Of a stretch of DNA of 64,000 nt, positions 1-64,000 are shown one piece after another. Position numbers and translations under genes: made by a program. Origin of the DNA: Streptomyces sp. NBC_01723 (lineage in GTDB: Bacteria; Actinomycetota; Actinomycetes; Streptomycetales; Streptomycetaceae); the NCBI RefSeq assembly GCF_036246005.1, contig NZ_CP109171.1:5878001-5942000 (forward strand). Direction: 5' to 3'. The notes beneath the pieces are model-generated. The model searched no databases. It worked only from the letters and a program-made list of their open reading frames with translations, and was not told where the DNA came from. Each line of letters begins with the position of its first letter. Positions within the stretch are counted from its first letter, which is position 1.

Positions 1-287
1 ATGCGGATGCCGGTCTGCAGTGTTTCCGCCCAGAGGGTGTGCGGACGATGTGCGAAGCTGCCGAACTGTTATGGCCTGGTTCGGCCGGGGTGAAACACTG
101 GGCAGGCTTCTTGTGAGGTCCGGGCAGGTGAATGCGCGCCGAGTGGGGTGGGCAGCAGCCTCTGGAGCGGGTCCGGTGAGCCGGGCCGGATCGCTCGGCA
201 TCATGGGAAGTACGCGGCAGTAACCGGTCCGCCGAGCGTGCGCGGCCGGGCACAGCAGTATTGGTCGACCCCTGCGGGAGGGACACA

Positions 288-3200
288 GTGGAGTCTGGCG
301 CAGCGACGCGGGCCACGAAGACGCGCGCGAAAGGCGGACAGTCCCTGAGTAACAAGGGCAAATCGCGGGGCGGCACTACGACGGTGGACACGGCCGCGTT
401 GAATCGTCTGCTCGCGGCGCTCGTCTCCATGCGTGAGGGAAACTTCCGCAAACGGCTGACGGTGTCCGGCGACGGCGTGATGTCCGAGATCGCGGCGGTC
501 TTCAACGAGGTGGCCGACCGCAACCTGCACCTCACGGGTGAGCTGGCGCGGGTGCGGCGCGTGGTCGGACGTGAGGGAAAACTCACCGAGCGGCTGGAGA
601 CCGGGGCCTGCGACGGTGCCTGGGCGACCGCGATCGACAACTCGAACGCGCTGGTCGACGATCTCGTGCGGCCCGTCTCCGAGGTCAGCCGGGTGCTGTC
701 GGCGGTGGCGGACGGTGATCTGTCGCCGCGCATGGAGCTGCGGACGCAGGTGGAGGAAGGGGCCGGGCAGCCGCTGCGCGGTGAGTTCCTCAAGGTCGGG
801 CGGACCGTGAACAACCTGGTCGACCAGTTGTCGACCTTCACGGACGAGGTCACGCGGGTGGCCAGCGAGGTCGGTACCGAGGGCAAGCTGGGCGGACAGG
901 CCCGGGTGCGCGGTATGTCCGGTTCGTGGAAGGACCTCACGGACTCCGTCAACACCATGGCGTACCGGCTCACCGCTCAGGTGCGGGACATCGCGCTGGT
1001 GACGACGGCGGTGGCCAAGGGCGACCTGTCGCGCAAGGTCACGGTGCACGTGGCCGGCGAGATGCTGGAGCTGAAGAACACCGTCAACACGATGGTGGAC
1101 CAGCTCTCGGCGTTCTCCTCCGAGGTGACGCGGGTGGCCCGTGAGGTGGGTACCGAGGGTGCCCTGGGCGGGCAGGCCCAGGTGCCGGGCGTGGCCGGGG
1201 TGTGGAAGGAGCTGACCGACTCCGTCAACACCATGGCCGGGAACCTGACGGCCCAGGTGCGGGAGATCTCGCACGTGACGACGGCGGTGGCCAACGGCGA
1301 CCTGTCGAAGAAGGTGACGGTGCCGGCCCGGGGCGAGGTCGCGCAGCTCGCCGAGACGATCAACCAGATGACCGAGACGCTGCGGATCTTCGCGGACGAG
1401 GTCACGCGCGTGGCCAACGAGACCGGTGGCGAGGGCCAGCTGGGCGGCCAGGCGAACGTGCCGGGTGCGGCCGGGATCTGGAAGGACCTGACGGACTCCG
1501 TCAACACCGTCTTCCGGAACCTGACCACTCAGGTGCGTGACATCGCCGCGGTGACGACGGCGGTGGCCAGTGGTGACCTGTCGCAGAAGGTCACCGTGGA
1601 CGTCGCCGGCGAGATGCTGGAGCTGAAGAACACCGTCAACACGATGGTGGACCAGCTCTCCAGCTTCGGTGCCGAGGTGACCCGGGTGGCCCGCGAGGTC
1701 GGGGTCGAGGGGGAGCTGGGCGGTCAGGCGCAGGTGCCGGGCGCGGCGGGGACGTGGAAGGACCTGACGGACTCCGTCAACACCGCGTTCCGCAACCTCA
1801 CCGGCCAGGTGCGCAACATCGCCCAGGTGACGACGGCGGTGGCCAACGGCGACCTGTCGCAGAAGGTCACCGTGGACGTCTCCGGCGAGATGCTCCAGTT
1901 GAAGAACACCGTCAACACCATGGTCGACCAGCTCTCCAGCTTCGCCGACCAGGTGACCCGGATGGCCCGGGACGTGGGCACGGAGGGCCGTCTCGGCGGT
2001 CAGGCCCGGGTCGACGGCGTGTCGGGGACCTGGAAGGAGCTGACGGACTCCGTCAACTCGATGGCGGGGAACCTGACCTCCCAGGTGCGCAACATCGCCC
2101 AGGTGACGACGGCGGTGGCGCGCGGTGACCTGTCCCAGAAGATCACCGTGGACGCGCGCGGGGAGATCCTGGAGCTGAAGAACACCATCAACACGATGGT
2201 CGACCAGTTGTCGTCCTTCGCGGAGCAGGTCACGCGTGTGGCCCGCGAGGTCGGCACGGAGGGCCGCCTCGGCGGTCAGGCCCAGGTGCCCGGGGTCGCC
2301 GGCGTCTGGCGCGACCTGACCGACTCGGTGAACGGCATGGCCGGCAACCTCACCGCGCAGGTGCGCAACATCGCGCAGGTCGCCACGGCGGTGGCGCGCG
2401 GTGACCTGTCCCAGAAGATCACCGTGGACGCGCGCGGGGAGATCCTGGAGCTGAAGAACACGCTGAACACGATGGTGGACCAGCTGTCGTCGTTCGCCCA
2501 GGAGGTCACGCGCGTCGCGCGCGAGGTGGGCACCGAGGGCATCCTCGGCGGCCAGGCGGAGGTGCAGGGTGTCTCCGGCACCTGGAAGGACCTCACGCAG
2601 TCGGTTAACGGCATGGCCAACAACCTGACCATGCAGGTCCGCAACATCGCCGAGGTCACCACGGCCGTGGCCAAGGGCGACCTGTCGAAGAAGATCACCG
2701 TCGACGCCAAGGGCGAGATCCTCGAACTCGTCACCACCGTCAACACGATGGTCGACCAGTTGTCGTCCTTCGCGGAGCAGGTCACGCGCGTGGCCCGTGA
2801 GGTCGGCACGGAGGGCATTCTCGGCGGCCAGGCGCACGTGCCCGGTGTCGTGGGCATCTGGAAGGACCTCAGCGACAACGTCAACCTGATGGCGAAGAAC
2901 CTCACCGTCCAGGTGCGGAACATCTCCCAGGTGGCCGCCGCCGTCGCCAACGGCGACCTGACGCGGACGGTGACGATCGAGGCGCGCGGTGAGGTCCACC
3001 AGCTGGCCGAGACGTTCAACACCATGGTGAAGACGCTGAGTTCGTTCGCCGAGCAGGTCACCAAGGTGGCCCGTGAGGTGGGCACGGACGGCATCCTCGG
3101 CGGGCAGGCGCACGTGCCGGGCGTGTCGGGTACGTGGAAGGACCTCACCGAGTCGGTGAACCAGATGGCGTCCAACCTGACCGGTCAGGTGCGCAACATC

Positions 3201-5759
3201 GCCATGGTCACCACCGCCATCGCCAAGGGCGACCTGACCAAGAAGATCGACATCGACGCGCGCGGCGAGATCCTGGAGCTGAAGACGACCATCAACACGA
3301 TGGTCGACCAGCTGTCGTCCTTCGCCGAGGAGGTCACCCGCGTGGCCCGCGAGGTGGGCACGGAGGGGCAGCTGGGCGGTCAGGCGCGCGTGCGGGACGT
3401 CGACGGCACCTGGCGGGACCTGACGGAGTCGGTGAACGAGATGGCCGGGAACCTGACCCGGCAGGTGCGCGCCATCGCGAGGGTGGCGACCGCGGTGACG
3501 CGCGGCGACCTGAACCTGAAGATCGACGTGGACGCCTCCGGCGAGATCTCCGAGCTTCAGGACTACATCAACAAGATGATCGCCAACCTCCGCGACACCA
3601 CGATCGCCAACAAGGAGCAGGACTGGCTCAAGGGCAACCTGGCCCGCATCTCGGGACTGATGCAGGGCCGCCGGGACCTCCAGGACGTCGCCTCGCTGAT
3701 CATGAGCGAGCTGACCCCGGTGGTCTCCGCGCAGCACGGGGCCTTCTTCCTCGCGATGCCCCTGGTCGTCGACGGCCAGGATCAGGCGGGCGCCCAGGAG
3801 GACCAGTACGAACTGCGCATGCTGGGGTCGTACGGCTACTCGATGGGGTCGATGCCCACGTCCTTCCGGCCGGGGGAGGCGCTGGTCGGCACGGCCGCCG
3901 AGGAGAAGCGCACGATCCTCGTGGAGAACGCGCCGAGCGGCTATCTGAAGATCTCCTCCGGGCTCGGGGAGGCCCCGCCCGCCCAGGTGATCGTCCTGCC
4001 GGTGCTGTTCGAGGGGCAGGTGCTCGGCGTGATCGAGCTGGCGTCCTTCACGCCGTTCACGCAGATCCAGAAGGACTTCCTCAACCAGATCGCCGAGATG
4101 ATCGCGACCAGCGTCAACACCATCTCCGTCAACACCAAGACGGAGGTGCTGCTGAGCCAGTCGCAGGAGCTGACCGAGCAACTGCGGGAGCGGTCCGAGG
4201 AGCTGGAGCAGCGGCAGAAGGCGCTGCAGTCGTCCAACGCCGAACTGGAGGAGAAGGCCGAGCTGCTGGCGCAGCAGAACCGCGACATCGAGGTGAAGAA
4301 CACCGAGATCGAGGAGGCGCGGCAGGTCCTGGAGGAGCGCGCCGAGCAACTGGCGGTCTCGATGCGCTACAAGAGCGAGTTCCTCGCCAACATGTCGCAC
4401 GAACTGCGTACGCCGCTCAACTCGCTGCTGATCCTGGCCAAGCTGCTCGCCGACAACGCCGACGCGAACCTGTCGCCCAAGCAGGTCGAGTTCGCCGAGA
4501 CCATCCACGGGGCCGGTTCCGACCTGCTCCAGCTCATCAACGACATCCTCGACCTGTCGAAGGTCGAGGCGGGCAAGATGGACGTCTCCCCGACGCGCAT
4601 CGCGCTCGTCCAGCTGGTCGACTACGTGGAGGCCACCTTCCGGCCGCTGACCGCGGAGAAGGGCCTGGACCTGTCGGTGCGGGTGTCGCCCGAGCTGCCC
4701 GCCACGCTGCACACCGACGAGCAGCGGCTGCTCCAGGTGCTGCGCAACCTGCTGTCCAACGCGGTGAAGTTCACCGACTCGGGGGCGGTCGAGCTGGTCA
4801 TCAGGCCGGCCCGGGACGACGTTCCGCAGGGCATCCGGGAGCAGTTGCTGGAGGCGGGTTCGATGACCGACCCGGACGCCGAGCTGATCGCGTTCTCCGT
4901 GAGCGACACCGGGATCGGGATCGCGGCCAGCAAGATGCGGGTGATCTTCGAGGCGTTCAAGCAGGCCGACGGCACCACCAGCCGCAAGTACGGCGGCACG
5001 GGCCTCGGGCTGTCCATCTCGCGGGAGATCGCGCAGTTGCTGGGCGGTGAGATCCACGCGCAGAGCGAGACGGGCCGTGGCTCGACGTTCACGCTCTACC
5101 TGCCGCTGCGCCCGAGCGAGCTGCCGTCGCACGGCTACCCGCAGCCCCTGCCGCCCGCCGGGGGAGGCGAGCTGCCGGCGGGCTCCGGGGCGACGGACGA
5201 GCGGCCGGAGACGGAGGCCGAGACGCCGGCCGAGGTGCGGTCGTACCAGGACTCGCAGAACGGTGCCGCGGCCCTGTTCCGGCGTCGTCGCCGCTCGGCG
5301 GAGACCGAGGAGCTGCCCGCGGTGCGGGAGCGGCAGCCGAGCCCCGAGCAGGAGACGACGCACTCCAGCCGCGGGATCCGGTTCGGCGGGCAGAAGGTGC
5401 TGATCGTCGACGACGACATCCGTAACGTGTTCGCGCTGACCAGCGTCCTGGAGCAGCACGGGCTGTCAGTGCTGTACGCGGAGAACGGGCGCGAGGGCAT
5501 CGAGGTGCTGGAGCAGCACGAGGACGTGGCGGTGGTCCTGATGGACATCATGATGCCCGAGATGGACGGGTACGCGACGACCACGGCGATCCGTCGGATG
5601 CCGCAGTTCGCCGGGCTGCCGATCATCGCGTTGACCGCCAAGGCGATGAAGGGAGACCGGGAGAAGGCGATCGAGTCGGGCGCCTCCGACTACGTGACGA
5701 AGCCGGTCGACCCCGATCACCTGTTGACGGTGATGCAGCAGTGGATGCGCGAGGAGTAG
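288..5759 (+). CDS. osaA: OsaA-type hybrid sensor histidine kinase with HAMP array, GAF, HisKA, HATPase and receiver
   Basis: The 1823-residue hybrid kinase is probably soluble, since I see no membrane segments. Residues about 40-185 hold divergent HAMP units. About ten near-identical 92-residue HAMP repeats follow, each carrying a GGQA motif and a [13 protein letters not shown] helix, up to about residue 1105. Next come a GAF domain (about 1120-1270), a long Glu/Gln-rich coiled coil, a HisKA domain with the phospho-acceptor His1371 in SHELRTPLN, a HATPase with GTGLGLSI, an acidic linker and a C-terminal receiver with Asp1753 in [12 protein letters not shown] chose GTG at 288 because GGGAGGG ends 5 nt upstream; an in-frame TTG at 261 has no such site. 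Family knowledge: OsaA of S. coelicolor takes part in osmotic adaptation with OsaB, and the HAMP array resembles fungal group III (Nik1/Os-1) kinases. The next gene is the orphan receiver osaB, its likely partner. Confidence 0.93.
842..3601 (+). repeat. about ten tandem 276-bp repeats inside osaA
   Basis: The DNA coding for the HAMP array repeats with a period of 276 bp (92 codons). The LGGQA-coding phrase recurs ten times, from about 891 to about 3374, nine steps averaging 276 bp. Blocks coding for [15 protein letters not shown] and [11 protein letters not shown] are almost identical at DNA level, so unequal recombination or gene conversion among units is likely. Copy number may vary between strains and short-read assemblies may collapse here. 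Confidence 0.9.
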
Positions 5760-6125
5760 TACGTTCGGGCACCGTGTCGTTGGTACGGAGGGGCACCTTC
5801 CGTGCGCCGCGTCCGGACAGTGTGCGAACGTGGGGTGTGCGTGAACGGCGGGAACCTCCGGGACCCGCGCGGAGTCGCTGACTCAGCGTGCCCGGAGCCG
5901 TGTAGAGGTGCGGGATTCGGGGAACCTTCTGGTCTCCCGCTGCGTTTCTGCTATGTGCACAGTGACATCACGGTGACAGGGTGTGGCGACAGGCGGGGTG
6001 CGGCTACGATGACCGGCACAAGGACGGGCGACGCAAGGGAGTCGTCCCCCGGGGTGGCACCCGCCGGTGCCGCGCCAAGTCCTGCGGACAGGGGAGGCCC
6101 CACGCCGGGGCGAGGAGGGCGGGCC
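5760..6125. other. 366-bp gap between osaA and osaB
   Basis: I see no convincing gene here. An open frame runs in phase into osaB from 5802, but it has unusual codon use and no ribosome site. A weak hairpin (ACGGA at 5785, TCCGT at 5799) follows the osaA stop. The 8-bp palindrome TGTGCACA lies near 5954, followed by two TGACA-type half sites, and a TACGAT hexamer at 6005-6010 could be a -10 element. The length of the gap suggests that osaB has its own promoter, but I cannot assign a -35 element or a sigma factor. Confidence 0.4.
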
Positions 6126-6800
6126 ATGGTGCAGAAGGCCAAGATCCTCCTGGTCGATGACCGGCCGGAGAATCTGCTGGCGCTGGAGGCGATCCTCTCG
6201 GCGCTCGATCAGACGCTGGTGCGGGCATCGTCCGGGGAGGAAGCGCTCAAAGCACTGCTCACGGACGACTTCGCGGTCATTCTGCTGGACGTCCAGATGC
6301 CGGGCATGGACGGTTTCGAGACCGCCGCGCACATCAAGCGACGGGAGCGGACCCGGGACATCCCGATCATCTTCCTCACCGCGATCAACCACGGTCCGCA
6401 CCACACCTTCCGCGGTTACGCGGCGGGCGCGGTGGACTACATCTCCAAGCCGTTCGACCCGTGGGTGCTGCGCGCGAAGGTCTCGGTCTTCGTCGAGCTG
6501 TACATGAAGAACTGCCAGCTGCGTGAGCAGGCGGCCCTGCTGCGGCTCCAGTTGGAGGGCGGCGACAAGGCCGCGGCCGGCGAGGCCAAGGAGCCTGCGG
6601 GGCTGCTCGCCGAGCTGTCGGCCCGGCTGGCGGCCGTGGAGGAGCAGGCGGAGGCGCTCTCCAAGCAGTTGGGCGACGAGTCCACGGACGCGGCGGCGGT
6701 GGCCACCGCGGCGCACCTGGAACGCAAGCTCACCGGACTGCGGAGGGCCCTGGACGCCCTGGAGCCCGGCACGTCCGGCGGTCAGCCCGCCGTCAACTGA
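6126..6800 (+). CDS. osaB: OsaB-type orphan response regulator (receiver plus coiled coil)
   Basis: This 224-residue protein is a receiver domain (residues 5-120) with the acidic pair at 11-12, phospho-acceptor Asp55 in ILLDVQMPGMDG, the conserved Thr in FLTAIN and Lys in ISKPFDP. The rest (about 125-215) is an Ala/Glu/Leu-rich coiled coil, and no DNA-binding domain is visible. ATG 6126 is preceded by GAGGAGG (6112-6118). Family knowledge: S. coelicolor OsaB is needed for osmoadaptation and acts downstream of the OsaA multi-HAMP kinase. Without an output domain it probably signals through protein contacts or as a phosphorelay intermediate; that last point is inference. Confidence 0.9.
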   Translation: MVQKAKILLVDDRPENLLALEAILSALDQTLVRASSGEEALKALLTDDFAVILLDVQMPGMDGFETAAHIKRRERTRDIPIIFLTAINHGPHHTFRGYAAGAVDYISKPFDPWVLRAKVSVFVELYMKNCQLREQAALLRLQLEGGDKAAAGEAKEPAGLLAELSARLAAVEEQAEALSKQLGDESTDAAAVATAAHLERKLTGLRRALDALEPGTSGGQPAVN

Positions 6801-6973
6801 GGCCCGCCGTGGGTCCGCCGCCGGGCGGCTCGCGAGCCCCGTGGTCCGGTCTGTGAGGACTTGTCAGGAGCTGCACCGGAGGCGTCAGTTCCGCAACTCG
6901 CTCCGGACGACACGAACGGGTGAAGCGGTAGGCGCACGTGTCGACCGCCGCCTCCCCCGGTAACCTCACACCT

Positions 6974-9721
6974 ATGGCCTCACGTCCCTCCGCAGCCAAG
7001 AAGCAGCCCGCGAAGAAGGCGGCCGCTCCCGCGAAGGGGCCGGTCAAGAAGGCCGCTGCCAAGAAGGCACCTCCGAAGAAGGCGCCCGCCAAGAAGGCCG
7101 TCGCGAAGAAGCCCGCGCCCAAACCGGCCCCGAGCCCCACCAGCGGTGTCTACCGCTTGGCGCGCGCGCTCTGGCTCGGCCTGGCGCATGGGGTCGGCGC
7201 CGTCTTCCGCGGCATAGGGCAGGGCGCCAAGAACCTCGACCCCGCCCACCGCAAGGACGGTTCCGCGCTGCTGCTGCTCGCCGTCGCCCTGATCGTCGCC
7301 GCGGGCACCTGGGCCGACCTCAAGGGCCCCGTCGGCGACCTCGTCGAGATCCTGGTGACCGGCGCCTTCGGCCGGCTGGACCTGCTCGTGCCGATCCTGC
7401 TCGGCGCCATCGCCGTGCGTCTGATCCGGCACCCCGAGAAGCCCGAGGCCAACGGGCGGATCGTGATCGGCCTGTCCGCGCTCGTCGTCGGCGTGCTCGG
7501 CCAGGTGCACATCGCGTGCGGCTCACCGGCCCGCGGCGAGGGCATGCAGGCCATAAGGGACGCCGGCGGGCTCATCGGCTGGGGCGCGGCCACCCCGCTG
7601 TCGTACACGATGACCGACGTCCTGGCCGTGCCGCTGCTCGCGCTGCTCACCGTCTTCGGGCTGCTGGTCGTCACCGCCACACCGGTGAACGCCATTCCGC
7701 AGCGGCTGCGCCAGCTCGGCGTGCGGCTCGGCGTGGTCGACGACCCCGACGCGGACGCGTTCACCGACGACGACGAGCGCTACGACGACCAGTGGCGCGA
7801 GGCGCTGCCCGAGCGGACCCGCAGGCGCGGGGGAGCGCCCGCCGAGCCGTACGACCCGGACGCGGCCGAGCAGGAGGTGCTGAGCAGGCGCCGCGGCAGG
7901 CCCCGCCGGTCCGCCGTGCCGCAGCCCGAGATGAACCGGCCGATGGACGCCGTGGACGTCGCCGCGGCCGCCGCCGCCGCGCTCGACGGCGCCGTCATGC
8001 ACGGAATGCCGCCGTCGCCGCTGGTCGCCGACCTCACCCAGGGCGTCAGCCCCGGGGACCGCGAGTCGACGACGCCGACTCCGACGCCCGTGCCGGCCGC
8101 GCGCCCACAGCCGGGCAAGCTCAAGAAGGACCCCGCCAAGTCCGCCGAGCCCGCGACGCCGGGCGCCGTCCCCGACCTCACCAAGACGCCGTTGCCGCAG
8201 GAGCGTGACCTGCCGCCGCGCGCCGAGCAGCTCCAGCTCTCCGGCGACATCACCTACTCCCTGCCGGCCCTCGACCTCCTCACGCGCGGTGGCCCCGGCA
8301 AGGCGCGCAGCGCCGCCAACGACGCCATAGTGGACTCGCTGACCACCGTCTTCACCGAGTTCAAGGTCGACGCCCGGGTCACCGGCTTCACCCGCGGCCC
8401 GACGGTGACCCGCTACGAGGTCGAGCTGGGCCCCGCCGTCAAGGTCGAGCGGATCACCGCGCTGACCAAGAACATCGCGTACGCCGTCGCCAGTCCCGAC
8501 GTGCGGATCATCAGCCCGATCCCCGGCAAGTCCGCGGTCGGCATCGAGATCCCCAACACCGACCGGGAGATGGTCAACCTCGGCGACGTACTGCGCCTCG
8601 CCGAGTCCGCCGAGGACGACGACCCGATGCTGGTCGCCTTCGGCAAGGACGTCGAGGGCGGCTACGTCATGCACTCGCTGGCGAAGATGCCGCACATGCT
8701 CGTCGCGGGTGCCACCGGCTCCGGCAAGTCGTCCTGCATCAACTGCCTGATCACCTCGATCATGATGCGGGCGACGCCGGAGGACGTCCGCATGATCCTG
8801 GTCGACCCCAAGCGCGTCGAGCTGACCGCGTACGAGGGCATCCCGCACCTGATCACGCCGATCATCACCAACCCGAAGCGCGCCGCCGAGGCCCTCCAGT
8901 GGGTCGTGCGCGAGATGGACCTGCGCTACGACGACCTCGCCGCCTACGGCTACCGGCACATCGACGACTTCAACCGCGCGGTGCGCGAGGGCAAGGCCAA
9001 GCCGCCCGAGGGCAGCGAGCGCGAACTCCAGCCCTACCCGTACCTGCTGGTGATCGTGGACGAGCTGGCCGACCTGATGATGGTGGCGCCGCGCGACGTC
9101 GAGGACGCGATCGTGCGGATCACGCAGCTCGCGCGGGCGGCCGGCATCCACCTGGTGCTCGCCACCCAGCGGCCCTCCGTGGACGTCGTCACCGGCCTGA
9201 TCAAGGCCAACGTGCCCTCCCGGCTCGCCTTCGCCACCTCCTCGCTCGCCGACTCGCGGGTCATCCTCGACCAGCCCGGCGCCGAGAAGCTGATCGGCAA
9301 GGGCGACGGCCTCTTCCTGCCCATGGGCGCGAACAAGCCGACCCGTATGCAGGGCGCGTTCGTGACCGAGGAGGAGGTCGCGGCCGTCGTCCAGCACTGC
9401 AAGGACCAGATGGCGCCCGTCTTCAGGGACGACGTCACCGTGGGGACCAAGCAGAAGAAGGAGATCGACGAGGACATCGGCGACGACCTCGACCTGCTGT
9501 GCCAGGCGGCCGAGCTGGTCGTCTCCACCCAGTTCGGGTCGACCTCCATGCTCCAGCGCAAGCTGCGCGTCGGCTTCGCCAAGGCGGGGCGGCTGATGGA
9601 CCTGATGGAGTCGCGGAGCATCGTCGGACCGAGCGAAGGCTCAAAGGCTCGTGACGTTCTTGTGAAGCCTGATGAGCTGGACGGAGTGCTCGCCGTGATC
9701 CGGGGGGAGTCTGAAGGGTAG
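6974..9721 (+). CDS. ftsK: DNA translocase FtsK/SpoIIIE
   Basis: A 915-residue septal DNA pump that moves chromosomes out of closing division septa. It begins with a Lys/Ala-rich histone-like tail (KKA repeats, residues 8-45), then about four membrane segments (roughly 90-255), an acidic/proline-rich linker, and the RecA-like motor with Walker A GATGSGKSS near residue 579 and Walker B LVIVDELADLM. The C-terminal gamma winged helix that reads polarity sequences is present (STSMLQRKLRVGFAKAGRLM). The start is uncertain. ATG 6974 lies 7 nt after TAACCT (6961-6966) and fits a leaderless mRNA; an in-frame GTG at 6938 would add 12 residues. It follows osaB and precedes the RodZ-like gene. Confidence 0.95.
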   Translation: MASRPSAAKKQPAKKAAAPAKGPVKKAAAKKAPPKKAPAKKAVAKKPAPKPAPSPTSGVYRLARALWLGLAHGVGAVFRGIGQGAKNLDPAHRKDGSALLLLAVALIVAAGTWADLKGPVGDLVEILVTGAFGRLDLLVPILLGAIAVRLIRHPEKPEANGRIVIGLSALVVGVLGQVHIACGSPARGEGMQAIRDAGGLIGWGAATPLSYTMTDVLAVPLLALLTVFGLLVVTATPVNAIPQRLRQLGVRLGVVDDPDADAFTDDDERYDDQWREALPERTRRRGGAPAEPYDPDAAEQEVLSRRRGRPRRSAVPQPEMNRPMDAVDVAAAAAAALDGAVMHGMPPSPLVADLTQGVSPGDRESTTPTPTPVPAARPQPGKLKKDPAKSAEPATPGAVPDLTKTPLPQERDLPPRAEQLQLSGDITYSLPALDLLTRGGPGKARSAANDAIVDSLTTVFTEFKVDARVTGFTRGPTVTRYEVELGPAVKVERITALTKNIAYAVASPDVRIISPIPGKSAVGIEIPNTDREMVNLGDVLRLAESAEDDDPMLVAFGKDVEGGYVMHSLAKMPHMLVAGATGSGKSSCINCLITSIMMRATPEDVRMILVDPKRVELTAYEGIPHLITPIITNPKRAAEALQWVVREMDLRYDDLAAYGYRHIDDFNRAVREGKAKPPEGSERELQPYPYLLVIVDELADLMMVAPRDVEDAIVRITQLARAAGIHLVLATQRPSVDVVTGLIKANVPSRLAFATSSLADSRVILDQPGAEKLIGKGDGLFLPMGANKPTRMQGAFVTEEEVAAVVQHCKDQMAPVFRDDVTVGTKQKKEIDEDIGDDLDLLCQAAELVVSTQFGSTSMLQRKLRVGFAKAGRLMDLMESRSIVGPSEGSKARDVLVKPDELDGVLAVIRGESEG

Positions 9722-9819
9722 GAAATCGTGGGCCAAGGATTCCGCCGACGGAGGGCCGGGACGGCCGGGTGGCCGATCGTGACTCACCCGTTAGGGATCA
9801 TTGAGCAACCGTTTCCCCA

Positions 9820-9831
9820 TGACGTACGTCA
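9820..9831. promoter_or_regulatory. 12-bp perfect palindrome between ftsK and the RodZ-like gene
   Basis: TGACGTACGTCA is a perfect 12-bp palindrome in the 261-bp gap, 152 bp before the next start codon. Its size and symmetry suit a dimeric regulator, but I do not recognise the owner. Confidence 0.35.
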
Positions 9832-9910
9832 ACTTGAGGGAAGTGACAACAGGTAGTCCACCATCGGGATGCCGGGCCATTCGGATGGCGTAAAGGGTCG
9901 TACCGCCCGG

Positions 9911-9941
9911 TTGCCCGACCCGTTCGCAACCCCCCTAGACT
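9911..9941 (+). promoter_or_regulatory. possible promoter of the RodZ-like gene
   Basis: TTGCCC (9911-9916) and TAGACT (9936-9941) are separated by 19 bp, with the start codon 42 nt further on. The -10 is good; the spacer is longer than ideal. Confidence 0.4.
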
Positions 9942-9982
9942 GAAGTCCAGCACAGGCGGCTAAACGCTCGAAAGGCGCCCCC

Positions 9983-10846
9983 GTGTCCAACGGCAACTCC
10001 CCTGAAGACGAGCGTCCGATCGAAGACGTTTCCCCAGACGTTACTGAACACGTCTCCGAGGAAACCCGCCCCTCCGTCGGCCGTGCCCTCCAGCAGGCGC
10101 GGATCGCCGCCGGGTTGACCGTCGACGACATCACCACCGCCACCCGCGTCCGGATCGCCATCGTGCACGCCATCGAGGCGGACGACTTCGCGCCCTGCGG
10201 CGGCGACGTCTACGCGCGCGGTCACATCCGCACCCTGGCCAAGGCCGTCGGGCTCGACCCGGCCGAGCTGCTCGCGCAGTTCGACGACGCGCACGGCGGC
10301 CGCCCGGCGCCGACCCCCGCCGCCCCCCTCTTCGAGGCGGAACGTATCCGTCCGGAGCGCCGCGGACCCAACTGGACCGCCGCCATGGTCGCCGCGATCG
10401 TCGCGGTGATCGGCTTCGTCGGGTTCACGTTCGCCAAGGGCGGCGACGACGGCGGCAACGAGGCGAGCGTCGCCGAGGGCGCCCAGCCCTCGACCGGCGG
10501 CTCCGCCTCGGCAGGCGCCAAACCTAAGAAGCCGGCCGATCCCAAGCCGGAACCCTCCGACAGCGCCATCGCCGCCGCGCCCCGCGACAAGGTGACCGTC
10601 AAGGTCAGCGCCGTCGAGGGACGCAGCTGGATCTCCGCGAAGGACCACAACGGCCGGCTGCTCTTCGACGGGCTCCTCGAACAGGGCGACTCGAAGACCT
10701 TCCAGGACAACGAGAAGGTCAACCTCGTCCTCGGCGACGCCGGCGTCATCCAGCTGTACGTCAACGGCAAGAAGATCGAGGACGACTTCCGGCCGGGCTC
10801 CGTGGAGCGCCTGACCTACACGAAGGGCGACCCGCAGGTCGGATAG
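9983..10846 (+). CDS. RodZ-like membrane protein with helix-turn-helix domain
   Basis: The 287-residue protein has an N-terminal XRE/RodZ-type helix-turn-helix (about residues 30-100: [18 protein letters not shown], then AIEADDF and [16 protein letters not shown]). One membrane helix follows (about 134-152), then a Ser/Ala/Pro/Lys-rich linker and a C-terminal DUF4115-type beta domain ([15 protein letters not shown], then [31 protein letters not shown]). This is the RodZ layout, which in rods links MreB to the membrane. Streptomyces have MreB for spore-wall synthesis, so a morphogenetic role is plausible. GTG 9983 follows a weak AAAGG. The position between ftsK and rimO is conserved in streptomycetes as far as I recall. 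Confidence 0.85.
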
Positions 10847-10870
10847 GGGACCCGGGGAACGAGTCGGTAC

Positions 10871-10896
10871 GGGGTTGGCCGGGATCGGCCAACCCC
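10871..10896 (+). terminator. terminator after the RodZ-like gene
   Basis: GGGGTTGGCC (10871-10880) and GGCCAACCCC (10887-10896) form a perfect 10-bp stem with a 6-nt loop, 24 nt after the stop codon. It lacks a T tract, as is usual in this genus, and lies just upstream of the likely rimO promoter. Confidence 0.8.
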
Positions 10897-10937
10897 GTCG
10901 ACATGGGCTGTCGGCGGGACGAAGTAGTCTTGAGCCC

Positions 10938-12419
10938 ATGCCTGAAAGCCGTACCGTCGCACTCGTCACCCTTGGCTGCGCCCGTAACGAGGTGGACTCG
11001 GAGGAGCTCGCAGGCCGTCTGGAGGCGGACGGCTGGAAGCTCGTCGAGGACGCCGAGGAAGCGGACGTCGCCGTCGTGAACACCTGCGGCTTCGTCGAGG
11101 CCGCCAAGAAGGACTCCGTGGACGCCCTCCTGGAGGCCAACGACCTCAAGGGGCGCGGAAGAACGCAGGCCGTCGTGGCGGTGGGCTGCATGGCCGAGCG
11201 GTACGGCAAGGACCTCGCCGAAGCCCTCCCCGAGGCCGACGGCGTGCTGGGCTTCGACGACTACGCCGACATCTCCGACCGGCTCCAGACCATCCTCGGC
11301 GGCGGCATCCACGCCGCGCACACCCCGCGCGACCGGCGCAAGCTGCTCCCGATCAGCCCCGCCGAGCGTCAGGAGGCCGGTGCCGCCGTCGCCCTGCCGG
11401 GACACGGCCCGACCGATCTCCCCGAGGGCGTCGCCCCCGCCTCCGGACCCCGCGCACCCCTGCGCCGCCGCCTGGACGGCTCCCCGGTCGCCTCGGTGAA
11501 GCTCGCCTCCGGCTGCGACCGGCGCTGCTCCTTCTGCGCCATCCCGTCCTTCCGCGGCTCCTTCATCTCCCGCCGCCCGAGCGACGTGCTGAACGAGACG
11601 CGGTGGCTGGCCGAGCAGGGCGTCAAGGAGATCATGCTGGTCTCCGAGAACAACACCTCCTACGGCAAGGACCTCGGTGACATCCGCCTGCTGGAGTCCC
11701 TGCTGCCCAACCTCGCCGACGTCGACGGCATCGAGCGGGTGCGCGTCAGCTACCTCCAGCCGGCCGAGATGCGCCCCGGCCTCATCGACGTGCTGACCTC
11801 CACTCCGAAGGTCGTGCCCTACTTCGACCTCTCCTTCCAGCACTCCGCGCCGAACGTGCTGCGCGCGATGCGCCGCTTCGGCGACACCGACCGCTTCCTG
11901 GAACTGCTGGACACCATCCGGAGCAAGGCCCCCGAGGCGGGCGTGCGCTCCAACTTCATCGTGGGCTTCCCCGGCGAGTCCGCCTCCGACCTCGCCGAGC
12001 TGGAGCGCTTCCTGAACCACGCGCGGCTCGACGCCATCGGCGTCTTCGGCTACTCCGACGAGGAGGGCACCGAGGCGGCCACCTACGAGCACAAGCTGGA
12101 CGAGGACGTCGTCGCCGAGCGGTTGGCACGTGTATCCCGCCTGGCCGAGGAACTCGTCTCGCAGCGGGCCGAGGAGCGCGTCGGCGCGACGGTGCGGGTA
12201 CTCGTCGAGTCCGTGGAGTCGGCCGACGACGGAGACGGTGTCCGTGGCCGCGCGGAGCACCAGGCGCCCGAGACGGACGGCCAGGTGCTGCTCACGAGCG
12301 GCGAAGGCCTGAGTGTCGGTCGTATGGTCGACGCGAAGGTGGTCGGTACGGAGGGTGTCGACCTGGTGGCCGAACCGCTGCCGGGCTCGTCCGAATGTAG
12401 TGAGGAGGCCGGCAGATGA
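10938..12419 (+). CDS. rimO: RimO, ribosomal protein S12 methylthiotransferase
   Basis: A 493-residue radical-SAM enzyme that methylthiolates the conserved Asp of ribosomal protein S12. The N-terminal UPF0004 domain has the three cluster cysteines ([33 protein letters not shown]). The radical-SAM motif is [13 protein letters not shown] and the C-terminal TRAM domain follows. The MiaB relative in this window (43447) has different flanking motifs. Start ATG 10938 is 7 nt after TAGTCT (10925-10930), which suggests a leaderless transcript; an upstream in-frame start at 10875 would read through the terminator. Its TGA overlaps the pgsA ATG, so the two are translationally coupled. Confidence 0.95.
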
Positions 12420-13189
12420 CCGGAGCCCCGGCGTCCGCGGCGGGTGGCCCCTCCGGCGCGCGCAGGACCGGCCCGCGCGCCCCCTCCGGAGCCACGCAGG
12501 AACCGGCCGGGCGGACGACCCCGGGAGCCACCCCGGAGCGGGGAGCGACCGAAGGCAGTGCCGCGCTGCGGGGCGGCAAGGTCGTGGCCGCGGCCGTCAA
12601 CCAGGCGAGTGTCTGGAACGTCGCCAACCTCCTGACGATGCTCCGGCTGCTGCTGGTCCCGGCCTTCGTCGCCCTGATGCTCGGCAACGGCGGGTACGAC
12701 CCGGCCTGGCGCTCCTTCGCCTGGGCCGCCTTCGCCATCGCCATGATCACCGACCTCTTCGACGGCCATCTGGCACGGGCCTACAACCTCGTCACCGACT
12801 TCGGGAAGATCGCCGACCCCATCGCCGACAAGGCGATCATGGGGGCGGCGCTCATCTGCCTGTCCGTGCTCGGCGATCTGCCGTGGTGGGTCACGGCCGT
12901 GATCCTCGGCCGGGAACTCGGGATCACCGTGCTGCGTTTCGTGGTCATCCGGTACGGCGTCATCCCGGCCAGCCGCGGCGGCAAGCTCAAGACGCTCACC
13001 CAGGGCATCGCCGTGGGGATGTACGTCCTGGCGCTGACGGGGCCCCTGGCCACCCTGAGGTTCTGGGTGATGGCCGCGGCGGTCGTCCTGACCGTCGTGA
13101 CCGGGCTGGACTATGTGAAGCAGGCCATTGTGCTGCGCCGCCGGGGAATCGCCGAGCGCCGGGCGGCGTTGAAGGGGTCGGAAGCTTGA
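12416..13189 (+). CDS. pgsA: CDP-diacylglycerol-glycerol-3-phosphate 3-phosphatidyltransferase
   Basis: A 257-residue membrane enzyme of the CDP-alcohol phosphatidyltransferase family, making phosphatidylglycerol phosphate. The signature D-x2-DG-x2-AR-x8-G-x3-D-x3-D is complete: DLFDGHLAR at about residues 106-114, then G, DPIAD. Four to six hydrophobic helices follow. The N-terminal 60 residues are a Pro/Ala/Gly-rich extension not needed for catalysis. ATG 12416 overlaps the rimO stop and the gene ends in a TTGA overlap with cinA, so rimO-pgsA-cinA is one operon. A paralogous CDP-alcohol transferase with another head group cannot be excluded, but this context is typical of pgsA. Confidence 0.9.
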
Positions 13190-13731
13190 GTTCCACTGCT
13201 GCGGACGTGGTGCGACTACTCACCGTGAGGGGAGAGACCCTCGCGGTCGCCGAGTCCCTGACCGGCGGAATGGTGGCGTCCGAGGTCACGTCGGTGCCCG
13301 GGGCGTCCAAGGCCTTCCGGGGATCCGTCACCGCCTACGCGACGGAGCTGAAGCGGGAGATCCTCGGCGTCGACGCCTCACTGCTCGCGTCCCGCGGAGC
13401 GGTGGACGCGCAGGTCGCGGCCCAGATGGCGGCGGGAGCCCGGAAAATTCTCGGCGCCGACTGGGGCATCGCCACGACCGGCGTCGCCGGTCCGGACGCG
13501 CAGGACGGGCAGGCCGTGGGGACGGTTTTCGTGGCCGTCGACGGGCCTTCGGGAGCCGATGACGGTTCCGCCTGTGGCGGAAAAGTGGAGGCGCTGCGGT
13601 TGAACGGCGACCGTGCGGAAATTCGTATGGAGAGTGTACGGAGCGTACTCGCACTCCTTCTGAGGGAGCTTGCGGGCGAACAGACCGGGAATGAGCGGGC
13701 ACAGGATACGGAACGGAACGGGGGGTTTTGA
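13186..13731 (+). CDS. cinA: CinA C-terminal family protein (nicotinamide mononucleotide deamidase)
   Basis: The 181-residue protein matches only the C-terminal CinA/PncC domain, which converts NMN to nicotinate mononucleotide. Motifs include LAVAESLTGGMVASEVTSVPGAS, GSVTAYATELKREILGV and GIATTGVAGPDAQDG. It ends in a charged tail. TTG 13186 overlaps the pgsA TGA and has GAAGGGG about 10 nt upstream; the in-frame GTG at 13207 is an alternative. Family knowledge: standalone PncC-type CinA proteins are active deamidases. The gene is coupled to pgsA and ends 110 nt before clgR. Confidence 0.88.
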   Translation: MSSTAADVVRLLTVRGETLAVAESLTGGMVASEVTSVPGASKAFRGSVTAYATELKREILGVDASLLASRGAVDAQVAAQMAAGARKILGADWGIATTGVAGPDAQDGQAVGTVFVAVDGPSGADDGSACGGKVEALRLNGDRAEIRMESVRSVLALLLRELAGEQTGNERAQDTERNGGF

Positions 13732-13840
13732 TGTTTGCAGCCCTGAGTGAACACGACATCGCTCCCCGCACGGCCGCGGCGCGAGGCGGTACGGTGGGGC
13801 GTGAAGGATGCGGTTACACGGTCCGAGGAGGGAGCCACCG

Positions 13841-14221
13841 ATGATTCTGCTCCGTCGCCTGCTGGGTGACGTGCTGCGTCGGCAGCGCCAACGCCAGGGC
13901 CGTACTCTGCGCGAAGTCTCCTCGTCCGCCCGAGTCTCACTCGGCTATCTCTCCGAGGTGGAGCGGGGGCAGAAGGAGGCTTCTTCCGAGCTGCTCTCCG
14001 CCATCTGCGACGCGCTGGACGTACGGATGTCCGAGCTCATGCGGGAAGTGAGTGACGAACTCGCCCTCGCCGAGCTGGCCCAGTCCGCTGCGGCGACGCC
14101 CAGCGAGACCGTGCCGGCACCGGTGCGCCCGATGCTGGGTTCCGTCTCGGTGACCGGCGTGCCACCGGAACGGGTGACCATCAAGGCACCCGCCGAGGCA
14201 GTGGACGTCGTCGCCGCCTGA
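13841..14221 (+). CDS. clgR: ClgR, XRE-family activator of clp protease genes
   Basis: A 126-residue regulator with an N-terminal helix-turn-helix ([20 protein letters not shown], then [17 protein letters not shown]). ClgR activates clpP1clpP2, clpC and lon in streptomycetes and is itself degraded by ClpP. The C terminus ends in VVAA; an Ala-Ala end of this sort is the ClpP degradation signal in this family, giving a feedback loop. ATG 13841 has GAGGAGGGA at 13826-13834. A strong hairpin follows the stop. The upstream in-frame start at 13808 lacks a ribosome site. Confidence 0.93.
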
Positions 14222-14245
14222 GCACCCGCGGAACATGTGCGTGTG

Positions 14246-14296
14246 AGACCCCGGCCGGGGCCTCTCCGGGAGACCGGAGGGGTGCGGCCGGGGTCT
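14246..14296 (+). terminator. clgR terminator, nested hairpin
   Basis: AGACCCCGGCCG (14246-14257) pairs perfectly with CGGCCGGGGTCT (14285-14296). The loop holds a second 6-bp hairpin (CTCCGG at 14264, CCGGAG at 14274). It starts 25 nt after the clgR stop. Confidence 0.88.
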
Positions 14297-14392
14297 TCGC
14301 GTGCCCGGGGTGGCCGGCCGCAGGTTGCCGGTCCGTGGTGGTGCGGTCATCGTGGAGGGAGATGGCCGGGGGGCGAACCGCCGGAGGTGTGG

Positions 14393-14863
14393 ATGTACGT
14401 CGTGAAGAGTCCGTTGTCCGACGCGGACCTGAAGACCGTCTCCGAGGCGCTGCAGGGCGCCCTCGTCGACCTCGTGGACCTGGCCCTGGTGGCGAAGCAG
14501 ATCCACTGGAACGTGGTCGGCCCCCGGTTCCGCTCCGTACATCTCCAGCTCGACGAACTCGTCGGCACCGCGCGCACCCACTCGGACACCGTGGCCGAGC
14601 GGGCCTCCGCGCTCGGTGTGTCCCCGGACGGGCGGGCCGCGACGGTGGCCGTGGGCAGCGGCATCGACGTGACCCCTGAGGGCTGGGTCGACGACACCAC
14701 CGCCGTGCAGACCATGGTGGACGCGCTCGGCGCGGTGATCGGGCGGATGCGCGAGCGGATCACGTCGACCGGCGACCCGGATCCCGTGAGCCAGGACATC
14801 TTCATCCAGATCACGGCCGATCTCGAGAAACAGCACTGGATGTTCCAGGCCGAAAACGGATGA
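14393..14863 (+). CDS. dps: Dps-family ferritin-like DNA-protection protein
   Basis: At 156 residues this is a typical Dps subunit that oxidises iron at the dimer interface and protects DNA. The ferroxidase motif is present: HWNVVGPRF, then a second His and Asp in VHLQLDEL, then Asp and Glu in HSDTVAERASALG. It lacks the long tails of some streptomycete Dps proteins. ATG 14393 follows CGGAGG (14382-14387) by 5 nt. The gene stands alone after the clgR terminator. S. coelicolor has a Dps paralogue at this position, which I believe is called dpsB, but I am not certain of the letter. Confidence 0.9.
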   Translation: MYVVKSPLSDADLKTVSEALQGALVDLVDLALVAKQIHWNVVGPRFRSVHLQLDELVGTARTHSDTVAERASALGVSPDGRAATVAVGSGIDVTPEGWVDDTTAVQTMVDALGAVIGRMRERITSTGDPDPVSQDIFIQITADLEKQHWMFQAENG

Positions 14864-14869
14864 CGCGCG

Positions 14870-15169
14870 ATGGCGCCGGCGCGGGCTGCCCGCCGGGCGG
14901 CCGCGCTGGGCCTCGGCGGGCTGTGGTGGTGGGCCGTGCTGCGGCTGGCGCTGGAGCCCGGTGCGGGGGTGCTCGAAGGGGCGGTCGCGGTCGGCGGCTG
15001 GGGGCTTAGCGTGCTGCCGGTGCACTGCGCACCGCGACGCCGGGCCGCGGGGGCGCTGGAGGAGGGGCGGTGGCGGCGGGCGCTGCGTACCGCGGTGCGT
15101 GGTCCTGGGACGTCCGGGCCGGGCGAGGGGGCGGGGCCGGGCAGGGCGTCCGGGTCGGGCGGGGCGTGA
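14870..15169 (+). CDS. hypothetical 99-residue protein with hydrophobic N-terminal half
   Basis: I do not recognise a family. The N-terminal half is hydrophobic (GLGGLWWWAVLRLALEP, then GVLEGAVAVGGWGLSVLPV) and could span the membrane twice. The C-terminal half is Arg/Gly-rich and low in complexity. It begins 6 nt after the Dps stop and could be co-transcribed. Codon use is consistent with coding, but the composition makes a spurious ORF possible. Confidence 0.5.
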   Translation: MAPARAARRAAALGLGGLWWWAVLRLALEPGAGVLEGAVAVGGWGLSVLPVHCAPRRRAAGALEEGRWRRALRTAVRGPGTSGPGEGAGPGRASGSGGA

Positions 15170-15217
15170 GCAGGTCATGAGCGGGTCACCCCGAACCGAC
15201 GGAAGGACACGGAGTCG

Positions 15218-15703
15218 ATGAGTGTCACCAGCCTGGACAAGGATCTCGACAACCTGACCCTCACCCTGATCGCCGACTTCGCCGCCCCCGCCGCGCGGGT
15301 GTGGCAGCTGTGGGCCGACCCCCGCCAGCTGGAGCGCTGGTGGGGCCCGCCGACGTACCCGGCGACGGTCGAGGAGCACGACCTGACCCCGGGCGGGGAC
15401 GTCACGTACTTCATGACCGGCCCGGAGGGCGACAAGTACCGCGGCTGGTGGCGGGTGGCCACGGTCGACGCGCCCGCTTCGCTGGAGTTCACCGACGGGT
15501 TCGCCGACGCGGACGGGGTGCCCAACGCCGCCATGCCGACGACCACGAACCGGGTCACGCTCACCGAGCGCGACGGCGGCACGCGCATGGAGATGCGTGC
15601 GGTCTTCGACACCCGGGAGCAGATGGACCAGCTCATGACCATGGGGATGGAGGAGGGGCTGCGGGAGGCGGTCGGCCAGATGGACGGTCTCCTCGCCGGC
15701 TGA
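15218..15703 (+). CDS. SRPBCC (AHSA1-type) protein
   Basis: A 161-residue START-like protein of the activator of Hsp90 ATPase 1 family: FAAPAARVWQLWADPRQLERWWGPPTYP near the N terminus, GGWWRV-type core, and a C-terminal amphipathic helix (MEEGLREAVGQMDGLLAG). These proteins bind hydrophobic ligands; no specific substrate can be assigned. ATG 15218 follows GGAAGGACACGGAG. The last 71 bp overlap the end of the nei-type gene on the other strand. Confidence 0.85.
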   Translation: MSVTSLDKDLDNLTLTLIADFAAPAARVWQLWADPRQLERWWGPPTYPATVEEHDLTPGGDVTYFMTGPEGDKYRGWWRVATVDAPASLEFTDGFADADGVPNAAMPTTTNRVTLTERDGGTRMEMRAVFDTREQMDQLMTMGMEEGLREAVGQMDGLLAG

Positions 15704-16502
15704 GCCGCCGCGGCGCGGGTCCGCTCTGGCAGGCCGGACACCAGTACGTGGGGCGTTCGCTCGAGCTGTCGCCCTGGTCGGCCACCCGGACCGGCGTGCC
15801 GCAGCGCAGGCAGGGGCGCGACGCGCGGCCGTACACGAAGAGGTCGTGGCCGCGCAGACCCGTCGTACGGCGCACCGGCCGGTCGCGATTGGCCTCCAGG
15901 AGCTTCTGCGCCAGCGCGGGCAGGTACCCGGCCCGGTCGGGGGGCAGCTCGCCGACCGGGAGCCAGGGCGTGACGCCCAGCAGGAAGCAGATCTCGCTCT
16001 TGTAGACATTGCCCACGCCCGCGAGATTGCGCTGGTCGAGCAGGGCCTCGCCGAGGGGGCGGGCAGGGTCCGCGCTCAGGTTGGCCATCGCCAGATCGGG
16101 GTCCCAGTCGGGGCCCAGCAGGTCCGGGCCGAGATGGCCGACGGCGCGCTGGTCGTCGGCGGTGCGCAGGATGTCCAGCACCGGCAGGCGGTAGCCGACG
16201 GCCGTGCGGTCGGCGGTGCCGAGGATGACGCGGATCTGGTGCGCCGGGCCGCCGCTCCAGCGCCGACCGGGCGCGAAGATCTTCCAGGCACCGTCCATCC
16301 GCAGGTGCGAGTGGACCGTCAGGCCGCCCTCGACGTGGGTGAGCAGGTGCTTGCCGCGCGCGGTGACATCGAGGACCGCACGGCCGGTGAGGTCGACCAG
16401 CGCGTACCGGGGCACGCGGAAGTCGCTGCGGGTCAGCACCTTGCCCGCGAGGGCGTCGTGCAGCCGTCGCGCCGCCTGCCAGACCGTGTCACCTTCGGGC
16501 AT
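15633..16502 (-). CDS. Nei/Fpg-family DNA glycosylase/AP lyase
   Basis: The 289-residue enzyme starts MPEGDTVW, giving the catalytic Pro2 and Glu3 of the Fpg/Nei base-excision-repair family. It has the helix-two-turn-helix segment (LLDQRNLAGVGNVYKSE) and a C-terminal zinc finger (CLRCGTPV and YWCPAC). The last about 30 residues after the finger are Arg/Pro/Ser-rich and run antisense into the neighbouring SRPBCC gene. In actinobacteria the close relatives are Nei1/Nei2 enzymes acting on oxidised pyrimidines; I cannot decide which. It is convergent with the SRPBCC gene and shares an orientation with the Lhr-type helicase. Confidence 0.9.
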   Translation of the reverse strand: MPEGDTVWQAARRLHDALAGKVLTRSDFRVPRYALVDLTGRAVLDVTARGKHLLTHVEGGLTVHSHLRMDGAWKIFAPGRRWSGGPAHQIRVILGTADRTAVGYRLPVLDILRTADDQRAVGHLGPDLLGPDWDPDLAMANLSADPARPLGEALLDQRNLAGVGNVYKSEICFLLGVTPWLPVGELPPDRAGYLPALAQKLLEANRDRPVRRTTGLRGHDLFVYGRASRPCLRCGTPVRVADQGDSSSERPTYWCPACQSGPAPRRLSRRGDRPSGRPPPAAPPPSPWS

Positions 16503-16520
16503 GGGACAAGGGTGGCAGGC

Positions 16521-19500
16521 TCACGCTCTGATCCGCAGACCGCGCGGGGTGGCGATGAACCCCGCCTCCTCCAGGAGCGGGCCGAAGGGCGAGGTCAGGG
16601 CCGCCTCCCCGTTGACCCGCTCCACCGTGACCGTGCCCAGGGAGCCGGCGCGGGCGGCGCCGGCCAGCGCCTCCGCGGCCGCGTGCAGACGCGCGTCGTC
16701 GGTGGGCGGGGCGTCCGGCTCGGAGGGCCAGAGCAGGAGCGTCTTGCCGCCGCGCTCCATGTACAGCGCCGGTTCGCCCTCGACGAGTACCACCAGGGAG
16801 CCCGCCTTGCGGCCGGGCTTGTGCGTGGCGCCGGCCGGTGGCTCGGGCCAGGTGAGGGCGGCACCGTACGCGTTCGCCGGATCGGCGGCGGCCAGGACGA
16901 CGGCCCGCGGTCCGGGGGCGGGGCGATCGCGACGGCCGGGGAAGCGGTCGTACGAGGTGCTGTCGTACGGGCCCGTTCCGTACGGGACGGTGCCGTTCGG
17001 GCCGGTGCCGTACTGGCCGCGCGGGCCGCCGGAGCCGCCCTGCGCGCCGCCCCCGCGCGGGCCTCCGGCGCCCGGTTCGGCGTAGTCGCGGGGCGAGATG
17101 TAGTCGCCTCGGGAGGGTGAGCGGCCCAGCCGGTCGGGGTCCGCGAAGACGTCGTCGTCGGGGCTGAGGGCGTCGGGCTCGCCCCGACCGTCGGAGGCGC
17201 GGTTGCCGGAGGGGGCGAAGTCGGGGATTTCGGGGAAGTCGGCGAAGGGTGGGACGTCGGCGGGAGCGGCCGCCGTCGGCCCGGGTGAGCCGTCGCCGCG
17301 CTCGCGGGCGTTCGCCACCGCGCGCAGCCGGTCCACGGCGCCCTCCATGGCGAACTGCGCCGCGCCGAGCCCCTCCACGACGTAGCCGCGCCGGGCTTGG
17401 CCGCTCTCCTCGAAGGCGGCCAGAATCCGGTACACCGCCGAGAAGCCGCCTTCGACGCCCTCCGCCGCGACGGCGCCTCGGGTCACCACGCCGTGCCGGT
17501 CGAGGAGCGTGCGGGCCAGGGCGTGGGCACGCACGGTGCCGTCCGCCTCGCGGGCGGGCAGCAGGGACCAGCGGCCGGCGACGGTCGGCGGACCGGTGCG
17601 GGAGGCCGGGCGGGCGGCGGCGGTCAGCGAGCCGTACCGGCCCCGGGGCACCGCTCGCTTGGCGCGGTGGGCGGTGGAGCCCGCGGTGCGACCGGAGCCG
17701 AGCAGCGAGCGCAGGGGGGCGAGGGTGTCGTTCGTCAGCCGTCCGGACCACGCGAGGTCCCACAGGGCGTCGGCGAGCTGCGGATCGGTGACGTCCGGAT
17801 GGGTGGTCGCGCGGACCTGGTCGCCGATCTGGCGGAAGAACAGGCCGTACCCGCCCGAGAGGGCGCTCAGCACGGACTCGTGCAGGGCGGTCGTCTCCAG
17901 CGGATGCGCGGGCGGCAGCAGCAGTGGCGCGGCGTCCGCGAGGTACAGCGAGACCCAGCCGTCCTTGCCGGGGAGCGAACCCGCGCCGGCCCACACCACC
18001 TCACCGGCGGCCGTCAGCTCGTCCAGCATCGCGGGGTTGTAGTTCGCCACGCGGGAGGGCAGGACCAGTTTCTCCAGGGCGGACGCGGGCACGGAGGCGC
18101 CCTGCAACTGCTCGACCGCGCGCACCAGGCCGTCGATGCCGCGCAGCGCGTGCCCCTTGCCGATGTGCTGCCACTGGGGCAGGAACTGCCCGAGCGCGGC
18201 CGGCGGCACCGGCTCCAGCTCGTGCCGGAGCGCGGCCAGGGAACGACGGCGCAGCCTGCGCAGCACGGTCGCGTCGCACCACTCCTGGCCGATGCCGGCC
18301 GGATGGAACTCGCCCTGCACGACCCGGCCCGCCCCGGCGAGCCGCTGCAGCGCGCCCTCGGTGACCGCCACGCCCAGTCCGAAGCGGGCCGCCGCGGTGA
18401 CCGACGTGAAGGGGCCGTGGGTACGCGCGTGCCGCGCGAGGAGGTCGCCCAGGGGGTCCTTGACCGGCTCGGTGAAGGCCTCGGGCACCCCGACGGGCAG
18501 CGCCGTGCCCAGCGCGTCGCGCAGCCGTCCCGCGTCCTCGATCGCCGCCCAGTGGTCGGCGCCCGCGATCCGCACACTGATCGCGCGGCGGGCCCCGGCC
18601 AGCTCCGGCGCCCACTGCGGCTCGGCGCCCCGCTCGGCCAGCTCGGCGTCGGTGAGCGGCCCGAGCAGCCGCAGCAGGTCCGCGACGCCCTCCGCGTCCT
18701 TGACGCGCCGGTCCTCGGTCAGCCACTGCAGCTCGCGCTCCAGCTCGGTGAGCACCTCCGCGTCGAGCAGCTCCCGCAGCTCCGCCTGGCCGAGCAGCTC
18801 GGCCAGCAGCCGCGAGTCCAGCGAGAGCGCCGCGGCCCTGCGCTCGGCGAGCGGTGAGTCGCCCTCGTACAGGAACTGGGCGACGTAACCGAAGAGCAGG
18901 GACCGGGCGAACGGGGACGCCTCCGGGGTGGTGACCTCGACCAGGCGCACCTTGCGGGCTTCCAGGTCGCCCATCAGCTCGACCAGGCCGGGTACGTCGA
19001 AGACGTCCTGGAGGCACTCGCGGACCGCTTCCAGGACGATCGGGAACGAGCCGTACTCGCTCGCCACCTCCAGCAGTTGCGCGGCGCGCTGGCGCTGCTG
19101 CCACAGCGGGGTCCGCCTGCCGGGGCTGCGGCGCGGCAGCAGCAGCGCGCGGGCGGCGCACTCGCGGAAGCGGGAGGCGAACAGCGCCGAGCCGCCCACC
19201 TGGTCGGTGACGACCCGGTCGACCTCGCCCTTGTCGAAGACGACGTCGGCCGCGCCCACGGGTGCCTGCTCCGCGTCGTACTCCAGGCCCGGCTTCGAAG
19301 GCTCCTGGTCGAGGAGGTCCAGGCTCATCAGGTCGGCGTCCGGCAGGCGCAGGACGATGCCGTCGTCGGCGTGCATCACCTGGGCGTCCATGCCGTACCG
19401 CTCGGTCAGGCGGGCACCGAGGGCGAGGGCCCAGGGGGCGTGCACCTGGGCGCCGAAGGGGGAGTGCACCACGACCCGCCAGTCGCCCAGCTCGTCGCGG

Positions 19501-21539
19501 AAACGCTCCACGACGATGGTGCGGTCGTCGGGAACGTGACCGCAGGCCTCGCGCTGTTCGTCGAGGTAGGCGAGGACGTTGTCCGCGGCCCAGGCGTCCA
19601 GGCCGGCGGTGACCAGGCGCAGCCGCGCGTCCTCCTTGGAGAGGGAGCCGACCTCGCGCAGGAAGGCACCCAGCGCGCGTCCCAGCTCCAGCGGGCGGCC
19701 CAGCTGGTCGCCCTTCCAGAACGGCAGCCTGCCCGGGACGCCCGGGGCGGGTGAGACCAGGACCCGGTCGCGCGTGATGTCCTCGATCCGCCAGGAGCTG
19801 GTGCCGAGGGTGAAGACGTCGCCCACGCGGGACTCGTAGACCATCTCCTCGTCCAGCTCGCCGACCCGGCCGCCGCCCTTCTTGGGGTCGGCGCCCGCCA
19901 GGAAGACCCCGAAGAGCCCGCGGTCGGGGATCGTGCCCCCGGACGTGACGGCGAGGCGCTGCGCGCCCGGGCGGCCGGTGACCGTGCCGGCGACCCGGTC
20001 CCACACCACGCGCGGGCGCAGCTCGGCGAAGGCGTCGGAGGGATAGCGGCCCGCGAGCATGTCCAGGACGGCGGTGAAGGCCGACTCCGGGAGCGAGGCG
20101 AACGGGGCGGCCCGGCGGACGGTGGCGAGGAGGTCGTCGACCTGCCAGGTGTCGAGCGCGGTCATCGCGACGAGCTGCTGGGCGAGGACGTCCAGTGGGT
20201 TGGCCGGGATCCTGAGGGCCTCGATCTCGCCGCTGCGCATCCGCTCGGTCACCACGGCCGACTGCACGAGGTCGCCGCGGTACTTGGGAAAGACCACGCC
20301 GGTGGAGACCGCGCCGACCTGGTGTCCCGCGCGGCCGACGCGCTGGAGTCCGGAGGCGACGGAGGGCGGCGACTCGACCTGGACGACGAGGTCGACCGCG
20401 CCCATGTCGATGCCCAGCTCCAGACTGGAGGTGGCGACCACCGCGGGCAGCCGGCCCGCCTTGAGGTCCTCCTCGACGAGAGCGCGCTGCTCCTTGGAGA
20501 CCGAGCCGTGGTGCGCGCGGGCGATGACGGCCGGGGCGCCCTGGGCTGCTCCCGAGCCGCCCATCAGGTCGGCGGGGGAGTGGTGCTCGTCCAGGGGCTC
20601 GCCGGTCGCCCGCTCGTACGCGATCTCGTTGAGCCTGTTGCACAGGCGCTCGGCGAGGCGCCGGGAGTTCGCGAACACGATCGTGGAGCGGTGCGACTGG
20701 ACCAGGTCGGTGATCCGCTCCTCGACGTGCGGCCAGATCGACGGCCGCTCGGCGCCCTCGTCCTTGTCCGCGACCGGGGAGCCGCCCAGCTCGCCCAGGT
20801 CCTCGACCGGGACGACGACGGACAGGTCGAACTCCTTGCCCGAGTCCGGCTGGACGATCTCCACCCGGCCGCGCGGGGCGAGGAACCGGGCGACCTCGTC
20901 CACGGGGCGGACCGTCGCCGACAGGCCGATGCGACGGGCCGGTTTCGGGAGCAGCTCGTCCAGCCGCTCCAGGGTGAGCGCCAGATGCGCGCCGCGCTTG
21001 GTCCCCGCGACCGCGTGCACCTCGTCCAGGATCACCGTCTCGATGCCGGTCAGCGCCTCGCGCGTGGCCGACGTCAGCATCAGGAACAGGGACTCCGGGG
21101 TGGTGATCAGGATGTCGGGCGGCCGGGTGGACAGGGCGCGGCGCTCAGCGGCCGGGGTGTCGCCCGAGCGGATGCCGACCTTGATCTCGGGCTCGGGCAG
21201 CCCGAGGCGGACCGACTCCTGGCGGATGCCGGTCAGCGGACTGCGGAGATTGCGCTCGACGTCGACGGCCAGCGCCTTGAGCGGGGAGACGTACAGGACG
21301 CGACAGCGCTTCTTGGGGTCGGCGGGCGGGGGCGTCGAGGCGAGCTGGTCCAGGGCGGCGAGGAACGCGGCCAGCGTCTTGCCGGAGCCGGTGGGGGCGA
21401 CCACCAGGACGTCCGAGCCCGCGGAGATCGCCTGCCACGCCCCCGCCTGTGCGGCGGTGGGCGCGGAGAAGGCACCCGTGAACCAACCGCGGGTCGCGGG
21501 GGAGAAGCCGTCCAGGGCTCGGTGCGCGGAGCTGACCAT
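16521..21539 (-). CDS. lhr: Lhr-type large ATP-dependent helicase
   Basis: A 1672-residue superfamily 2 helicase. Walker A is APTGSGKT (48-55), motif II DEVH, motif III SAT, and the second RecA domain carries QRVGRAGH. Winged-helix and Lhr-core domains follow (about 430-850). A long C-terminal region holds further winged helices (about 850-1430). A low-complexity Gly/Pro/Tyr/Arg linker at about 1436-1546 carries GTVPYGTGPY-like repeats, then a conserved C-terminal domain ends the protein. Lhr proteins unwind RNA:DNA duplexes in repair. The start at 21539 (MVSSAHRALDGFSP) fits the family; the upstream open frame has no homology. It is divergent from the AraC gene, with 157 bp between them. Confidence 0.92.
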   Translation of the reverse strand: MVSSAHRALDGFSPATRGWFTGAFSAPTAAQAGAWQAISAGSDVLVVAPTGSGKTLAAFLAALDQLASTPPPADPKKRCRVLYVSPLKALAVDVERNLRSPLTGIRQESVRLGLPEPEIKVGIRSGDTPAAERRALSTRPPDILITTPESLFLMLTSATREALTGIETVILDEVHAVAGTKRGAHLALTLERLDELLPKPARRIGLSATVRPVDEVARFLAPRGRVEIVQPDSGKEFDLSVVVPVEDLGELGGSPVADKDEGAERPSIWPHVEERITDLVQSHRSTIVFANSRRLAERLCNRLNEIAYERATGEPLDEHHSPADLMGGSGAAQGAPAVIARAHHGSVSKEQRALVEEDLKAGRLPAVVATSSLELGIDMGAVDLVVQVESPPSVASGLQRVGRAGHQVGAVSTGVVFPKYRGDLVQSAVVTERMRSGEIEALRIPANPLDVLAQQLVAMTALDTWQVDDLLATVRRAAPFASLPESAFTAVLDMLAGRYPSDAFAELRPRVVWDRVAGTVTGRPGAQRLAVTSGGTIPDRGLFGVFLAGADPKKGGGRVGELDEEMVYESRVGDVFTLGTSSWRIEDITRDRVLVSPAPGVPGRLPFWKGDQLGRPLELGRALGAFLREVGSLSKEDARLRLVTAGLDAWAADNVLAYLDEQREACGHVPDDRTIVVERFRDELGDWRVVVHSPFGAQVHAPWALALGARLTERYGMDAQVMHADDGIVLRLPDADLMSLDLLDQEPSKPGLEYDAEQAPVGAADVVFDKGEVDRVVTDQVGGSALFASRFRECAARALLLPRRSPGRRTPLWQQRQRAAQLLEVASEYGSFPIVLEAVRECLQDVFDVPGLVELMGDLEARKVRLVEVTTPEASPFARSLLFGYVAQFLYEGDSPLAERRAAALSLDSRLLAELLGQAELRELLDAEVLTELERELQWLTEDRRVKDAEGVADLLRLLGPLTDAELAERGAEPQWAPELAGARRAISVRIAGADHWAAIEDAGRLRDALGTALPVGVPEAFTEPVKDPLGDLLARHARTHGPFTSVTAAARFGLGVAVTEGALQRLAGAGRVVQGEFHPAGIGQEWCDATVLRRLRRRSLAALRHELEPVPPAALGQFLPQWQHIGKGHALRGIDGLVRAVEQLQGASVPASALEKLVLPSRVANYNPAMLDELTAAGEVVWAGAGSLPGKDGWVSLYLADAAPLLLPPAHPLETTALHESVLSALSGGYGLFFRQIGDQVRATTHPDVTDPQLADALWDLAWSGRLTNDTLAPLRSLLGSGRTAGSTAHRAKRAVPRGRYGSLTAAARPASRTGPPTVAGRWSLLPAREADGTVRAHALARTLLDRHGVVTRGAVAAEGVEGGFSAVYRILAAFEESGQARRGYVVEGLGAAQFAMEGAVDRLRAVANARERGDGSPGPTAAAPADVPPFADFPEIPDFAPSGNRASDGRGEPDALSPDDDVFADPDRLGRSPSRGDYISPRDYAEPGAGGPRGGGAQGGSGGPRGQYGTGPNGTVPYGTGPYDSTSYDRFPGRRDRPAPGPRAVVLAAADPANAYGAALTWPEPPAGATHKPGRKAGSLVVLVEGEPALYMERGGKTLLLWPSEPDAPPTDDARLHAAAEALAGAARAGSLGTVTVERVNGEAALTSPFGPLLEEAGFIATPRGLRIRA

Positions 21540-21696
21540 GGATCCATCGTGCACCCCGCCACTGACAATCGGCCCGAGCCGGGCGGAGGGCCGTGTGGAC
21601 GGGCCGGGACGGCGGGGCGGAGTGGTCGCCGGGACGGCGGGGCAGGTGGCGGCGGCCGTCGGTGGAGGCCGCGGCCCGGTGACGGAGAATGGGGGC

Positions 21697-22563
21697 ATGG
21701 CGGGAAAGGGCGAGCGGGCACGGCACTGGCAGTACGAGGAACTCCCCGACGTCGACCTGCTGCGGGCCCAGTACATACGGAAGACCTTCGTACGCCACAC
21801 GCACGAGCACTTCGTCATCGCGGCCATAGCCGACGGCGTGGAGGTCTTCCACCACGGCGGAGGCGACCAGTACGCCGGGGCGGGGTCACTGGCCCTGGTC
21901 AACCCGGACACGCCGCACACGGGACGGGCCGGGGTGCCGGAGGGGTGGCGGTACGGCGCGGTCTACCCGGCGCCGGAGCTGGTGGCCGGGATCGCGGCGG
22001 AGACGACGACGCTGCGCGGGACACCCGGGTTCGTCCGGCCGGTCCTCGACGATCCGTACGCCGTCGAGCTGGTGCACCGCGTGCTGCGGGCCGCCGACGA
22101 GGGGAACGCGCTCGCCGCCGACACCCTGCTCAGGGCGGCCGTGACGCGGCTGCTGCGGCTGAACGGCGGGCCGCTGCCCCGCCGGGAGGTGCCGACGGCC
22201 GGGGGCGGGGTCGCGGCACGCGCGCGTGCCGTGCTGGAGGAGCGGATGGCCGAACCGCCGAGCCTGGAGCGGCTCGCCGGGGAGCTCGGCACCAGCCCGT
22301 TCGCACTGCTGCGGGCCTTCCGGGACGCCTATGGCATGCCGCCCCACACCTGGCTGACGGACGCCCGGGTGCGCCGCGCGCGGCGGCTGCTCGACACCGG
22401 TACGTCACCGGCCGAGGCCGCCGTCGCCGTGGGGTTCACCGACCAGCCGCACCTGAACCGGCACTTCGCGCGGATCGTGGGCGTGCCGCCCGGCGCCTAC
22501 CAGCGGGAGCGCAAGAACGTACAAGACGCGCGGCGCCGTCTGCTCCTACCGTCCGAGGCGTGA
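21697..22563 (+). CDS. AraC-family regulator of azlCD
   Basis: A 288-residue regulator with an N-terminal cupin-like sensing domain (VRHTHEHFVIAAI, VNPDTPHTG) and a C-terminal AraC double helix-turn-helix (about 185-275: LAGELGTSPFALLRAFRDAYG and AAVAVGFTDQPHLNRHF). The stop overlaps the GTG of azlC in GTGA, so it is in an operon with the branched-chain amino-acid exporter genes and probably controls them. ATG 21697 follows GAGAATGGGGG. Confidence 0.9.
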   Translation: MAGKGERARHWQYEELPDVDLLRAQYIRKTFVRHTHEHFVIAAIADGVEVFHHGGGDQYAGAGSLALVNPDTPHTGRAGVPEGWRYGAVYPAPELVAGIAAETTTLRGTPGFVRPVLDDPYAVELVHRVLRAADEGNALAADTLLRAAVTRLLRLNGGPLPRREVPTAGGGVAARARAVLEERMAEPPSLERLAGELGTSPFALLRAFRDAYGMPPHTWLTDARVRRARRLLDTGTSPAEAAVAVGFTDQPHLNRHFARIVGVPPGAYQRERKNVQDARRRLLLPSEA

Positions 22564-23324
22564 CAGAACAGACAGCCCTTCCCGAGACCGGAGCCGTCGA
22601 GGGCAAGCCCGACGCCGCCGTCGTACGGGACGCCCTCGGAGTCGGCGTCGCCGTCGGACTCTCCGGGTTCGCCTTCGGGGTGACCTCGGCCGGCAGCGGA
22701 CTGACCCTGGCCCAGACCTGCGCGCTCAGCCTTCTCGTGTTCACCGGAGCGTCCCAGTTCGCGCTCGTCGGGGCGCTCGCGGCCGGCGGCAACCCGCTCA
22801 CGGCGGCGGCGGGCGCCTTCTTCCTGGGCGTGCGCAACGCCTTCTACGGGCTGCGTCTCTCCCAGTTGCTGGCCCTCCCGCGCGCGGTGCGGCCGTTCGC
22901 GGCGCAATGGGTCATCGACGAGACGACCGCCGTGGCCCTGGCCCAGCCCACGCGGCGCGGCGTACGGATCGGGTTCACGGTCACCGGACTCACCCTCTAC
23001 CTGCTGTGGAACCTCACCACGCTGCTCGGCGCGCTGGGCGCGGAGGCCATCGGGGACACCGCCGCCTGGGGGCTCGACGCGGCCGGACCCGCGGTCTTCC
23101 TGGCGTTGCTCGCGCCGATGCTGAAGAGCACCACCGAGCGCACCGTCGCGGGCCTGGCCGTACTCCTGGGCCTCGGCCTGCTGCCGGTGCTGCCGGCCGG
23201 TGTGCCCGTCCTGGTGGCCGCGCTGGCCGCGCCGCTCGTCCTGTGGGCCCGCGGACGCCGCGCGGGAGGAGCCGTCGAGAACCGCGACGACCGCGAGGCG
23301 TCCGCGGGGGAGGGAGAGCGGTGA
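22560..23324 (+). CDS. azlC: AzlC-type branched-chain amino acid exporter, large subunit
   Basis: A 254-residue membrane protein with about seven hydrophobic segments. The AzlC motif region is FTGASQFALVGALAAGGNP, followed by GVRNAFYGLRLSQLL and an AQWVIDETTAVA-like stretch. AzlC with small AzlD exports leucine, valine or isoleucine analogues in other bacteria. It starts at a GTG overlapping the AraC stop, and its own stop overlaps the azlD GTG. Confidence 0.9.
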   Translation: MTEQTALPETGAVEGKPDAAVVRDALGVGVAVGLSGFAFGVTSAGSGLTLAQTCALSLLVFTGASQFALVGALAAGGNPLTAAAGAFFLGVRNAFYGLRLSQLLALPRAVRPFAAQWVIDETTAVALAQPTRRGVRIGFTVTGLTLYLLWNLTTLLGALGAEAIGDTAAWGLDAAGPAVFLALLAPMLKSTTERTVAGLAVLLGLGLLPVLPAGVPVLVAALAAPLVLWARGRRAGGAVENRDDREASAGEGER

Positions 23325-23629
23325 ACGTCTGGATCGCGATCATCGGGACCGCGGTGGGCTGCTACGTCGTCAAGCTCGCCGGACTGCTCGTGCCCGCCGG
23401 AGCCCTGGAGCGGCCGCTGGTCCGCAAACTCGCCGCCCTGCTGCCCGTCGCCCTGCTCGCGGCGCTCACCGCCCAGCAGACCTTCGCCGACGGCCAGACG
23501 CTCGTCCTGGACGCACGGGCCGCGGGAGTCGCCGCGGCCGCCGTGGCACTGGTGCTGCGTGCGCCGTTCCTCCTCGTGGTCGCGGCCGCCGTGGTGGTCA
23601 CCGCGGGCGTACGGGCCCTGGGCGGCTGA
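23321..23629 (+). CDS. azlD: AzlD-type small subunit of the amino acid exporter
   Basis: The 102-residue protein has four hydrophobic helices (VWIAIIGTAVGCYVVKLAGLLVP first), matching the AzlD family by length and pattern. GTG 23321 overlaps the azlC TGA. The stop codon lies inside the stem of a hairpin shared with the convergent neighbour. Confidence 0.9.
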   Translation: MNVWIAIIGTAVGCYVVKLAGLLVPAGALERPLVRKLAALLPVALLAALTAQQTFADGQTLVLDARAAGVAAAAVALVLRAPFLLVVAAAVVVTAGVRALGG

Positions 23630-23658
23630 CCGGAGTCAGCCGAGGGCACGGCCGTACG
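23607..23658. terminator. bidirectional terminator covering both convergent stop codons
   Basis: CGGCTGAC (23623-23630) and GTCAGCCG (23635-23642) form an 8-bp stem with a CGGA loop. It extends outward through GCGTACGG and CCGTACGC with a small bulge. The azlD TGA and the stop of the minus-strand gene are both inside the stem. Confidence 0.75.
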
Positions 23659-24601
23659 CCCGGAGCGTGCGCAAGGCCTCCAGCGTCACCGCGGGGCGCG
23701 CCTCCAGCGCCGGGGCGGGCGCCCGGCGGGGCCGGCGGAGAGGCCAGCCGCCGTCGTCCTCCTGCTCCGCCGCGAGGAAGTCGAGGGAGCGGGTCATCTC
23801 GGCGTCCGTGAACCACGCGCGTGCGAGGGAGTGCGGGTGCCTCGCGTAGTCGTGCGGGAAGTGGTGCTCGCGCGGGGCGCGGCCGGGGGAGACCGGGTGC
23901 GCGCCGAGATCGTCCGGGTCCAGCACGGCGAGCCGCTGATCGCGTACCAGGCGGCCCAGCCGGCCGGCCGCCGCCTCCGCGCGCGGGCGGTCGGGGACGG
24001 TGTCCAGGAAGGTCACGGCGGCCTCGACCTCGTACGGGTGCGGGGTCTGGAGCGACTCGGCCGCCCGCCAGCAGAAGTCCGTGGCGCGGAACAGCCAGGC
24101 GTGCCAGACCTCGTTGCGGTGCAGCAGGCCGACCACCGGACCGGTGGCGAGCAGCTCGCCCGGAGGGCGGTCCACGACCGGCCCGGAGGGCGCGGCCGGA
24201 TACCCGTGCCCTTCGGGCGGGGCCGCGGGCAGGGCGCCGTCCGGCGTGGACGCGGAGGTCAGATAGCGGCACATCCGCTCCACGCGCTGTCCGCCGCAGC
24301 GTCCGAGCGCGTCCAGGACGCGCAGCGCACGCGCGGTGTGCGGCGGGCGGCTGACGGGGCCGCGCAGGTCGGGCTCCAGCCCGTGGCCGTACCCGCCGTC
24401 CTCGTTGCGGTAGGCGTCCAGCGCGGTCTCCACCGGACCGGCGTCGCCACCCCGGAAGTGGTACGCGAAGAGGCGCTGCTCCAGTACGCGCGCCGTGAGC
24501 CAGACGAACTGCTCCGCGCGGGCGAGCGACGAGCGCGACGCGGGCGCCTGCACGGGCGAGCGCGGGGTCGGGGTGAGTGCGGAAGCTCCGGATTCGGCCA
24601 T
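23636..24601 (-). CDS. terpenoid cyclase/prenyltransferase-like alpha-toroid protein
   Basis: The 321-residue protein shows several repeats of the squalene/terpene cyclase toroid type: ALDAYRNEDGGYGHGLEPD, the AEQEDDGGWP motif near the C terminus, and helices with LARAWFTDAEM between them. It is too short for a squalene-hopene cyclase and lacks a DXDD motif, so it is probably not a cyclase; the function is unknown. The start at 24601 (MAESGASA) is preceded on the minus strand by TACGGT 7 nt away, which suggests a leaderless mRNA. Confidence 0.7.
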   Translation of the reverse strand: MAESGASALTPTPRSPVQAPASRSSLARAEQFVWLTARVLEQRLFAYHFRGGDAGPVETALDAYRNEDGGYGHGLEPDLRGPVSRPPHTARALRVLDALGRCGGQRVERMCRYLTSASTPDGALPAAPPEGHGYPAAPSGPVVDRPPGELLATGPVVGLLHRNEVWHAWLFRATDFCWRAAESLQTPHPYEVEAAVTFLDTVPDRPRAEAAAGRLGRLVRDQRLAVLDPDDLGAHPVSPGRAPREHHFPHDYARHPHSLARAWFTDAEMTRSLDFLAAEQEDDGGWPLRRPRRAPAPALEARPAVTLEALRTLRAYGRALG

Positions 24602-24682
24602 GGCACAGACCGTAGGCCGGAAAGCGGTCCCCGTACCCCGTCCCGGCTCAGGGCCCACTCTCAGGGGCGGGATACTGGTGTC

Positions 24683-24877
24683 ATGCGGTTGACGGTCTTC
24701 TGGGAGCGGATGGCGGATCACTTCGGTCCGGGGTACGCCGACACCTTCGCGCGCGATCACGTGATGGCGGAGCTGGGCGGGCGCACGGTGAACGGGGCGC
24801 TGGACGCGGGCTGGGACGCCAAGGAGGTGTGGCGGGTGGTCTGCACCGTCATGGACGTGCCGCGGGAACAGCGGTGA
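24683..24877 (+). CDS. DUF3046 family protein
   Basis: A 64-residue protein (MRLTVFWERMADHFGPGYAD, ending MDVPREQR) of the actinobacterial DUF3046 family, which is normally found just upstream of recA. Its function is unknown. GATACT (24671-24676) is 6 nt before ATG 24683, fitting a leaderless transcript. Confidence 0.9.
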   Translation: MRLTVFWERMADHFGPGYADTFARDHVMAELGGRTVNGALDAGWDAKEVWRVVCTVMDVPREQR

Positions 24878-24937
24878 CGGTGCGCGAAGACCGACGCACG
24901 GTCATCCGGGGTGCGTGGAGTGGGCGAGACTTGCTCC

Positions 24938-26221
24938 GTGGCATCCACTGACGAGACCGGGCGGACGCCCCGGCAGCCCGCTCCCCCGCCCGGCCCGACG
25001 CCGCCCTCCGGTCCTCCGGCCGACGGCACCGCGGGGCCCGCGGGTCCGGGCTCCCGCATGCCGCGCTGGCTGCCGCGCGCCATGGTGCTGGCCCTCGCGC
25101 TCATCGCCGCCTTCCAGCTCGGCAGCTGGGCCTTCCACCAGCTCACCGGCCTGCTGATCAACATCCTCATCGCGTTCTTCCTGGCGCTCGCCATCGAACC
25201 CGCGGTGAGCTGGATGGCCGGACGCGGATTGCGCCGGGGTTTCGCCACCTTCCTCGTCTTCCTCGCCGTGCTGGTCGCCGCCGCCGGGTTCGTCACACTG
25301 CTCGGGTCCATGCTCGCGGGCCAGATCGTCAAGATGGTCGAGGACTTCCCGGACTACCTCGACTCGGTGATCAGCTGGATCAACGGCCACTTCCACACCG
25401 ATCTGCGGCGGGTCGACATCCAGGAGGGCCTGCTGCGCTCCGACTGGCTGCGCAACTACGTGCAGAACAGCGCCACGGGTGTCCTGGACGTGTCGACTCA
25501 GGTCCTGGGCGGTCTCTTCCAGTTGCTGACGGTCCTGCTCTTCTCGTTCTACTTCGCCGCCGACGGCCCCCGGCTGCGTCGCGGGCTCTGCTCCGTCCTG
25601 CCGCCCGCCCGGCAGGCCGAGGTCCTGCGCGCGTGGGAGATCGCCGTGGACAAGACCGGCGGGTACCTGTACTCGCGCGGCCTGATGGCGCTGATCTCCG
25701 GTGTGGCGCACTACGTCCTGCTGGAAATCCTGGAGGTGCCCTACGCCCCCGCGCTCGCCGTCTGGGTGGGCCTGGTGTCGCAGTTCATCCCCACCATCGG
25801 CACCTACCTCGCGGGTGCGCTGCCCATGCTGATCGCCTTCACGGTCAACCCCTGGTACGCGCTGTGGGTCCTGATCTTCGTGGTGATCTACCAGCAGTTC
25901 GAGAACTACGTGCTGCAGCCGAAGCTGACCTCCAAGACCGTGGACATCCACCCGGCGGTCGCGTTCGGCTCGGTCGTCGCGGGCACCGCGCTGCTCGGCG
26001 CCGTCGGCGCACTGATCGCCATCCCGGCGATCGCCACGCTCCAGGCGTTCCTCGGCGCGTACGTCAAGCGTTACGACGTCACCGACGACCCCCGCGTCCA
26101 CGGGCGCCGGAACCGTCCGTCCGGGCCCGGCGGCGCCACGCGCCTGCGCAAGCTGTGGACCCGGCGGCGGGAACTGGGACGCCCCGGACCGGAAGGGACC
26201 GGCAGCGGCCCCTCCGCCTGA
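24938..26221 (+). CDS. AI-2E/PerM-family membrane transporter
   Basis: The 427-residue protein starts with a Pro-rich cytosolic tail, then about eight membrane helices. The family pattern is clear: ILIAFFLALAIEPAVSWMAGRGL, VEDFPDYLDSVISWI as the soluble loop, SQFIPTIGTYLAGALP, YQQFENYVLQPKLTSKTVDIHP. Members have been linked to autoinducer-2 export or Na+/H+ exchange; the substrate here is unknown. GTG 24938 is 6 nt after GAGACT (24926-24931), suggesting a leaderless start; an in-frame GTG at 24911 would add nine residues. Confidence 0.88.
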   Translation: MASTDETGRTPRQPAPPPGPTPPSGPPADGTAGPAGPGSRMPRWLPRAMVLALALIAAFQLGSWAFHQLTGLLINILIAFFLALAIEPAVSWMAGRGLRRGFATFLVFLAVLVAAAGFVTLLGSMLAGQIVKMVEDFPDYLDSVISWINGHFHTDLRRVDIQEGLLRSDWLRNYVQNSATGVLDVSTQVLGGLFQLLTVLLFSFYFAADGPRLRRGLCSVLPPARQAEVLRAWEIAVDKTGGYLYSRGLMALISGVAHYVLLEILEVPYAPALAVWVGLVSQFIPTIGTYLAGALPMLIAFTVNPWYALWVLIFVVIYQQFENYVLQPKLTSKTVDIHPAVAFGSVVAGTALLGAVGALIAIPAIATLQAFLGAYVKRYDVTDDPRVHGRRNRPSGPGGATRLRKLWTRRRELGRPGPEGTGSGPSA

Positions 26222-26301
26222 GCGTCCACCTCGGTGTGCGCGGCCGGTTCGGGCCCCCGCCGGTGCGGCGGACGTACGCTCGGAAGTGCCGCGCGGTGCG
26301 C

Positions 26302-26330
26302 TTGACACGAAAATCGAACATCCATTCTCA
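26302..26330 (+). promoter_or_regulatory. recA promoter with SOS-box-like LexA operator
   Basis: A perfect TTGACA (26302-26307) is followed by TCGAACATCCATTCTC (26314-26329), which fits the actinobacterial SOS box TCGAAC-N4-GTTCGA in the left half and partly in the right. It covers the spacer and -10 region, so bound LexA would block RNA polymerase. The transcript would have a leader of about 155 nt before the recA ATG. Confidence 0.75.
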
Positions 26331-26393
26331 TGGAGGCTCCGGCGAGGCTCATGACGGGTGATTCGACGGGGTTTGGACGGAGAAGCGCCCGAG

Positions 26394-26402
26394 TTATCCA
26401 CA
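26394..26402 (+). promoter_or_regulatory. consensus DnaA box upstream of recA
   Basis: TTATCCACA is a perfect match to the classic DnaA 9-mer, lying in the recA leader about 90 nt before the ATG. A single isolated box; binding is inferred from sequence only. Confidence 0.5.
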
Positions 26403-26491
26403 GGCCGGACCCGCGGCGCGGGGCATTGTCAGTGGCAGGCATTAGCGTCTTCGACGTGAAGCGATCGAATCAAGCAAACCGGGTGGAACCC

Positions 26492-27607
26492 ATGGCAGGA
26501 ACCGACCGCGAGAAGGCCCTGGATGCCGCGCTCGCACAGATTGAACGGCAATTCGGCAAGGGCGCGGTCATGCGCATGGGCGAGCGGCCGAACGAGCCCA
26601 TCGAGGTCATCCCCACCGGATCGACCGCGCTCGACGTGGCCCTCGGTGTCGGCGGCCTCCCGCGCGGCCGGGTCGTGGAGGTCTACGGCCCCGAGTCCTC
26701 GGGCAAGACGACCCTGACCCTGCACGCGGTGGCGAACGCGCAGAAGGCGGGCGGCCAGGTCGCGTTCGTGGACGCGGAGCACGCCCTCGACCCCGAGTAC
26801 GCGAAGAAGCTCGGCGTCGACATCGACAACCTGATCCTCTCCCAGCCGGACAACGGTGAGCAGGCCCTGGAGATCGTGGACATGCTGGTCCGCTCCGGTG
26901 CCCTCGACCTCATCGTCATCGACTCCGTCGCCGCGCTCGTACCGCGCGCGGAGATCGAGGGCGAGATGGGCGACAGCCACGTCGGTCTGCAGGCCCGGCT
27001 GATGAGCCAGGCCCTGCGGAAGATCACCAGCGCGCTCAACCAGTCCAAGACCACCGCGATCTTCATCAACCAGCTCCGCGAGAAGATCGGCGTCATGTTC
27101 GGCTCCCCGGAGACCACGACCGGTGGCCGGGCGCTGAAGTTCTACGCCTCCGTGCGCATCGACATCCGCCGCATCGAGACGCTGAAGGACGGCACGGACG
27201 CGGTCGGCAACCGCACCCGCTGCAAGGTCGTCAAGAACAAGGTCGCGCCGCCCTTCAAGCAGGCCGAGTTCGACATCCTCTACGGCCACGGCATCAGCCG
27301 CGAGGGCGGCCTGATCGACATGGGCGTGGAGCACGGCTTCGTCCGCAAGGCCGGCGCCTGGTACACGTACGAGGGCGACCAGCTCGGCCAGGGCAAGGAG
27401 AACGCGCGCAACTTCCTCAAGGACAACCCCGACCTGGCCAACGAGATCGAGAAGAAGATCAAGGAGAAGCTGGGCGTCGGCGTGCGTCCCGAGGAGCCTG
27501 CCGCCGAGCCGGGTACGGACGCCGCCCCGGCCGACGCCGCACCGGCGGTGCCCGCCCCCGCGACCGCCAAGGCCACCAAGTCCAAGGCCGCGGCAGCCAA
27601 GAGCTGA
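26492..27607 (+). CDS. recA: RecA recombinase
   Basis: The 371-residue protein is complete RecA: Walker A GPESSGKT (66-73), Walker [11 protein letters not shown], the L1/L2 DNA loops ([25 protein letters not shown]) and the MAW-type start [15 protein letters not shown]. The C terminus is a long Ala/Pro/Lys tail typical of streptomycetes. It catalyses strand exchange and triggers LexA self-cleavage. ATG 26492 is chosen on homology; the ribosome site GGGTGG is weak. An upstream in-frame ATG at 26330 falls within the promoter. recX follows after 3 nt. Confidence 0.98.
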
Positions 27608-27610
27608 CCC

Positions 27611-28387
27611 GTGACACGACGAACCGACTGGGCCGAGTACGCCAACGGCCCCGCCGGGACGAGCGACGGCGCGTACGGGGCGACCGCGGCCCCGTACGAG
27701 ACGGAACAGACCGCCGTCGGCCCACCCGACGGCGGCCAGGAGCGCCAAGGTGACGGCGAGGCGCGCCGGAGAGGCGGACGAGCCAGTGCGACGGGCGGCA
27801 CGCGCCGGCGGCGCGGGCGTGCGGAGCCGTTCACCGAGGACGGAGGTGCCACTTCCTCGTCGAGGGCCGAGAAGGGGGAGCCTCCGCGGGACCCGGTCGA
27901 GCAGGCACGGGCGATCTGCCTGCGCCTGCTGACCGGGACCCCGCGCACCCGCAGCCAGCTCGCCGACGCCCTGCGCAAGCGGGAGATCCCCGACGAGGCC
28001 GCCGAAGAGGTGCTGTCCAGGTTCGAGGAGGTCGGCCTGATCAACGACAGCGCCTTCGCGGAGGCCTGGGTGGAGTCCCGGCACCACGGCCGCGGCCTGG
28101 CCCGGCGCGCCCTCGCCAGGGAACTGCGGACCAAGGGCGTCGACAGCACACTCATCGACGCCGCGGTCTCCCGGCTGGACTCCGAGCAGGAGGAGGAGAC
28201 CGCACGCGAACTGGTCGCCCGGAAGCTGCGCGCCACCAGAGGGCTCGACCGCGACAAGAGGCTGCGCCGCCTCGCGGGCATGCTGGCCCGCAAGGGCTAC
28301 CCCGAGGGCATGGCCCTGCGGGTGGTCCGCCAGGCACTGGAGGAAGAGGGCGAGGACACGGAGTTCCTCGGCGAGGACGGTTTCTGA
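27611..28387 (+). CDS. recX: RecX regulator of RecA
   Basis: A 258-residue protein with a disordered, charged N-terminal region (about 1-90), then the three three-helix RecX repeats: [43 protein letters not shown] with [17 protein letters not shown], and [18 protein letters not shown]. RecX inhibits RecA filaments. GTG 27611 lies 3 nt after the recA stop, so the genes are co-transcribed and SOS-controlled. The N-terminal extension is longer than in E. coli, as in other streptomycetes. Confidence 0.93.
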
Positions 28388-28544
28388 CGCGTCACGGTCG
28401 CCGCTGCGCGGGGGCGACGAGCGCGCAGGAAAACCTTGCGCTCCCGGCGGGGTGAACACCTTCCGCACGGCGGTACCGTCTGCGCCGTCGCGTGACCGCC
28501 CGAGCCGCGGACACCCTCCAGCACGCCCGAAAGGCGGCCCCGCC

Positions 28545-29496
28545 ATGCCCACGTCCGCGCGCCGCCGAAGAGCGACGCACGTTCTGCTCCTCGGCGCCGG
28601 CTGCTCCTGAGCGGTTGCGGTCTCCACTCCTCCGGGCCGGTTTCCGCGGACGACGGCCCGCTCACCCTCGGGTTCGTCAACGGCGGCGACGGTACCTTCC
28701 ACACCTGCCTGCAACGGTCCGTGGAGATCACGGCCAGGAACAACTTCGCGCGGATGGTCACCGCCAACTCCGAACAGGACGCGGCGACCGAGCTGTCCAA
28801 CATCGCCGGCATGATCGAGCGCGAGGTCGACGCGATCATCCTTCGGACCGTCGACACGGACGCGCTGAAGCGGGATGTCGAGCAGGCCCGGAAGGCGCAC
28901 GTCCCCGTCCTCCTGACCCCCGTGAGCACCGATCCGGACGACCTCCTGGGAGCGGTCGTCGTCGGCCTGGAGGCCGTCGGCCGGCTGGACGCCCGCTGGG
29001 TCGCAGACGACGCGGCCGGGACGTGCAGGTCGGCATCGTCGCGGGCGCCCCCGGCGCCGCCTCCGACCTGCTCGTCCGCGGCTTCACCGACGCCCTGCCG
29101 GACAACGCCGAAGTCGTCGCCGAGCAGCCCGGCAGGTTCGACGCCGGGACGGCCGGGGAGGTCGCCGGCAGGAGGGCCCGGGCCCATCCCGGCCTCCACT
29201 ACGCCTTCGTCGCCAACGAGCAGATGGCCTTCGCCGTCCGCGAGGCCTTCGACGCGGCCGGCGCCGACCGGGTCAGGATCGTGACGGTCAACGGCACCGA
29301 CGAGGCCCTGGCCGCGCTGAAGGACGGCCGGTTCTCCGCGACGGTCTCCAACTCGGCGGGAAACACCGGCGAACTGGCCGTCCGCAACACCATCGCCCTG
29401 CTGCGCGGCAGGGCGGCCGAGAGGCACACGCCGATCCGCCTCGTCACCAAGGGCAACGCGGACACAGCCCTCCTGTACTGCCCCGTCGACTACTGA
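28545..29496 (+). pseudogene. sugar-type solute-binding lipoprotein, broken by two frameshifts
   Basis: Three frames together code for a periplasmic-binding protein of the ribose/galactose type. ATG 28545 opens a signal peptide (basic RRRR, then THVLLLGAG) that stops at TGA 28608. One extra base near 28601 would restore LLLSGCG, a lipobox. That second frame runs through LTLGFVNGGDGTFHTCLQ and FARMVTANSEQDAATELSNIAGMI to about 29015. The reading then has to shift again to continue as VQVGIVAGAPGAASDLLVRGF to the stop at 29496. No permease or ATPase gene is adjacent, so it was already an orphan. Sequencing error at two separate sites is the alternative. Confidence 0.75.
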
Positions 29497-29888
29497 ACCG
29501 CGGCGGTCACCGGCAGCCCCGCCGCGCGCCAGGCCTGGAAGCCGCCGACCAGATCGGTGGCCCGGTGCAGTCCGAGCCGGTGCAGCGACTCCGCCGCCAG
29601 ACTGGAGGCGTAGCCCTCGTTGCACACCACGACGACCCGCACGTCGTGGTCCGTGGCCTCGGGGAGCCGGTGGCTGCCTCGCGGGTCCAGCCGCCACTCC
29701 AGCTCGTTCCGCTCGACCACCAGGGCGCCGGGGATCACGCCGTCCCGCTCCCGCAGGGCGGCGTACCGGATGTCCACCAGCAGCGCCGTACCGGCCTCGG
29801 CGGCGTCGTACGCCTCGTCCGGAGCGATCCGCCGGTACCCGGCGCGCACCCGCTCCAGCAGCTCGTCCACCCCGGTCGGCTCGCTCAC
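29490..29888 (-). CDS. rhodanese-like sulfurtransferase
   Basis: A 132-residue single-domain rhodanese. The active-site loop is CNEGYASS, with the catalytic Cys after VRVVVV, and the first half has the family pattern ALLVDIRYAALRERDGVIPGALVVERNELEWRLDP. It moves sulfur from a thiosulfate- or persulfide-type donor to thiols or cyanide. It overlaps the preceding dioxygenase gene by 4 bp, so the two work together in thiol/persulfide metabolism. Its 3' end touches the end of the convergent pseudogene. Confidence 0.88.
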   Translation of the reverse strand: MSEPTGVDELLERVRAGYRRIAPDEAYDAAEAGTALLVDIRYAALRERDGVIPGALVVERNELEWRLDPRGSHRLPEATDHDVRVVVVCNEGYASSLAAESLHRLGLHRATDLVGGFQAWRAAGLPVTAAVQ

Positions 29889-30424
29889 TGCCAGTCCTCC
29901 GGGCGCTCGACCTGCTCCAGGCGCAGGGTCTGCCCACCTCGGCTGTAGCGGCGGATCTGCGGCAGGGGAGGGTAGTAGGCGTGCACGGAGACCGCGTGCC
30001 GGTCGGGCGACTCATTGAGCACCTCGTGCACGTGGTGCCGGCCGAAGGCACGCCCCCGGCCGGCCGGGAGCCGGCGTTCCCGGTCCACGTCGTCGGCGAG
30101 TTCCAGGGTCTTCCAGCCGTCGGTGGGCAGGCGGGCGGCGAGCGCGTTCTCCTTGAGCTCGCCCGCGGCGGTCACGAAGGCACCCACGGACTCGGCGTGG
30201 TCGTGCCAGCCGGTGCCCGTGCCGGGCGGCCAGCCGATCAGCCACGCCTCGCTGCCACCGGGCCCTTCCAGCCGCACCCAGGTGCGGCCCTCGGGGTCGA
30301 GCGGCAGGGAGGCGATCAGCGCGGCGTCGGCGGCGGTGCGCCGGGCGAAGTCGAGGAGTTCGGCCTGCGTGGGAGCGGCCGGAGCCGCGGCGCGGGAGGC
30401 CGCGGCAGGGGAGGAGACAGACAC
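29885..30424 (-). CDS. cysteine dioxygenase-family thiol dioxygenase
   Basis: A 179-residue cupin enzyme with metal ligands in GWHDHAESVGAFVTAAGELKEN and the second motif HHVHEVLNESPDRHAVSVHAYYPPL. This is the bacterial cysteine dioxygenase pattern, which oxidises cysteine (or 3-mercaptopropionate) to the sulfinate. I chose GTG 30424 (VSSPAAASR) because AGGA lies 8 nt upstream. The open frame continues to 30535, but that part overlaps the cysteine-rich leader ORF and has no ribosome site. It forms an operon with the rhodanese gene. Confidence 0.85.
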   Translation of the reverse strand: MSVSSPAAASRAAAPAAPTQAELLDFARRTAADAALIASLPLDPEGRTWVRLEGPGGSEAWLIGWPPGTGTGWHDHAESVGAFVTAAGELKENALAARLPTDGWKTLELADDVDRERRLPAGRGRAFGRHHVHEVLNESPDRHAVSVHAYYPPLPQIRRYSRGGQTLRLEQVERPEDWQ

Positions 30425-30441
30425 GGATACCGTCCTGGAAG

Positions 30442-30487
30442 TTCGCGAGGGGGCGCGCGGTGAGCCGTCGGACGCGGCGCGCGCGAA
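30442..30487 (-). promoter_or_regulatory. hairpin between leader ORF and thiol dioxygenase gene
   Basis: On the minus strand TTCGCG (30487-30482) pairs with CGCGAA (30447-30442), and inside it GCGCGC stretches at 30482-30477 and 30458-30453 also pair, with a loop of about 20 nt. It lies between the leader stop and the dioxygenase ribosome site, as an attenuator or anti-ribosome-binding element would. Confidence 0.45.
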
Positions 30488-30503
30488 GGAGAGGGAAGCG
30501 AAT

Positions 30504-30551
30504 TCAGCAGGACGGCCGACACACGCAGCCCGCATAGCGGACGAGGTCCAT
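30504..30551 (-). CDS. cysteine-rich 15-residue leader peptide upstream of the thiol dioxygenase
   Basis: ATG 30551 opens the short frame MDLVRYAGCVCRPSC, ending in TGA at 30506-30504. A perfect GGAGGG (minus strand, 30562-30557) stands 5 nt before the ATG. Three of the last seven residues are cysteine. It lies 80 nt upstream of the cysteine dioxygenase start with a GC-rich hairpin between. Known parallel: cysteine-coding leader ORFs act as attenuators of sulfur genes in mycobacteria. I infer that ribosome stalling at the Cys codons senses charged tRNA-Cys and sets expression of dioxygenase and rhodanese. Confidence 0.65.
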   Translation of the reverse strand: MDLVRYAGCVCRPSC

Positions 30552-30597
30552 ATGGACCCTCCGCCACAGGCACACGCAGGTGTCGGTCACGATCCGG

Positions 30598-30626
30598 AGT
30601 AGACCATGATGGTGCGGACCGGTCAA
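30598..30626 (-). promoter_or_regulatory. likely promoter of leader-dioxygenase-rhodanese operon
   Basis: On the minus strand TTGACC (30626-30621) and TCTACT (30603-30598) are 17 bp apart. Transcription would begin near 30591, about 40 nt before the leader ATG. The -35 is the second of two GTTGAC direct repeats with an 11-bp period, which may be a regulator site. Confidence 0.5.
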
Positions 30627-30659
30627 CTCACCGTCAACATGCGGACGACGACCGCCCGG

Positions 30660-32285
30660 TCAGCGGGAACCTGCCGAAGCTCCCGCGCCCCTCTCCTGTT
30701 CCGCGGCACCCGCCGTGACCGACGGCCCGCCCAGCGTCGCCTCCGCGGCCGCGTACAGATCGGCCGGGCGCACCCCGGCCAGGGCCGTGACCAGATGACC
30801 GTCCGGCCGCACCAGCAGCACCGTGTGCGCGGCGGCACCGGGATAGCTCTCGGCGACCAGCAGCTCGGCCCGGTGGGGCAGCGCCGTCACCGCCGCCGCC
30901 AGCCGGGGCATGATCCCGGCCGTCACCCAGTGCTTGCGCTCCCACACTCCCGTGCCCGGCGCGATCAGCACCACCAGGAGCGCCCCGCGCCCGAGCCGGT
31001 CGCGCAGTTGTACGAAGGTGCCGTCCTCCGCAGTGACCCGCACATCGGTGACGGGCGACCCGGGCGCCGTGCCGACCTCCGCCGCTCCGGCCAGGTCCGC
31101 GGGGGCGAGGGGCGAGCCGGCGTACGTTCCCGGCGCACCCAGCGCGCCGCGCCCCAGGTGACCGTCGGCGAGCAGCGTGTCGTGGCCGCGGGACGATCCG
31201 GGGACGTACGCCCGCAGTCCGCCGCCCCCGCGCAGCAGCGGGAGCACCTGGTCGGCGGCGCGCAGCCGCGCGGCGATCGCCGTGCGCCGCTCGGTCTGGT
31301 AGCTGTCGAGCAGTGCCTCGCGCGGCCCGTGATGCCAGGCCAGGGCGAGTTTCCAGGCGAGGTTGTCGGCGTCCAGCAACCCCTCCTCCAAACCCTGTGT
31401 GCCCAGGGCACCCAGCAGGTGGGCGGCGTCCCCGGCGAGGAGCACGCGGCCCACCCGCCAGCGCCGGGCCAGCCTGTGGTGGACGGTGTGCACGCCGGTG
31501 TCGAGCAGCTCGTAGGCCGCGGGCGCGCCGTCGGACCAGCCGGTCAGGGTCTCGCGGACGCGGTTCACCAGCAGCTCGGGCGTGACCAGGTCCTTGCCGG
31601 GCGGCAGCAGCCAGTCCAGACGCCAGACGCCGTCCGGCAGGGGGCGGGCCACGACCTCGCCGGCCGACGGGCCGGACGTCCGCCACGGCGGCATCCGGTG
31701 CAGCAACGCCTGGTCGGCCCAGGGGAGTTCGGTGCGCAGCGCGGCGACGGCGTATCGTTCCACCGCCGTACGGCCGGGGAAGCGGATGTCCTGGAGCTTG
31801 CGGACGGTGGAGCGGGGGCCGTCGCAGCCGACCAGGTAACTGCCGCGCCACCAGGTGCCGGCCGGGCCGCGGGTGTGCGCGGTGACGCCCGACTTCTCCT
31901 GCTCGACGCCGTCCAGGCGGCTGTCCACCGCCACCTTGACCAGGGACTCGCGGGCGAGTGCCGTGCGCAGGACCTCGGTCAGCTCGTGCTGGGCGATGTG
32001 CAGCGGCGGGGGCTCGTCCTCGCCGAACTCGACGTCGCGGATCACCTGCTTGCGCCGCACGGACCGCCATCCGGCCCAACGGGATCCCAGCCCGGCCAGC
32101 GGTGTGCCGGTGAGCCGCTCGACGAGCGCGACGGCTTCCGGGCGCAGCACGACGGTGCGGGCGGGGCGGGGTTCGTCCTTGCCGGGGCCCTCGTCGAGGA
32201 CGACGCAGGGCACCTCCTGCCGCGCCAGCGCCAGGGCGAGCGTGAGCCCGACGGGCCCCGCTCCGGTGATGATCACCGGGTCCAC
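30660..32285 (-). CDS. FAD-dependent aromatic monooxygenase (PheA/TetX family)
   Basis: A 541-residue flavoprotein hydroxylase. It has the dinucleotide-binding motif IITGAGPVGLTLALALA at the N terminus, the second motif LVGCDGPRSTVRK, and the third motif GRVLLAGDAAHLLGALGTQGLEEGLLDADNLAWKLA. A thioredoxin-like C-terminal domain follows, as in phenol and polyketide hydroxylases. The substrate is unknown. GTG 32285 is preferred. The longer open frame from TTG 32375 would begin inside the predicted promoter, whose -10 lies at 32375-32370. The gene stands alone. Confidence 0.85.
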   Translation of the reverse strand: MDPVIITGAGPVGLTLALALARQEVPCVVLDEGPGKDEPRPARTVVLRPEAVALVERLTGTPLAGLGSRWAGWRSVRRKQVIRDVEFGEDEPPPLHIAQHELTEVLRTALARESLVKVAVDSRLDGVEQEKSGVTAHTRGPAGTWWRGSYLVGCDGPRSTVRKLQDIRFPGRTAVERYAVAALRTELPWADQALLHRMPPWRTSGPSAGEVVARPLPDGVWRLDWLLPPGKDLVTPELLVNRVRETLTGWSDGAPAAYELLDTGVHTVHHRLARRWRVGRVLLAGDAAHLLGALGTQGLEEGLLDADNLAWKLALAWHHGPREALLDSYQTERRTAIAARLRAADQVLPLLRGGGGLRAYVPGSSRGHDTLLADGHLGRGALGAPGTYAGSPLAPADLAGAAEVGTAPGSPVTDVRVTAEDGTFVQLRDRLGRGALLVVLIAPGTGVWERKHWVTAGIMPRLAAAVTALPHRAELLVAESYPGAAAHTVLLVRPDGHLVTALAGVRPADLYAAAEATLGGPSVTAGAAEQERGAGASAGSR

Positions 32286-32369
32286 GGTGCGGCGCCCCCT
32301 GCCCGTGGCGGTGTCCCGGGGGACGTAGGTGAACAGGACGTTGGAGCAGGGTGCACGGTCACAGAACGT

Positions 32370-32398
32370 ATGCAACCTATTGCCGCTGCTTGCGTCAA
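32370..32398 (-). promoter_or_regulatory. likely promoter of the FAD monooxygenase gene
   Basis: On the minus strand TTGACG (32398-32393) is followed after 17 bp by TTGCAT (32375-32370). The -35 is near consensus and the -10 weak. It begins 4 bp after the terminator of the glutamate operon. Confidence 0.45.
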
Positions 32399-32401
32399 GT
32401 G

Positions 32402-32435
32402 ACGGAGGCAGTGGCGATCATGCCACTGCCTCCGT
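32402..32435 (-). terminator. terminator of the gluABCD operon
   Basis: ACGGAGGCAGTGGC (32402-32415) and GCCACTGCCTCCGT (32422-32435) form a perfect 14-bp stem with loop GATCAT, 35 nt beyond the gluD stop. Confidence 0.92.
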
Positions 32436-32469
32436 GATGGTCGTACGAAGTGATCAACCGCCTCGCGCG

Positions 32470-33357
32470 TCAGGTCGTGCGGCCGGTTCCGGTTCCCACG
32501 GCCTCCGTGTCGTCCGCCTTGAGCACGGCACCGGTCGACTTCTTGGCCCGCCGCAGTCGGCGTTCCAGCCAGCTCGCGAAGCTCGTGAGGAGGAAGTTGA
32601 GCGCGATGTAGATGACCGCGACCACGGTGAAGCTGGCGATCACGTTGGCGCCGTAGTAGCCGCTCATCGTGTTGGCCGAGGCGAGCAGCTCGGGGAAGGT
32701 GAGGACCGCGCCGCCGAGGGCGGTGTCCTTCAGGATGACGACGAGCTGGCTGACGATCGCCGGCAGCATCGTGGTGACCGCCTGCGGCAGCAGGATGGTC
32801 CGCATCACCTGGCCCTTGCGCAGACCGATCGCCATGGCCGCCTCGGACTGGCCCTTGGGCAGAGCCAGGATGCCCGCCCGGACGATCTCCGCGAGGACGG
32901 AGGCGTTGTACAGCACCAGGCCCGTGACCACGGCGTACAGCGGACGGTCGTCCGAGCTGACGTTCGTGTACTCGGCGAACAGGGCGAGGCCGAAGATCAT
33001 CAGGACCAGCACGGGGATGGACCGGAAGAACTCGACCACTACCGTCGCCGGGACCCGCACCCACACATGGTCCGAGAGCCGGGCGATGCCGAGGACCGCG
33101 CCGAGCGGCAGGGCGATGATCACCGCGAGGGCGGCGGCCTTGAGGGTGTTCTCCAGGCCCGGCCAGATGTACGTGGTCCAGGCCTCGGTGCCGGAGAAGA
33201 AGGGCTTCCACAGGGCCCACTCCAGCTGGCCCTTCTCGTCGAGGGTGCTGAACACCCACCACAGCAGGGCCGCGAGGGCGACTATGAACACCGCCGTGAA
33301 GACGATGTTGCGCCGCTTGGCACGAGGGCCCTGGGCGTCGTAGAGAACGGAACTCAT
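32470..33357 (-). CDS. gluD: glutamate ABC transporter permease GluD
   Basis: A 295-residue inner-membrane permease of the polar-amino-acid type (HisM/GlnP fold). It has about five helices and the ATPase-contact loop EIVRAGILALPKGQSEAAMAIGLRKGQ, followed by LPQAVTTMLPAIVSQLVVILKDTAL. It pairs with GluC. ATG 33357 overlaps the gluC stop by 4 bp. The Thr/Gly/Lys-rich C-terminal tail is typical of actinobacterial GluD. Confidence 0.93.
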   Translation of the reverse strand: MSSVLYDAQGPRAKRRNIVFTAVFIVALAALLWWVFSTLDEKGQLEWALWKPFFSGTEAWTTYIWPGLENTLKAAALAVIIALPLGAVLGIARLSDHVWVRVPATVVVEFFRSIPVLVLMIFGLALFAEYTNVSSDDRPLYAVVTGLVLYNASVLAEIVRAGILALPKGQSEAAMAIGLRKGQVMRTILLPQAVTTMLPAIVSQLVVILKDTALGGAVLTFPELLASANTMSGYYGANVIASFTVVAVIYIALNFLLTSFASWLERRLRRAKKSTGAVLKADDTEAVGTGTGRTT

Positions 33358-34019
33358 CGCTTCACCGCCACCTTCTTGCCCAGCCAACCGAGGAACAGGC
33401 CGGTCGGCAGGGTCAGGACCACGAAACCGAAGGCGATGACCGCGGAGATCAGCAGCAGCTGTGCCTCGTTCTCGATCATCTCCTTCATGAGGAGCGCCGC
33501 CTCGGCTACACCGATGGCGGCAGCCACCGTGGTGTTCTTGATGAGAGCGATCAGTACGTTCGCCATGGGGACGACGGAGGAACGGAAGGCCTGGGGCAGC
33601 ACCACGTGGCGCAGCACCTGTCCGAAGCTGAGCCCGATCGCCCGTGCCGCCTCCGCCTGTCCGACCGGCACCGTGTTGATGCCGGAGCGCAGGGCCTCGC
33701 ACACGAAGGACGAGGTGTAGAGGATCAGGCCGAGCACAGCGAGCCGGAAGTTGATCGTCTCGACGTCGTTCGCGCCGAGGGAGACACTCAGCGTCTGGTT
33801 CAGGCCCAGCGACGTGAACAGGATGATGACGGTCAGCGGGATGTTCCGCACGGTGTTCACGTACGCGGTCCCGAAGCCGCGCATCAGCGGCACCGGCCCG
33901 ACGCGCATGGCGGCCAGTGCGGTGCCCCAGATCAGGGAGCCGACGGCCGAGAGCACAGCGAGCTGCACCGTCGTCCAGAAGGCTCCCAGTAGGTCGTAAT
34001 CCTTAACAAAGTCGAACAC
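33354..34019 (-). CDS. gluC: glutamate ABC transporter permease GluC
   Basis: A 221-residue permease with the EAA-type loop CEALRSGINTVPVGQAEAARAIGLSFGQ and the following LPQAFRSSVVPMANVLIALIKNTTV. It begins MFDFVKDYDLLGAFWTTV, the usual start for actinobacterial GluC. It heterodimerises with GluD. A strong hairpin separates it from gluB, while it overlaps gluD. Confidence 0.93.
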   Translation of the reverse strand: MFDFVKDYDLLGAFWTTVQLAVLSAVGSLIWGTALAAMRVGPVPLMRGFGTAYVNTVRNIPLTVIILFTSLGLNQTLSVSLGANDVETINFRLAVLGLILYTSSFVCEALRSGINTVPVGQAEAARAIGLSFGQVLRHVVLPQAFRSSVVPMANVLIALIKNTTVAAAIGVAEAALLMKEMIENEAQLLLISAVIAFGFVVLTLPTGLFLGWLGKKVAVKR

Positions 34020-34057
34020 GATCTCCCGCGCTTCCGCGTGTAGGGATGCCCGCCCCC

Positions 34058-34088
34058 GGTGCGCCGCCCCTCCTCGGGGCGGCGCACC
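34058..34088 (-). terminator. intra-operon hairpin between gluB and gluC
   Basis: GGTGCGCCGCCCC (34058-34070) and GGGGCGGCGCACC (34076-34088) form a perfect 13-bp stem with a 5-nt loop in the 85-nt gap. It can act as a partial terminator or protect the upstream mRNA end, giving more binding protein than permease. Confidence 0.8.
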
Positions 34089-34104
34089 CCGTCAGGCTCT
34101 GGCC

Positions 34105-34950
34105 TCAGCTCTTGATGTCGCCGATCTTGGGCGCCGGCTCGTTCTTGTAGTTCGCCGGGCCGAAGTTGTCCTCGACGGCCTTGTCCCAGGACTTGTCGGA
34201 GACCATCTCCTCAAGGGCCGTGTTGATCTTGTCCTTGAGGTCGCTGCCCTTCTTGACGCCGATGCCGTAGTTCTCGTTCGTCAGCTTGAAGCCGCCGAGC
34301 TTGAACTTGCCCTTGAACTGCGACTGGGCGGCGTAACCGGCGAGGATCGAGTCGTCGGTGGTCAGCGCGTCGATGGCGCCGTTCTGCAGGCCGGGCAGGC
34401 AGGCCGAGTAGGTCGGGTACGGCTGGAGCTGGGCCTTGGGCGCCAGCTTGTCCTTGACGTTCTGCGCCGAGGTCGAACCCGTGACCGAGCAGAGCTTGGC
34501 GTCGTTCAGGTCCTCAGGCGACTTGATCTTGCTGTCGTCGGCGCGAAGGAGCACGTCCTGGTGCGCGAGCAGGTACGGCCCGGCGAAGTCGACCTTCTCC
34601 TGGCGCTCCGGGGTGATCGAGTACGTCGCGGCGATGAAGTCGACGTCGCCGCGCTGGAGCATGGTCTCGCGGTCGGCGCTCTTCGACTCCTTCCACTCGA
34701 TCTGGTCCTCGGTGTAGCCGAGCTTCTTGGCGACGTACGTGGCGACGTCCACGTCGAAGCCGGCGTAGCCGTCCGGGGTCTTCTGGCCGAGGCCGGGCTG
34801 GTCGAACTTGATGCCGATGGTGATCTTCTTGCCGTCACCGCCGGAGGAGCCGCTGTCCTTGTCGTCGCCGCCGCACGCGGTGGCGGTCAGGGCGAGGGCG
34901 AGCACGGCGGCCGAGGCGGCGGAGACCTTGCGAAGCTTCATGGTGAACAT
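34105..34950 (-). CDS. gluB: glutamate-binding lipoprotein GluB
   Basis: The 281-residue solute-binding protein has a lipoprotein signal peptide (KLRKVSAASAAVLALALTATAC, cleaved before Cys) followed by GGDDKDSGSSGGDG. The amino-acid-binding fold shows ITIGIKFDQPGLG and GYAGFDVDVATYVAKKLGY. It delivers glutamate to GluCD. The start at 34950 or an ATG three codons in is equally possible. It lies between gluA and the hairpin upstream of gluC. Confidence 0.94.
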   Translation of the reverse strand: MFTMKLRKVSAASAAVLALALTATACGGDDKDSGSSGGDGKKITIGIKFDQPGLGQKTPDGYAGFDVDVATYVAKKLGYTEDQIEWKESKSADRETMLQRGDVDFIAATYSITPERQEKVDFAGPYLLAHQDVLLRADDSKIKSPEDLNDAKLCSVTGSTSAQNVKDKLAPKAQLQPYPTYSACLPGLQNGAIDALTTDDSILAGYAAQSQFKGKFKLGGFKLTNENYGIGVKKGSDLKDKINTALEEMVSDKSWDKAVEDNFGPANYKNEPAPKIGDIKS

Positions 34951-35000
34951 CCTTTGGCTGTGATCAGACGATCTGGCGATCAGGCGCGGGAGACGAGGTC

Positions 35001-35777
35001 TCAGTGGTGAAGGATCTTCGACAGGAAGTCCTTGGCACGGTCGCTGCGCGGGTTGCTGAAGAACTGGTCCGGCGTCGCCTCTTCGACGATGCGGCCGTCG
35101 GCCATGAACACCACGCGGTTGGCCGCCGAGCGGGCGAAGCCCATCTCGTGCGTGACCACGACCATGGTCATGCCGTCACGCGCGAGCTGCTTCATGACCT
35201 CCAGGACCTCGTTGATCATCTCGGGGTCGAGAGCCGACGTCGGCTCGTCGAAGAGCATGACCTTCGGGTCCATGGCCAGCGCCCGCGCGATGGCGACGCG
35301 CTGCTGCTGACCGCCGGAGAGCTGAGCGGGGTACTTGTCCGCCTGGGCGCCCACGCCGACCCGGTCGAGCAGCGCGCGGGCCTTCTCCTCGGCCTTCTTG
35401 GCGTCGACCTTGCGGACCTTGACCTGGCCCAGGGTCACGTTCTCCAGCACCGTCTTGTGCGCGAAGAGGTTGAAGGACTGGAAGACCATGCCGACGTCGG
35501 CACGGAGCCTGGCCAGTTCCTTGCCCTCCGCGGGAAGCGGCTTGCCGTCGATCGCGATCGACCCCGAGTCGATGGTCTCCAGACGGTTGATGGTGCGGCA
35601 CAGGGTGGACTTGCCGGACCCGGAGGGTCCGATGACCACGACAACTTCGCCGCGGGTGATCGTCAGGTCGATGTCCTGGAGCACGTGCAACGCGCCGAAG
35701 TGCTTGTTGACACTCTTCAGGACGACCAGTTCGTCGGTCGCGGCCTTGTCTTCCTTGGCCACCGATACTTCGGTCAT
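35001..35777 (-). CDS. gluA: glutamate ABC transporter ATPase GluA
   Basis: The 258-residue ATPase has Walker [11 protein letters not shown]-loop [10 protein letters not shown], signature [15 protein letters not shown], Walker [15 protein letters not shown] and switch His VVTHEMG. It powers the GluCD permease. ATG 35777 ([10 protein letters not shown]) is preferred over an in-frame start at 35831 because a GGAGGACGGAG stretch lies upstream. It is the first gene of the operon and is divergent from gluR. Confidence 0.95.
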
Positions 35778-35844
35778 CGCTCTCGGGCTCCGTCCTCCTC
35801 GGTTTCGGAGGACAGTAGTGACCGGGGCCACTGCGCGTCTCTAC

Positions 35845-35862
35845 ATCTGAGGGAGATCTGAG
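35845..35862. promoter_or_regulatory. 11-bp-phased direct repeat, candidate GluR operator
   Basis: ATCTGAG occurs twice (35845-35851 and 35856-35862), one helical turn apart, 68 bp upstream of the gluA start and over 200 bp upstream of gluR. Tandem half sites with an 11-bp period are what OmpR/PhoB-type regulators bind, and the regulator next door is of this class. Confidence 0.55.
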
Positions 35863-35870
35863 CATCACGA

Positions 35871-35886
35871 TCCGATAGCAATCGGA
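35871..35886. promoter_or_regulatory. inverted repeat in the gluA-gluR intergenic region
   Basis: TCCGAT (35871-35876) and ATCGGA (35881-35886) flank AGCA. It is 9 bp from the direct repeat and may belong to the same control region. Confidence 0.35.
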
Positions 35887-36073
35887 CACTGGTCGTAGCA
35901 CTTGTGAGCAGGGCGCATATCGGCCGGATAACTTCGAGCGGCCGCAACCCGAAGCCCCTTGACGCGGTCCCTCTGTATCAGCGTCACTGCACAGGGCGCG
36001 CACGCGCCTGCACGCGTCTTTCGCACTTTCTACGCGACCTGGGCGTACGGCCGATGAACCGAAGGGAGCCCGG

Positions 36074-36760
36074 ATGAGACTGCTGCTCGTCGAGGACGAC
36101 AACCACGTGGCCGCCGCCCTGTCCGCGATCCTGGCACGGCACGGCTTCGACGTCACCCACGCGCGCAGCGGCGAGGAGGCGCTCCAGGCGCTCGTCCCGG
36201 AGGTCGACGGCTTCGGCGTCGTCCTTCTCGACCTCGGCCTGCCCGACCAGGACGGCTACGAGGTCTGCGGCAAGATCCGCAAGCGCACCAGCACCCCGGT
36301 CATCATGGTCACCGCCCGCTCCGACGTCCGCTCCCGCATCCACGGCCTCAACCTCGGTGCCGACGACTACGTGGTCAAGCCGTACGACACCGGGGAACTG
36401 CTCGCCCGGATCCACGCCGTCAGCCGGCGCACCGTCCAGGAGGACGCCACCGGGAGCACCGAGACCGCGGTGCGCCACGGCGCCCTGCGCATCGAGCTGC
36501 CGACCCGCCAGGTGAGCGTCGACGGCACGGCCGTCCAGCTCACCCGCAAGGAGTTCGACCTCCTCGCCCTGCTCGCCCAGCGCCCCGGCGTGGTGTTCCG
36601 CCGCGAGCAGATCATCAGCGAGGTCTGGCAGACCAGCTGGGAGGGGACCGGCCGCACCCTGGAGGTGCACGTCGCCTCCCTGCGCGCCAAGCTGCGCATG
36701 CCCGCGCTCATCGAGACCGTCCGCGGCGTCGGCTACCGCCTCGTCGCGCCCACCGGATAG
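36074..36760 (+). CDS. gluR: OmpR-family response regulator GluR
   Basis: A 228-residue regulator with a receiver (Asp53 in VLLDLGLPDQDG; Lys in YVVKPYDTGEL) and a C-terminal winged helix (LTRKEFDLLALLAQRPGVVFRREQIISEVW ... LEVHVASLRAKLR, described by its ends). It is next to the glutamate transporter operon and followed by its kinase. Published work on S. coelicolor describes the GluR-GluK pair at this place as sensing glutamate and activating gluABCD. ATG 36074 follows GAAGGGAG. Confidence 0.93.
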   Translation: MRLLLVEDDNHVAAALSAILARHGFDVTHARSGEEALQALVPEVDGFGVVLLDLGLPDQDGYEVCGKIRKRTSTPVIMVTARSDVRSRIHGLNLGADDYVVKPYDTGELLARIHAVSRRTVQEDATGSTETAVRHGALRIELPTRQVSVDGTAVQLTRKEFDLLALLAQRPGVVFRREQIISEVWQTSWEGTGRTLEVHVASLRAKLRMPALIETVRGVGYRLVAPTG

Positions 36761-36769
36761 CGGGGCCGG

Positions 36770-38215
36770 GTGAGCACACGCCTGCTCCCGCTGCTCATCG
36801 TCCTGATGGCGGCCGTACTGCTCGCGCTCGGCGTTCCGCTCGGCGTGAGCGTCGCACGCGCGGAGCAGCAGAAGGTCGTCATCGACCGCATAGACGACAC
36901 CGCACGCTTCGCCGCGCTCGCCCAGTTCGTCACCGAGGACGCGCCGGGCGGCTCCCGCCCGACCAGCACGGACGAACGCCTGGAGACCCTCCAGACCGAG
37001 CTGACCAGCTACTACGAGGTCTACGGCATCAAGGCGGGCGTCTTCTACCGCAACCACATCCCGATGGCCAACGCGCCGACCACCTGGTTCCTGCCCCAGA
37101 CCGGCGAGGTACGCGACTCCTTCGACGAGGCGCTGCTGAGCCGTCGCAGCCACGACCCGCGACAGGTGTGGCCCTGGCAGGACGGACAACTGGTGGTGGC
37201 CTCGCCCGTCATCCGGGACGGCGACGTGGTCGCGGTCGTCGTGACGGAGTCGCCGACCGACTCGATGCGGTCGAGCACCCTGCGTGGCTGGCTGGTGATC
37301 GGCGCCGGTGAGATCGCCGCGATGCTGCTCGCCGTCGGCGCCGCGCTCCGGCTGACCGGCTGGGTGCTCAAGCCGGTGCGGGTCCTCGACGCCACCACCC
37401 ACGACATCGCCACCGGGCGGCTCAAGTCCCGGGTCGCGCCGGCCGGCGGGCCGCCGGAGCTGAGACGCCTCGCCGGGTCGTTCAACGAGATGGCCGACCA
37501 CGTGGAGGACGTGCTGGAGCAGCAGCGCGCCTTCGTCGCCGACGCCTCGCACCAGTTGCGCAACCCGCTCGCGGCCCTGCTGCTGCGTATCGAACTGCTC
37601 GCCCTGGAACTGCCGGAGGGCAACGAGGAGATCGCCTCCGTCCAGACCGAGGGCAAACGCCTGGCCCGGGTCCTGGACGACCTGCTCGACCTGGCGCTGG
37701 CCGAGCACAGCCAGGCCGACCTGAAGGTCACCGACGTCGGCGCGCTGGCCGCCGAGCGGGTGGCGGCCTGGGCGCCGACGGCCGAGGCCAAGGGCGTACG
37801 GCTGGTGGGGGAGTGCCCGCCGACCACGGGCTGGGCCGACCCGGTGGCCCTCTCCAGCGCCCTGGACGCGGTCATCGACAACGCGGTGAAGTTCACGCCG
37901 CCGGAGGAGACCGTCCGGGTCGAGGTGGCCTCCACCGGGGACGCCGCCTCCGTCGTCGTCACCGACAACGGCCCCGGGCTCACCGACGAGGAGCTCGCGC
38001 GCGTGGGCGACCGTTTCTGGCGCAGCGGCCGGCACCAGAACATCAAGGGCTCGGGGCTCGGTCTGTCCATCTGCCGGGCGCTGCTCGCGGCGGGCGACGG
38101 TTCGATCTCCTTCGGCCACCACTCGCCGCACGGTCTGGTAGTGACCGTCACGGTGCCGAGGACGGGCACGGTGCTCAAGGAGCCCGAGCGGCCCTACGGC
38201 TCCGGTGGCCGGTAG
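36770..38215 (+). CDS. gluK: glutamate-sensing histidine kinase GluK
   Basis: A 481-residue membrane kinase with a first helix (LLPLLIVLMAAVLLALGVPLG), an extracytoplasmic sensor of about 140 residues, a second helix near 175-195, a HAMP domain, the phospho-acceptor His in VADASHQLRNPLAALLL, and a HATPase with DNGPGLTDEELARVGDRFW and GSGLGLSICRALL. It partners GluR. GTG 36770 lies 9 nt after the gluR stop. Confidence 0.92.
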   Translation: MSTRLLPLLIVLMAAVLLALGVPLGVSVARAEQQKVVIDRIDDTARFAALAQFVTEDAPGGSRPTSTDERLETLQTELTSYYEVYGIKAGVFYRNHIPMANAPTTWFLPQTGEVRDSFDEALLSRRSHDPRQVWPWQDGQLVVASPVIRDGDVVAVVVTESPTDSMRSSTLRGWLVIGAGEIAAMLLAVGAALRLTGWVLKPVRVLDATTHDIATGRLKSRVAPAGGPPELRRLAGSFNEMADHVEDVLEQQRAFVADASHQLRNPLAALLLRIELLALELPEGNEEIASVQTEGKRLARVLDDLLDLALAEHSQADLKVTDVGALAAERVAAWAPTAEAKGVRLVGECPPTTGWADPVALSSALDAVIDNAVKFTPPEETVRVEVASTGDAASVVVTDNGPGLTDEELARVGDRFWRSGRHQNIKGSGLGLSICRALLAAGDGSISFGHHSPHGLVVTVTVPRTGTVLKEPERPYGSGGR

Positions 38216-38227
38216 ACGGCAGGGCGC

Positions 38228-39223
38228 CTACGGCTTGACCGACCGGTAGTAGCGCCGGGCGCCCTCGTGCAGCTCCAGCGGGTCGGTGTAGATGGCGGTA
38301 CGCAGATCCACCAGCTGCGCGGAGTGGACGTGCGCCCCGATGCCGTCGCGGCTGTCCAGCACGGTCCGGGTCAGCCACTCGGTGAGCCGCGGATCGACGT
38401 CCGCGCGGGTCACCAGCAGGTTGGACACCGCCATGGTGGGCACCACGGCGCCGTTCTGGACGGTGGGGTAGGCCGACTCCGGCATGTTGGTGGTGCGGTA
38501 GTAGCGGGTCGCGCCGCCCGACTCGTGCAGCTCGGTCACGAGGTCGTCGCCGATCGGCACGAACCGGAAGGCGGACGTCTCCGCGATCTGCCTGAGCCCG
38601 TCGGTCGGCACGCCGCCCGACCAGAAGAAGGCGTCCAGTTCGTCGCCGAGCCGCCCGGGGCCGGTGTCGATGCCGTCCGCGCGGGGCGTGATGTCCGTCT
38701 CCGGATCGATGCCGACGGCCTTCAGGAGCCGCGTGGCGATCAGCCGTACGCCCGAGTTGGGCAGCCCTATCGCGACCCGCTTGCCCCGCAGGTCGGCGAC
38801 CGACTGGATGTCCGAGTCGGTCGGTACCACGAGCTGCACGTAGTCGTCGTAGAGGCGGGTGACCCCCCGCAGTGCCTCGGCCCCGGGACGGCCGGCCAGC
38901 TTGTACGTCTCCACCGCGTCGGCCGCGGCGATCGTGAAGTCGGCCTCCCCGGACGCGACCCGCTCGACGTTCTCCTGCGAGCCCGCGCTGGTCATCAGCC
39001 GTACGTCCAGACCCGGCATGTCCTTGCGCAGCTCGGAGCGCAGCAGCTCGCCGTACCTCTGGTAGACGCCCGCGCGGGTGCCCGTGCTGAACGTGATGCT
39101 CCCGCCCGGCGGCTTCTCACCCAGCGGCAGCAGCCACCACAGCAGCAGCCCGAGCACGACGGCACCGGCGACCGCGCCCTGGGCGGCCCGGCGCCTGCCG
39201 ATACGGGAGAGCAGCGTGGACAT
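38228..39223 (-). CDS. TAXI-family TRAP-type solute-binding protein
   Basis: A 331-residue protein anchored by one N-terminal helix (AVAGAVVLGLLLWWLLPLG) and then a TAXI domain: ITFSTGTRAGVYQRYGELL, VRLMTSAGSQENVERVASGEADFTIAAADA, LRGKRVAIGLPNSGVRLIA. Such proteins bind small acids for TRAP transporters, but no TRAP permease is nearby. It could be a sensor or scavenger for the adjacent GluK system, which is speculation. ATG 39223 is preferred over an in-frame start ten codons upstream. It is convergent with gluK. Confidence 0.88.
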   Translation of the reverse strand: MSTLLSRIGRRRAAQGAVAGAVVLGLLLWWLLPLGEKPPGGSITFSTGTRAGVYQRYGELLRSELRKDMPGLDVRLMTSAGSQENVERVASGEADFTIAAADAVETYKLAGRPGAEALRGVTRLYDDYVQLVVPTDSDIQSVADLRGKRVAIGLPNSGVRLIATRLLKAVGIDPETDITPRADGIDTGPGRLGDELDAFFWSGGVPTDGLRQIAETSAFRFVPIGDDLVTELHESGGATRYYRTTNMPESAYPTVQNGAVVPTMAVSNLLVTRADVDPRLTEWLTRTVLDSRDGIGAHVHSAQLVDLRTAIYTDPLELHEGARRYYRSVKP

Positions 39224-39328
39224 GGGGCCGATCCTGCCAGCCCGCACCGGCACTGACCAGGGCCGAGCTCACACCGCGGCCCCGAGAGCGCGGGACCGTT
39301 GCCGGTGGCGGTCGCCAGAGTCCTCGGC

Positions 39329-39810
39329 ATGAGCGACACCTCGCCCGCCGACCTGGTCCGCGCCTTCCACCTCGCCTTCGGGCTGGACGCCCGCAGCATC
39401 CCGACCGAGGTCTCGCCCGGCCTGGCCGCGCACAGAGGTGAGCTGCTCGCCGAGGAGGCCGCCGAGGCCGCGGAGGTGTCGGTGACGGGTCCGCTCGACC
39501 GGCTCGCGCACGAACTGGCCGACGTCGTGTACGTCGCCTACGGCACGGCACGGCCCTCGTCCACGGCATCGACCTGGACGAGGTGATCGCCGAGATCCAC
39601 CGCTCCGACATGACCAAGCTCGGCCCCGACGGCAGCGTCAGCCGTCGCGCCGACGGCAAGGTCCTCAAGGACGACCACTACGAGGCACCGGACGTCTCCG
39701 CCGTCCTGCGCCGCCAGGGGTGGGCGCCACGGACGCCGGACGCGGCGGGGACACCGCAGAGACCGCAGACACTGCAGACGCCGGACATGGCCGAGCCCCC
39801 GCGCGGCTGA
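39329..39810 (+). pseudogene. MazG-like nucleotide pyrophosphohydrolase, frameshifted by 5-bp repeat expansion
   Basis: ATG 39329 opens a MazG-like NTP pyrophosphohydrolase: ELLAEEAAEAAE and then HELADVVYVAYGTA, the two acidic metal-binding motifs. The frame then goes wrong and ends at 39586. The downstream frame (to 39810) carries the rest: VIAEIHRSDMTKLGPDG and GKVLKDDHYEAPD. At the break ACGGC is repeated three times (39540-39554). Removing one copy gives an unbroken TALVHGIDLDEVIAEI. So the gene is inactivated by a tandem 5-bp duplication, reversible by slippage. A sequencing artefact is possible. Confidence 0.8.
39540..39554 (+). repeat. ACGGC x3 microsatellite causing a frameshift
   Basis: Three tandem ACGGC units fall in the coding region of the MazG-like gene. 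Two units restore the frame. Short tandem repeats that change frame are the usual basis of slippage-driven phase variation. Confidence 0.85.
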
Positions 39811-39818
39811 CCCCGCCG

Positions 39819-41057
39819 TCAGTCGCCGACCGTCGCCTCCGCCCCCGTAGTCGCCCGGGACGCCCCGTCGGGGGCGCCGCCACCCGGGTGGTCGGGACGG
39901 TCACGGCGGCCGAACAGGCGCATCCCCAGCGGCTCGGTGAAGCGGGCCGTGAGGGGGCCGAGGACGACCAGGATGAGGACGTAGGCCGTGGCCAGCGGGC
40001 CCAGGGACGGCTCGATGCCGGCCGAGACCGCGAGACCGGCGATGACGATCGAGAACTCGCCGCGCGCCACCAGCGCCCCGCCCGCACGCCAGCGGCCCTT
40101 GACGGAGATCCCGGCGCGCCGTGCCGCCCAGTACCCGGTGGCGATCTTCGTCACCGCCGTGAGCAGGGCCAGCGCGAGGGCCGGCAGCAGGACCGGCGGA
40201 ATGCTGGCCGGGTCCGTGTGCAGGCCGAAGAAGACGAAGAACACGGCGGCGAACAGGTCCCGCAGCGGGCTCAGCAGCGTGTGCGCGCCCTCCGCGACCT
40301 CCCCGGACAGCGCGATCCCCACCAGGAAGGCGCCCACCGCGGCCGACACCTGGAGCTGCTGCGCCACACCCGCGACCAGGATCGTCAGGCCGAGCACCAC
40401 CAGCAGCAGCTTCTCCGGGTCGTCGCTGGAGACGAACCGCGAGATGAGCCGGCCGTAGCGCAGCGCCACGAAGAGCACCAGCCCCGCCGCGGCCAGCGCG
40501 ACCGCCAGCGTGATGCTGCCGGTCATCAGCCCGGCACCGGCGACCAGCGCGGTGACGATCGGCAGGTACACCGCCATCGCCAGGTCCTCCAGGACCAGCA
40601 CGCTGAGGATCACCGGCGTCTCGCGGTTGCCGACCCGGCCCAGATCGCCCAGCACCTTGGCGATGACACCGGACGACGAGATCCACGTGACGCCGGCGAG
40701 GACGACGGCCGCCACCGGGCCCCAGCCCAGCAGCAGCGCGGCGACCGCACCCGGCACCGCGTTGAGCGCGCAGTCGACGAGGCCGGCCGGATAGTGGGAC
40801 TTGAGGTTCGTGACGAGGTCGCTGGCCGTGTACTCCAGGCCCAGCATCAGCAGCAGGAGGATGACACCGATCTCGGCGCCGATGGCGACGAACTCCTCGC
40901 TCGCGCCGAGCGGGAGCAGCCCGCCCTCGCCGAAGGCCAGACCGGCCAGCAGGTACAGCGGGATGGGGGAGAGCCGGTAGCGCCCGGCGAACCGGCCGAG
41001 CAGCCCCAGCCCCAGGATGATGGAACCGAACTCGATCAGGAGGACCGCGGAGTGCAC
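39819..41057 (-). CDS. Kef-type monovalent cation:proton antiporter (CPA2)
   Basis: A 412-residue membrane protein with about 12 helices. Conserved features of CPA2 antiporters include PLYLLAGLAFGEGG, LGLEYTASDL, SSSGVIAKVLGDLGR and VLSVLVLEDLAMAVYLP, and a GALVARGEFSIVIAGLA stretch in a late helix. It probably exchanges K+ or Na+ for protons. It lacks its own RCK domain, which is supplied by the preceding gene; GTG 41057 lies 4 nt after that stop. The pair resembles KhtT-KhtU of Bacillus. Confidence 0.9.
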   Translation of the reverse strand: MHSAVLLIEFGSIILGLGLLGRFAGRYRLSPIPLYLLAGLAFGEGGLLPLGASEEFVAIGAEIGVILLLLMLGLEYTASDLVTNLKSHYPAGLVDCALNAVPGAVAALLLGWGPVAAVVLAGVTWISSSGVIAKVLGDLGRVGNRETPVILSVLVLEDLAMAVYLPIVTALVAGAGLMTGSITLAVALAAAGLVLFVALRYGRLISRFVSSDDPEKLLLVVLGLTILVAGVAQQLQVSAAVGAFLVGIALSGEVAEGAHTLLSPLRDLFAAVFFVFFGLHTDPASIPPVLLPALALALLTAVTKIATGYWAARRAGISVKGRWRAGGALVARGEFSIVIAGLAVSAGIEPSLGPLATAYVLILVVLGPLTARFTEPLGMRLFGRRDRPDHPGGGAPDGASRATTGAEATVGD

Positions 41058-41061
41058 CGGC

Positions 41062-41562
41062 TCACTCCTGCCCGAGTATCGCCGCGGCGGCGTCGACGCC
41101 CTCACGGGTGCCGATGACGATCAAGGTGTCACCACCCACGAGCCGGAAGTCCGGCGCCGGGGAGGGGATCGCCTCGGCCCGGCGCAGCACGGCCACGATC
41201 GACGCGCCGGTCTCGGTCCGCATGGACGTCTCACCCAGCAGCCGCCCGTTCCAGCGGGAGGTGGCGGACACCTCGATCCGCTCGGCGACCAGGCCCAGGT
41301 CCGTGGTGTAGAGCAGGTTGGCGCTGTGGTGCGAGGGCTTCAGCGCGTCGATCAGCGCGCCCGCCTCGGGACCGCTCAGCCGCAGCGAGTGGGCGCACGA
41401 ATCGGGGTCGTCGGCCCGGTAGACGTTCACCGTGCGGGCGCCGTCGCGGTGTGCCACCACCGACAGGTGGCGGTGTTCCCGGGTCACCAGGTCGTACTGG
41501 ACCCCGATACCCGGCAGCGGCGTCGCCCTCAGACGTGGTGCTGACACGAGCTGTCCCCTCAT
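41062..41562 (-). CDS. TrkA-C (RCK_C) regulatory subunit of the antiporter
   Basis: A 166-residue soluble protein. The C-terminal TrkA-C domain is clear: IEVSATSRWNGRLLGETSMR, then ASIVAVLRRAEAIPSPAPDF and LVGGDTLIVIGTREGVDAAAAIL. The N-terminal part resembles the KhtT family. It binds a nucleotide or ion and gates the adjacent antiporter. Its stop is 4 nt before the antiporter GTG. Confidence 0.88.
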   Translation of the reverse strand: MRGQLVSAPRLRATPLPGIGVQYDLVTREHRHLSVVAHRDGARTVNVYRADDPDSCAHSLRLSGPEAGALIDALKPSHHSANLLYTTDLGLVAERIEVSATSRWNGRLLGETSMRTETGASIVAVLRRAEAIPSPAPDFRLVGGDTLIVIGTREGVDAAAAILGQE

Positions 41563-41745
41563 TCGTCTTGCTTCCTTTGCCGCACTTCCCGCACGTACGT
41601 GACGTGCTCACGGCCCCGCCATGCTGTCATCCGCACGTACGGTGGCGATATGGGTGTCGTGACGGATATACGCAGCCGGTCGCGGGCGCGCAGACTGGCC
41701 GCGGCGGTGTCGTGCGCGGAAGCCGGGAGGAGCGGAAAGAGGACC

Positions 41746-42720
41746 GTGTCGCTCTTCTGGCGGATCTTCTCGCTCAACGCCGCGGGCCTGTTCGTCGCCA
41801 CCGCCCTGCTCCTGGGACCGCTCACCGTCTCGACGCCGGTCCTGCCCGGCGAGGCTCTGATCCTGCTCGTGGGCCTCGCGGCACTGCTCGCCGGGAACGC
41901 GGTCGTCCTGCGCATCGGCCTGAACCCCCTGCACCGGCTCGGCCGCGCCATGGCCACCGCCGACCTGCTGGTGCCCGGCGCCCGCCCGGCGGTCGCCGGG
42001 CCGGCGGAGGCGGCCCAGCTGATCGCCACGTACAACACGATGCTGGACCGGCTCCAGGCCGAACGGGCGGCCGGCGCCGGCCGCGCGCTCCAGGCCCAGG
42101 AGCGAGAACGCCACCGCATCGCCCGCGAACTGCACGACGAGGTCGGCCAGACCCTCACCGCCGTCCTCCTCCAGCTCAAGCGGGTCGCCGACCGGGTCCC
42201 CGGCGAGCTGCGCGAAGAGGTGTCGCTGGCGCAGGAGGCCACCCGGTCAGGCCTCGACGAGATCCGCCGCATCGCCCGCCGACTGCGCCCCGGCGTCCTG
42301 GAGGAACTCGGCCTGCCCAGCGCGCTGCGCTCCCTCGCCGCCGAGTTCACCCACCACGGGCTCTCCGTCGAGCACCACGTCCCCGGCGACCTGCCCCCGC
42401 TTGCCCCGGAGGCGGAACTGGTGCTCTACCGGGTCGCCCAGGAGGGCCTGACCAACACCGCCCGGCACGCCGCCGCCGACCACGCCGCGCTCAGCCTGCG
42501 TCCGCTGGCCGGCGGTGTCGAACTGCTCGTCCGCGACAACGGCACCGGTCTCGGCACGGCCGCCGAGGGCGCCGGGATCCGGGGGATGCGTGAGCGGGCC
42601 CTGCTGATCGGAGCCGAGATCCACTTCGAACCCGCCCCCGCAGGGGGCACCGACGTACGCCTGCGCGTCCCCGCCCCGCCCGGGGAGCGTTCCGCAGACC
42701 GAACCGGAGACAGCCCCTGA
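41746..42720 (+). CDS. NarL-type sensor histidine kinase (HisKA_3)
   Basis: A 324-residue kinase with two close N-terminal helices (about 5-25 and 35-55), a HAMP-like segment, the HisKA_3 motif with phospho-acceptor His in RHRIARELHDEVGQTLTAVLL, and a HATPase with DNGTGLG. GTG 41746 is preceded by AAAGAGG. An in-frame ATG at 41650 would add 32 residues. It lies 6 nt after TACGGT and could be a leaderless start, but this stretch has rare codons (AGA, ATA, GGA). The stop overlaps the regulator ATG. Confidence 0.85.
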   Translation: MSLFWRIFSLNAAGLFVATALLLGPLTVSTPVLPGEALILLVGLAALLAGNAVVLRIGLNPLHRLGRAMATADLLVPGARPAVAGPAEAAQLIATYNTMLDRLQAERAAGAGRALQAQERERHRIARELHDEVGQTLTAVLLQLKRVADRVPGELREEVSLAQEATRSGLDEIRRIARRLRPGVLEELGLPSALRSLAAEFTHHGLSVEHHVPGDLPPLAPEAELVLYRVAQEGLTNTARHAAADHAALSLRPLAGGVELLVRDNGTGLGTAAEGAGIRGMRERALLIGAEIHFEPAPAGGTDVRLRVPAPPGERSADRTGDSP

Positions 42721-43379
42721 TGTCCGCACGGCCCCCGATCCGCGTCCTGCTCGCCGACGACCACACCCTCGTCCGGCGCGGGGTACGCCTCATCCTGGAC
42801 GGCGAACCCGACCTCACGGTGGTCGCCGAGGCCGGTGACGGTGCCGAGGCGGTCGCGGCGGCCCGGGCCACCGAGGTCGACCTGGCCGTCCTGGACGTCG
42901 CGATGCCCCGCATGACCGGCCTCCAAGCGGCCCGCGAACTCTCCCGACGGCTTCCCGGGCTGCGCATCCTGATCCTGACCATGTACGACAACGAGCAGTA
43001 CTTCTTCGAGGCCCTCAAGGCCGGTGCCTGCGGATACGTCCTCAAGTCCGTCGCCGACCGCGACCTGGTCGAGGCGTGCCGGGCCGCCGTGCGCGACGAA
43101 CCGTTCATCTACCCCGGCGCCGAACGGGCCCTCGTCCGGTCCTACCTGGACCGCATGGACCGGGGCGGCGACCTGCCGGAGCGGCCCATCACGGAACGCG
43201 AGGAGGAGATCCTCAAGCTCGTCGCCGAGGGACACACCTCCAAGGAGATCGGCGAACTGCTCTTCATCAGCGCCAAGACCGTCGAACGCCACCGCGCCAA
43301 CCTCCTGCAGAAGCTGGGCGTACGCGATCGCCTGGAGCTGACCCGGTACGCGATCCGCGCGGGCCTGATCGAGCCCTGA
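42720..43379 (+). CDS. NarL/FixJ-family response regulator
   Basis: The 219-residue regulator has a receiver (Asp59 in [13 protein letters not shown], Lys in [12 protein letters not shown]) and a LuxR-type helix-turn-helix ([20 protein letters not shown], then [19 protein letters not shown]). It forms a pair with the overlapping kinase gene. The signal and targets are unknown; the antiporter next door is a possible target, but nothing in the sequence proves it. Confidence 0.92.
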
Positions 43380-43395
43380 CCAGCCCCGATCCGGG

Positions 43396-43404
43396 TTGTC
43401 CACA
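43396..43404 (+). promoter_or_regulatory. Streptomyces-consensus DnaA box upstream of miaB
   Basis: TTGTCCACA is the preferred 9-mer of Streptomyces DnaA. It stands 30 bp upstream of the likely miaB -10 hexamer. Like the box upstream of recA it is followed by GG and is isolated. Confidence 0.5.
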
Positions 43405-43446
43405 GGCGGCCCGGGCCATCGCCGCCGACCGCCTACCCTTATTGCC

Positions 43447-44964
43447 ATGAGCAGCATCGACCGGAGCCAGACAGTGGGCGGCACGCGCACCTACGAAGTA
43501 CGCACCTACGGGTGCCAGATGAACGTCCACGACTCCGAGCGATTGTCCGGCCTGCTGGAGGACGCCGGGTACGTCCGCGCCGCCGAGGGCACCGACGGCG
43601 ACGCGGACGTCGTCGTCTTCAACACCTGCGCCGTCCGGGAGAACGCCGACAACAAGCTGTACGGCAACCTCGGCCACCTCGCCCCGAAGAAGGCGAGCCG
43701 CCCCGGGATGCAGATCGCGGTCGGCGGCTGCCTCGCGCAGAAGGACCGCGACACCATCGTCAAGCGCGCCCCCTGGGTGGACGTCGTCTTCGGCACGCAC
43801 AACATCGGCAAGCTCCCGGTCCTGCTGGAGCGCGCCCGCGTGCAGGAGGAGGCGCAGGTCGAGATCGCCGAGTCCCTGGAGGCGTTCCCGTCCACGCTGC
43901 CGACCCGGCGCGAGAGCGCCTACGCGGCCTGGGTCTCCATCTCCGTCGGCTGCAACAACACCTGTACCTTCTGCATCGTCCCGGCGCTGCGCGGCAAGGA
44001 GAAGGACCGCCGTCCCGGCGACATCCTCGCCGAGGTCGAGGCCCTGGTCGCCGAGGGCGTCTCGGAAATCACCCTCCTCGGGCAGAACGTCAACGCCTAC
44101 GGCTCCGACATCGGCGACCGCGAGGCGTTCAGCAAGCTGCTGCGCGCCTGCGGGAGCATCGACGGCCTGGAGCGCGTCCGCTTCACCTCCCCGCACCCGC
44201 GCGACTTCACCGACGACGTGATCGCCGCCATGGCCGAGACGCCGAACGCCATGCCGCAGCTGCACATGCCGCTCCAGTCCGGCTCCGACCCGGTGCTGAA
44301 GGCGATGCGCCGCTCGTATCGGCAGGAGCGCTACCTGGGGATCATCGAGAAGGTGCGGGCCGCCATCCCGCACGCGGCGATCACCACCGACATCATCGTG
44401 GGCTTCCCCGGCGAGACCGAAGAGGACTTCGAGCAGACCCTGCACGTGGTGCGCGAGGCCCGGTTCGCCCAGGCGTACACCTTCCAGTACTCCAAGCGGC
44501 CCGGCACCCCGGCCGCCGAGATGGACGGCCAGATCCCCAAGGCGGTCGTCCAGGAGCGCTACGAGCGCCTCGTCGCCCTCCAGGAGGAGATCTCCTGGGA
44601 GGAGAACAAGAAGCAGGTCGGCCGCACCCTGGAGCTGATGGTCGCCGAGGGCGAGGGCCGAAAGGACGGCACCACCCACCGCCTCTCCGGCCGCGCCCCC
44701 GACAACCGCCTGGTGCACTTCACCAAGCCCGGCCAGGAGGTCCGGCCGGGCGACGTGGTGACGGTCGAGATCACCTACGCCGCCCCCCACCACCTCCTCG
44801 CCGAGGGCGCGGTCCTCGACGTGCGGCGCACCCGCGCGGGCGACGCCTGGGAGAAGCGCAACGCGGCCGACCAGGCCAAGCCCGCGGGCGTGATGCTCGG
44901 CCTGCCGAAGATCGGCGTGCCCGAGCCCCAGCCGGCGGTGGCGAGCGGCTGCGGCTGCGACTGA
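43447..44964 (+). CDS. miaB: MiaB, tRNA-2-methylthio-N6-isopentenyladenosine synthase
   Basis: A 505-residue radical-SAM methylthiotransferase that acts on A37 of tRNAs reading UNN codons. The N-terminal cysteines are in [31 protein letters not shown] and [10 protein letters not shown]; the radical-SAM motif is [13 protein letters not shown]; a C-terminal TRAM domain follows. The tail ends GCGCD. ATG 43447 is 6 nt after TACCCT (43435-43440), fitting a leaderless mRNA. It supplies the step after MiaA, whose gene lies 3 kb downstream. Confidence 0.96.
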
Positions 44965-45013
44965 TCGCGGGGGAGTGCGACCCCGGGCGGGGCGCGGGGT
45001 TACGCTGCCGATC

Positions 45014-45736
45014 ATGCTTGTCGCCGCCGCCGTCTGCCCCTGCCCGCCGCTCCTCGTCCCGGAGGTCGCCGCGGGCGCCGCACCCGAGCTGGACGCCGCC
45101 CGCGCGGCGTGCACGGACGCGCTGGGCGTGCTTGCCGCCGCCCGGCCCGACCGGCTCGTGGTGGTCGGACCCGCGGACTCGGCCGGGCCGGAGATCTACC
45201 CGCAGGGGACGCCGGGCTCGTTCCGCGGCTTCGGCGTGGACCTGGACGTGCGGCTGGGCCCGGACACCGGGGCGGCCACGCCGGCGGCCGGGAGCGAACT
45301 GCCGTACGGCTTCGCCGTCGGGGCCTGGCTGCTCGCGCGTACCGGCTGGTCCCACGCGCCCGTCGAGGGCGTCGGGGTGGGGGAGGACCTTCCCGCCGAG
45401 CGGTGCGCCGCCGTCGGCCGGGACCTCGCCGGGCGGGCCGGGCGGATGGCGCTGCTGGTGCTGGGCGACGCCAGTGCGTGCCGCACGCTCAAGGCGCCGG
45501 GCTACCTCGACGAGCGGGCGGCGCCCTTCGACGCGGCGGCGGGGCGCGCGCTGGGCACGGCGGACGTGACCGCCCTCGCCGGGCTGGACGTCTCCCTCGC
45601 CCGTCGGCTGAAGGTGTCCGGCCGGGCCCCCTGGCAGGTCCTCGCGGGCGCGGCCGGGGGAACGGGACTGTCGGGCACGCTGCTGTACGAGGACGCTCCG
45701 TACGGGGTGGGGTACGTCGCGGCCGCGTGGTCGTAG
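45014..45736 (+). CDS. class III extradiol dioxygenase-like protein
   Basis: A 240-residue protein of the actinobacterial subunit-B-like class III dioxygenase family: MLVAAAVCPCPPLLVPEVAAGAA at the N terminus, DRLVVVGPADSAG, and LLVLGDASACRT in place of the usual metal-site region. Metal-binding histidines of true extradiol enzymes are not evident, so activity is doubtful. It lies between miaB and miaA in many streptomycetes. ATG 45014 is 7 nt after TACGCT (45001-45006). Confidence 0.75.
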   Translation: MLVAAAVCPCPPLLVPEVAAGAAPELDAARAACTDALGVLAAARPDRLVVVGPADSAGPEIYPQGTPGSFRGFGVDLDVRLGPDTGAATPAAGSELPYGFAVGAWLLARTGWSHAPVEGVGVGEDLPAERCAAVGRDLAGRAGRMALLVLGDASACRTLKAPGYLDERAAPFDAAAGRALGTADVTALAGLDVSLARRLKVSGRAPWQVLAGAAGGTGLSGTLLYEDAPYGVGYVAAAWS

Positions 45737-45751
45737 TCGTAGTCGAGGCAG

Positions 45752-45821
45752 CGCGTCGGCGGACGGCCACGGAGCCGGTCAGCCGAGGCGCTGATCCGCT
45801 CCGTGACCGTCCGCCGACGCG
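45752..45821. terminator. bidirectional terminator with 23-bp stem
   Basis: Arms at 45752-45774 and 45799-45821 pair over 23 bp with one mismatch. The loop carries TCAGC and GCTGA that can pair again. It separates the plus-strand dioxygenase-like gene from the convergent antitoxin-like gene. Confidence 0.9.
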
Positions 45822-45846
45822 GGGGTGACCCCGCCGGTGTGACGGG

Positions 45847-46137
45847 TCAGGAGGCCGGAGGGGGTCCGGCCGGCGGAGGACCGCCCGGGGTGCTGCCCGG
45901 CGTACCGCCGCCTCCGCCCGTTCCCTCGTCCTTGTGAGCGAGACGGTCCACGGCACCCTTGGCCTTGCCCGTGCCGGTCTGGATCCGGTCGCTGTACTTG
46001 CCCTTGGTCTTCTCGTCGACGGTCCGCGCCATCTTGTCGAGGCCGCGATCGATCTTGTCCTCGTGCTGCTGCGCGAGGTCGGAGACCTTGCCCTTCGCCG
46101 GTCCGAGTCTGGCCTTCAAGTTGTCCAGGAGACCCAT
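45847..46137 (-). CDS. MT0933-type antitoxin-like small protein
   Basis: A 96-residue protein with the pattern MGLLDNLKARLGPAKGKVSDLA then QHEDKIDRGLDKMARTVDEKTKGKYSDRI, which matches the actinobacterial MT0933/Rv0909 antitoxin family. Its tail is Gly/Pro-rich. The cognate toxin family (polyketide-cyclase-like) is not adjacent, so it may be an orphan with another role, such as a stress protein. ATG 46137. Confidence 0.75.
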   Translation of the reverse strand: MGLLDNLKARLGPAKGKVSDLAQQHEDKIDRGLDKMARTVDEKTKGKYSDRIQTGTGKAKGAVDRLAHKDEGTGGGGGTPGSTPGGPPPAGPPPAS

Positions 46138-46161
46138 GGTTCGCCTTCCCTCACGGGGCGG

Positions 46162-46437
46162 TCAGGTGTGGGCGCCCTTGTCGGCCTCGTTGTCGACGGC
46201 CTCCCCGGCGGACTGCTGCTTGGGGATGCCGACACCGTCCGAGTCGGCGGCCTCCGGGGCCGTGGCGGCCTCGTCGGTCTCCGCGGTGTTCCGAGGGCCG
46301 GACCCGGCCGTCTCCGCGGCCTCCGCCGTGGTCTCCTCCGCGGCCCGCTCGGTCTCCGTGCCGTCGGCCCCGGTCTCGGCGGCCGACGCCTCCTCGGTGT
46401 TCTTCGACTTCCGGAGAAGCCGTGCAAAAACGCCCAT
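46162..46437 (-). CDS. small acidic hypothetical protein
   Basis: A 91-residue protein. The first 13 residues are basic (MGVFARLLRKSKN); the rest is Glu/Ala/Thr-rich and probably disordered. I do not recognise a family with known function. The start at 46437 has GGAG upstream. It lies 24 nt upstream of the antitoxin-like gene in the same direction, so they are probably one operon. Confidence 0.65.
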   Translation of the reverse strand: MGVFARLLRKSKNTEEASAAETGADGTETERAAEETTAEAAETAGSGPRNTAETDEAATAPEAADSDGVGIPKQQSAGEAVDNEADKGAHT

Positions 46438-46620
46438 TTCAACTCCATACGTTACTCGTGCGGGCGAAATCCCGCGGCAGCCGGTGCGTCCGACTGCGTG
46501 GCCTGGGCCATTGCCCCGGCCGTCCGGGGAGCGGGAACCTCGCAACGGGCAACGACCCCGGCTGCGGACCGTCACGTAACTCGTTCGAGGGCGAGGTGCG
46601 GGGTTTGCGAGACTGGTGCG

Positions 46621-47559
46621 GTGAGCAGCGCACCCTCCGCCCCCCGTGTCATCGCCGTAGTCGGACCCACCGCGGCCGGAAAGTCCGATCTGGGCGTCTT
46701 CCTGGCCCAGCGGCTGGGCGGCGAGGTCGTCAACGCCGACTCCATGCAGCTCTACCGTGGGATGGACATCGGCACCGCCAAACTGACGCCCGGGGAACGC
46801 GGCGGCGTCCCGCACCACCTCCTGGACATCTGGGACGTGACGGTCGCGGCGTCCGTCGCCGAGTACCAGCGGCTGGCCCGGGAGCGGATCGACGCCCTGC
46901 TCGCCGAGGGGCGCTGGCCCGTCCTCGTCGGCGGCTCCGGCCTCTACGTCCGCGGCGCCGTCGACAACCTGGAGTTCCCCGGCACCGACCCCGAGGTCAG
47001 GGCCCGGCTGGAGGAGGAACTCGCCGAGCTGGGCTCGGGGGCGCTGCACACCCGGCTCGCCGCCGCCGACCCGGAGGCCGCGCGGGCCATCCTCCCCGGC
47101 AACGGCCGCCGGATCGTGCGGGCGCTCGAGGTGATCGAGATCACCGGCCGCCCCTTCACCGCCAACCTCCCCGGTCACGACTCCGTCTACGACACCGTGC
47201 AGATCGGCGTCGACGTGGCACGCCCCGAACTGGACGAGCGCATCGCCCGCCGCGTCGACCGGATGTGGGAGGCGGGACTGGTCGAGGAAGTGCGCGCACT
47301 CGAGGCGCGGGGGTTGCGCGAGGGGCGTACGGCGTCGCGCGCGCTCGGCTACCAGCAGGTGCTCACGGCGCTCGCCGGTGACTGCACGCTCGACGAGGCG
47401 CGCGCGGAGACCGTCCGTGCCACCAAGCGCTTCGCGCGCCGTCAGGATTCATGGTTCAGGCGCGACCCGCGGGTGCACTGGTTGAGTGGGGGTGTGGCGG
47501 ATCGCACGGAACTTCCGCGGCTCGCCCTGTCGTTGGTCGAACGACCGGTTACAGCCTGA
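46621..47559 (+). CDS. miaA: MiaA, tRNA dimethylallyltransferase
   Basis: The 312-residue enzyme adds the dimethylallyl group to A37 of tRNA. It has the P-loop VVGPTAAGKSDLGVFLA, the substrate motif NADSMQLYRGMDIGTAK, PHHLLDIWDV, VLVGGSGLYVRGAVD and, near the C terminus, SRALGYQQVL and KRFARRQDSWFRRD. GTG 46621 is 6 nt after GAGACT (46609-46614), so the mRNA is probably leaderless. MiaB, encoded upstream, modifies its product. Confidence 0.96.
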   Translation: MSSAPSAPRVIAVVGPTAAGKSDLGVFLAQRLGGEVVNADSMQLYRGMDIGTAKLTPGERGGVPHHLLDIWDVTVAASVAEYQRLARERIDALLAEGRWPVLVGGSGLYVRGAVDNLEFPGTDPEVRARLEEELAELGSGALHTRLAAADPEAARAILPGNGRRIVRALEVIEITGRPFTANLPGHDSVYDTVQIGVDVARPELDERIARRVDRMWEAGLVEEVRALEARGLREGRTASRALGYQQVLTALAGDCTLDEARAETVRATKRFARRQDSWFRRDPRVHWLSGGVADRTELPRLALSLVERPVTA

Positions 47560-47564
47560 TCACG

Positions 47565-47618
47565 TGATGGCATCGGGACGCCCCGGCCGTCATCCCGGCC
47601 TCCGACGGCGTGCCATCA
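47565..47618 (+). terminator. miaA terminator
   Basis: TGATGGCA (47565-47572) pairs with TGCCATCA (47611-47618), with GC-rich inner pairing. The 10-bp palindrome ATCACGTGAT (47559-47568) sits at its left foot, overlapping the stop codon. Confidence 0.6.
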
Positions 47619-47666
47619 TCGAGCTTCGATCGACCGAGTGAGTCCTAGTTGGGAGGGCGCGTGGCG

Positions 47667-48167
47667 ATGGAGGCCGGCCCTCGCGACACCGCACCGAGCA
47701 CCGAGCACGGCACCGCCGGCCCCGGTGGCCCGGAGCCGGACGGGCCCGCCCTGAGCCCCGACGGCCCCGACGAGACCCCGCAGGGCGTGGCGGCCGACGG
47801 CCCCGAGCCCGACGAGATGTACGGGGACGAGGTCGAGGTCGAGCTGCGGCCCCAGCGGCGACTGCGGATCTGGCAGCTCGCGCCCATCGTCTGCCTGGCC
47901 GCCCTCGGCTCCCTGATGTTCGCCTTCCCGCTCGCCTTCGACTTCGGCGACAGCGGCGCCGTGATCGCCATGCTGGGGCTGCTGATCTGCTCGTGCGCGG
48001 CCGGCTGGGGCATGATGGCCGCCCGCCGCGTCGGCTACACCTGGCCCGGCCTCCCGCAGCGCGGATCCGGACGCCGTGCCGACTGGCGGATGATCATCGT
48101 CTACGCCCTGGCGGTCGCCGCGATCGTCGTCCTGGCCGTGTGGCGAGTGGCCCGCCTGCGGGGCTGA
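47667..48167 (+). CDS. small membrane protein, unknown function
   Basis: The 166-residue protein has a Pro/Gly/Asp-rich N-terminal half (1-65) and then two or three helices: WQLAPIVCLAALGSLMFAFPLAF, VIAMLGLLICSCAAGWGMM and MIIVYALAVAAIVVLAVW. No family is recognised beyond a conserved streptomycete position before dapF. GGGAGGG (47651-47657) serves either ATG 47667 or GTG 47661. Confidence 0.7.
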   Translation: MEAGPRDTAPSTEHGTAGPGGPEPDGPALSPDGPDETPQGVAADGPEPDEMYGDEVEVELRPQRRLRIWQLAPIVCLAALGSLMFAFPLAFDFGDSGAVIAMLGLLICSCAAGWGMMAARRVGYTWPGLPQRGSGRRADWRMIIVYALAVAAIVVLAVWRVARLRG

Positions 48168-48239
48168 GACCCCCGCCCGCACGCGCCCCCCCCCGGCTCC
48201 CGCCCCCGGCTCGTCGTACCCAACCCGTACGATCGAGGA

Positions 48240-49124
48240 ATGAGCACGCGGATCGCCTTCCTCAAGGGTCACGGCACCGAGAACGACTTCGTGATCGTCC
48301 CGGACCCGCAGAACACCGTCGACCTGCCCCCCGCCGCCGTCGCCGCCCTGTGCGACCGCCGCGCGGGCATCGGCGGTGACGGACTCCTGCACGTGGTGCG
48401 GTCCGCGGCGCACCCCGACGCCCGGGGCATGGCGGCCGAGGCGGAGTGGTTCATGGACTACCGCAACGGCGACGGCTCGGTCGCGGAGATGTGCGGCAAC
48501 GGCGTGCGGGTCTTCGCGCGCTACCTCCAGCGCGCCGGGCACGTCACCGAGGGAGACCTCGCCGTCGCCACGCGCGGGGGCGTGAAGACCGTGCACCTCG
48601 CCAAGAACGGTGACGTCACCGTCGGCATGGGCCGCGCGCTGCTCCCCGAGGGCGACGTCGAGGTGAGCGTCGGCGAGCGCCACTGGCCCGCGCGGAACGT
48701 GAACATGGGCAACCCGCACGCGGTCGCCTTCGTCGCCGACCTCGACCACGCGGGCGACCTGTACACCGCCCCGCCCGTCGGGCCGGCCGCCGCCTACCCG
48801 GACGGGGTCAACGTCGAGTTCGTCGTCGACCGAGGCCCCCGCCACGTCGCGATGCGGGTGCACGAGCGCGGCTCCGGGGAGACCCGCTCCTGCGGCACCG
48901 GCGCGTGTGCCGTCGCCGTCGCCACCGCGCGCAGGGACGGCGCCGACCCGGCGGTCACCGGAACCCCGGCGACCTACACCGTCGACCTGCCCGGCGGCAC
49001 TCTGGTGATCACCGAGCGCCCCGACGGCGAGGTCGAGATGACCGGTCCGGCAGTGATCGTGGCGGAGGGAGAGTTCGACTCCGCATGGCTGGAAGGGGTA
49101 CTCGCCACCACGACGGCCGGGTGA
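48240..49124 (+). CDS. dapF: diaminopimelate epimerase
   Basis: A 294-residue enzyme converting LL- to meso-diaminopimelate for lysine and, in aerial growth or related strains, cell wall. The catalytic cysteines are in MCGNGVRVFARYL and SCGTGACAVAVATA; GTENDFV and RNVNMGNPH are conserved. Most streptomycetes have LL-DAP walls, so the enzyme mainly serves lysine. TACGAT (48228-48233) is 6 nt before ATG 48240, again a leaderless pattern, though GAGGA also precedes it. A C9 tract at 48186-48194 lies upstream. Confidence 0.95.
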   Translation: MSTRIAFLKGHGTENDFVIVPDPQNTVDLPPAAVAALCDRRAGIGGDGLLHVVRSAAHPDARGMAAEAEWFMDYRNGDGSVAEMCGNGVRVFARYLQRAGHVTEGDLAVATRGGVKTVHLAKNGDVTVGMGRALLPEGDVEVSVGERHWPARNVNMGNPHAVAFVADLDHAGDLYTAPPVGPAAAYPDGVNVEFVVDRGPRHVAMRVHERGSGETRSCGTGACAVAVATARRDGADPAVTGTPATYTVDLPGGTLVITERPDGEVEMTGPAVIVAEGEFDSAWLEGVLATTTAG

Positions 49125-49340
49125 ACCACAGCCCGGTCCGTGACACTCAGTACGAAAACGTAAACCCTCGGCTCATCGCTCGAATGGGTGATCCGTTTCA
49201 CGCTCGGCGAGAGGCGGTCGGCCGCACGTGGTGGGCTCGATAGCATCAAGCACCGGCCCGGACGGGGGACCGACACCATCCCCTGAGCCGTGTCCGCCCT
49301 GGGATACCCCGTCCGCCGGTTTACGCAGCCGGAGGTGCCC
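49125..49340 (+). promoter_or_regulatory. 216-bp region upstream of rshA
   Basis: There is no gene here. TAGCAT at 49241-49246 could be a -10 element about 95 nt before the rshA ATG. I do not find a clear -35 element. Confidence 0.3.
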
Positions 49341-51566
49341 ATGAACGCGGAGGCCGTGAATCCAGCGAGCCCCGGCCCCGTGACGCCCGCGAGCGTCGGC
49401 CCCGTCGCGCCCGCGGCGGCCCGCAGAAAGGCCCGCCCCCGGATCGATCTGCGCCGCCTCGGCCGCGCCGCGCTGCTCGGCTCCACCGCCCGCGGCCGGC
49501 TGCCCGACGCCATCGGCCACGTCGTCGAGGCCCACCGCGCCCACCACCCCGACGCCGACCTCGACCCGCTGCGCCGCGCCTACGTGCTGGCCGAGTCCTC
49601 GCACCGCGGCCAGATGCGCAAGAGCGGCGAGCCGTACATCACCCACCCGCTCGCCGTGACCCTGATCCTCGCCGAACTCGGCGCGGAGACCACCACCCTG
49701 ACCGCCTCGCTCCTGCACGACACCGTCGAGGACACCGATGTGACGCTCGATCAGGTAGGCGAGGAGTTCGGCGCCGAGGTCCGCTACCTCGTCGACGGCG
49801 TCACCAAGCTGGAGAAGGTCGACTACGGCGCCGCCGCCGAGCCCGAGACCTTCCGCAAGATGCTCCTCGCCACCGGCAACGACGTCCGCGTGATGTCGAT
49901 CAAACTCGCCGACCGGCTGCACAACATGCGCACCCTCGGCGTGATGCGCCGCGAGAAACAGGAGCGCATCGCCAAGGTGACCCGGGACGTACTCATCCCG
50001 CTCGCCGAACGGCTCGGCGTCCAGGCGCTCAAGTCCGAGCTGGAGGACCTCGTCTTCGCGGTCATGCACCCCGAGGAGTACGAGCACACACGCGAGCTGG
50101 TCGACGAGAACGCCGCCCGCGCGGACGACCCGCTGGCCGAGGTCTCCGAGGACGTCCGCAAGGTGCTGCGCGAGGCCGACATCAACGCCGAAGTCCTCAT
50201 CCGGCCCCGCCACTTCGTCTCCCTGCACCGCGTCTCCCGCAAACGCGATCCGCTCCGCGGCGCCGACTTCGGCCGCCTCCTGGTGCTCGTGCAGGAGGAC
50301 GCCGACTGCTACGCCGTCCTCGGCGAACTGCACACCTGTATGACGCCCGTCGTCTCGGAGTTCAAGGACTTCATCGCCGTCCCGAAGTTCAACCTGTACC
50401 AGTCGCTGCACACCGCGGTGGCCCGCCCGTCGGACGGCCAGGTCGTCGAAGTCCTCATCCGCACCCACCAGATGCACAAGGTCGCCGAGGCGGGCGTCGT
50501 CGCGCTCGGCAACCCGTACGCCACGCCGCCGGAGGAGCAGTCCGCGGGCGACGGCGAACGCGCCGACCCGACGCGCCCCGGCTGGCTCTCCCGGCTGCTC
50601 GACTGGCAGCGCGGCGCACCCGACCCCGACACCTTCTGGTCCACCCTGCGCGAGGACCTCGCCCAGGACCGCGAGATCACCGTCTTCCGCCCCGACGGCC
50701 GCACCCTCGGCCTCCCCGAGGGCGCCACCTGCGTCGACGCCGCCTACGCCCAGTACGGCGAGGACGCGCACGCCTGCATGGGCGCCCGGGTGAACGGCCG
50801 CCTGGCCACCATGAGCACGGTGCTGCGCGACGGCGACGGCGTGCAGCTCCTGATGGGCCAGGACCCCGCCTCCGAGCCCTCCAGCGACTGGCTGGAGCAC
50901 GCCCACACGCCCGCCGCGCGGATCGCCATTCAGCGCCGTCTCGCCGCGCGTCCGGCGCCCACGTCCGCCGACCCCGAGACCGAGGCGGCGGCAGGGGGAG
51001 AGGCGGCGGCCGGGAACCCGGCCCGCGGCGCCGCCCCGGCAGACGACGCCCCCGCGCCCGCCCCACGCCCGACGGCGGACGTGCCGGAGGTCCGTCCCGG
51101 CTCCGGAGCCGGTTCCCCCGACGTACTGGTCGACCTGCCGGGCGCGACCGTCCGCCTGGCCGGCTGTTGCACGCCCGTGCCACCGGACCGGATCACCGGC
51201 TTCGCCGTCCGCGGGGGAGTGGTGACCGTGCACCGCGCGGAGTGCCCCGCGGTGGCCCGCATGACGAGCGCCGGGCGCCCCGAGGTCGATGTGCGCTGGG
51301 GCGAGAGCACCGAGTGCAGGGTCACGCTGCTCGCCGAATCGTTCGGCCGCCCGCACCTCCTGGCCGACCTCACCGAGGCCATGGCCCTCGAAGGCGCCGA
51401 GATCGTCTCGGCGACCGTCGAGCCCCCGGACCGCCAGCGGGTCCGCCACACCTACACCGTGCTGCTCCCGGACGCGGCCCGGCTGCCCGCCCTGATGCGC
51501 GCGATGCGCGACGTGGCCGGGGTGTACGACGTCAGCCGGTCCCAGCCGCAGCCCACCGGGGCCTGA
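49341..51566 (+). CDS. rshA: RSH-family (p)ppGpp hydrolase/synthetase RshA
   Basis: A 741-residue RSH protein with a full HD hydrolase domain (SSHRGQMRKSGEPYITHPLAV, LLHDTVEDTDV, KLADRLHNMRTL), a synthetase domain, TGS (about 445-505), a long Ala/Pro linker (about 535-590) and ACT. The synthetase motifs are altered: EFKDFIAVPKFNLYQSLHTAV lacks the Arg of RFKDY, EVLIRT replaces EIQIRT, and GVVALGNPY replaces GIAAHW. Hydrolysis may therefore dominate, although RshA of S. coelicolor has been reported as a second (p)ppGpp synthetase. ATG 49341 follows GGAGG by 5 nt. A classic RelA is expected elsewhere. Confidence 0.92.
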   Translation: MNAEAVNPASPGPVTPASVGPVAPAAARRKARPRIDLRRLGRAALLGSTARGRLPDAIGHVVEAHRAHHPDADLDPLRRAYVLAESSHRGQMRKSGEPYITHPLAVTLILAELGAETTTLTASLLHDTVEDTDVTLDQVGEEFGAEVRYLVDGVTKLEKVDYGAAAEPETFRKMLLATGNDVRVMSIKLADRLHNMRTLGVMRREKQERIAKVTRDVLIPLAERLGVQALKSELEDLVFAVMHPEEYEHTRELVDENAARADDPLAEVSEDVRKVLREADINAEVLIRPRHFVSLHRVSRKRDPLRGADFGRLLVLVQEDADCYAVLGELHTCMTPVVSEFKDFIAVPKFNLYQSLHTAVARPSDGQVVEVLIRTHQMHKVAEAGVVALGNPYATPPEEQSAGDGERADPTRPGWLSRLLDWQRGAPDPDTFWSTLREDLAQDREITVFRPDGRTLGLPEGATCVDAAYAQYGEDAHACMGARVNGRLATMSTVLRDGDGVQLLMGQDPASEPSSDWLEHAHTPAARIAIQRRLAARPAPTSADPETEAAAGGEAAAGNPARGAAPADDAPAPAPRPTADVPEVRPGSGAGSPDVLVDLPGATVRLAGCCTPVPPDRITGFAVRGGVVTVHRAECPAVARMTSAGRPEVDVRWGESTECRVTLLAESFGRPHLLADLTEAMALEGAEIVSATVEPPDRQRVRHTYTVLLPDAARLPALMRAMRDVAGVYDVSRSQPQPTGA

Positions 51567-51641
51567 GCGGGACGTACCCGTTCGGGTGCACCGGGCGCGC
51601 GCCGTCGCCGCGGGGCACACGCGCGCTGATAGCCGTGAGGG

Positions 51642-53225
51642 ATGCCGTACACCCCTTACACCGCTCACGCCCCTCGCGCCTCTCAGTCCCCGCGTCCGCG
51701 CCCCCGCGTAGGCTCCCGCCGCAGGCTCGGGGCGGCGGCCCTGCTCGCCTCCGCCGTCTCCGTCTGCCTGGTCGCCGCGAGCGCCCCGCCGGCCCCGCTC
51801 GGCGTCGGCGACCGCCTCTACCCGCACCTGGGAAACCCCGGGTACGACGTCACGGCGTACGACCTCTCCTTCACCTACTCGGGCAGCAACACCAAGCCAC
51901 TGAAGGCCGTCACCACCATCGACGCCCGGACGACGGCCGACCTGGACCGGGTCAACCTCGACTTCGCCCACGGCAAGGTCGACTCCGTCGAGGTCGACGG
52001 CGAGCCCGCGGCCTTCGCCACGGCCGGCGAGGACCTGGTCGTCACACCCGCGGACGCCCTGGACGAGGGCGAGTGGACGCGGATCACCGTGCGGCACAGC
52101 AGCGATCCCGTGTACGCCGAGGACCGCCAGGGCGGCTGGGTGCGCACCGCCGACGGCCTCGCCATGGCCAACCAGGCCGACGTCGCCCACCTGGTCTTCC
52201 CCTGCAACGACCACCCCTCCGACAAGGCGAGCTTCACCTTCCGCGTCACCGCGCCCGACGGCCTCACCGCCGTCGCCAACGGACTGCCGGCGGGCGTCGA
52301 GCGCACCGGGGGCTCGACCACCTGGACCTACCGGACCCAGCACCCCATGGCGACCGAGCTGGCCCAGGTGTCCATCGGCCGCTCCACGGTGCTGCACCGC
52401 ACCGGCCCGCACGGACTGCCGGTACGGGACGTCGTGCCGACCAAGCACCGCGCGGCGCTCGAAACGTGGCTGCGGAAGACGCCGGACCAGATCGCCTGGA
52501 TGGAGAAGAAGGTCGGGCGCTACCCCTTCGAGACGTACGGCCTGCTCATGGCCGACGCCACCACCGGCTTCGAACTGGAGACCCAGACGCTCTCCCTCTT
52601 CGAGCGCGAACTGTTCACGGAGCCCGGCTACCCCGCGTGGTACGTCGAGTCGATCATGGTCCACGAGCTGGCCCACCAGTGGTTCGGCAACAGCGTCAGC
52701 CCGGGCACCTGGTCCGACCTGTGGCTCAACGAGGGGCACGCCACCTGGTACGAGGCGCTGTACGCGGAGGAGAAGGCGGAGAAGTCCGTGGCGGCGCGCA
52801 TGAAGGCCGCCTACGGCGCCTCCGACGGCTGGCGCGCCAAGGGAGGGCCCCCGGCCGCACCCAAGCCGCCCACCTCCGGCAGCAAGACCGGCATCTTCCG
52901 CGCCAACGTCTACGACGGTGCCGCGCTCGTGCTCTACGCGCTGCGCCAGGAGATCGGCCGGACCGCCTTCGAGCGCCTGGAGTCCGTCTGGGTCGACCGC
53001 CACCGGGACGCCAAGGCCACCACCGCGGACTTCGTCCGGCTCGCCTCCGAGATCTCCGGCCGCGACCTCGGCGCCTTCTTCCAGGGCTGGCTGTATGGGG
53101 AGAAGACCCCGCCGATGCCCGGCCACCCGGACTGGAAGCCGACGGCCGCCACCAAGGCGCCCGCGTCCAAGAAGGCTCACGGGTCCAAGAAGGCTCACGG
53201 GTCCCAGAAGGCGAACGGCGAATAA
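51642..53225 (+). CDS. secreted M1-family zinc aminopeptidase
   Basis: A 527-residue peptidase with a signal peptide (RRRLGAAALLASAVSVCLVAASAPP). It has an M1 beta-domain and the zinc site HELAHQWFGN with the third ligand in WLNEGHAT. The catalytic domain is shorter than in PepN and there is no large ERAP1-like C-terminal domain. The C-terminal tail is a SKKAHG repeat. It probably trims peptides outside the cell. Starting at 51642, it follows rshA after 75 bp. Confidence 0.88.
   Translation: MPYTPYTAHAPRASQSPRPRPRVGSRRRLGAAALLASAVSVCLVAASAPPAPLGVGDRLYPHLGNPGYDVTAYDLSFTYSGSNTKPLKAVTTIDARTTADLDRVNLDFAHGKVDSVEVDGEPAAFATAGEDLVVTPADALDEGEWTRITVRHSSDPVYAEDRQGGWVRTADGLAMANQADVAHLVFPCNDHPSDKASFTFRVTAPDGLTAVANGLPAGVERTGGSTTWTYRTQHPMATELAQVSIGRSTVLHRTGPHGLPVRDVVPTKHRAALETWLRKTPDQIAWMEKKVGRYPFETYGLLMADATTGFELETQTLSLFERELFTEPGYPAWYVESIMVHELAHQWFGNSVSPGTWSDLWLNEGHATWYEALYAEEKAEKSVAARMKAAYGASDGWRAKGGPPAAPKPPTSGSKTGIFRANVYDGAALVLYALRQEIGRTAFERLESVWVDRHRDAKATTADFVRLASEISGRDLGAFFQGWLYGEKTPPMPGHPDWKPTAATKAPASKKAHGSKKAHGSQKANGE
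53166..53219 (+). repeat. three 18-bp tandem repeats at the aminopeptidase C terminus
   Basis: Two exact copies of an 18-bp unit (53166-53183 and 53184-53201) and a third diverged copy (53202-53219) code for SKKAHG, SKKAHG, SQKANG. In-frame, so copy number could vary without breaking the protein. Confidence 0.85.
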
Positions 53226-53238
53226 GCCGGTGACGAGA

Positions 53239-53284
53239 CGGCCCGTGCCGTGCGACCATCTTCGGGACGGCGCGGTACGGGCCG
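53239..53284 (+). terminator. terminator after the M1 aminopeptidase
   Basis: CGGCCCGT (53239-53246) pairs with ACGGGCCG (53277-53284), and the pairing continues inward for about seven more pairs including two G-U. It begins 13 nt after the stop. Confidence 0.75.
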
Positions 53285-53371
53285 CGGGAATCTCCCCGGC
53301 GGCTCGTGCGTTGTGCAGAGTGTCGCGGCCGAAGTGCAGCGCGACCCCCTTCCCAGCTACGTAAGGATCCA

Positions 53372-54865
53372 ATGACCTCCTCTTCTTCCCCCTCCCAGGA
53401 CACCAAGCGTCTCGCGCAGACCTATCCCGAGGGCCTCCGGGCCGATGCCCTGATGGAAGAGGACGTCGCCTGGAACCACGAGACCGGCTCGCAGTGGGAC
53501 GGTGAGCAGTTCGACCGCTCCGACCGCGCGGCACTGCGCCGCGTCGCCGGCCTGTCCACCGAGCTCGAGGACGTCACCGAGGTCGAGTACCGCCAGCTCC
53601 GCCTGGAGCGGGTCGTCCTCGTCGGCGTGTGGACATCGGGCACCGTGCAGGACGCGGAGAACTCGCTCGCCGAGCTCGCCGCCCTCGCCGAGACCGCCGG
53701 CGCCCTCGTCCTCGACGGCGTGATCCAGCGCCGCGACAAGCCCGACGCCGCGACGTACATCGGCTCCGGCAAGGCCGAGGAACTGCGCGACGTCGTCCTC
53801 GACACCGGCGCCGACACCGTCATCTGCGACGGTGAGCTGAGCCCCGGACAGCTGATCCACCTCGAAGACGTCGTCAAGGTCAAGGTCATCGACCGTACGG
53901 CCCTGATCCTGGACATCTTCGCCCAGCACGCCAAGTCCCGAGAGGGCAAGGCGCAGGTGGCGCTCGCGCAGATGCAGTACATGCTGCCCAGGCTGCGCGG
54001 CTGGGGTCAGTCGCTGTCCCGTCAGATGGGCGGCGGCAAGGGCGGCGGCCTCGCCACCCGTGGCCCCGGTGAGACCAAGATCGAGACGGACCGGCGCCGG
54101 ATCCGCGAGAAGATGGCGAAGATGCGCCGGGAGATCGCGGAGATGAAGACCGGCCGCGAGATCAAGCGCCAGGAGCGCAAGCGCCACAAGGTGCCCTCCG
54201 TCGCCATCGCGGGCTACACCAACGCCGGCAAGTCCTCGCTGCTCAACCGCCTCACGGGCGCGGGCGTGCTGGTGGAGAACGCCCTGTTCGCCACCCTGGA
54301 CCCGACCGTGCGCCGCGCGGAGACGCCGAGCGGCCGGCTGTACACGCTGGCCGACACCGTCGGCTTCGTCCGGCACCTGCCGCACCACCTGGTCGAGGCG
54401 TTCCGTTCCACGATGGAGGAGGTCGGCGACTCCGACCTGATCCTCCACGTGGTCGACGGTTCGCACCCGGTCCCGGAGGAGCAGCTGGCCGCCGTGCGCG
54501 AGGTGATCAGGGACGTCGGCGCCACCGACGTACCCGAGATCGTCGTGGTCAACAAGGCCGACATGGCCGACCCGCTGGTGCTCCAGCGGCTGCTGCGGGT
54601 CGAGAAGCGGGCCATCGCCGTCTCGGCACGCACCGGCCGGAACATCGACCAGCTGCTCGCGCTGATCGACAACGAGCTGCCGCGCCCCTCGGTCGAGATC
54701 GAGGCGCTCGTGCCGTACACCCATGGCAAGCTGGTCGCCCGCGCCCATGACGAGGGCGAGGTGATCTCCGAGGAGCACACCGCGGAGGGCACCCTGCTCA
54801 AGGTCCGGGTGCACGAGGAGCTGGCGGCGGAACTGACGCCGTACGTTCCGGCGCCCGCGCTCTGA
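53372..54865 (+). CDS. hflX: HflX ribosome-associated GTPase
   Basis: A 497-residue GTPase that splits stalled or hibernating ribosomes. The N-terminal HflX domain has TYIGSGKAEEL and DGELSPGQL; the linker GRGPGETKIE-type motif reads TRGPGETKIETDRRRI; the G domain has G1 GYTNAGKSS (about 280-288), G3 DTVGF and G4 NKAD. Both ATG 53372 (MTSSSS) and an upstream in-frame ATG at 53306 exist; the first has TAAGGA upstream and fits the family. Confidence 0.95.
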   Translation: MTSSSSPSQDTKRLAQTYPEGLRADALMEEDVAWNHETGSQWDGEQFDRSDRAALRRVAGLSTELEDVTEVEYRQLRLERVVLVGVWTSGTVQDAENSLAELAALAETAGALVLDGVIQRRDKPDAATYIGSGKAEELRDVVLDTGADTVICDGELSPGQLIHLEDVVKVKVIDRTALILDIFAQHAKSREGKAQVALAQMQYMLPRLRGWGQSLSRQMGGGKGGGLATRGPGETKIETDRRRIREKMAKMRREIAEMKTGREIKRQERKRHKVPSVAIAGYTNAGKSSLLNRLTGAGVLVENALFATLDPTVRRAETPSGRLYTLADTVGFVRHLPHHLVEAFRSTMEEVGDSDLILHVVDGSHPVPEEQLAAVREVIRDVGATDVPEIVVVNKADMADPLVLQRLLRVEKRAIAVSARTGRNIDQLLALIDNELPRPSVEIEALVPYTHGKLVARAHDEGEVISEEHTAEGTLLKVRVHEELAAELTPYVPAPAL

Positions 54866-54902
54866 CCCGAGCACCCCAGCGCACGAGCGCCGCAAGCGCG
54901 AA

Positions 54903-54939
54903 GAAGGCCCGCCCCCGCACATCGCGGGGGCGGGCCTTC
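54903..54939. terminator. bidirectional terminator, perfect 16-bp stem
   Basis: Arms at 54903-54918 and 54924-54939 (starting GAAGGCCCGCC) are exact inverted repeats with loop ACATC. It lies between convergent hflX and a protease gene. Confidence 0.95.
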
Positions 54940-54971
54940 GGCCTGCCGGGAGCAGGAGCCCCCGGCAGGCC
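54940..54971. terminator. second hairpin in the same convergent gap
   Basis: GGCCTGCCGGG (54940-54950) and CCCGGCAGGCC (54961-54971) form an 11-bp stem with a 10-nt loop. It abuts the first hairpin and lies 7 nt beyond the protease stop. Confidence 0.85.
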
Positions 54972-54977
54972 GCGCGG

Positions 54978-56195
54978 TCACTGGCCGCCGTACGTCTTGC
55001 TCATGTTCTGGTACATCGACCGGGCCTCCGGGCCCAGTTGCGGACCCGCCAGCCAGGTGTTCTCCAGCGGGCCGATCGAGGTGTTCGAGACCAGCTTGGT
55101 CTCGCCGTCCACCACCCGGAACCAGCCGCCGCCGGACGAACCGCCGGTCATGGTGCAGCCGATGCGGTACATCGTCGGCAGCGACGGGCTCAGCGACAGC
55201 CGGCCGGGCCGGTCGACGCACTTGAACATCTCCAGCCCGTTGTACGGCGCCGCGGCCGGGTAGCCCCAGGCACCCATGCTGGGAACCTCGGTCGCGGAGG
55301 GGGCGGAGAAGTCCACCTCCAGCGCGGCACCGACCGTCTCCTCCAGGGACTTGCTCCCCTGCTCGGGCTTCACGTGCAGCACGGAGTAGTCGTACGCGGC
55401 CCCGTCGCCGCCGTTCTCCGAACCACCCTGGATCCACTGGTTCGAGGTCGACGCCCAGTTCGCCCACCAGGTGCCGTACGGCGCCATCTCGGTGGTGGTC
55501 GCGTCGGCCAGCTGCGCCTCGGACTTGCCGAGGTCGTTGTAGGACGGCACGAAGGCGATGTTGCGGAACCAGCCGCCGCTGCCACCGGCATGCACGCAGT
55601 GGCCCGCCGTCCACACCAGGTTGGACTTGCCCGGGTGGTTGACGTCCTTGATGACGGTGCCCGAGCAGACCATCGAGCCCTCGGGGGAGTCGAAGAAGAC
55701 CTTGCCCACCGGGGCGGCGTTGTCGTGGTACGGCGTCTTCTCGGCGACGGCCTCCACCGGGGTCGGCTCGGGGTCGGTGGCGCCCTGGTCGGCGGACGCG
55801 TCCTGGGTGGTGACCGTCTTGTCGGCCTCCTTCGCGGACTTCATCCGATCAGGCTTCCACAGGCCCTCGATCACCGGGTTGACGAAGTCCTTGGCCTCGG
55901 TGAGCCACTTGTCCCTGTCCCAGTTCTTCCAGCCGCCGTCCTTCCACCGGTCGACGTCGATGCCCTGCTCCTTGAGCCGGTCCGCGACACCTGCGGGCAG
56001 ACCGCCCTCGCCACCACCGGTGTCACCGGCGTCGGCGGCCTGCGAGGTGTCACCGCCGGGCTTGGCGGCGGCCTCGTCCTGCTCCGAGCCGCCGCAGGCG
56101 GTGGCGGTGAGCGTCAGCGCGGTGACGAGACCGGCGGCGGCGAGTGCGGTGCGCCGCGCGCGCCGTGGCGCGGCGGACCTGGGTGTGGAACGCAT
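54978..56195 (-). CDS. trypsin-like serine protease lipoprotein, copy A
   Basis: The 405-residue secreted protein has a basic signal peptide ending LTATAC, a lipoprotein-type cleavage site. Next come an acidic linker and a helical pre-domain with LPAGVADRLKEQGIDVDRW and WLTEAKDFVNPVIEGLW. The S1 domain has catalytic His in VWTAGHCVHAG, Asp in YDYSVLHV and Ser in GGSSGGGW. The second copy lies just upstream in the same direction, separated by 65 bp, and has the same architecture. Confidence 0.88.
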   Translation of the reverse strand: MRSTPRSAAPRRARRTALAAAGLVTALTLTATACGGSEQDEAAAKPGGDTSQAADAGDTGGGEGGLPAGVADRLKEQGIDVDRWKDGGWKNWDRDKWLTEAKDFVNPVIEGLWKPDRMKSAKEADKTVTTQDASADQGATDPEPTPVEAVAEKTPYHDNAAPVGKVFFDSPEGSMVCSGTVIKDVNHPGKSNLVWTAGHCVHAGGSGGWFRNIAFVPSYNDLGKSEAQLADATTTEMAPYGTWWANWASTSNQWIQGGSENGGDGAAYDYSVLHVKPEQGSKSLEETVGAALEVDFSAPSATEVPSMGAWGYPAAAPYNGLEMFKCVDRPGRLSLSPSLPTMYRIGCTMTGGSSGGGWFRVVDGETKLVSNTSIGPLENTWLAGPQLGPEARSMYQNMSKTYGGQ

Positions 56196-56260
56196 GCTGG
56201 GACGACCCCCGTTGGAACGTGTGTGAGTGAACTTGATTCAGCGCGGTGTACGGGTCGCGC

Positions 56261-57487
56261 TCACTGGCCGGCGAACTTGCCGCTCACCGCGTCGAGCACG
56301 CCCTTGGCGCCCTTGTCCAGCCGCGGACCGGCCAGCCAGCCCGCCGTCACCGGACCGATCGAGGTGTTCGACACCAGCGCCGGCTTGCCGTCGGAGCCGG
56401 TCGCGACCCAGCCGCCGCCGGAGGAGCCGCCGGTCATGGTGCAGCCGATGCGGTACATCGTCGGGTCGGCGGCGTTGATGGACAGCCGCCCGGGCTTGTC
56501 CTGGCACTGGTACAGCTTCTGACCGTCGTACGGCGGGGCGGCCGGGTAGCCGGTCGCCTCGATGCTCTCGACCTCGGGCACCGCGGGCGCGTCGAAGTCC
56601 ACCGGCAGCGCGGCGCCGACCGTCTCCTCCAGCGACTTGCCGCCGCTGCCCTTCTCCGGCGTCACATGGATGACGGCGTAGTCGTACGAGGCCCCGTCAC
56701 CGCCCGTCGCACCGCCCTGCTCGATCCACTGGTCCGAGGTCTGCGCCCAGTCGCCCCACCAGACGCCGTACGGAGCGACCTCCTCCTTGGTGGCGTTCTG
56801 CAGTTGCTCGGCCGACTTGCCGGCGTCGTTGTACGACGGCACGAAGGCGATGTTGCGGTACCAGCCGCCCTTCTTGCCGGCGTGCACGCAGTGGCCCGCC
56901 GTCCAGACCAGGTTGGACTTTCCGGGGTTGGCCGGGTCCTCCACCACGGTCGCCGAGCAGACCATCGAGCCCTGGGGGGAGTCGAAGAGCACCTTGCCCG
57001 CGGTGGCGGCGTTGTCGTGGTACTTGGGCTCGACGGCCCGCGCCTCGACGGGCGCCGGCTCCGGGTCGGTGACGCCCTGGTCACCCGAGAGGTCGTTGTC
57101 GTCGACCTCCTTGCCCGGCTCCTCGGCGTCCCGCATGCGGTCCGGGTCCCACAGGCCCGCGATGATCGGGTTGACGTAGTCCTGCGCCTCGCGCAGCCAG
57201 TCGTCCTTGCTCCAGTCCCGCCAGGCGCCGTTCTTCCAGTCGTCGACGTCGATCCCGCGTTCCTTGAGCTTGTCCTTGATGTGGTCCGGGATCCGGATCC
57301 CGCCGTTTCCGTCCTCCGCGGCCGTCGCGGAGGCGGAGGCGTCGCCGCCCGCCTCCGGGTCCCCGGACTCGCACGCCGTGGCGGTGAGCGCGAGCGCCGA
57401 GACGAGCGCCACGGCGGCCGCGGAGGAGCTCCCGCGCCGTCCGCGCCCCTTTCCGCGCATGCTGAACGACGGACGTATGGATCGCAT
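56261..57487 (-). CDS. trypsin-like serine protease lipoprotein, copy B
   Basis: A 408-residue paralogue of the following gene, with the same order: signal peptide ending LTATAC, acidic linker, pre-domain (IPDHIKDKLKERGIDVDDW, then LREAQDYVNPIIAGLW), S1 domain with VWTAGHCVHAG, YDYAVIHV and MTGGSSGGGW. Start 57487 (MRSIRPSF) has GGGGGAG upstream. The pair arose by tandem duplication; both keep an intact triad. Substrates are unknown, and the shared pre-domain may be an inhibitory propeptide (inference). Confidence 0.88.
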   Translation of the reverse strand: MRSIRPSFSMRGKGRGRRGSSSAAAVALVSALALTATACESGDPEAGGDASASATAAEDGNGGIRIPDHIKDKLKERGIDVDDWKNGAWRDWSKDDWLREAQDYVNPIIAGLWDPDRMRDAEEPGKEVDDNDLSGDQGVTDPEPAPVEARAVEPKYHDNAATAGKVLFDSPQGSMVCSATVVEDPANPGKSNLVWTAGHCVHAGKKGGWYRNIAFVPSYNDAGKSAEQLQNATKEEVAPYGVWWGDWAQTSDQWIEQGGATGGDGASYDYAVIHVTPEKGSGGKSLEETVGAALPVDFDAPAVPEVESIEATGYPAAPPYDGQKLYQCQDKPGRLSINAADPTMYRIGCTMTGGSSGGGWVATGSDGKPALVSNTSIGPVTAGWLAGPRLDKGAKGVLDAVSGKFAGQ

Positions 57488-57630
57488 GGTGTTGACTCCC
57501 CCTGCTGTGAACGAACGTGGTGCCGCGCCGCTCGCTCCGCTGCCCCGGCCCGGTCTCCCGGACTTCCCGAACTCCCCGGAGCGGCGGCGACCTGGAACGG
57601 GACCACACACTATGCGCCGCCTGTGGGGGA

Positions 57631-57643
57631 GTTCCGACGGAAC
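57631..57643. promoter_or_regulatory. 13-bp palindrome between protease and siderophore genes
   Basis: GTTCCGACGGAAC is a perfect palindrome around a central A, in the 293-bp gap between the divergent protease and aminotransferase genes. A second palindrome, CCGTCGACGG, is at 57738-57747. I see no iron box of the TTAGG-type here. Confidence 0.4.
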
Positions 57644-57780
57644 GGCAACGGTTCGGACACAGCCGCCCGGCCGGCAAGGATCTTCGGGCAACCCGTAACC
57701 CCCGGCACGCGCCGCGGTTGCTAGCGGTGGGGGTCCGCCGTCGACGGATCGCATCCGGACAGCGGGAGGTGGGGGAGGCC

Positions 57781-59082
57781 GTGAGGGGTTCCGCGTACGA
57801 GGTGATCGCGGCCGGCGGCGGCAGTGCCGTGCGCTCGTGTGCCCGGCCCGCGGGCGGGAGCGAGGGCGTTCCGAGGCGTCAGCCGGCGCGCGAGACCGCG
57901 GCGCGTACCTACGCGCGCGCCCTGCCGGTGGTGCCCGTGCGGGCCCGGGGGCTGACCATCGAGGACGCCGACGGCCGCCGCTACCTCGACTGCGCCTCGG
58001 GAGCGGGGTCCCTGGCCCTTGGGCACAACCATCCCGTCGTGCTGGAGGCGATCCGCAGGGTTCTCGACTCGGGCGCCCCCTTGCAGGTCATGGGCCTCAC
58101 CACCCCGGTCGAGGACGCCTTCGTCACCGAACTGCTGCGCACCCTGCCGCCCGGCCTCGCCGACCACGCGCGCGTGCGCTTCTGCGGACCGGGCGGAACC
58201 GACCCGGTCGCCACCGCAGTCGCCCTCGTCCGCGCCGCCACCGGCCGCACCCGCGTCGTCACCCTCACCGGCGCCCACCACGCTGCGGACGTCACGGCGT
58301 GCTGCCCGGCCGACGCCGGTGAACCGCCCGCCGGCGTGCTCCTCGAACCGGTACGTTGCGAGGACGGCGTCCTGCCCGTCCCCGACCCCTGGCTGCGCGA
58401 CCTGCGGCGGATCACGGCCGAAGGGTCCGTCCCGCTCATCGCCGACGAGACCGAGACGGGCGTCGGCCGGACCGGTGCCTTCTGGGCGGTGGAGCACAGC
58501 GGAGTCACCCCCGACGTGCTGGTCCTCTCCAAGGCGATCGGTGGCAGCCTGCCGCTGGCCGCGGTGGTCCACCGGGCCGACCTGGACGGCGGACACGCCG
58601 CAGGACCCGGGGCCGCCGCCTTCCGCGGCAACCAACTCGCCCTGGCCGCGGGCGCGGCGACCCTCGCCCACGTCCGCGAGCACCGCCTCGCCGCGCACGC
58701 CGCCGCCCTGGGTGACCGGATACTGTCCCGACTGCGTTCCCTGGCCGAGGAGTTCGCGTGCGTCGGCGCCGTGCGCGGGCGAGGACTGATGATCGGCATG
58801 GAACTGACGGCGCCGGGCGGTGGGTGCGAGGCACCTGGCCGCGACGGGCGCCGCGACACCGCGAGCGAACTCGCCGCCGCCGTCCAACGGGAGTGCCTGC
58901 GCCGCGGGTTGATCGTGGATCTGACCGGTCCGGCCAGGAACGTCGTACGACTGCTGCCGCCCCTGATCGTCACCGAGGAGCAGACGTCGGCGGTCCTGGA
59001 GCGCCTCGCCGACGCCGTGCAGGCGGTGGAACGGGGCCGCGCCGACCACGGCCCACCCCACCGGCCGCGCGAGGCGCGCTGA
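57781..59082 (+). CDS. class III aminotransferase (diaminobutyrate-2-oxoglutarate type)
   Basis: The 433-residue PLP enzyme has Lys251 in LVLSKAIGGSLP, the Asp of VPLIADETETGVGRTG, and an N-terminal domain with YLDCASGAGSLALGHNHP. Between TLTGAHHAAD and GVLLEPVRCEDGVLP it is about 50 residues shorter than the usual GMT-containing segment. The N-terminal 50 residues are a Ser/Arg/Ala-rich extension. It is first in a cluster with an IucA/IucC synthetase, so it likely makes a diamine such as diaminobutyrate for a siderophore. GTG 57781 follows GGGGGAGG. Confidence 0.8.
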   Translation: MRGSAYEVIAAGGGSAVRSCARPAGGSEGVPRRQPARETAARTYARALPVVPVRARGLTIEDADGRRYLDCASGAGSLALGHNHPVVLEAIRRVLDSGAPLQVMGLTTPVEDAFVTELLRTLPPGLADHARVRFCGPGGTDPVATAVALVRAATGRTRVVTLTGAHHAADVTACCPADAGEPPAGVLLEPVRCEDGVLPVPDPWLRDLRRITAEGSVPLIADETETGVGRTGAFWAVEHSGVTPDVLVLSKAIGGSLPLAAVVHRADLDGGHAAGPGAAAFRGNQLALAAGAATLAHVREHRLAAHAAALGDRILSRLRSLAEEFACVGAVRGRGLMIGMELTAPGGGCEAPGRDGRRDTASELAAAVQRECLRRGLIVDLTGPARNVVRLLPPLIVTEEQTSAVLERLADAVQAVERGRADHGPPHRPREAR

Positions 59083-59127
59083 GACCGAGACCGTCCGCAC
59101 CCACTTCCGTACGTCACGAGGACCACG

Positions 59128-61092
59128 TTGCACACCACCCCCGCACCCGAGCCGACCGGTACCCGCCCGCCCGCCACCCCACCGGCGGCCCTCGCCGCGA
59201 GGACGGTCCCCGCTCCGAGACCGGCGACCGCCGCGGTTCCGGCAACGCCCGCTGTTGCGCCAACGCCCGGTGTCCCGGCAACGCCTGGTGCCCCGGCAAC
59301 GGCAACGCCTGATGTCCCGATGGCAGGCCACCACGCGGCGGCCCAGGCGGCCACCGTCGAGAACCTGCTCCGCTGCTGGGTCCGCGAGGCCGGCCTGGAC
59401 GTTCCGGACGACGGCGTCCTGCGCCTCCCCCTCCCCGCCTCCCGCTCCGCCCTGGCCGTTCCCGTCCGCTACCGGTCCCCCACCGGACACCACCGCTTCG
59501 GCCTCCCGCGGCCGGCCGGCGCCCCGGCCTCGGCGCCGCCCGTGGACGCGGTCATGCTCGCCGCGCTGCTCGCGCGTGAGTCGTCCGGCGACCCCGGTCC
59601 CGACGGCACCGATCTCGTCGGCCGCGTGGCCGACTCCGTCCGCCGCACCGCCGTATTCCTCCGCGACCGCGAGGCAAGCCCCGACGGCGGCTCCCCGGCC
59701 GAAGCCGGCACCGACCTGTTCCTCGCCGCCGAGCAGGCGCTCCTCCTGGGGCACCCGCTGCATCCCACCCCCAAGAGCCGTGAGGGCCTCACCGGGGCGG
59801 AGGCCCGGCGGTACTCACCCGAACTGCGCGGCTCCTTCCCCTTGCACTGGGTGGCCGTCGCCCCGTCCGTCCTCGCCACCGACTCGGCCTGGACCGAGCG
59901 CGGCCGCCGGGTCACGGCGCCCGACCTCACGGCCCGCCTGGCGGGAGACGGGCCGGTGCCGCCGGACGGATACGCGCTCCTGCCCCTGCACCCCTGGCAG
60001 TTCCGCGCCGTACAACACCGCCCCACGACCGCCGCGCTGCTGGACGCCGGGCTGCTCAGGGACCTCGGTGCCGGGGGCGCCCGCTGGCATCCCACATCCT
60101 CGCTGCGGACCGTCCACCGCACCGGCGCGCCCGCCATGCTGAAGCTCTCGCTGGCCCTGCACGTCACCAACTCCCGGCGCGAGAACCTCCGCAAGGAACT
60201 CCACCGCGGCGTCGAGGTCCACCGGCTGCTGCGCGGCGGACTGTCCCGCGAGTGGCAGGCCGTCCACCCGGACTTCGACATCGTCCGAGACCCGGCCTGG
60301 CTCGCCGTCGACGGACCGGACGGTGGTCCCGAGCGCGGACTCGACGTGGTCGTCCGGCACAACCCCTTCCGGCCCTCGGACGACGTGTCGTGCGTGGCCG
60401 GCCTCGTCGCGCCGCGCCCGCACGCGCGGGTGGACGGTTCCGGCGGGCCGGAAGACACCGACGCCGACGCCCCCAGCTCCCGGCTGGCCGGTCTCGTCAC
60501 CCGACTCGCCCGGCGGACCGGCCGCACGCGCGGGGCCGTCGCCGCCGAGTGGTTCCTGCGCTACCTTCACCACGTCGTACGTCCCGTCCTGTGGCTGGAC
60601 GCGCACGCGGGGATCGCCCTGGAGGCGCACCAGCAGAACACGCTCCTGCTGCTGGACGCCGACGGCTGGCCCGCCGGCGGCCGCTACCGCGACAACCAGG
60701 GTTACTACTTCCGGGAGTCCCACCGCGCGGTACTCGACGCCCGGCTGCCGGGCATCGGCGAGCGGAGCGACACGTTCGTCGCCGACGCCGTCACCGACGA
60801 GCGCTTCGCGTACTACCTCGCGGTGAACAACGTGTTCGGGCTCATCGGTGCCTTCGGCTCCCAGGGCCTTGCCGACGAAACACTGCTGCTCGCCGCCTTC
60901 CGACGGTTCCTGAGCGGGTCGGCCCCGGGTTCCGCCGCGCCGGGCGGCTCACTTCCGGCGCACCTGCTCGACTCGCCAGTCCTGCGCTGCAAGGCGAACC
61001 TGCTGACCCGGCTGCGCGGACTCGACGAACTGGTCGGCCCGGTGGACACCCAGTCCGTCTACGTCACCATCGCCAACCCACTGCGCGCCTGA
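59128..61092 (+). CDS. NRPS-independent siderophore synthetase (IucA/IucC family)
   Basis: A 654-residue NIS synthetase that joins a carboxylate such as citrate or succinate to an amine. It has the signature LLGHPLHPTPKSREGL, then LHPWQF, SSLRTVH and LKLSLALHVTNSRR, and further on EAHQQNTLLLLDADG and RDNQGYYF. The first 65 residues are a Pro/Ala/Thr repeat. TTG 59128 has AGGA 5 nt upstream. It lies 45 nt after the aminotransferase gene and is followed by a GNAT acyltransferase, a minimal siderophore operon. Confidence 0.9.
   Translation: MHTTPAPEPTGTRPPATPPAALAARTVPAPRPATAAVPATPAVAPTPGVPATPGAPATATPDVPMAGHHAAAQAATVENLLRCWVREAGLDVPDDGVLRLPLPASRSALAVPVRYRSPTGHHRFGLPRPAGAPASAPPVDAVMLAALLARESSGDPGPDGTDLVGRVADSVRRTAVFLRDREASPDGGSPAEAGTDLFLAAEQALLLGHPLHPTPKSREGLTGAEARRYSPELRGSFPLHWVAVAPSVLATDSAWTERGRRVTAPDLTARLAGDGPVPPDGYALLPLHPWQFRAVQHRPTTAALLDAGLLRDLGAGGARWHPTSSLRTVHRTGAPAMLKLSLALHVTNSRRENLRKELHRGVEVHRLLRGGLSREWQAVHPDFDIVRDPAWLAVDGPDGGPERGLDVVVRHNPFRPSDDVSCVAGLVAPRPHARVDGSGGPEDTDADAPSSRLAGLVTRLARRTGRTRGAVAAEWFLRYLHHVVRPVLWLDAHAGIALEAHQQNTLLLLDADGWPAGGRYRDNQGYYFRESHRAVLDARLPGIGERSDTFVADAVTDERFAYYLAVNNVFGLIGAFGSQGLADETLLLAAFRRFLSGSAPGSAAPGGSLPAHLLDSPVLRCKANLLTRLRGLDELVGPVDTQSVYVTIANPLRA
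59239..59316 (+). repeat. 18-bp minisatellite coding for the Pro/Ala/Thr N-terminal region
   Basis: Three 18-bp units and one 24-bp unit code for PATPAV, APTPGV, PATPGA and PATATPDV. Third-position GC is lower than in the flanking coding DNA. It is in frame and lies before the conserved NIS domain. Confidence 0.8.
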
Positions 61093-61168
61093 GCGGGGCG
61101 CCGCCCCGACTCCGGCCCATCCAGCCATCCAGCCCCTGTGTCCCCTCCGTCCCCGAAGGAGCGAACCC

Positions 61169-61825
61169 TTGGTTTCCACCGACGCGAGCGCCGACGACAC
61201 CCTCGACCTGCACCTTCCCGCGGAGTTCGTCGCCCTCTACGGGAGGACGGGGGACGACCTGCTCGGCCGGGTCTCGGACTGGGGCCCGGCCGACACACCC
61301 GCGGGCGTGTTCCACCTGGTGCCGGTCCACGCCGAGCGGGACGTTCCGCTCGTCGCCCGCTGGATGAACGACCCCGCCGTCGCCGCGTACTGGGAACTGA
61401 CCGGGCCGCCGAGCGTGACGGCGGACCACGTGAGGGCGCAGCTCACCGGCGACGGACGCAGCGTCCCGTGCGTAGGCGTGCTCGACGGTGTGCCGATGAG
61501 CTACTGGGAGATCTACCGGGCCGACCTCGACCCGCTGGCCCGGTACTGTCCCGTCCGGCCGCAGGACACCGGCCTCCACCTCCTGATCGGCGACGGCGCC
61601 GACCGCGGGCAGGGCCTCGGGACCACGCTCATCCGGGCCGTCACCGACCTCGTCCTCGCCGCACGGCCCGCCTGCACGCGGGTCCTCGCCGAACCCGACG
61701 TCCGCAACGCGCCCTCCGTCGCGGCGTTCCTCGGCGCCGGGTACCGGTACTCCGCCGAGGTCGACCTGCCCGCCAAGCGGGCCGCCCTCATGATCCGCGA
61801 ACGGGCGCCGCGCGTGTCACCGTGA
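61169..61825 (+). CDS. GNAT acyltransferase, IucB/MbtK-type
   Basis: A 218-residue acyltransferase. The siderophore-lysine N-acyltransferase pattern is seen: FHLVPVHAERDVPLVARWMNDP, MSYWEIYRADLDPLARYC, LHLLIGDGADRGQGLGTTLI and VLAEPDVRNAPSVAAFLGAGY. It would acylate a hydroxylated or free amine. No amine monooxygenase is in the cluster. TTG 61169 follows GAAGGAG by 7 nt. Confidence 0.85.
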   Translation: MVSTDASADDTLDLHLPAEFVALYGRTGDDLLGRVSDWGPADTPAGVFHLVPVHAERDVPLVARWMNDPAVAAYWELTGPPSVTADHVRAQLTGDGRSVPCVGVLDGVPMSYWEIYRADLDPLARYCPVRPQDTGLHLLIGDGADRGQGLGTTLIRAVTDLVLAARPACTRVLAEPDVRNAPSVAAFLGAGYRYSAEVDLPAKRAALMIRERAPRVSP

Positions 61826-61991
61826 AGCGCGGGCCCGCCCCCCTGGGGCCGCATCCCCCCGTAGGCCAGTCGCCCGTCCCGGAGACACTCTTGCCCCACC
61901 CGTCCCCCCAGCCCCCCGCATCGCCTCTCCCGTCCCTCGAACCCGCCTTGCCCGCCCGTTTGTCAGTGCCGGGTCGTAGGGTGGTCGCGCT

Positions 61992-64000
61992 ATGACGAAG
62001 CCCTCACTCCCCGAACTCCTGCACGCCGCCGTCACCGCCGTCGGCGGCACGGAGCGTCCCGGCCAGGTGGCCATGGCCGAAGCCGTCGAGGAAGCCATCG
62101 ACGGCGGCTCCCATCTGCTGGTCCAGGCCGGAACCGGCACCGGAAAGTCCCTGGGCTACCTGGTGCCCGCGCTCGCGCACGGGGAGCGGGTCGTCGTGGC
62201 CACCGCGACGCTGGCCCTCCAGCGCCAGCTGGTCGAGCGCGACCTGCCCCGCACGGTCGACGCGCTCCACCCCCAGCTGCGCCGCCGCCCGGAGTTCGCG
62301 ATGCTCAAGGGCCGGTCGAACTACCTGTGCCTGCACCGGCTGCACGAGGGCGCCCCGCAGGACGAGGAGGAGGGCCTCTTCGACCAGTTCGAGGCCGCCG
62401 CCCCCACCAGCAAGCTGGGCCAGGACCTGCTGCGGATGCGCGACTGGGCCGACGAGACCGAGACCGGCGACCGCGACAACCTCACGCCGGGCGTCTCCGA
62501 CCGGGCCTGGTCGCAGGTGTCGGTCTCCTCCCGGGAGTGTCTGGGCGCCACGAAGTGCGCCTACGGCGCCGAGTGCTTCGCCGAGATGGCCCGCGAGCGC
62601 GCCAAGCTCTCCGACGTCGTCGTCACCAACCACGCCCTGCTCGCGATCGACGCCATTGAGGGTGCCCCCGTCCTGCCGCAGCACGAGGTGCTGATCGTCG
62701 ACGAGGCGCACGAGCTGGTCTCCCGCGTCACCGGCGTCGCCACCGGCGAGCTGACCCCCGGCCAGGTCAACCGCGCCGTGCGCCGCGCCGCGAAGCTGGC
62801 CAACGAGAAGGCCGCCGACCAGCTCCAGACGGCCGCCGAGGGCTTCGAGCGGCTGATGGAGCTGGCGCTGCCGGGCCGCCTGGAGGAGATCCCGGAGGAC
62901 CTCGGCTACGCCCTGATGGCACTGCGCGACGCCAGCCGCACGGTCATCTCGGCCATCGGCGCCACCCGCGACAAGTCCGTGCAGGACGAGGACGCGGTCC
63001 GCAAGCAGGCCCTGGCCTCCGTCGAGGCCGTGCACGACGTCGCGGAGCGCATCACGAACGGCTCCGAGTGGGACGTCGTCTGGTACGAGCGGCATGAGCC
63101 CCGCGGCGGAGCCGCATATCGGCACAGTGGGGCCTCGCTGCGGGTCGCGCCGATGTCCGTCGCGGGCCTGCTGCGCGAGAAGCTCTTCACCGACCGCTCG
63201 GTCGTCCTGACCTCGGCGACCCTGAAGCTGGGCGGGGACTTCAACGGGGTCGGGGCCTCCCTCGGCCTCGCACCCGAGGGCACCGAGGGCGACGACGTGC
63301 CCCAGTGGAAGGGCGTCGACGTCGGCTCGCCCTTCGACTACCGCAAGCAGGGCATCCTCTACGTCGCCAAGCACCTGGCCCGCCCCGCGCGCGACGGCGA
63401 CCGGGGCGACATGCTCGACGAGCTGACGGAGCTGATCCAGGCCGCGGGCGGCCGCACCCTGGGCCTGTTCTCCTCGATGCGCGCCGCTCAGCTGGCCGCC
63501 GAGGAGCTGCGCTCCCGCATTCCGGAGTACCCGATCCTCCTCCAGGGCGAGGAGACCCTGGGCGAGCTGATCAAGAACTTCGCGGCCGACCCCGCGACCT
63601 GCCTCTTCGGCACCCTGTCGCTGTGGCAGGGCGTCGACGTCCCCGGCCCCAGCTGCCAGCTGGTCGTCATGGACAAGATCCCCTTCCCGCGTCCGGACGA
63701 CCCGCTGATGAGCGCGCGCCAGAAGGCGGTGGAGGAGGCCGGGGGCAACGGCTTCATGGCGGTCGCCGCCACCCACGCCGCCCTGCTGATGGCGCAGGGC
63801 GCGGGCCGGCTCGTGCGGGCGTCGGGCGATCGCGGCGTGGTCGCCGTACTGGACCAGCGGCTGGCGACGGCCCGGTACGGAAGCTACCTGAAGGCGTCCC
63901 TGCCCGACTTCTGGTTCACCACCGACCGCAATCAGGTCCGCAGGTCCCTCGCCGCCATTGACGCGAAGGCACGCGAGGCGGAGGACGCTCAGGAGACGGA
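61992..64000 (+). CDS. dinG: DinG-type ATP-dependent DNA helicase, cut by the window edge
   Basis: The 669 visible residues belong to a superfamily 2 XPD-like helicase. Walker A is QAGTGTGKS (about 45-53), motif II VDEAHEL, with four iron-sulfur cysteines (YLCLHRL, SSRECLG, TKCAYGAEC). Helicase motifs GTLSLWQGVDVPGP and QGAGRLVRASGD are near the end. DinG removes R-loops and is often SOS-linked. There is no stop before 64000, so the C terminus lies outside. ATG 61992; the next gene in related genomes is lexA. Confidence 0.92.
   Translation, partial: MTKPSLPELLHAAVTAVGGTERPGQVAMAEAVEEAIDGGSHLLVQAGTGTGKSLGYLVPALAHGERVVVATATLALQRQLVERDLPRTVDALHPQLRRRPEFAMLKGRSNYLCLHRLHEGAPQDEEEGLFDQFEAAAPTSKLGQDLLRMRDWADETETGDRDNLTPGVSDRAWSQVSVSSRECLGATKCAYGAECFAEMARERAKLSDVVVTNHALLAIDAIEGAPVLPQHEVLIVDEAHELVSRVTGVATGELTPGQVNRAVRRAAKLANEKAADQLQTAAEGFERLMELALPGRLEEIPEDLGYALMALRDASRTVISAIGATRDKSVQDEDAVRKQALASVEAVHDVAERITNGSEWDVVWYERHEPRGGAAYRHSGASLRVAPMSVAGLLREKLFTDRSVVLTSATLKLGGDFNGVGASLGLAPEGTEGDDVPQWKGVDVGSPFDYRKQGILYVAKHLARPARDGDRGDMLDELTELIQAAGGRTLGLFSSMRAAQLAAEELRSRIPEYPILLQGEETLGELIKNFAADPATCLFGTLSLWQGVDVPGPSCQLVVMDKIPFPRPDDPLMSARQKAVEEAGGNGFMAVAATHAALLMAQGAGRLVRASGDRGVVAVLDQRLATARYGSYLKASLPDFWFTTDRNQVRRSLAAIDAKAREAEDAQET

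Follow-up and report, generated by a model that had tools for sequence, protein, structure and literature searches.

The locus raises the question of why a gene whose product degrades cysteine should be preceded by a short cysteine-coding open-reading frame (ORF) and, if the one controls the other, which state of the cysteine supply turns the enzyme on. The arrangement lies on the minus strand of a 64,000-nucleotide stretch of Streptomyces sp. NBC_01723 (the window). An earlier note, made from the sequence alone, had described there a promoter-like pair (TTGACC, 17 bp, TCTACT), GGAGGG as a Shine-Dalgarno (SD) sequence, a 15-codon ORF with three Cys codons among its last seven and a GC-rich hairpin, all ahead of a cysteine dioxygenase (CDO)-rhodanese operon, and had proposed attenuation in which excess cysteine raises CDO. 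The hexamers and their spacing, GGAGGG, the ORF with its three Cys codons and the order of the genes are all present as described (Table 1).

Table 1 Coordinates of the leader, its pairing partners and the genes they precede.
Feature	Position	Strand	Evidence or remark
-35 hexamer TTGACC	30621..30626	minus	Major-base frequency 0.87, 102 loci
-10 hexamer TCTACT	30598..30603	minus	Major-base frequency 0.86 across 102 loci; 17-nt spacer to -35
Leader ORF, 28 codons VTDTCVCLWRRVHMDLVRYAGCVCRPSC + TGA (30506-30504)	30504..30590	minus	Probable leaderless start GTG 30590-30588
15-codon ATG ORF of the earlier note MDLVRYAGCVCRPSC, inner part of the leader	30504..30551	minus	ATG 30551; sequence reading
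GGAGGG ahead of the inner ATG	30557..30562	minus	Sequence reading
Cys22 codon TGC, extra Cys typical of CDO leaders	30525..30527	minus	Cys in 106/108 loci
Key Cys24 codon TGT, last NF042934 match position (residue 24)	30519..30521	minus	TGT in 108/108
Cys28 codon TGC	30507..30509	minus	Cys in 100/108 loci
Anti-SD CCGTCCTG within codons 26-28	30508..30515	minus	Pairs with CDO SD
TTCGC, outer part of the sequestering stem, 3' of the leader stop codon	30498..30502	minus	Comparison of 108 loci
GCGAA, pairs with 30498-30502	30442..30446	minus	Folding and 108-locus comparison
CDO Shine-Dalgarno CAGGACGG	30430..30437	minus	First base 13-14 nt before start codon in 97/108
Cysteine dioxygenase (CDO), 179 aa, start GTG 30424	29885..30424	minus	PF05995 E 3.1e-51; sequence match to CDO structures
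Rhodanese-domain protein, 4-nt overlap with CDO stop	29490..29888	minus	PF00581 E 1.1e-14
Leaderless-looking poly-Cys ORF before the second CDO	L219:356-451 (G000:C1:3166055-3166150)		Ends RARCSCCRCSSC

Start of the leader and identity of its target

The promoter-like pair of the earlier note gains support from comparison, as both hexamers are conserved across 102 loci, above the spacer between them (major-base frequency 0.65) and the sequence upstream (0.52), though a strict sigma-70 scan of 30380-30680 did not score the pair (0 found). The -10 box of relatives is often TGTACT, and TATACT in L147 and L148. GTG 30590 lies 7 nt past the -10 box in the window, and codon 1 is GTG or ATG in 102/108 loci (72 GTG, 30 ATG), the exceptions being five loci with one extra in-frame codon and L038, which is without the start part of the leader. 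The inner ATG is kept in 100/108 loci and is CTG or CTC in six and GTG in two; GGAGGG is still present in the six loci with CTG/CTC, and is therefore probably retained because it encodes RRV and not because it acts as an SD. Because an in-frame GTG/ATG is conserved after the -10 box while the inner ATG varies, the best reading is a transcript that is probably leaderless, starting at or next to GTG 30590, with a leader that is probably 28 codons long. The 15-codon ORF as first drawn, begun at its ATG with GGAGGG as SD, gave way on this point: with the ATG replaced in 8/108 loci and the upstream GTG/ATG frame kept, the ATG is ruled out as a necessary start.

The window's enzyme keeps an arginine, R51 (in WVRL), at a position occupied by Ser in the solved chain 8qfr_A aligned with it. 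In classical CDO this arginine binds the Cys carboxylate, and we therefore read the leader's target as a likely true cysteine dioxygenase.

Conservation of the leader peptide and its family

The comparison covers 108 loci: the window, the best 80 of 517 confirmed genome places encoding CDO (79/80 titled Streptomyces) and a further 27 CDO loci from the same genus, more divergent and drawn from a search across the order. These are counts of loci, not species, among which related loci are non-independent and the diverged ones may come from species already in the named set. The leader was found at 80/80 of the named loci (best 80 of 517) and at 27/27 of the diverged ones, so that the earlier note's expectation of a conserved short ORF among Streptomyces CDO loci was borne out. 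Likewise, the leader, again with TGT as its key Cys codon, is present at 30/30 loci from the order-wide search, a group that includes the window's own, lies otherwise outside the 108-locus set and may overlap it in species. Two loci of a different family in the order have a related ORF in which GCLCC stands close to the end.

Six leaders are out of register and 102 of the 108 could be aligned, representing 74 distinct sequences. Mean major-base frequency at the leader's codon positions is 0.93-0.97 in these 102 loci, whereas the sequence upstream of the promoter has 0.52 and the intergenic stretch 0.49; the earlier note had named conserved flanks around an unconserved ORF as the case against itself, and the flanks are the less conserved part. 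Third positions reach 0.93 in the leader (102 loci), compared with 0.85 over a 55-codon segment of CDO (76 of those loci). Distinct single-base variants in codons 9-28 cover 21 of the 42 possible synonymous changes and 22 of the 131 possible non-synonymous ones (N/S ratio 0.34), the ratio in codons 2-8 being 0.56. The value for codons 9-28 suggests that the peptide is probably translated and that residues beyond its Cys codons matter. Such strong conservation at all codon positions would also be seen were the ORF kept as a small protein or as a DNA or RNA binding site, without translational control of CDO, an explanation that we regard as very improbable: the GTG/ATG swaps, the in-frame one-codon insertions and the excess of synonymous change all point to translation, the peptide motif recurs ahead of many sulfur genes, and the fold within the leader has no covariation signal beyond column shuffles (97.0% paired vs 96.9%). 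The large hairpin within the leader is stable in the window, where its fold is equalled by 2 of 300 synonymous recodings, and less stable by this measure at three other loci, where 22, 38 and 112 of 300 recodings equal it.

The leader passes the NCBIfam model NF042934 (cis_reg_atten, "putative leader peptide") with 37.2 bits at a cut-off of 27, and its 28-codon form scores 34.3 bits. The 181-nt leader region also folds better than all 200 of its shuffles (z -3.87), and because of this fold, the NF042934 score and the conservation at both sets of loci, the elements are beyond chance; a search of the window with Rfam at the gathering threshold gave 0 matches. NF042934 was detected in 7/149 genomes and 3/118 genera of a phylum sample, and in 26/26 Streptomyces genomes. 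The first long ORF after each of 20 sampled family leaders, picked mechanically, encodes sulfite reductase, a ThiS-family protein, a PLP-dependent enzyme, rhodanese, a sodium:dicarboxylate-type symporter, solute-binding proteins, a transport permease, sulfatases, a luciferase-like monooxygenase or an FMN reductase, with a response-regulator domain, a GST-domain protein and three ORFs without a match as exceptions; the ThiS-family and PLP-dependent (cysteine-synthase-like) pair we read as CysO-CysM. The CDO leader resembles this family in its score, in the motif R-x-H-[VIM]-D-L-x-R-x5-C with its spacing (the family pattern required D and R/K, so that the tallies for D -9 and R -6 are in part built in) and in its position before sulfur genes. 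It departs from the family in drawing an anti-SD from its own last codons, in its extra Cys22 and in having a Cys-degrading target. Its C-terminal residues also resemble those of the Cys-rich Ms5788A leader family NF042933, at a score far below the cut-off (20.2 bits vs 45); with the 28-codon form, the NF042933 profile gave no match at E 0.01.

Codon usage singles out one of the cysteines. In the CDO leaders Cys24 is an invariant TGT, and Cys22 is Ser or Arg in 2/108 loci. We compared 66 NF042934 leaders from ten Streptomyces genomes in all, seven from the window's own genome (six above the cut-off, one below) and 59 from nine others, these being among the matches listed for 25 other Streptomyces genomes. 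At the key Cys position, 63 leaders have TGT, two have TGC and one has lost the Cys (53, 2 and 1 in the 56 non-CDO leaders), against 12/69 TGT among the remaining Cys codons counted in the 66 leaders and 24/258 in background Cys codons, taken from 57 window ORFs picked mechanically (at least 150 codons, G+C3 >0.90). TGT at this position was not selected for, because the search used a peptide profile. Of the 66 family leaders, 10 have the extra Cys at the Cys22 position, and every one of these is of the RYAGC (CDO) type. One family leader, L191, lies ahead of a gene for a GST-domain protein and has Ser (AGT) in place of the key Cys; it may be a sensor that has decayed or been re-purposed.

Pairing of the leader tail with the CDO Shine-Dalgarno sequence

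The claim of a hairpin between ORF and CDO stands in part. A G+C-rich stretch does precede CDO, the leader stop and the CDO start being 79 nt apart, but the important hairpin is formed by the leader tail CCGTCCTG with the SD CAGGACGG. The leader's last codons CCGUCCUG form 8/8 pairs with the CDO SD in 87/108 loci and at least 7/8 in 101/108, whereas slid controls, in which the partner was moved by 1-4 bases, gave 0 full pairings and at most 3 loci with at least 7 pairs. The outer stem is TCGC/GCGA in 99 of the 108 loci, TCCGC/GCGA in five and TCGT/ACGA in one, the upstream partner being absent by the pattern used in three. Compensating changes occur in L136 and L137 (UUCCUG opposite CAGGAA) and in L143 (UCGU with ACGA), and in L131 AGGUCCUG is matched by an extra copy of CAGGACCU. 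Against the pairing, L133, L138 and L140 carry the tail change of L136 and L137 with an unchanged SD; L039 forms 5/8 pairs only, and L028, L041, L057, L074, L079 and L131 form 6/8 with the proximal SD. Taken as a reading of the compared sequences, a leader with sequestration of the SD is well supported, and with it the earlier note's view of a translated Cys leader with attenuator anatomy ahead of the CDO-rhodanese operon.

Stalled ribosomes were modelled by masking a footprint assumed to extend 15 nt to each side of the first P-site base. Mean SD accessibility over the 108 loci rises from 0.05 in the free RNA to 0.08 when the A-site is at Cys22 and to 0.24 when it is at Cys24, where it exceeds the free value in 100/108 loci and lies above 0.5 in only 2/108 (0.13 in the window); a scan of A-site positions in 27 of the 108 loci placed the step at codons 23-24. 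The mean cost of opening the stretch from SD to start (102 loci) is 15.2 kcal/mol free, 13.0 at C22, 10.4 at C24, 10.6 at C28 and 10.5 at the stop, the corresponding values in the window being 16.3, 13.4, 9.8, 10.1 and 10.4 kcal/mol. A Cys24 stall would thus cut the modelled opening cost by about 5 kcal/mol. As both cost and accessibility differ between the two positions, the greatest help is predicted from a stall at Cys24 and less from one at Cys22. Stall-driven release of the SD is in this sense a computed prediction. Full release is ruled out in the folding model, in which the SD is mostly paired elsewhere in every state at nearly all loci.

For 57 of the 66 family leaders a downstream start could be assigned, though some starts were mis-picked (e.g. 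L174). With a stall at the key Cys, 15 of these leaders gained more than 0.1 in SD accessibility and 3 lost some. The 15 comprise six CDO leaders, four rhodanese leaders and five others, and the CDO leaders L196 and L213 gained less than 0.1. An SD-masking logic common to all family leaders was not seen, most being without such an effect, and the direction of the CDO response is therefore not transferable from other family leaders. The rhodanese leaders L163, L195, L201, L218 and L006 show some gain in SD accessibility with a ribosome at the key Cys.

In a mycobacterial leader, a stalled ribosome reportedly frees the hidden SD of the next gene. The CDO leader is like the mycobacterial polycysteine leaderless attenuators (Canestrari et al. 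2020, as cited in PMC13236596 and PMC9094748) in having a Cys-coding ORF and a sequestered SD of the next gene, here computed from the pairing above; a leaderless transcript, if the CDO leader has one, would be a further likeness. It is unlike them in that its cysteines are non-adjacent (C-x-C-x3-C; Cys22, Cys24 and Cys28) with no poly-Cys run, and in its single invariant UGU with a conserved peptide motif upstream. Titles and abstract openings, mostly of papers outside subscription journals, held no prior description of the Streptomyces CDO leader or its target.

Direction of the response

Our preferred explanation, which we consider probable by a moderate measure, is that a Cys-sensing leader peptide controls translation of CDO-rhodanese, with low Cys-tRNA causing a stall that turns CDO on. 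Transcription would begin at or next to GTG 30590, and a ribosome would read the 28 codons to the end RYAGCVCRPSC-stop. With Cys-tRNA plentiful it would complete the leader and depart, upon which CCGUCCUG and UUCGC would pair with GCGAA...CAGGACGG, hiding the CDO SD and keeping CDO off. With charged Cys-tRNA scarce it would stall, chiefly at the rare UGU codon 24, mask the anti-SD and so let CDO be translated. CDO would then join the low-Cys set of sulfur-uptake and Cys-synthesis genes, where our guess at its role is sulfite for sulfur salvage or disulfide cleavage. Because the leader tail is complementary to the CDO SD, a ribosome at Cys24, Cys28 or the stop should help to free the SD, which makes low Cys the better-supported "on" state, as in biosynthetic attenuators. 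Against this explanation, Cys22, which is read first, opens the SD much less in the folding model when ribosomes stall there, and a Cys-degrading enzyme switched on at low Cys is physiologically odd, the more so because related leaders precede genes that acquire or make cysteine. The same oddity is a directly testable paradox, and the leader supplies a conserved, mutable SD/anti-SD pair.

Published expression data bear on two CDO genes. The genome holds a second CDO-family gene (PF05995 E 1.1e-20), with a whiB gene (PF02467 E 4.3e-27) on one side and cofD on the other. The ORF upstream of it has an adjacent-Cys run, RCSCCRCSSC, and an ATG 7 nt past TGTCCT, which has TTGACA 17 nt upstream; with its Met omitted it matched no NCBIfam model at E 0.01. 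Among weaker CDO-family places, 11 of 29 were examined, and a Cys-rich or HxDF-type upstream ORF is present in seven (L149, L150, L151, L155-L158) and absent in four. As the second CDO adjoins whiB and whiB is SCO3034 (per part of PMC4255298), SCO3035 is probably its S. coelicolor counterpart, by synteny. SCO5772 is a putative cysteine dioxygenase whose S. venezuelae homologue is induced by nitrogen starvation in a GlnR-dependent manner, according to a passage of PMC3087709. Under H2O2, SCO5772 mRNA rose 8.0-fold and SCO3035 mRNA 6.5-fold in S. coelicolor, together with cysI, cysM, cysA, cysH and metNIQ; in the portion of PMC4991794 that gives these values both genes are tabulated as "hypothetical protein" and the response is assigned to HbpS-SenS-SenR. 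On Cys-rich feather medium, cdo1 and cdo2 of Streptomyces SCUT-3 rose 50.2-fold and 8.3-fold (excerpt of PMC7181669), figures that we use as a pair. The two data sets point opposite ways on Cys supply, and both experiments varied more than cysteine: the H2O2 data agree with low Cys as the "on" state, with the reservations that H2O2 differs from Cys starvation and that the values are mRNA, and the feather induction argues otherwise. The GlnR dependence of the S. venezuelae homologue is a further point against our preferred explanation. A Cys leader is a possible reason for the presence of SCO5772 and SCO3035 in the S. coelicolor oxidative-stress response.

The feather induction fits the earlier note, in which excess cysteine raises CDO, opposite to a biosynthetic attenuator. 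Here ribosomes at the stop codon, or a TnaC-like nascent-peptide arrest, would mask the anti-SD when Cys is plentiful, while starved ribosomes would halt at Cys22, short of the anti-SD, and leave CDO off. This would suit a catabolic gene; in the model the SD is opened as readily by a ribosome at the stop as by one at C24 (10.5 vs 10.4 kcal/mol), and less by one at C22; CDO leaders typically carry the extra Cys22; and codons 9-28 are constrained at the amino-acid level. A tnaC-type leader is a conserved peptide before an amino-acid-degrading catabolic operon, and the CDO leader is like it in this arrangement and unlike it in its predicted direction, arrest at the stop codon being hypothetical here. 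We nevertheless think the excess-cysteine direction unlikely: the SD-complementary tail predicts the reverse, both CDO genes (SCO3035 by synteny) are induced with Cys-synthesis genes in the H2O2 data of PMC4991794, as far as that portion goes, and Cys22 is replaceable where Cys24 is invariant, its UGU suiting a slow-decoding sensor.

That the published change is in mRNA (same portion of PMC4991794) would also fit Rho-dependent transcriptional attenuation, in which a stalled ribosome shields a C-rich stretch past the leader stop from Rho and the SD pairing plays a secondary part. By eye, the loci inspected look rich in pyrimidines just past the stop, and Rho has been proposed, from a weak prediction, for mycobacterial cys leaders (in part of PMC1262725). 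The poor conservation of the stretch between the stems (0.49), set against the conserved SD/anti-SD pairing, makes this mechanism improbable in our judgement, and 0 terminator-like sites were found in 30380-30680, so that an intrinsic terminator between leader and CDO was likewise not detected.

Within the sample of ten Streptomyces genomes, one codon (UGU) and one peptide motif stand out as the candidate sensor shared by several sulfur operons. A tentative and rather doubtful extension is that NF042934 leaders are Streptomyces-wide, nascent-chain-assisted Cys sensors, in which R-x-H-[VIM]-D-L-x-R would sit in the exit tunnel while the ribosome waits at the single rare UGU and so reads the wobble-decoded Cys supply; the Cys22 of CDO leaders, two codons before the opening point, would make the response two-sided, on at mild shortage and off at severe shortage as ribosomes stop short of the anti-SD. 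Elsewhere, the S. lividans "metL" leader before metNIQ, listed in Table 4 of PMC8079986 and called methionine-dependent in that part of the paper, ends RCMCRRMCAF; given its Cys codons, it could also be read as a cysteine leader.
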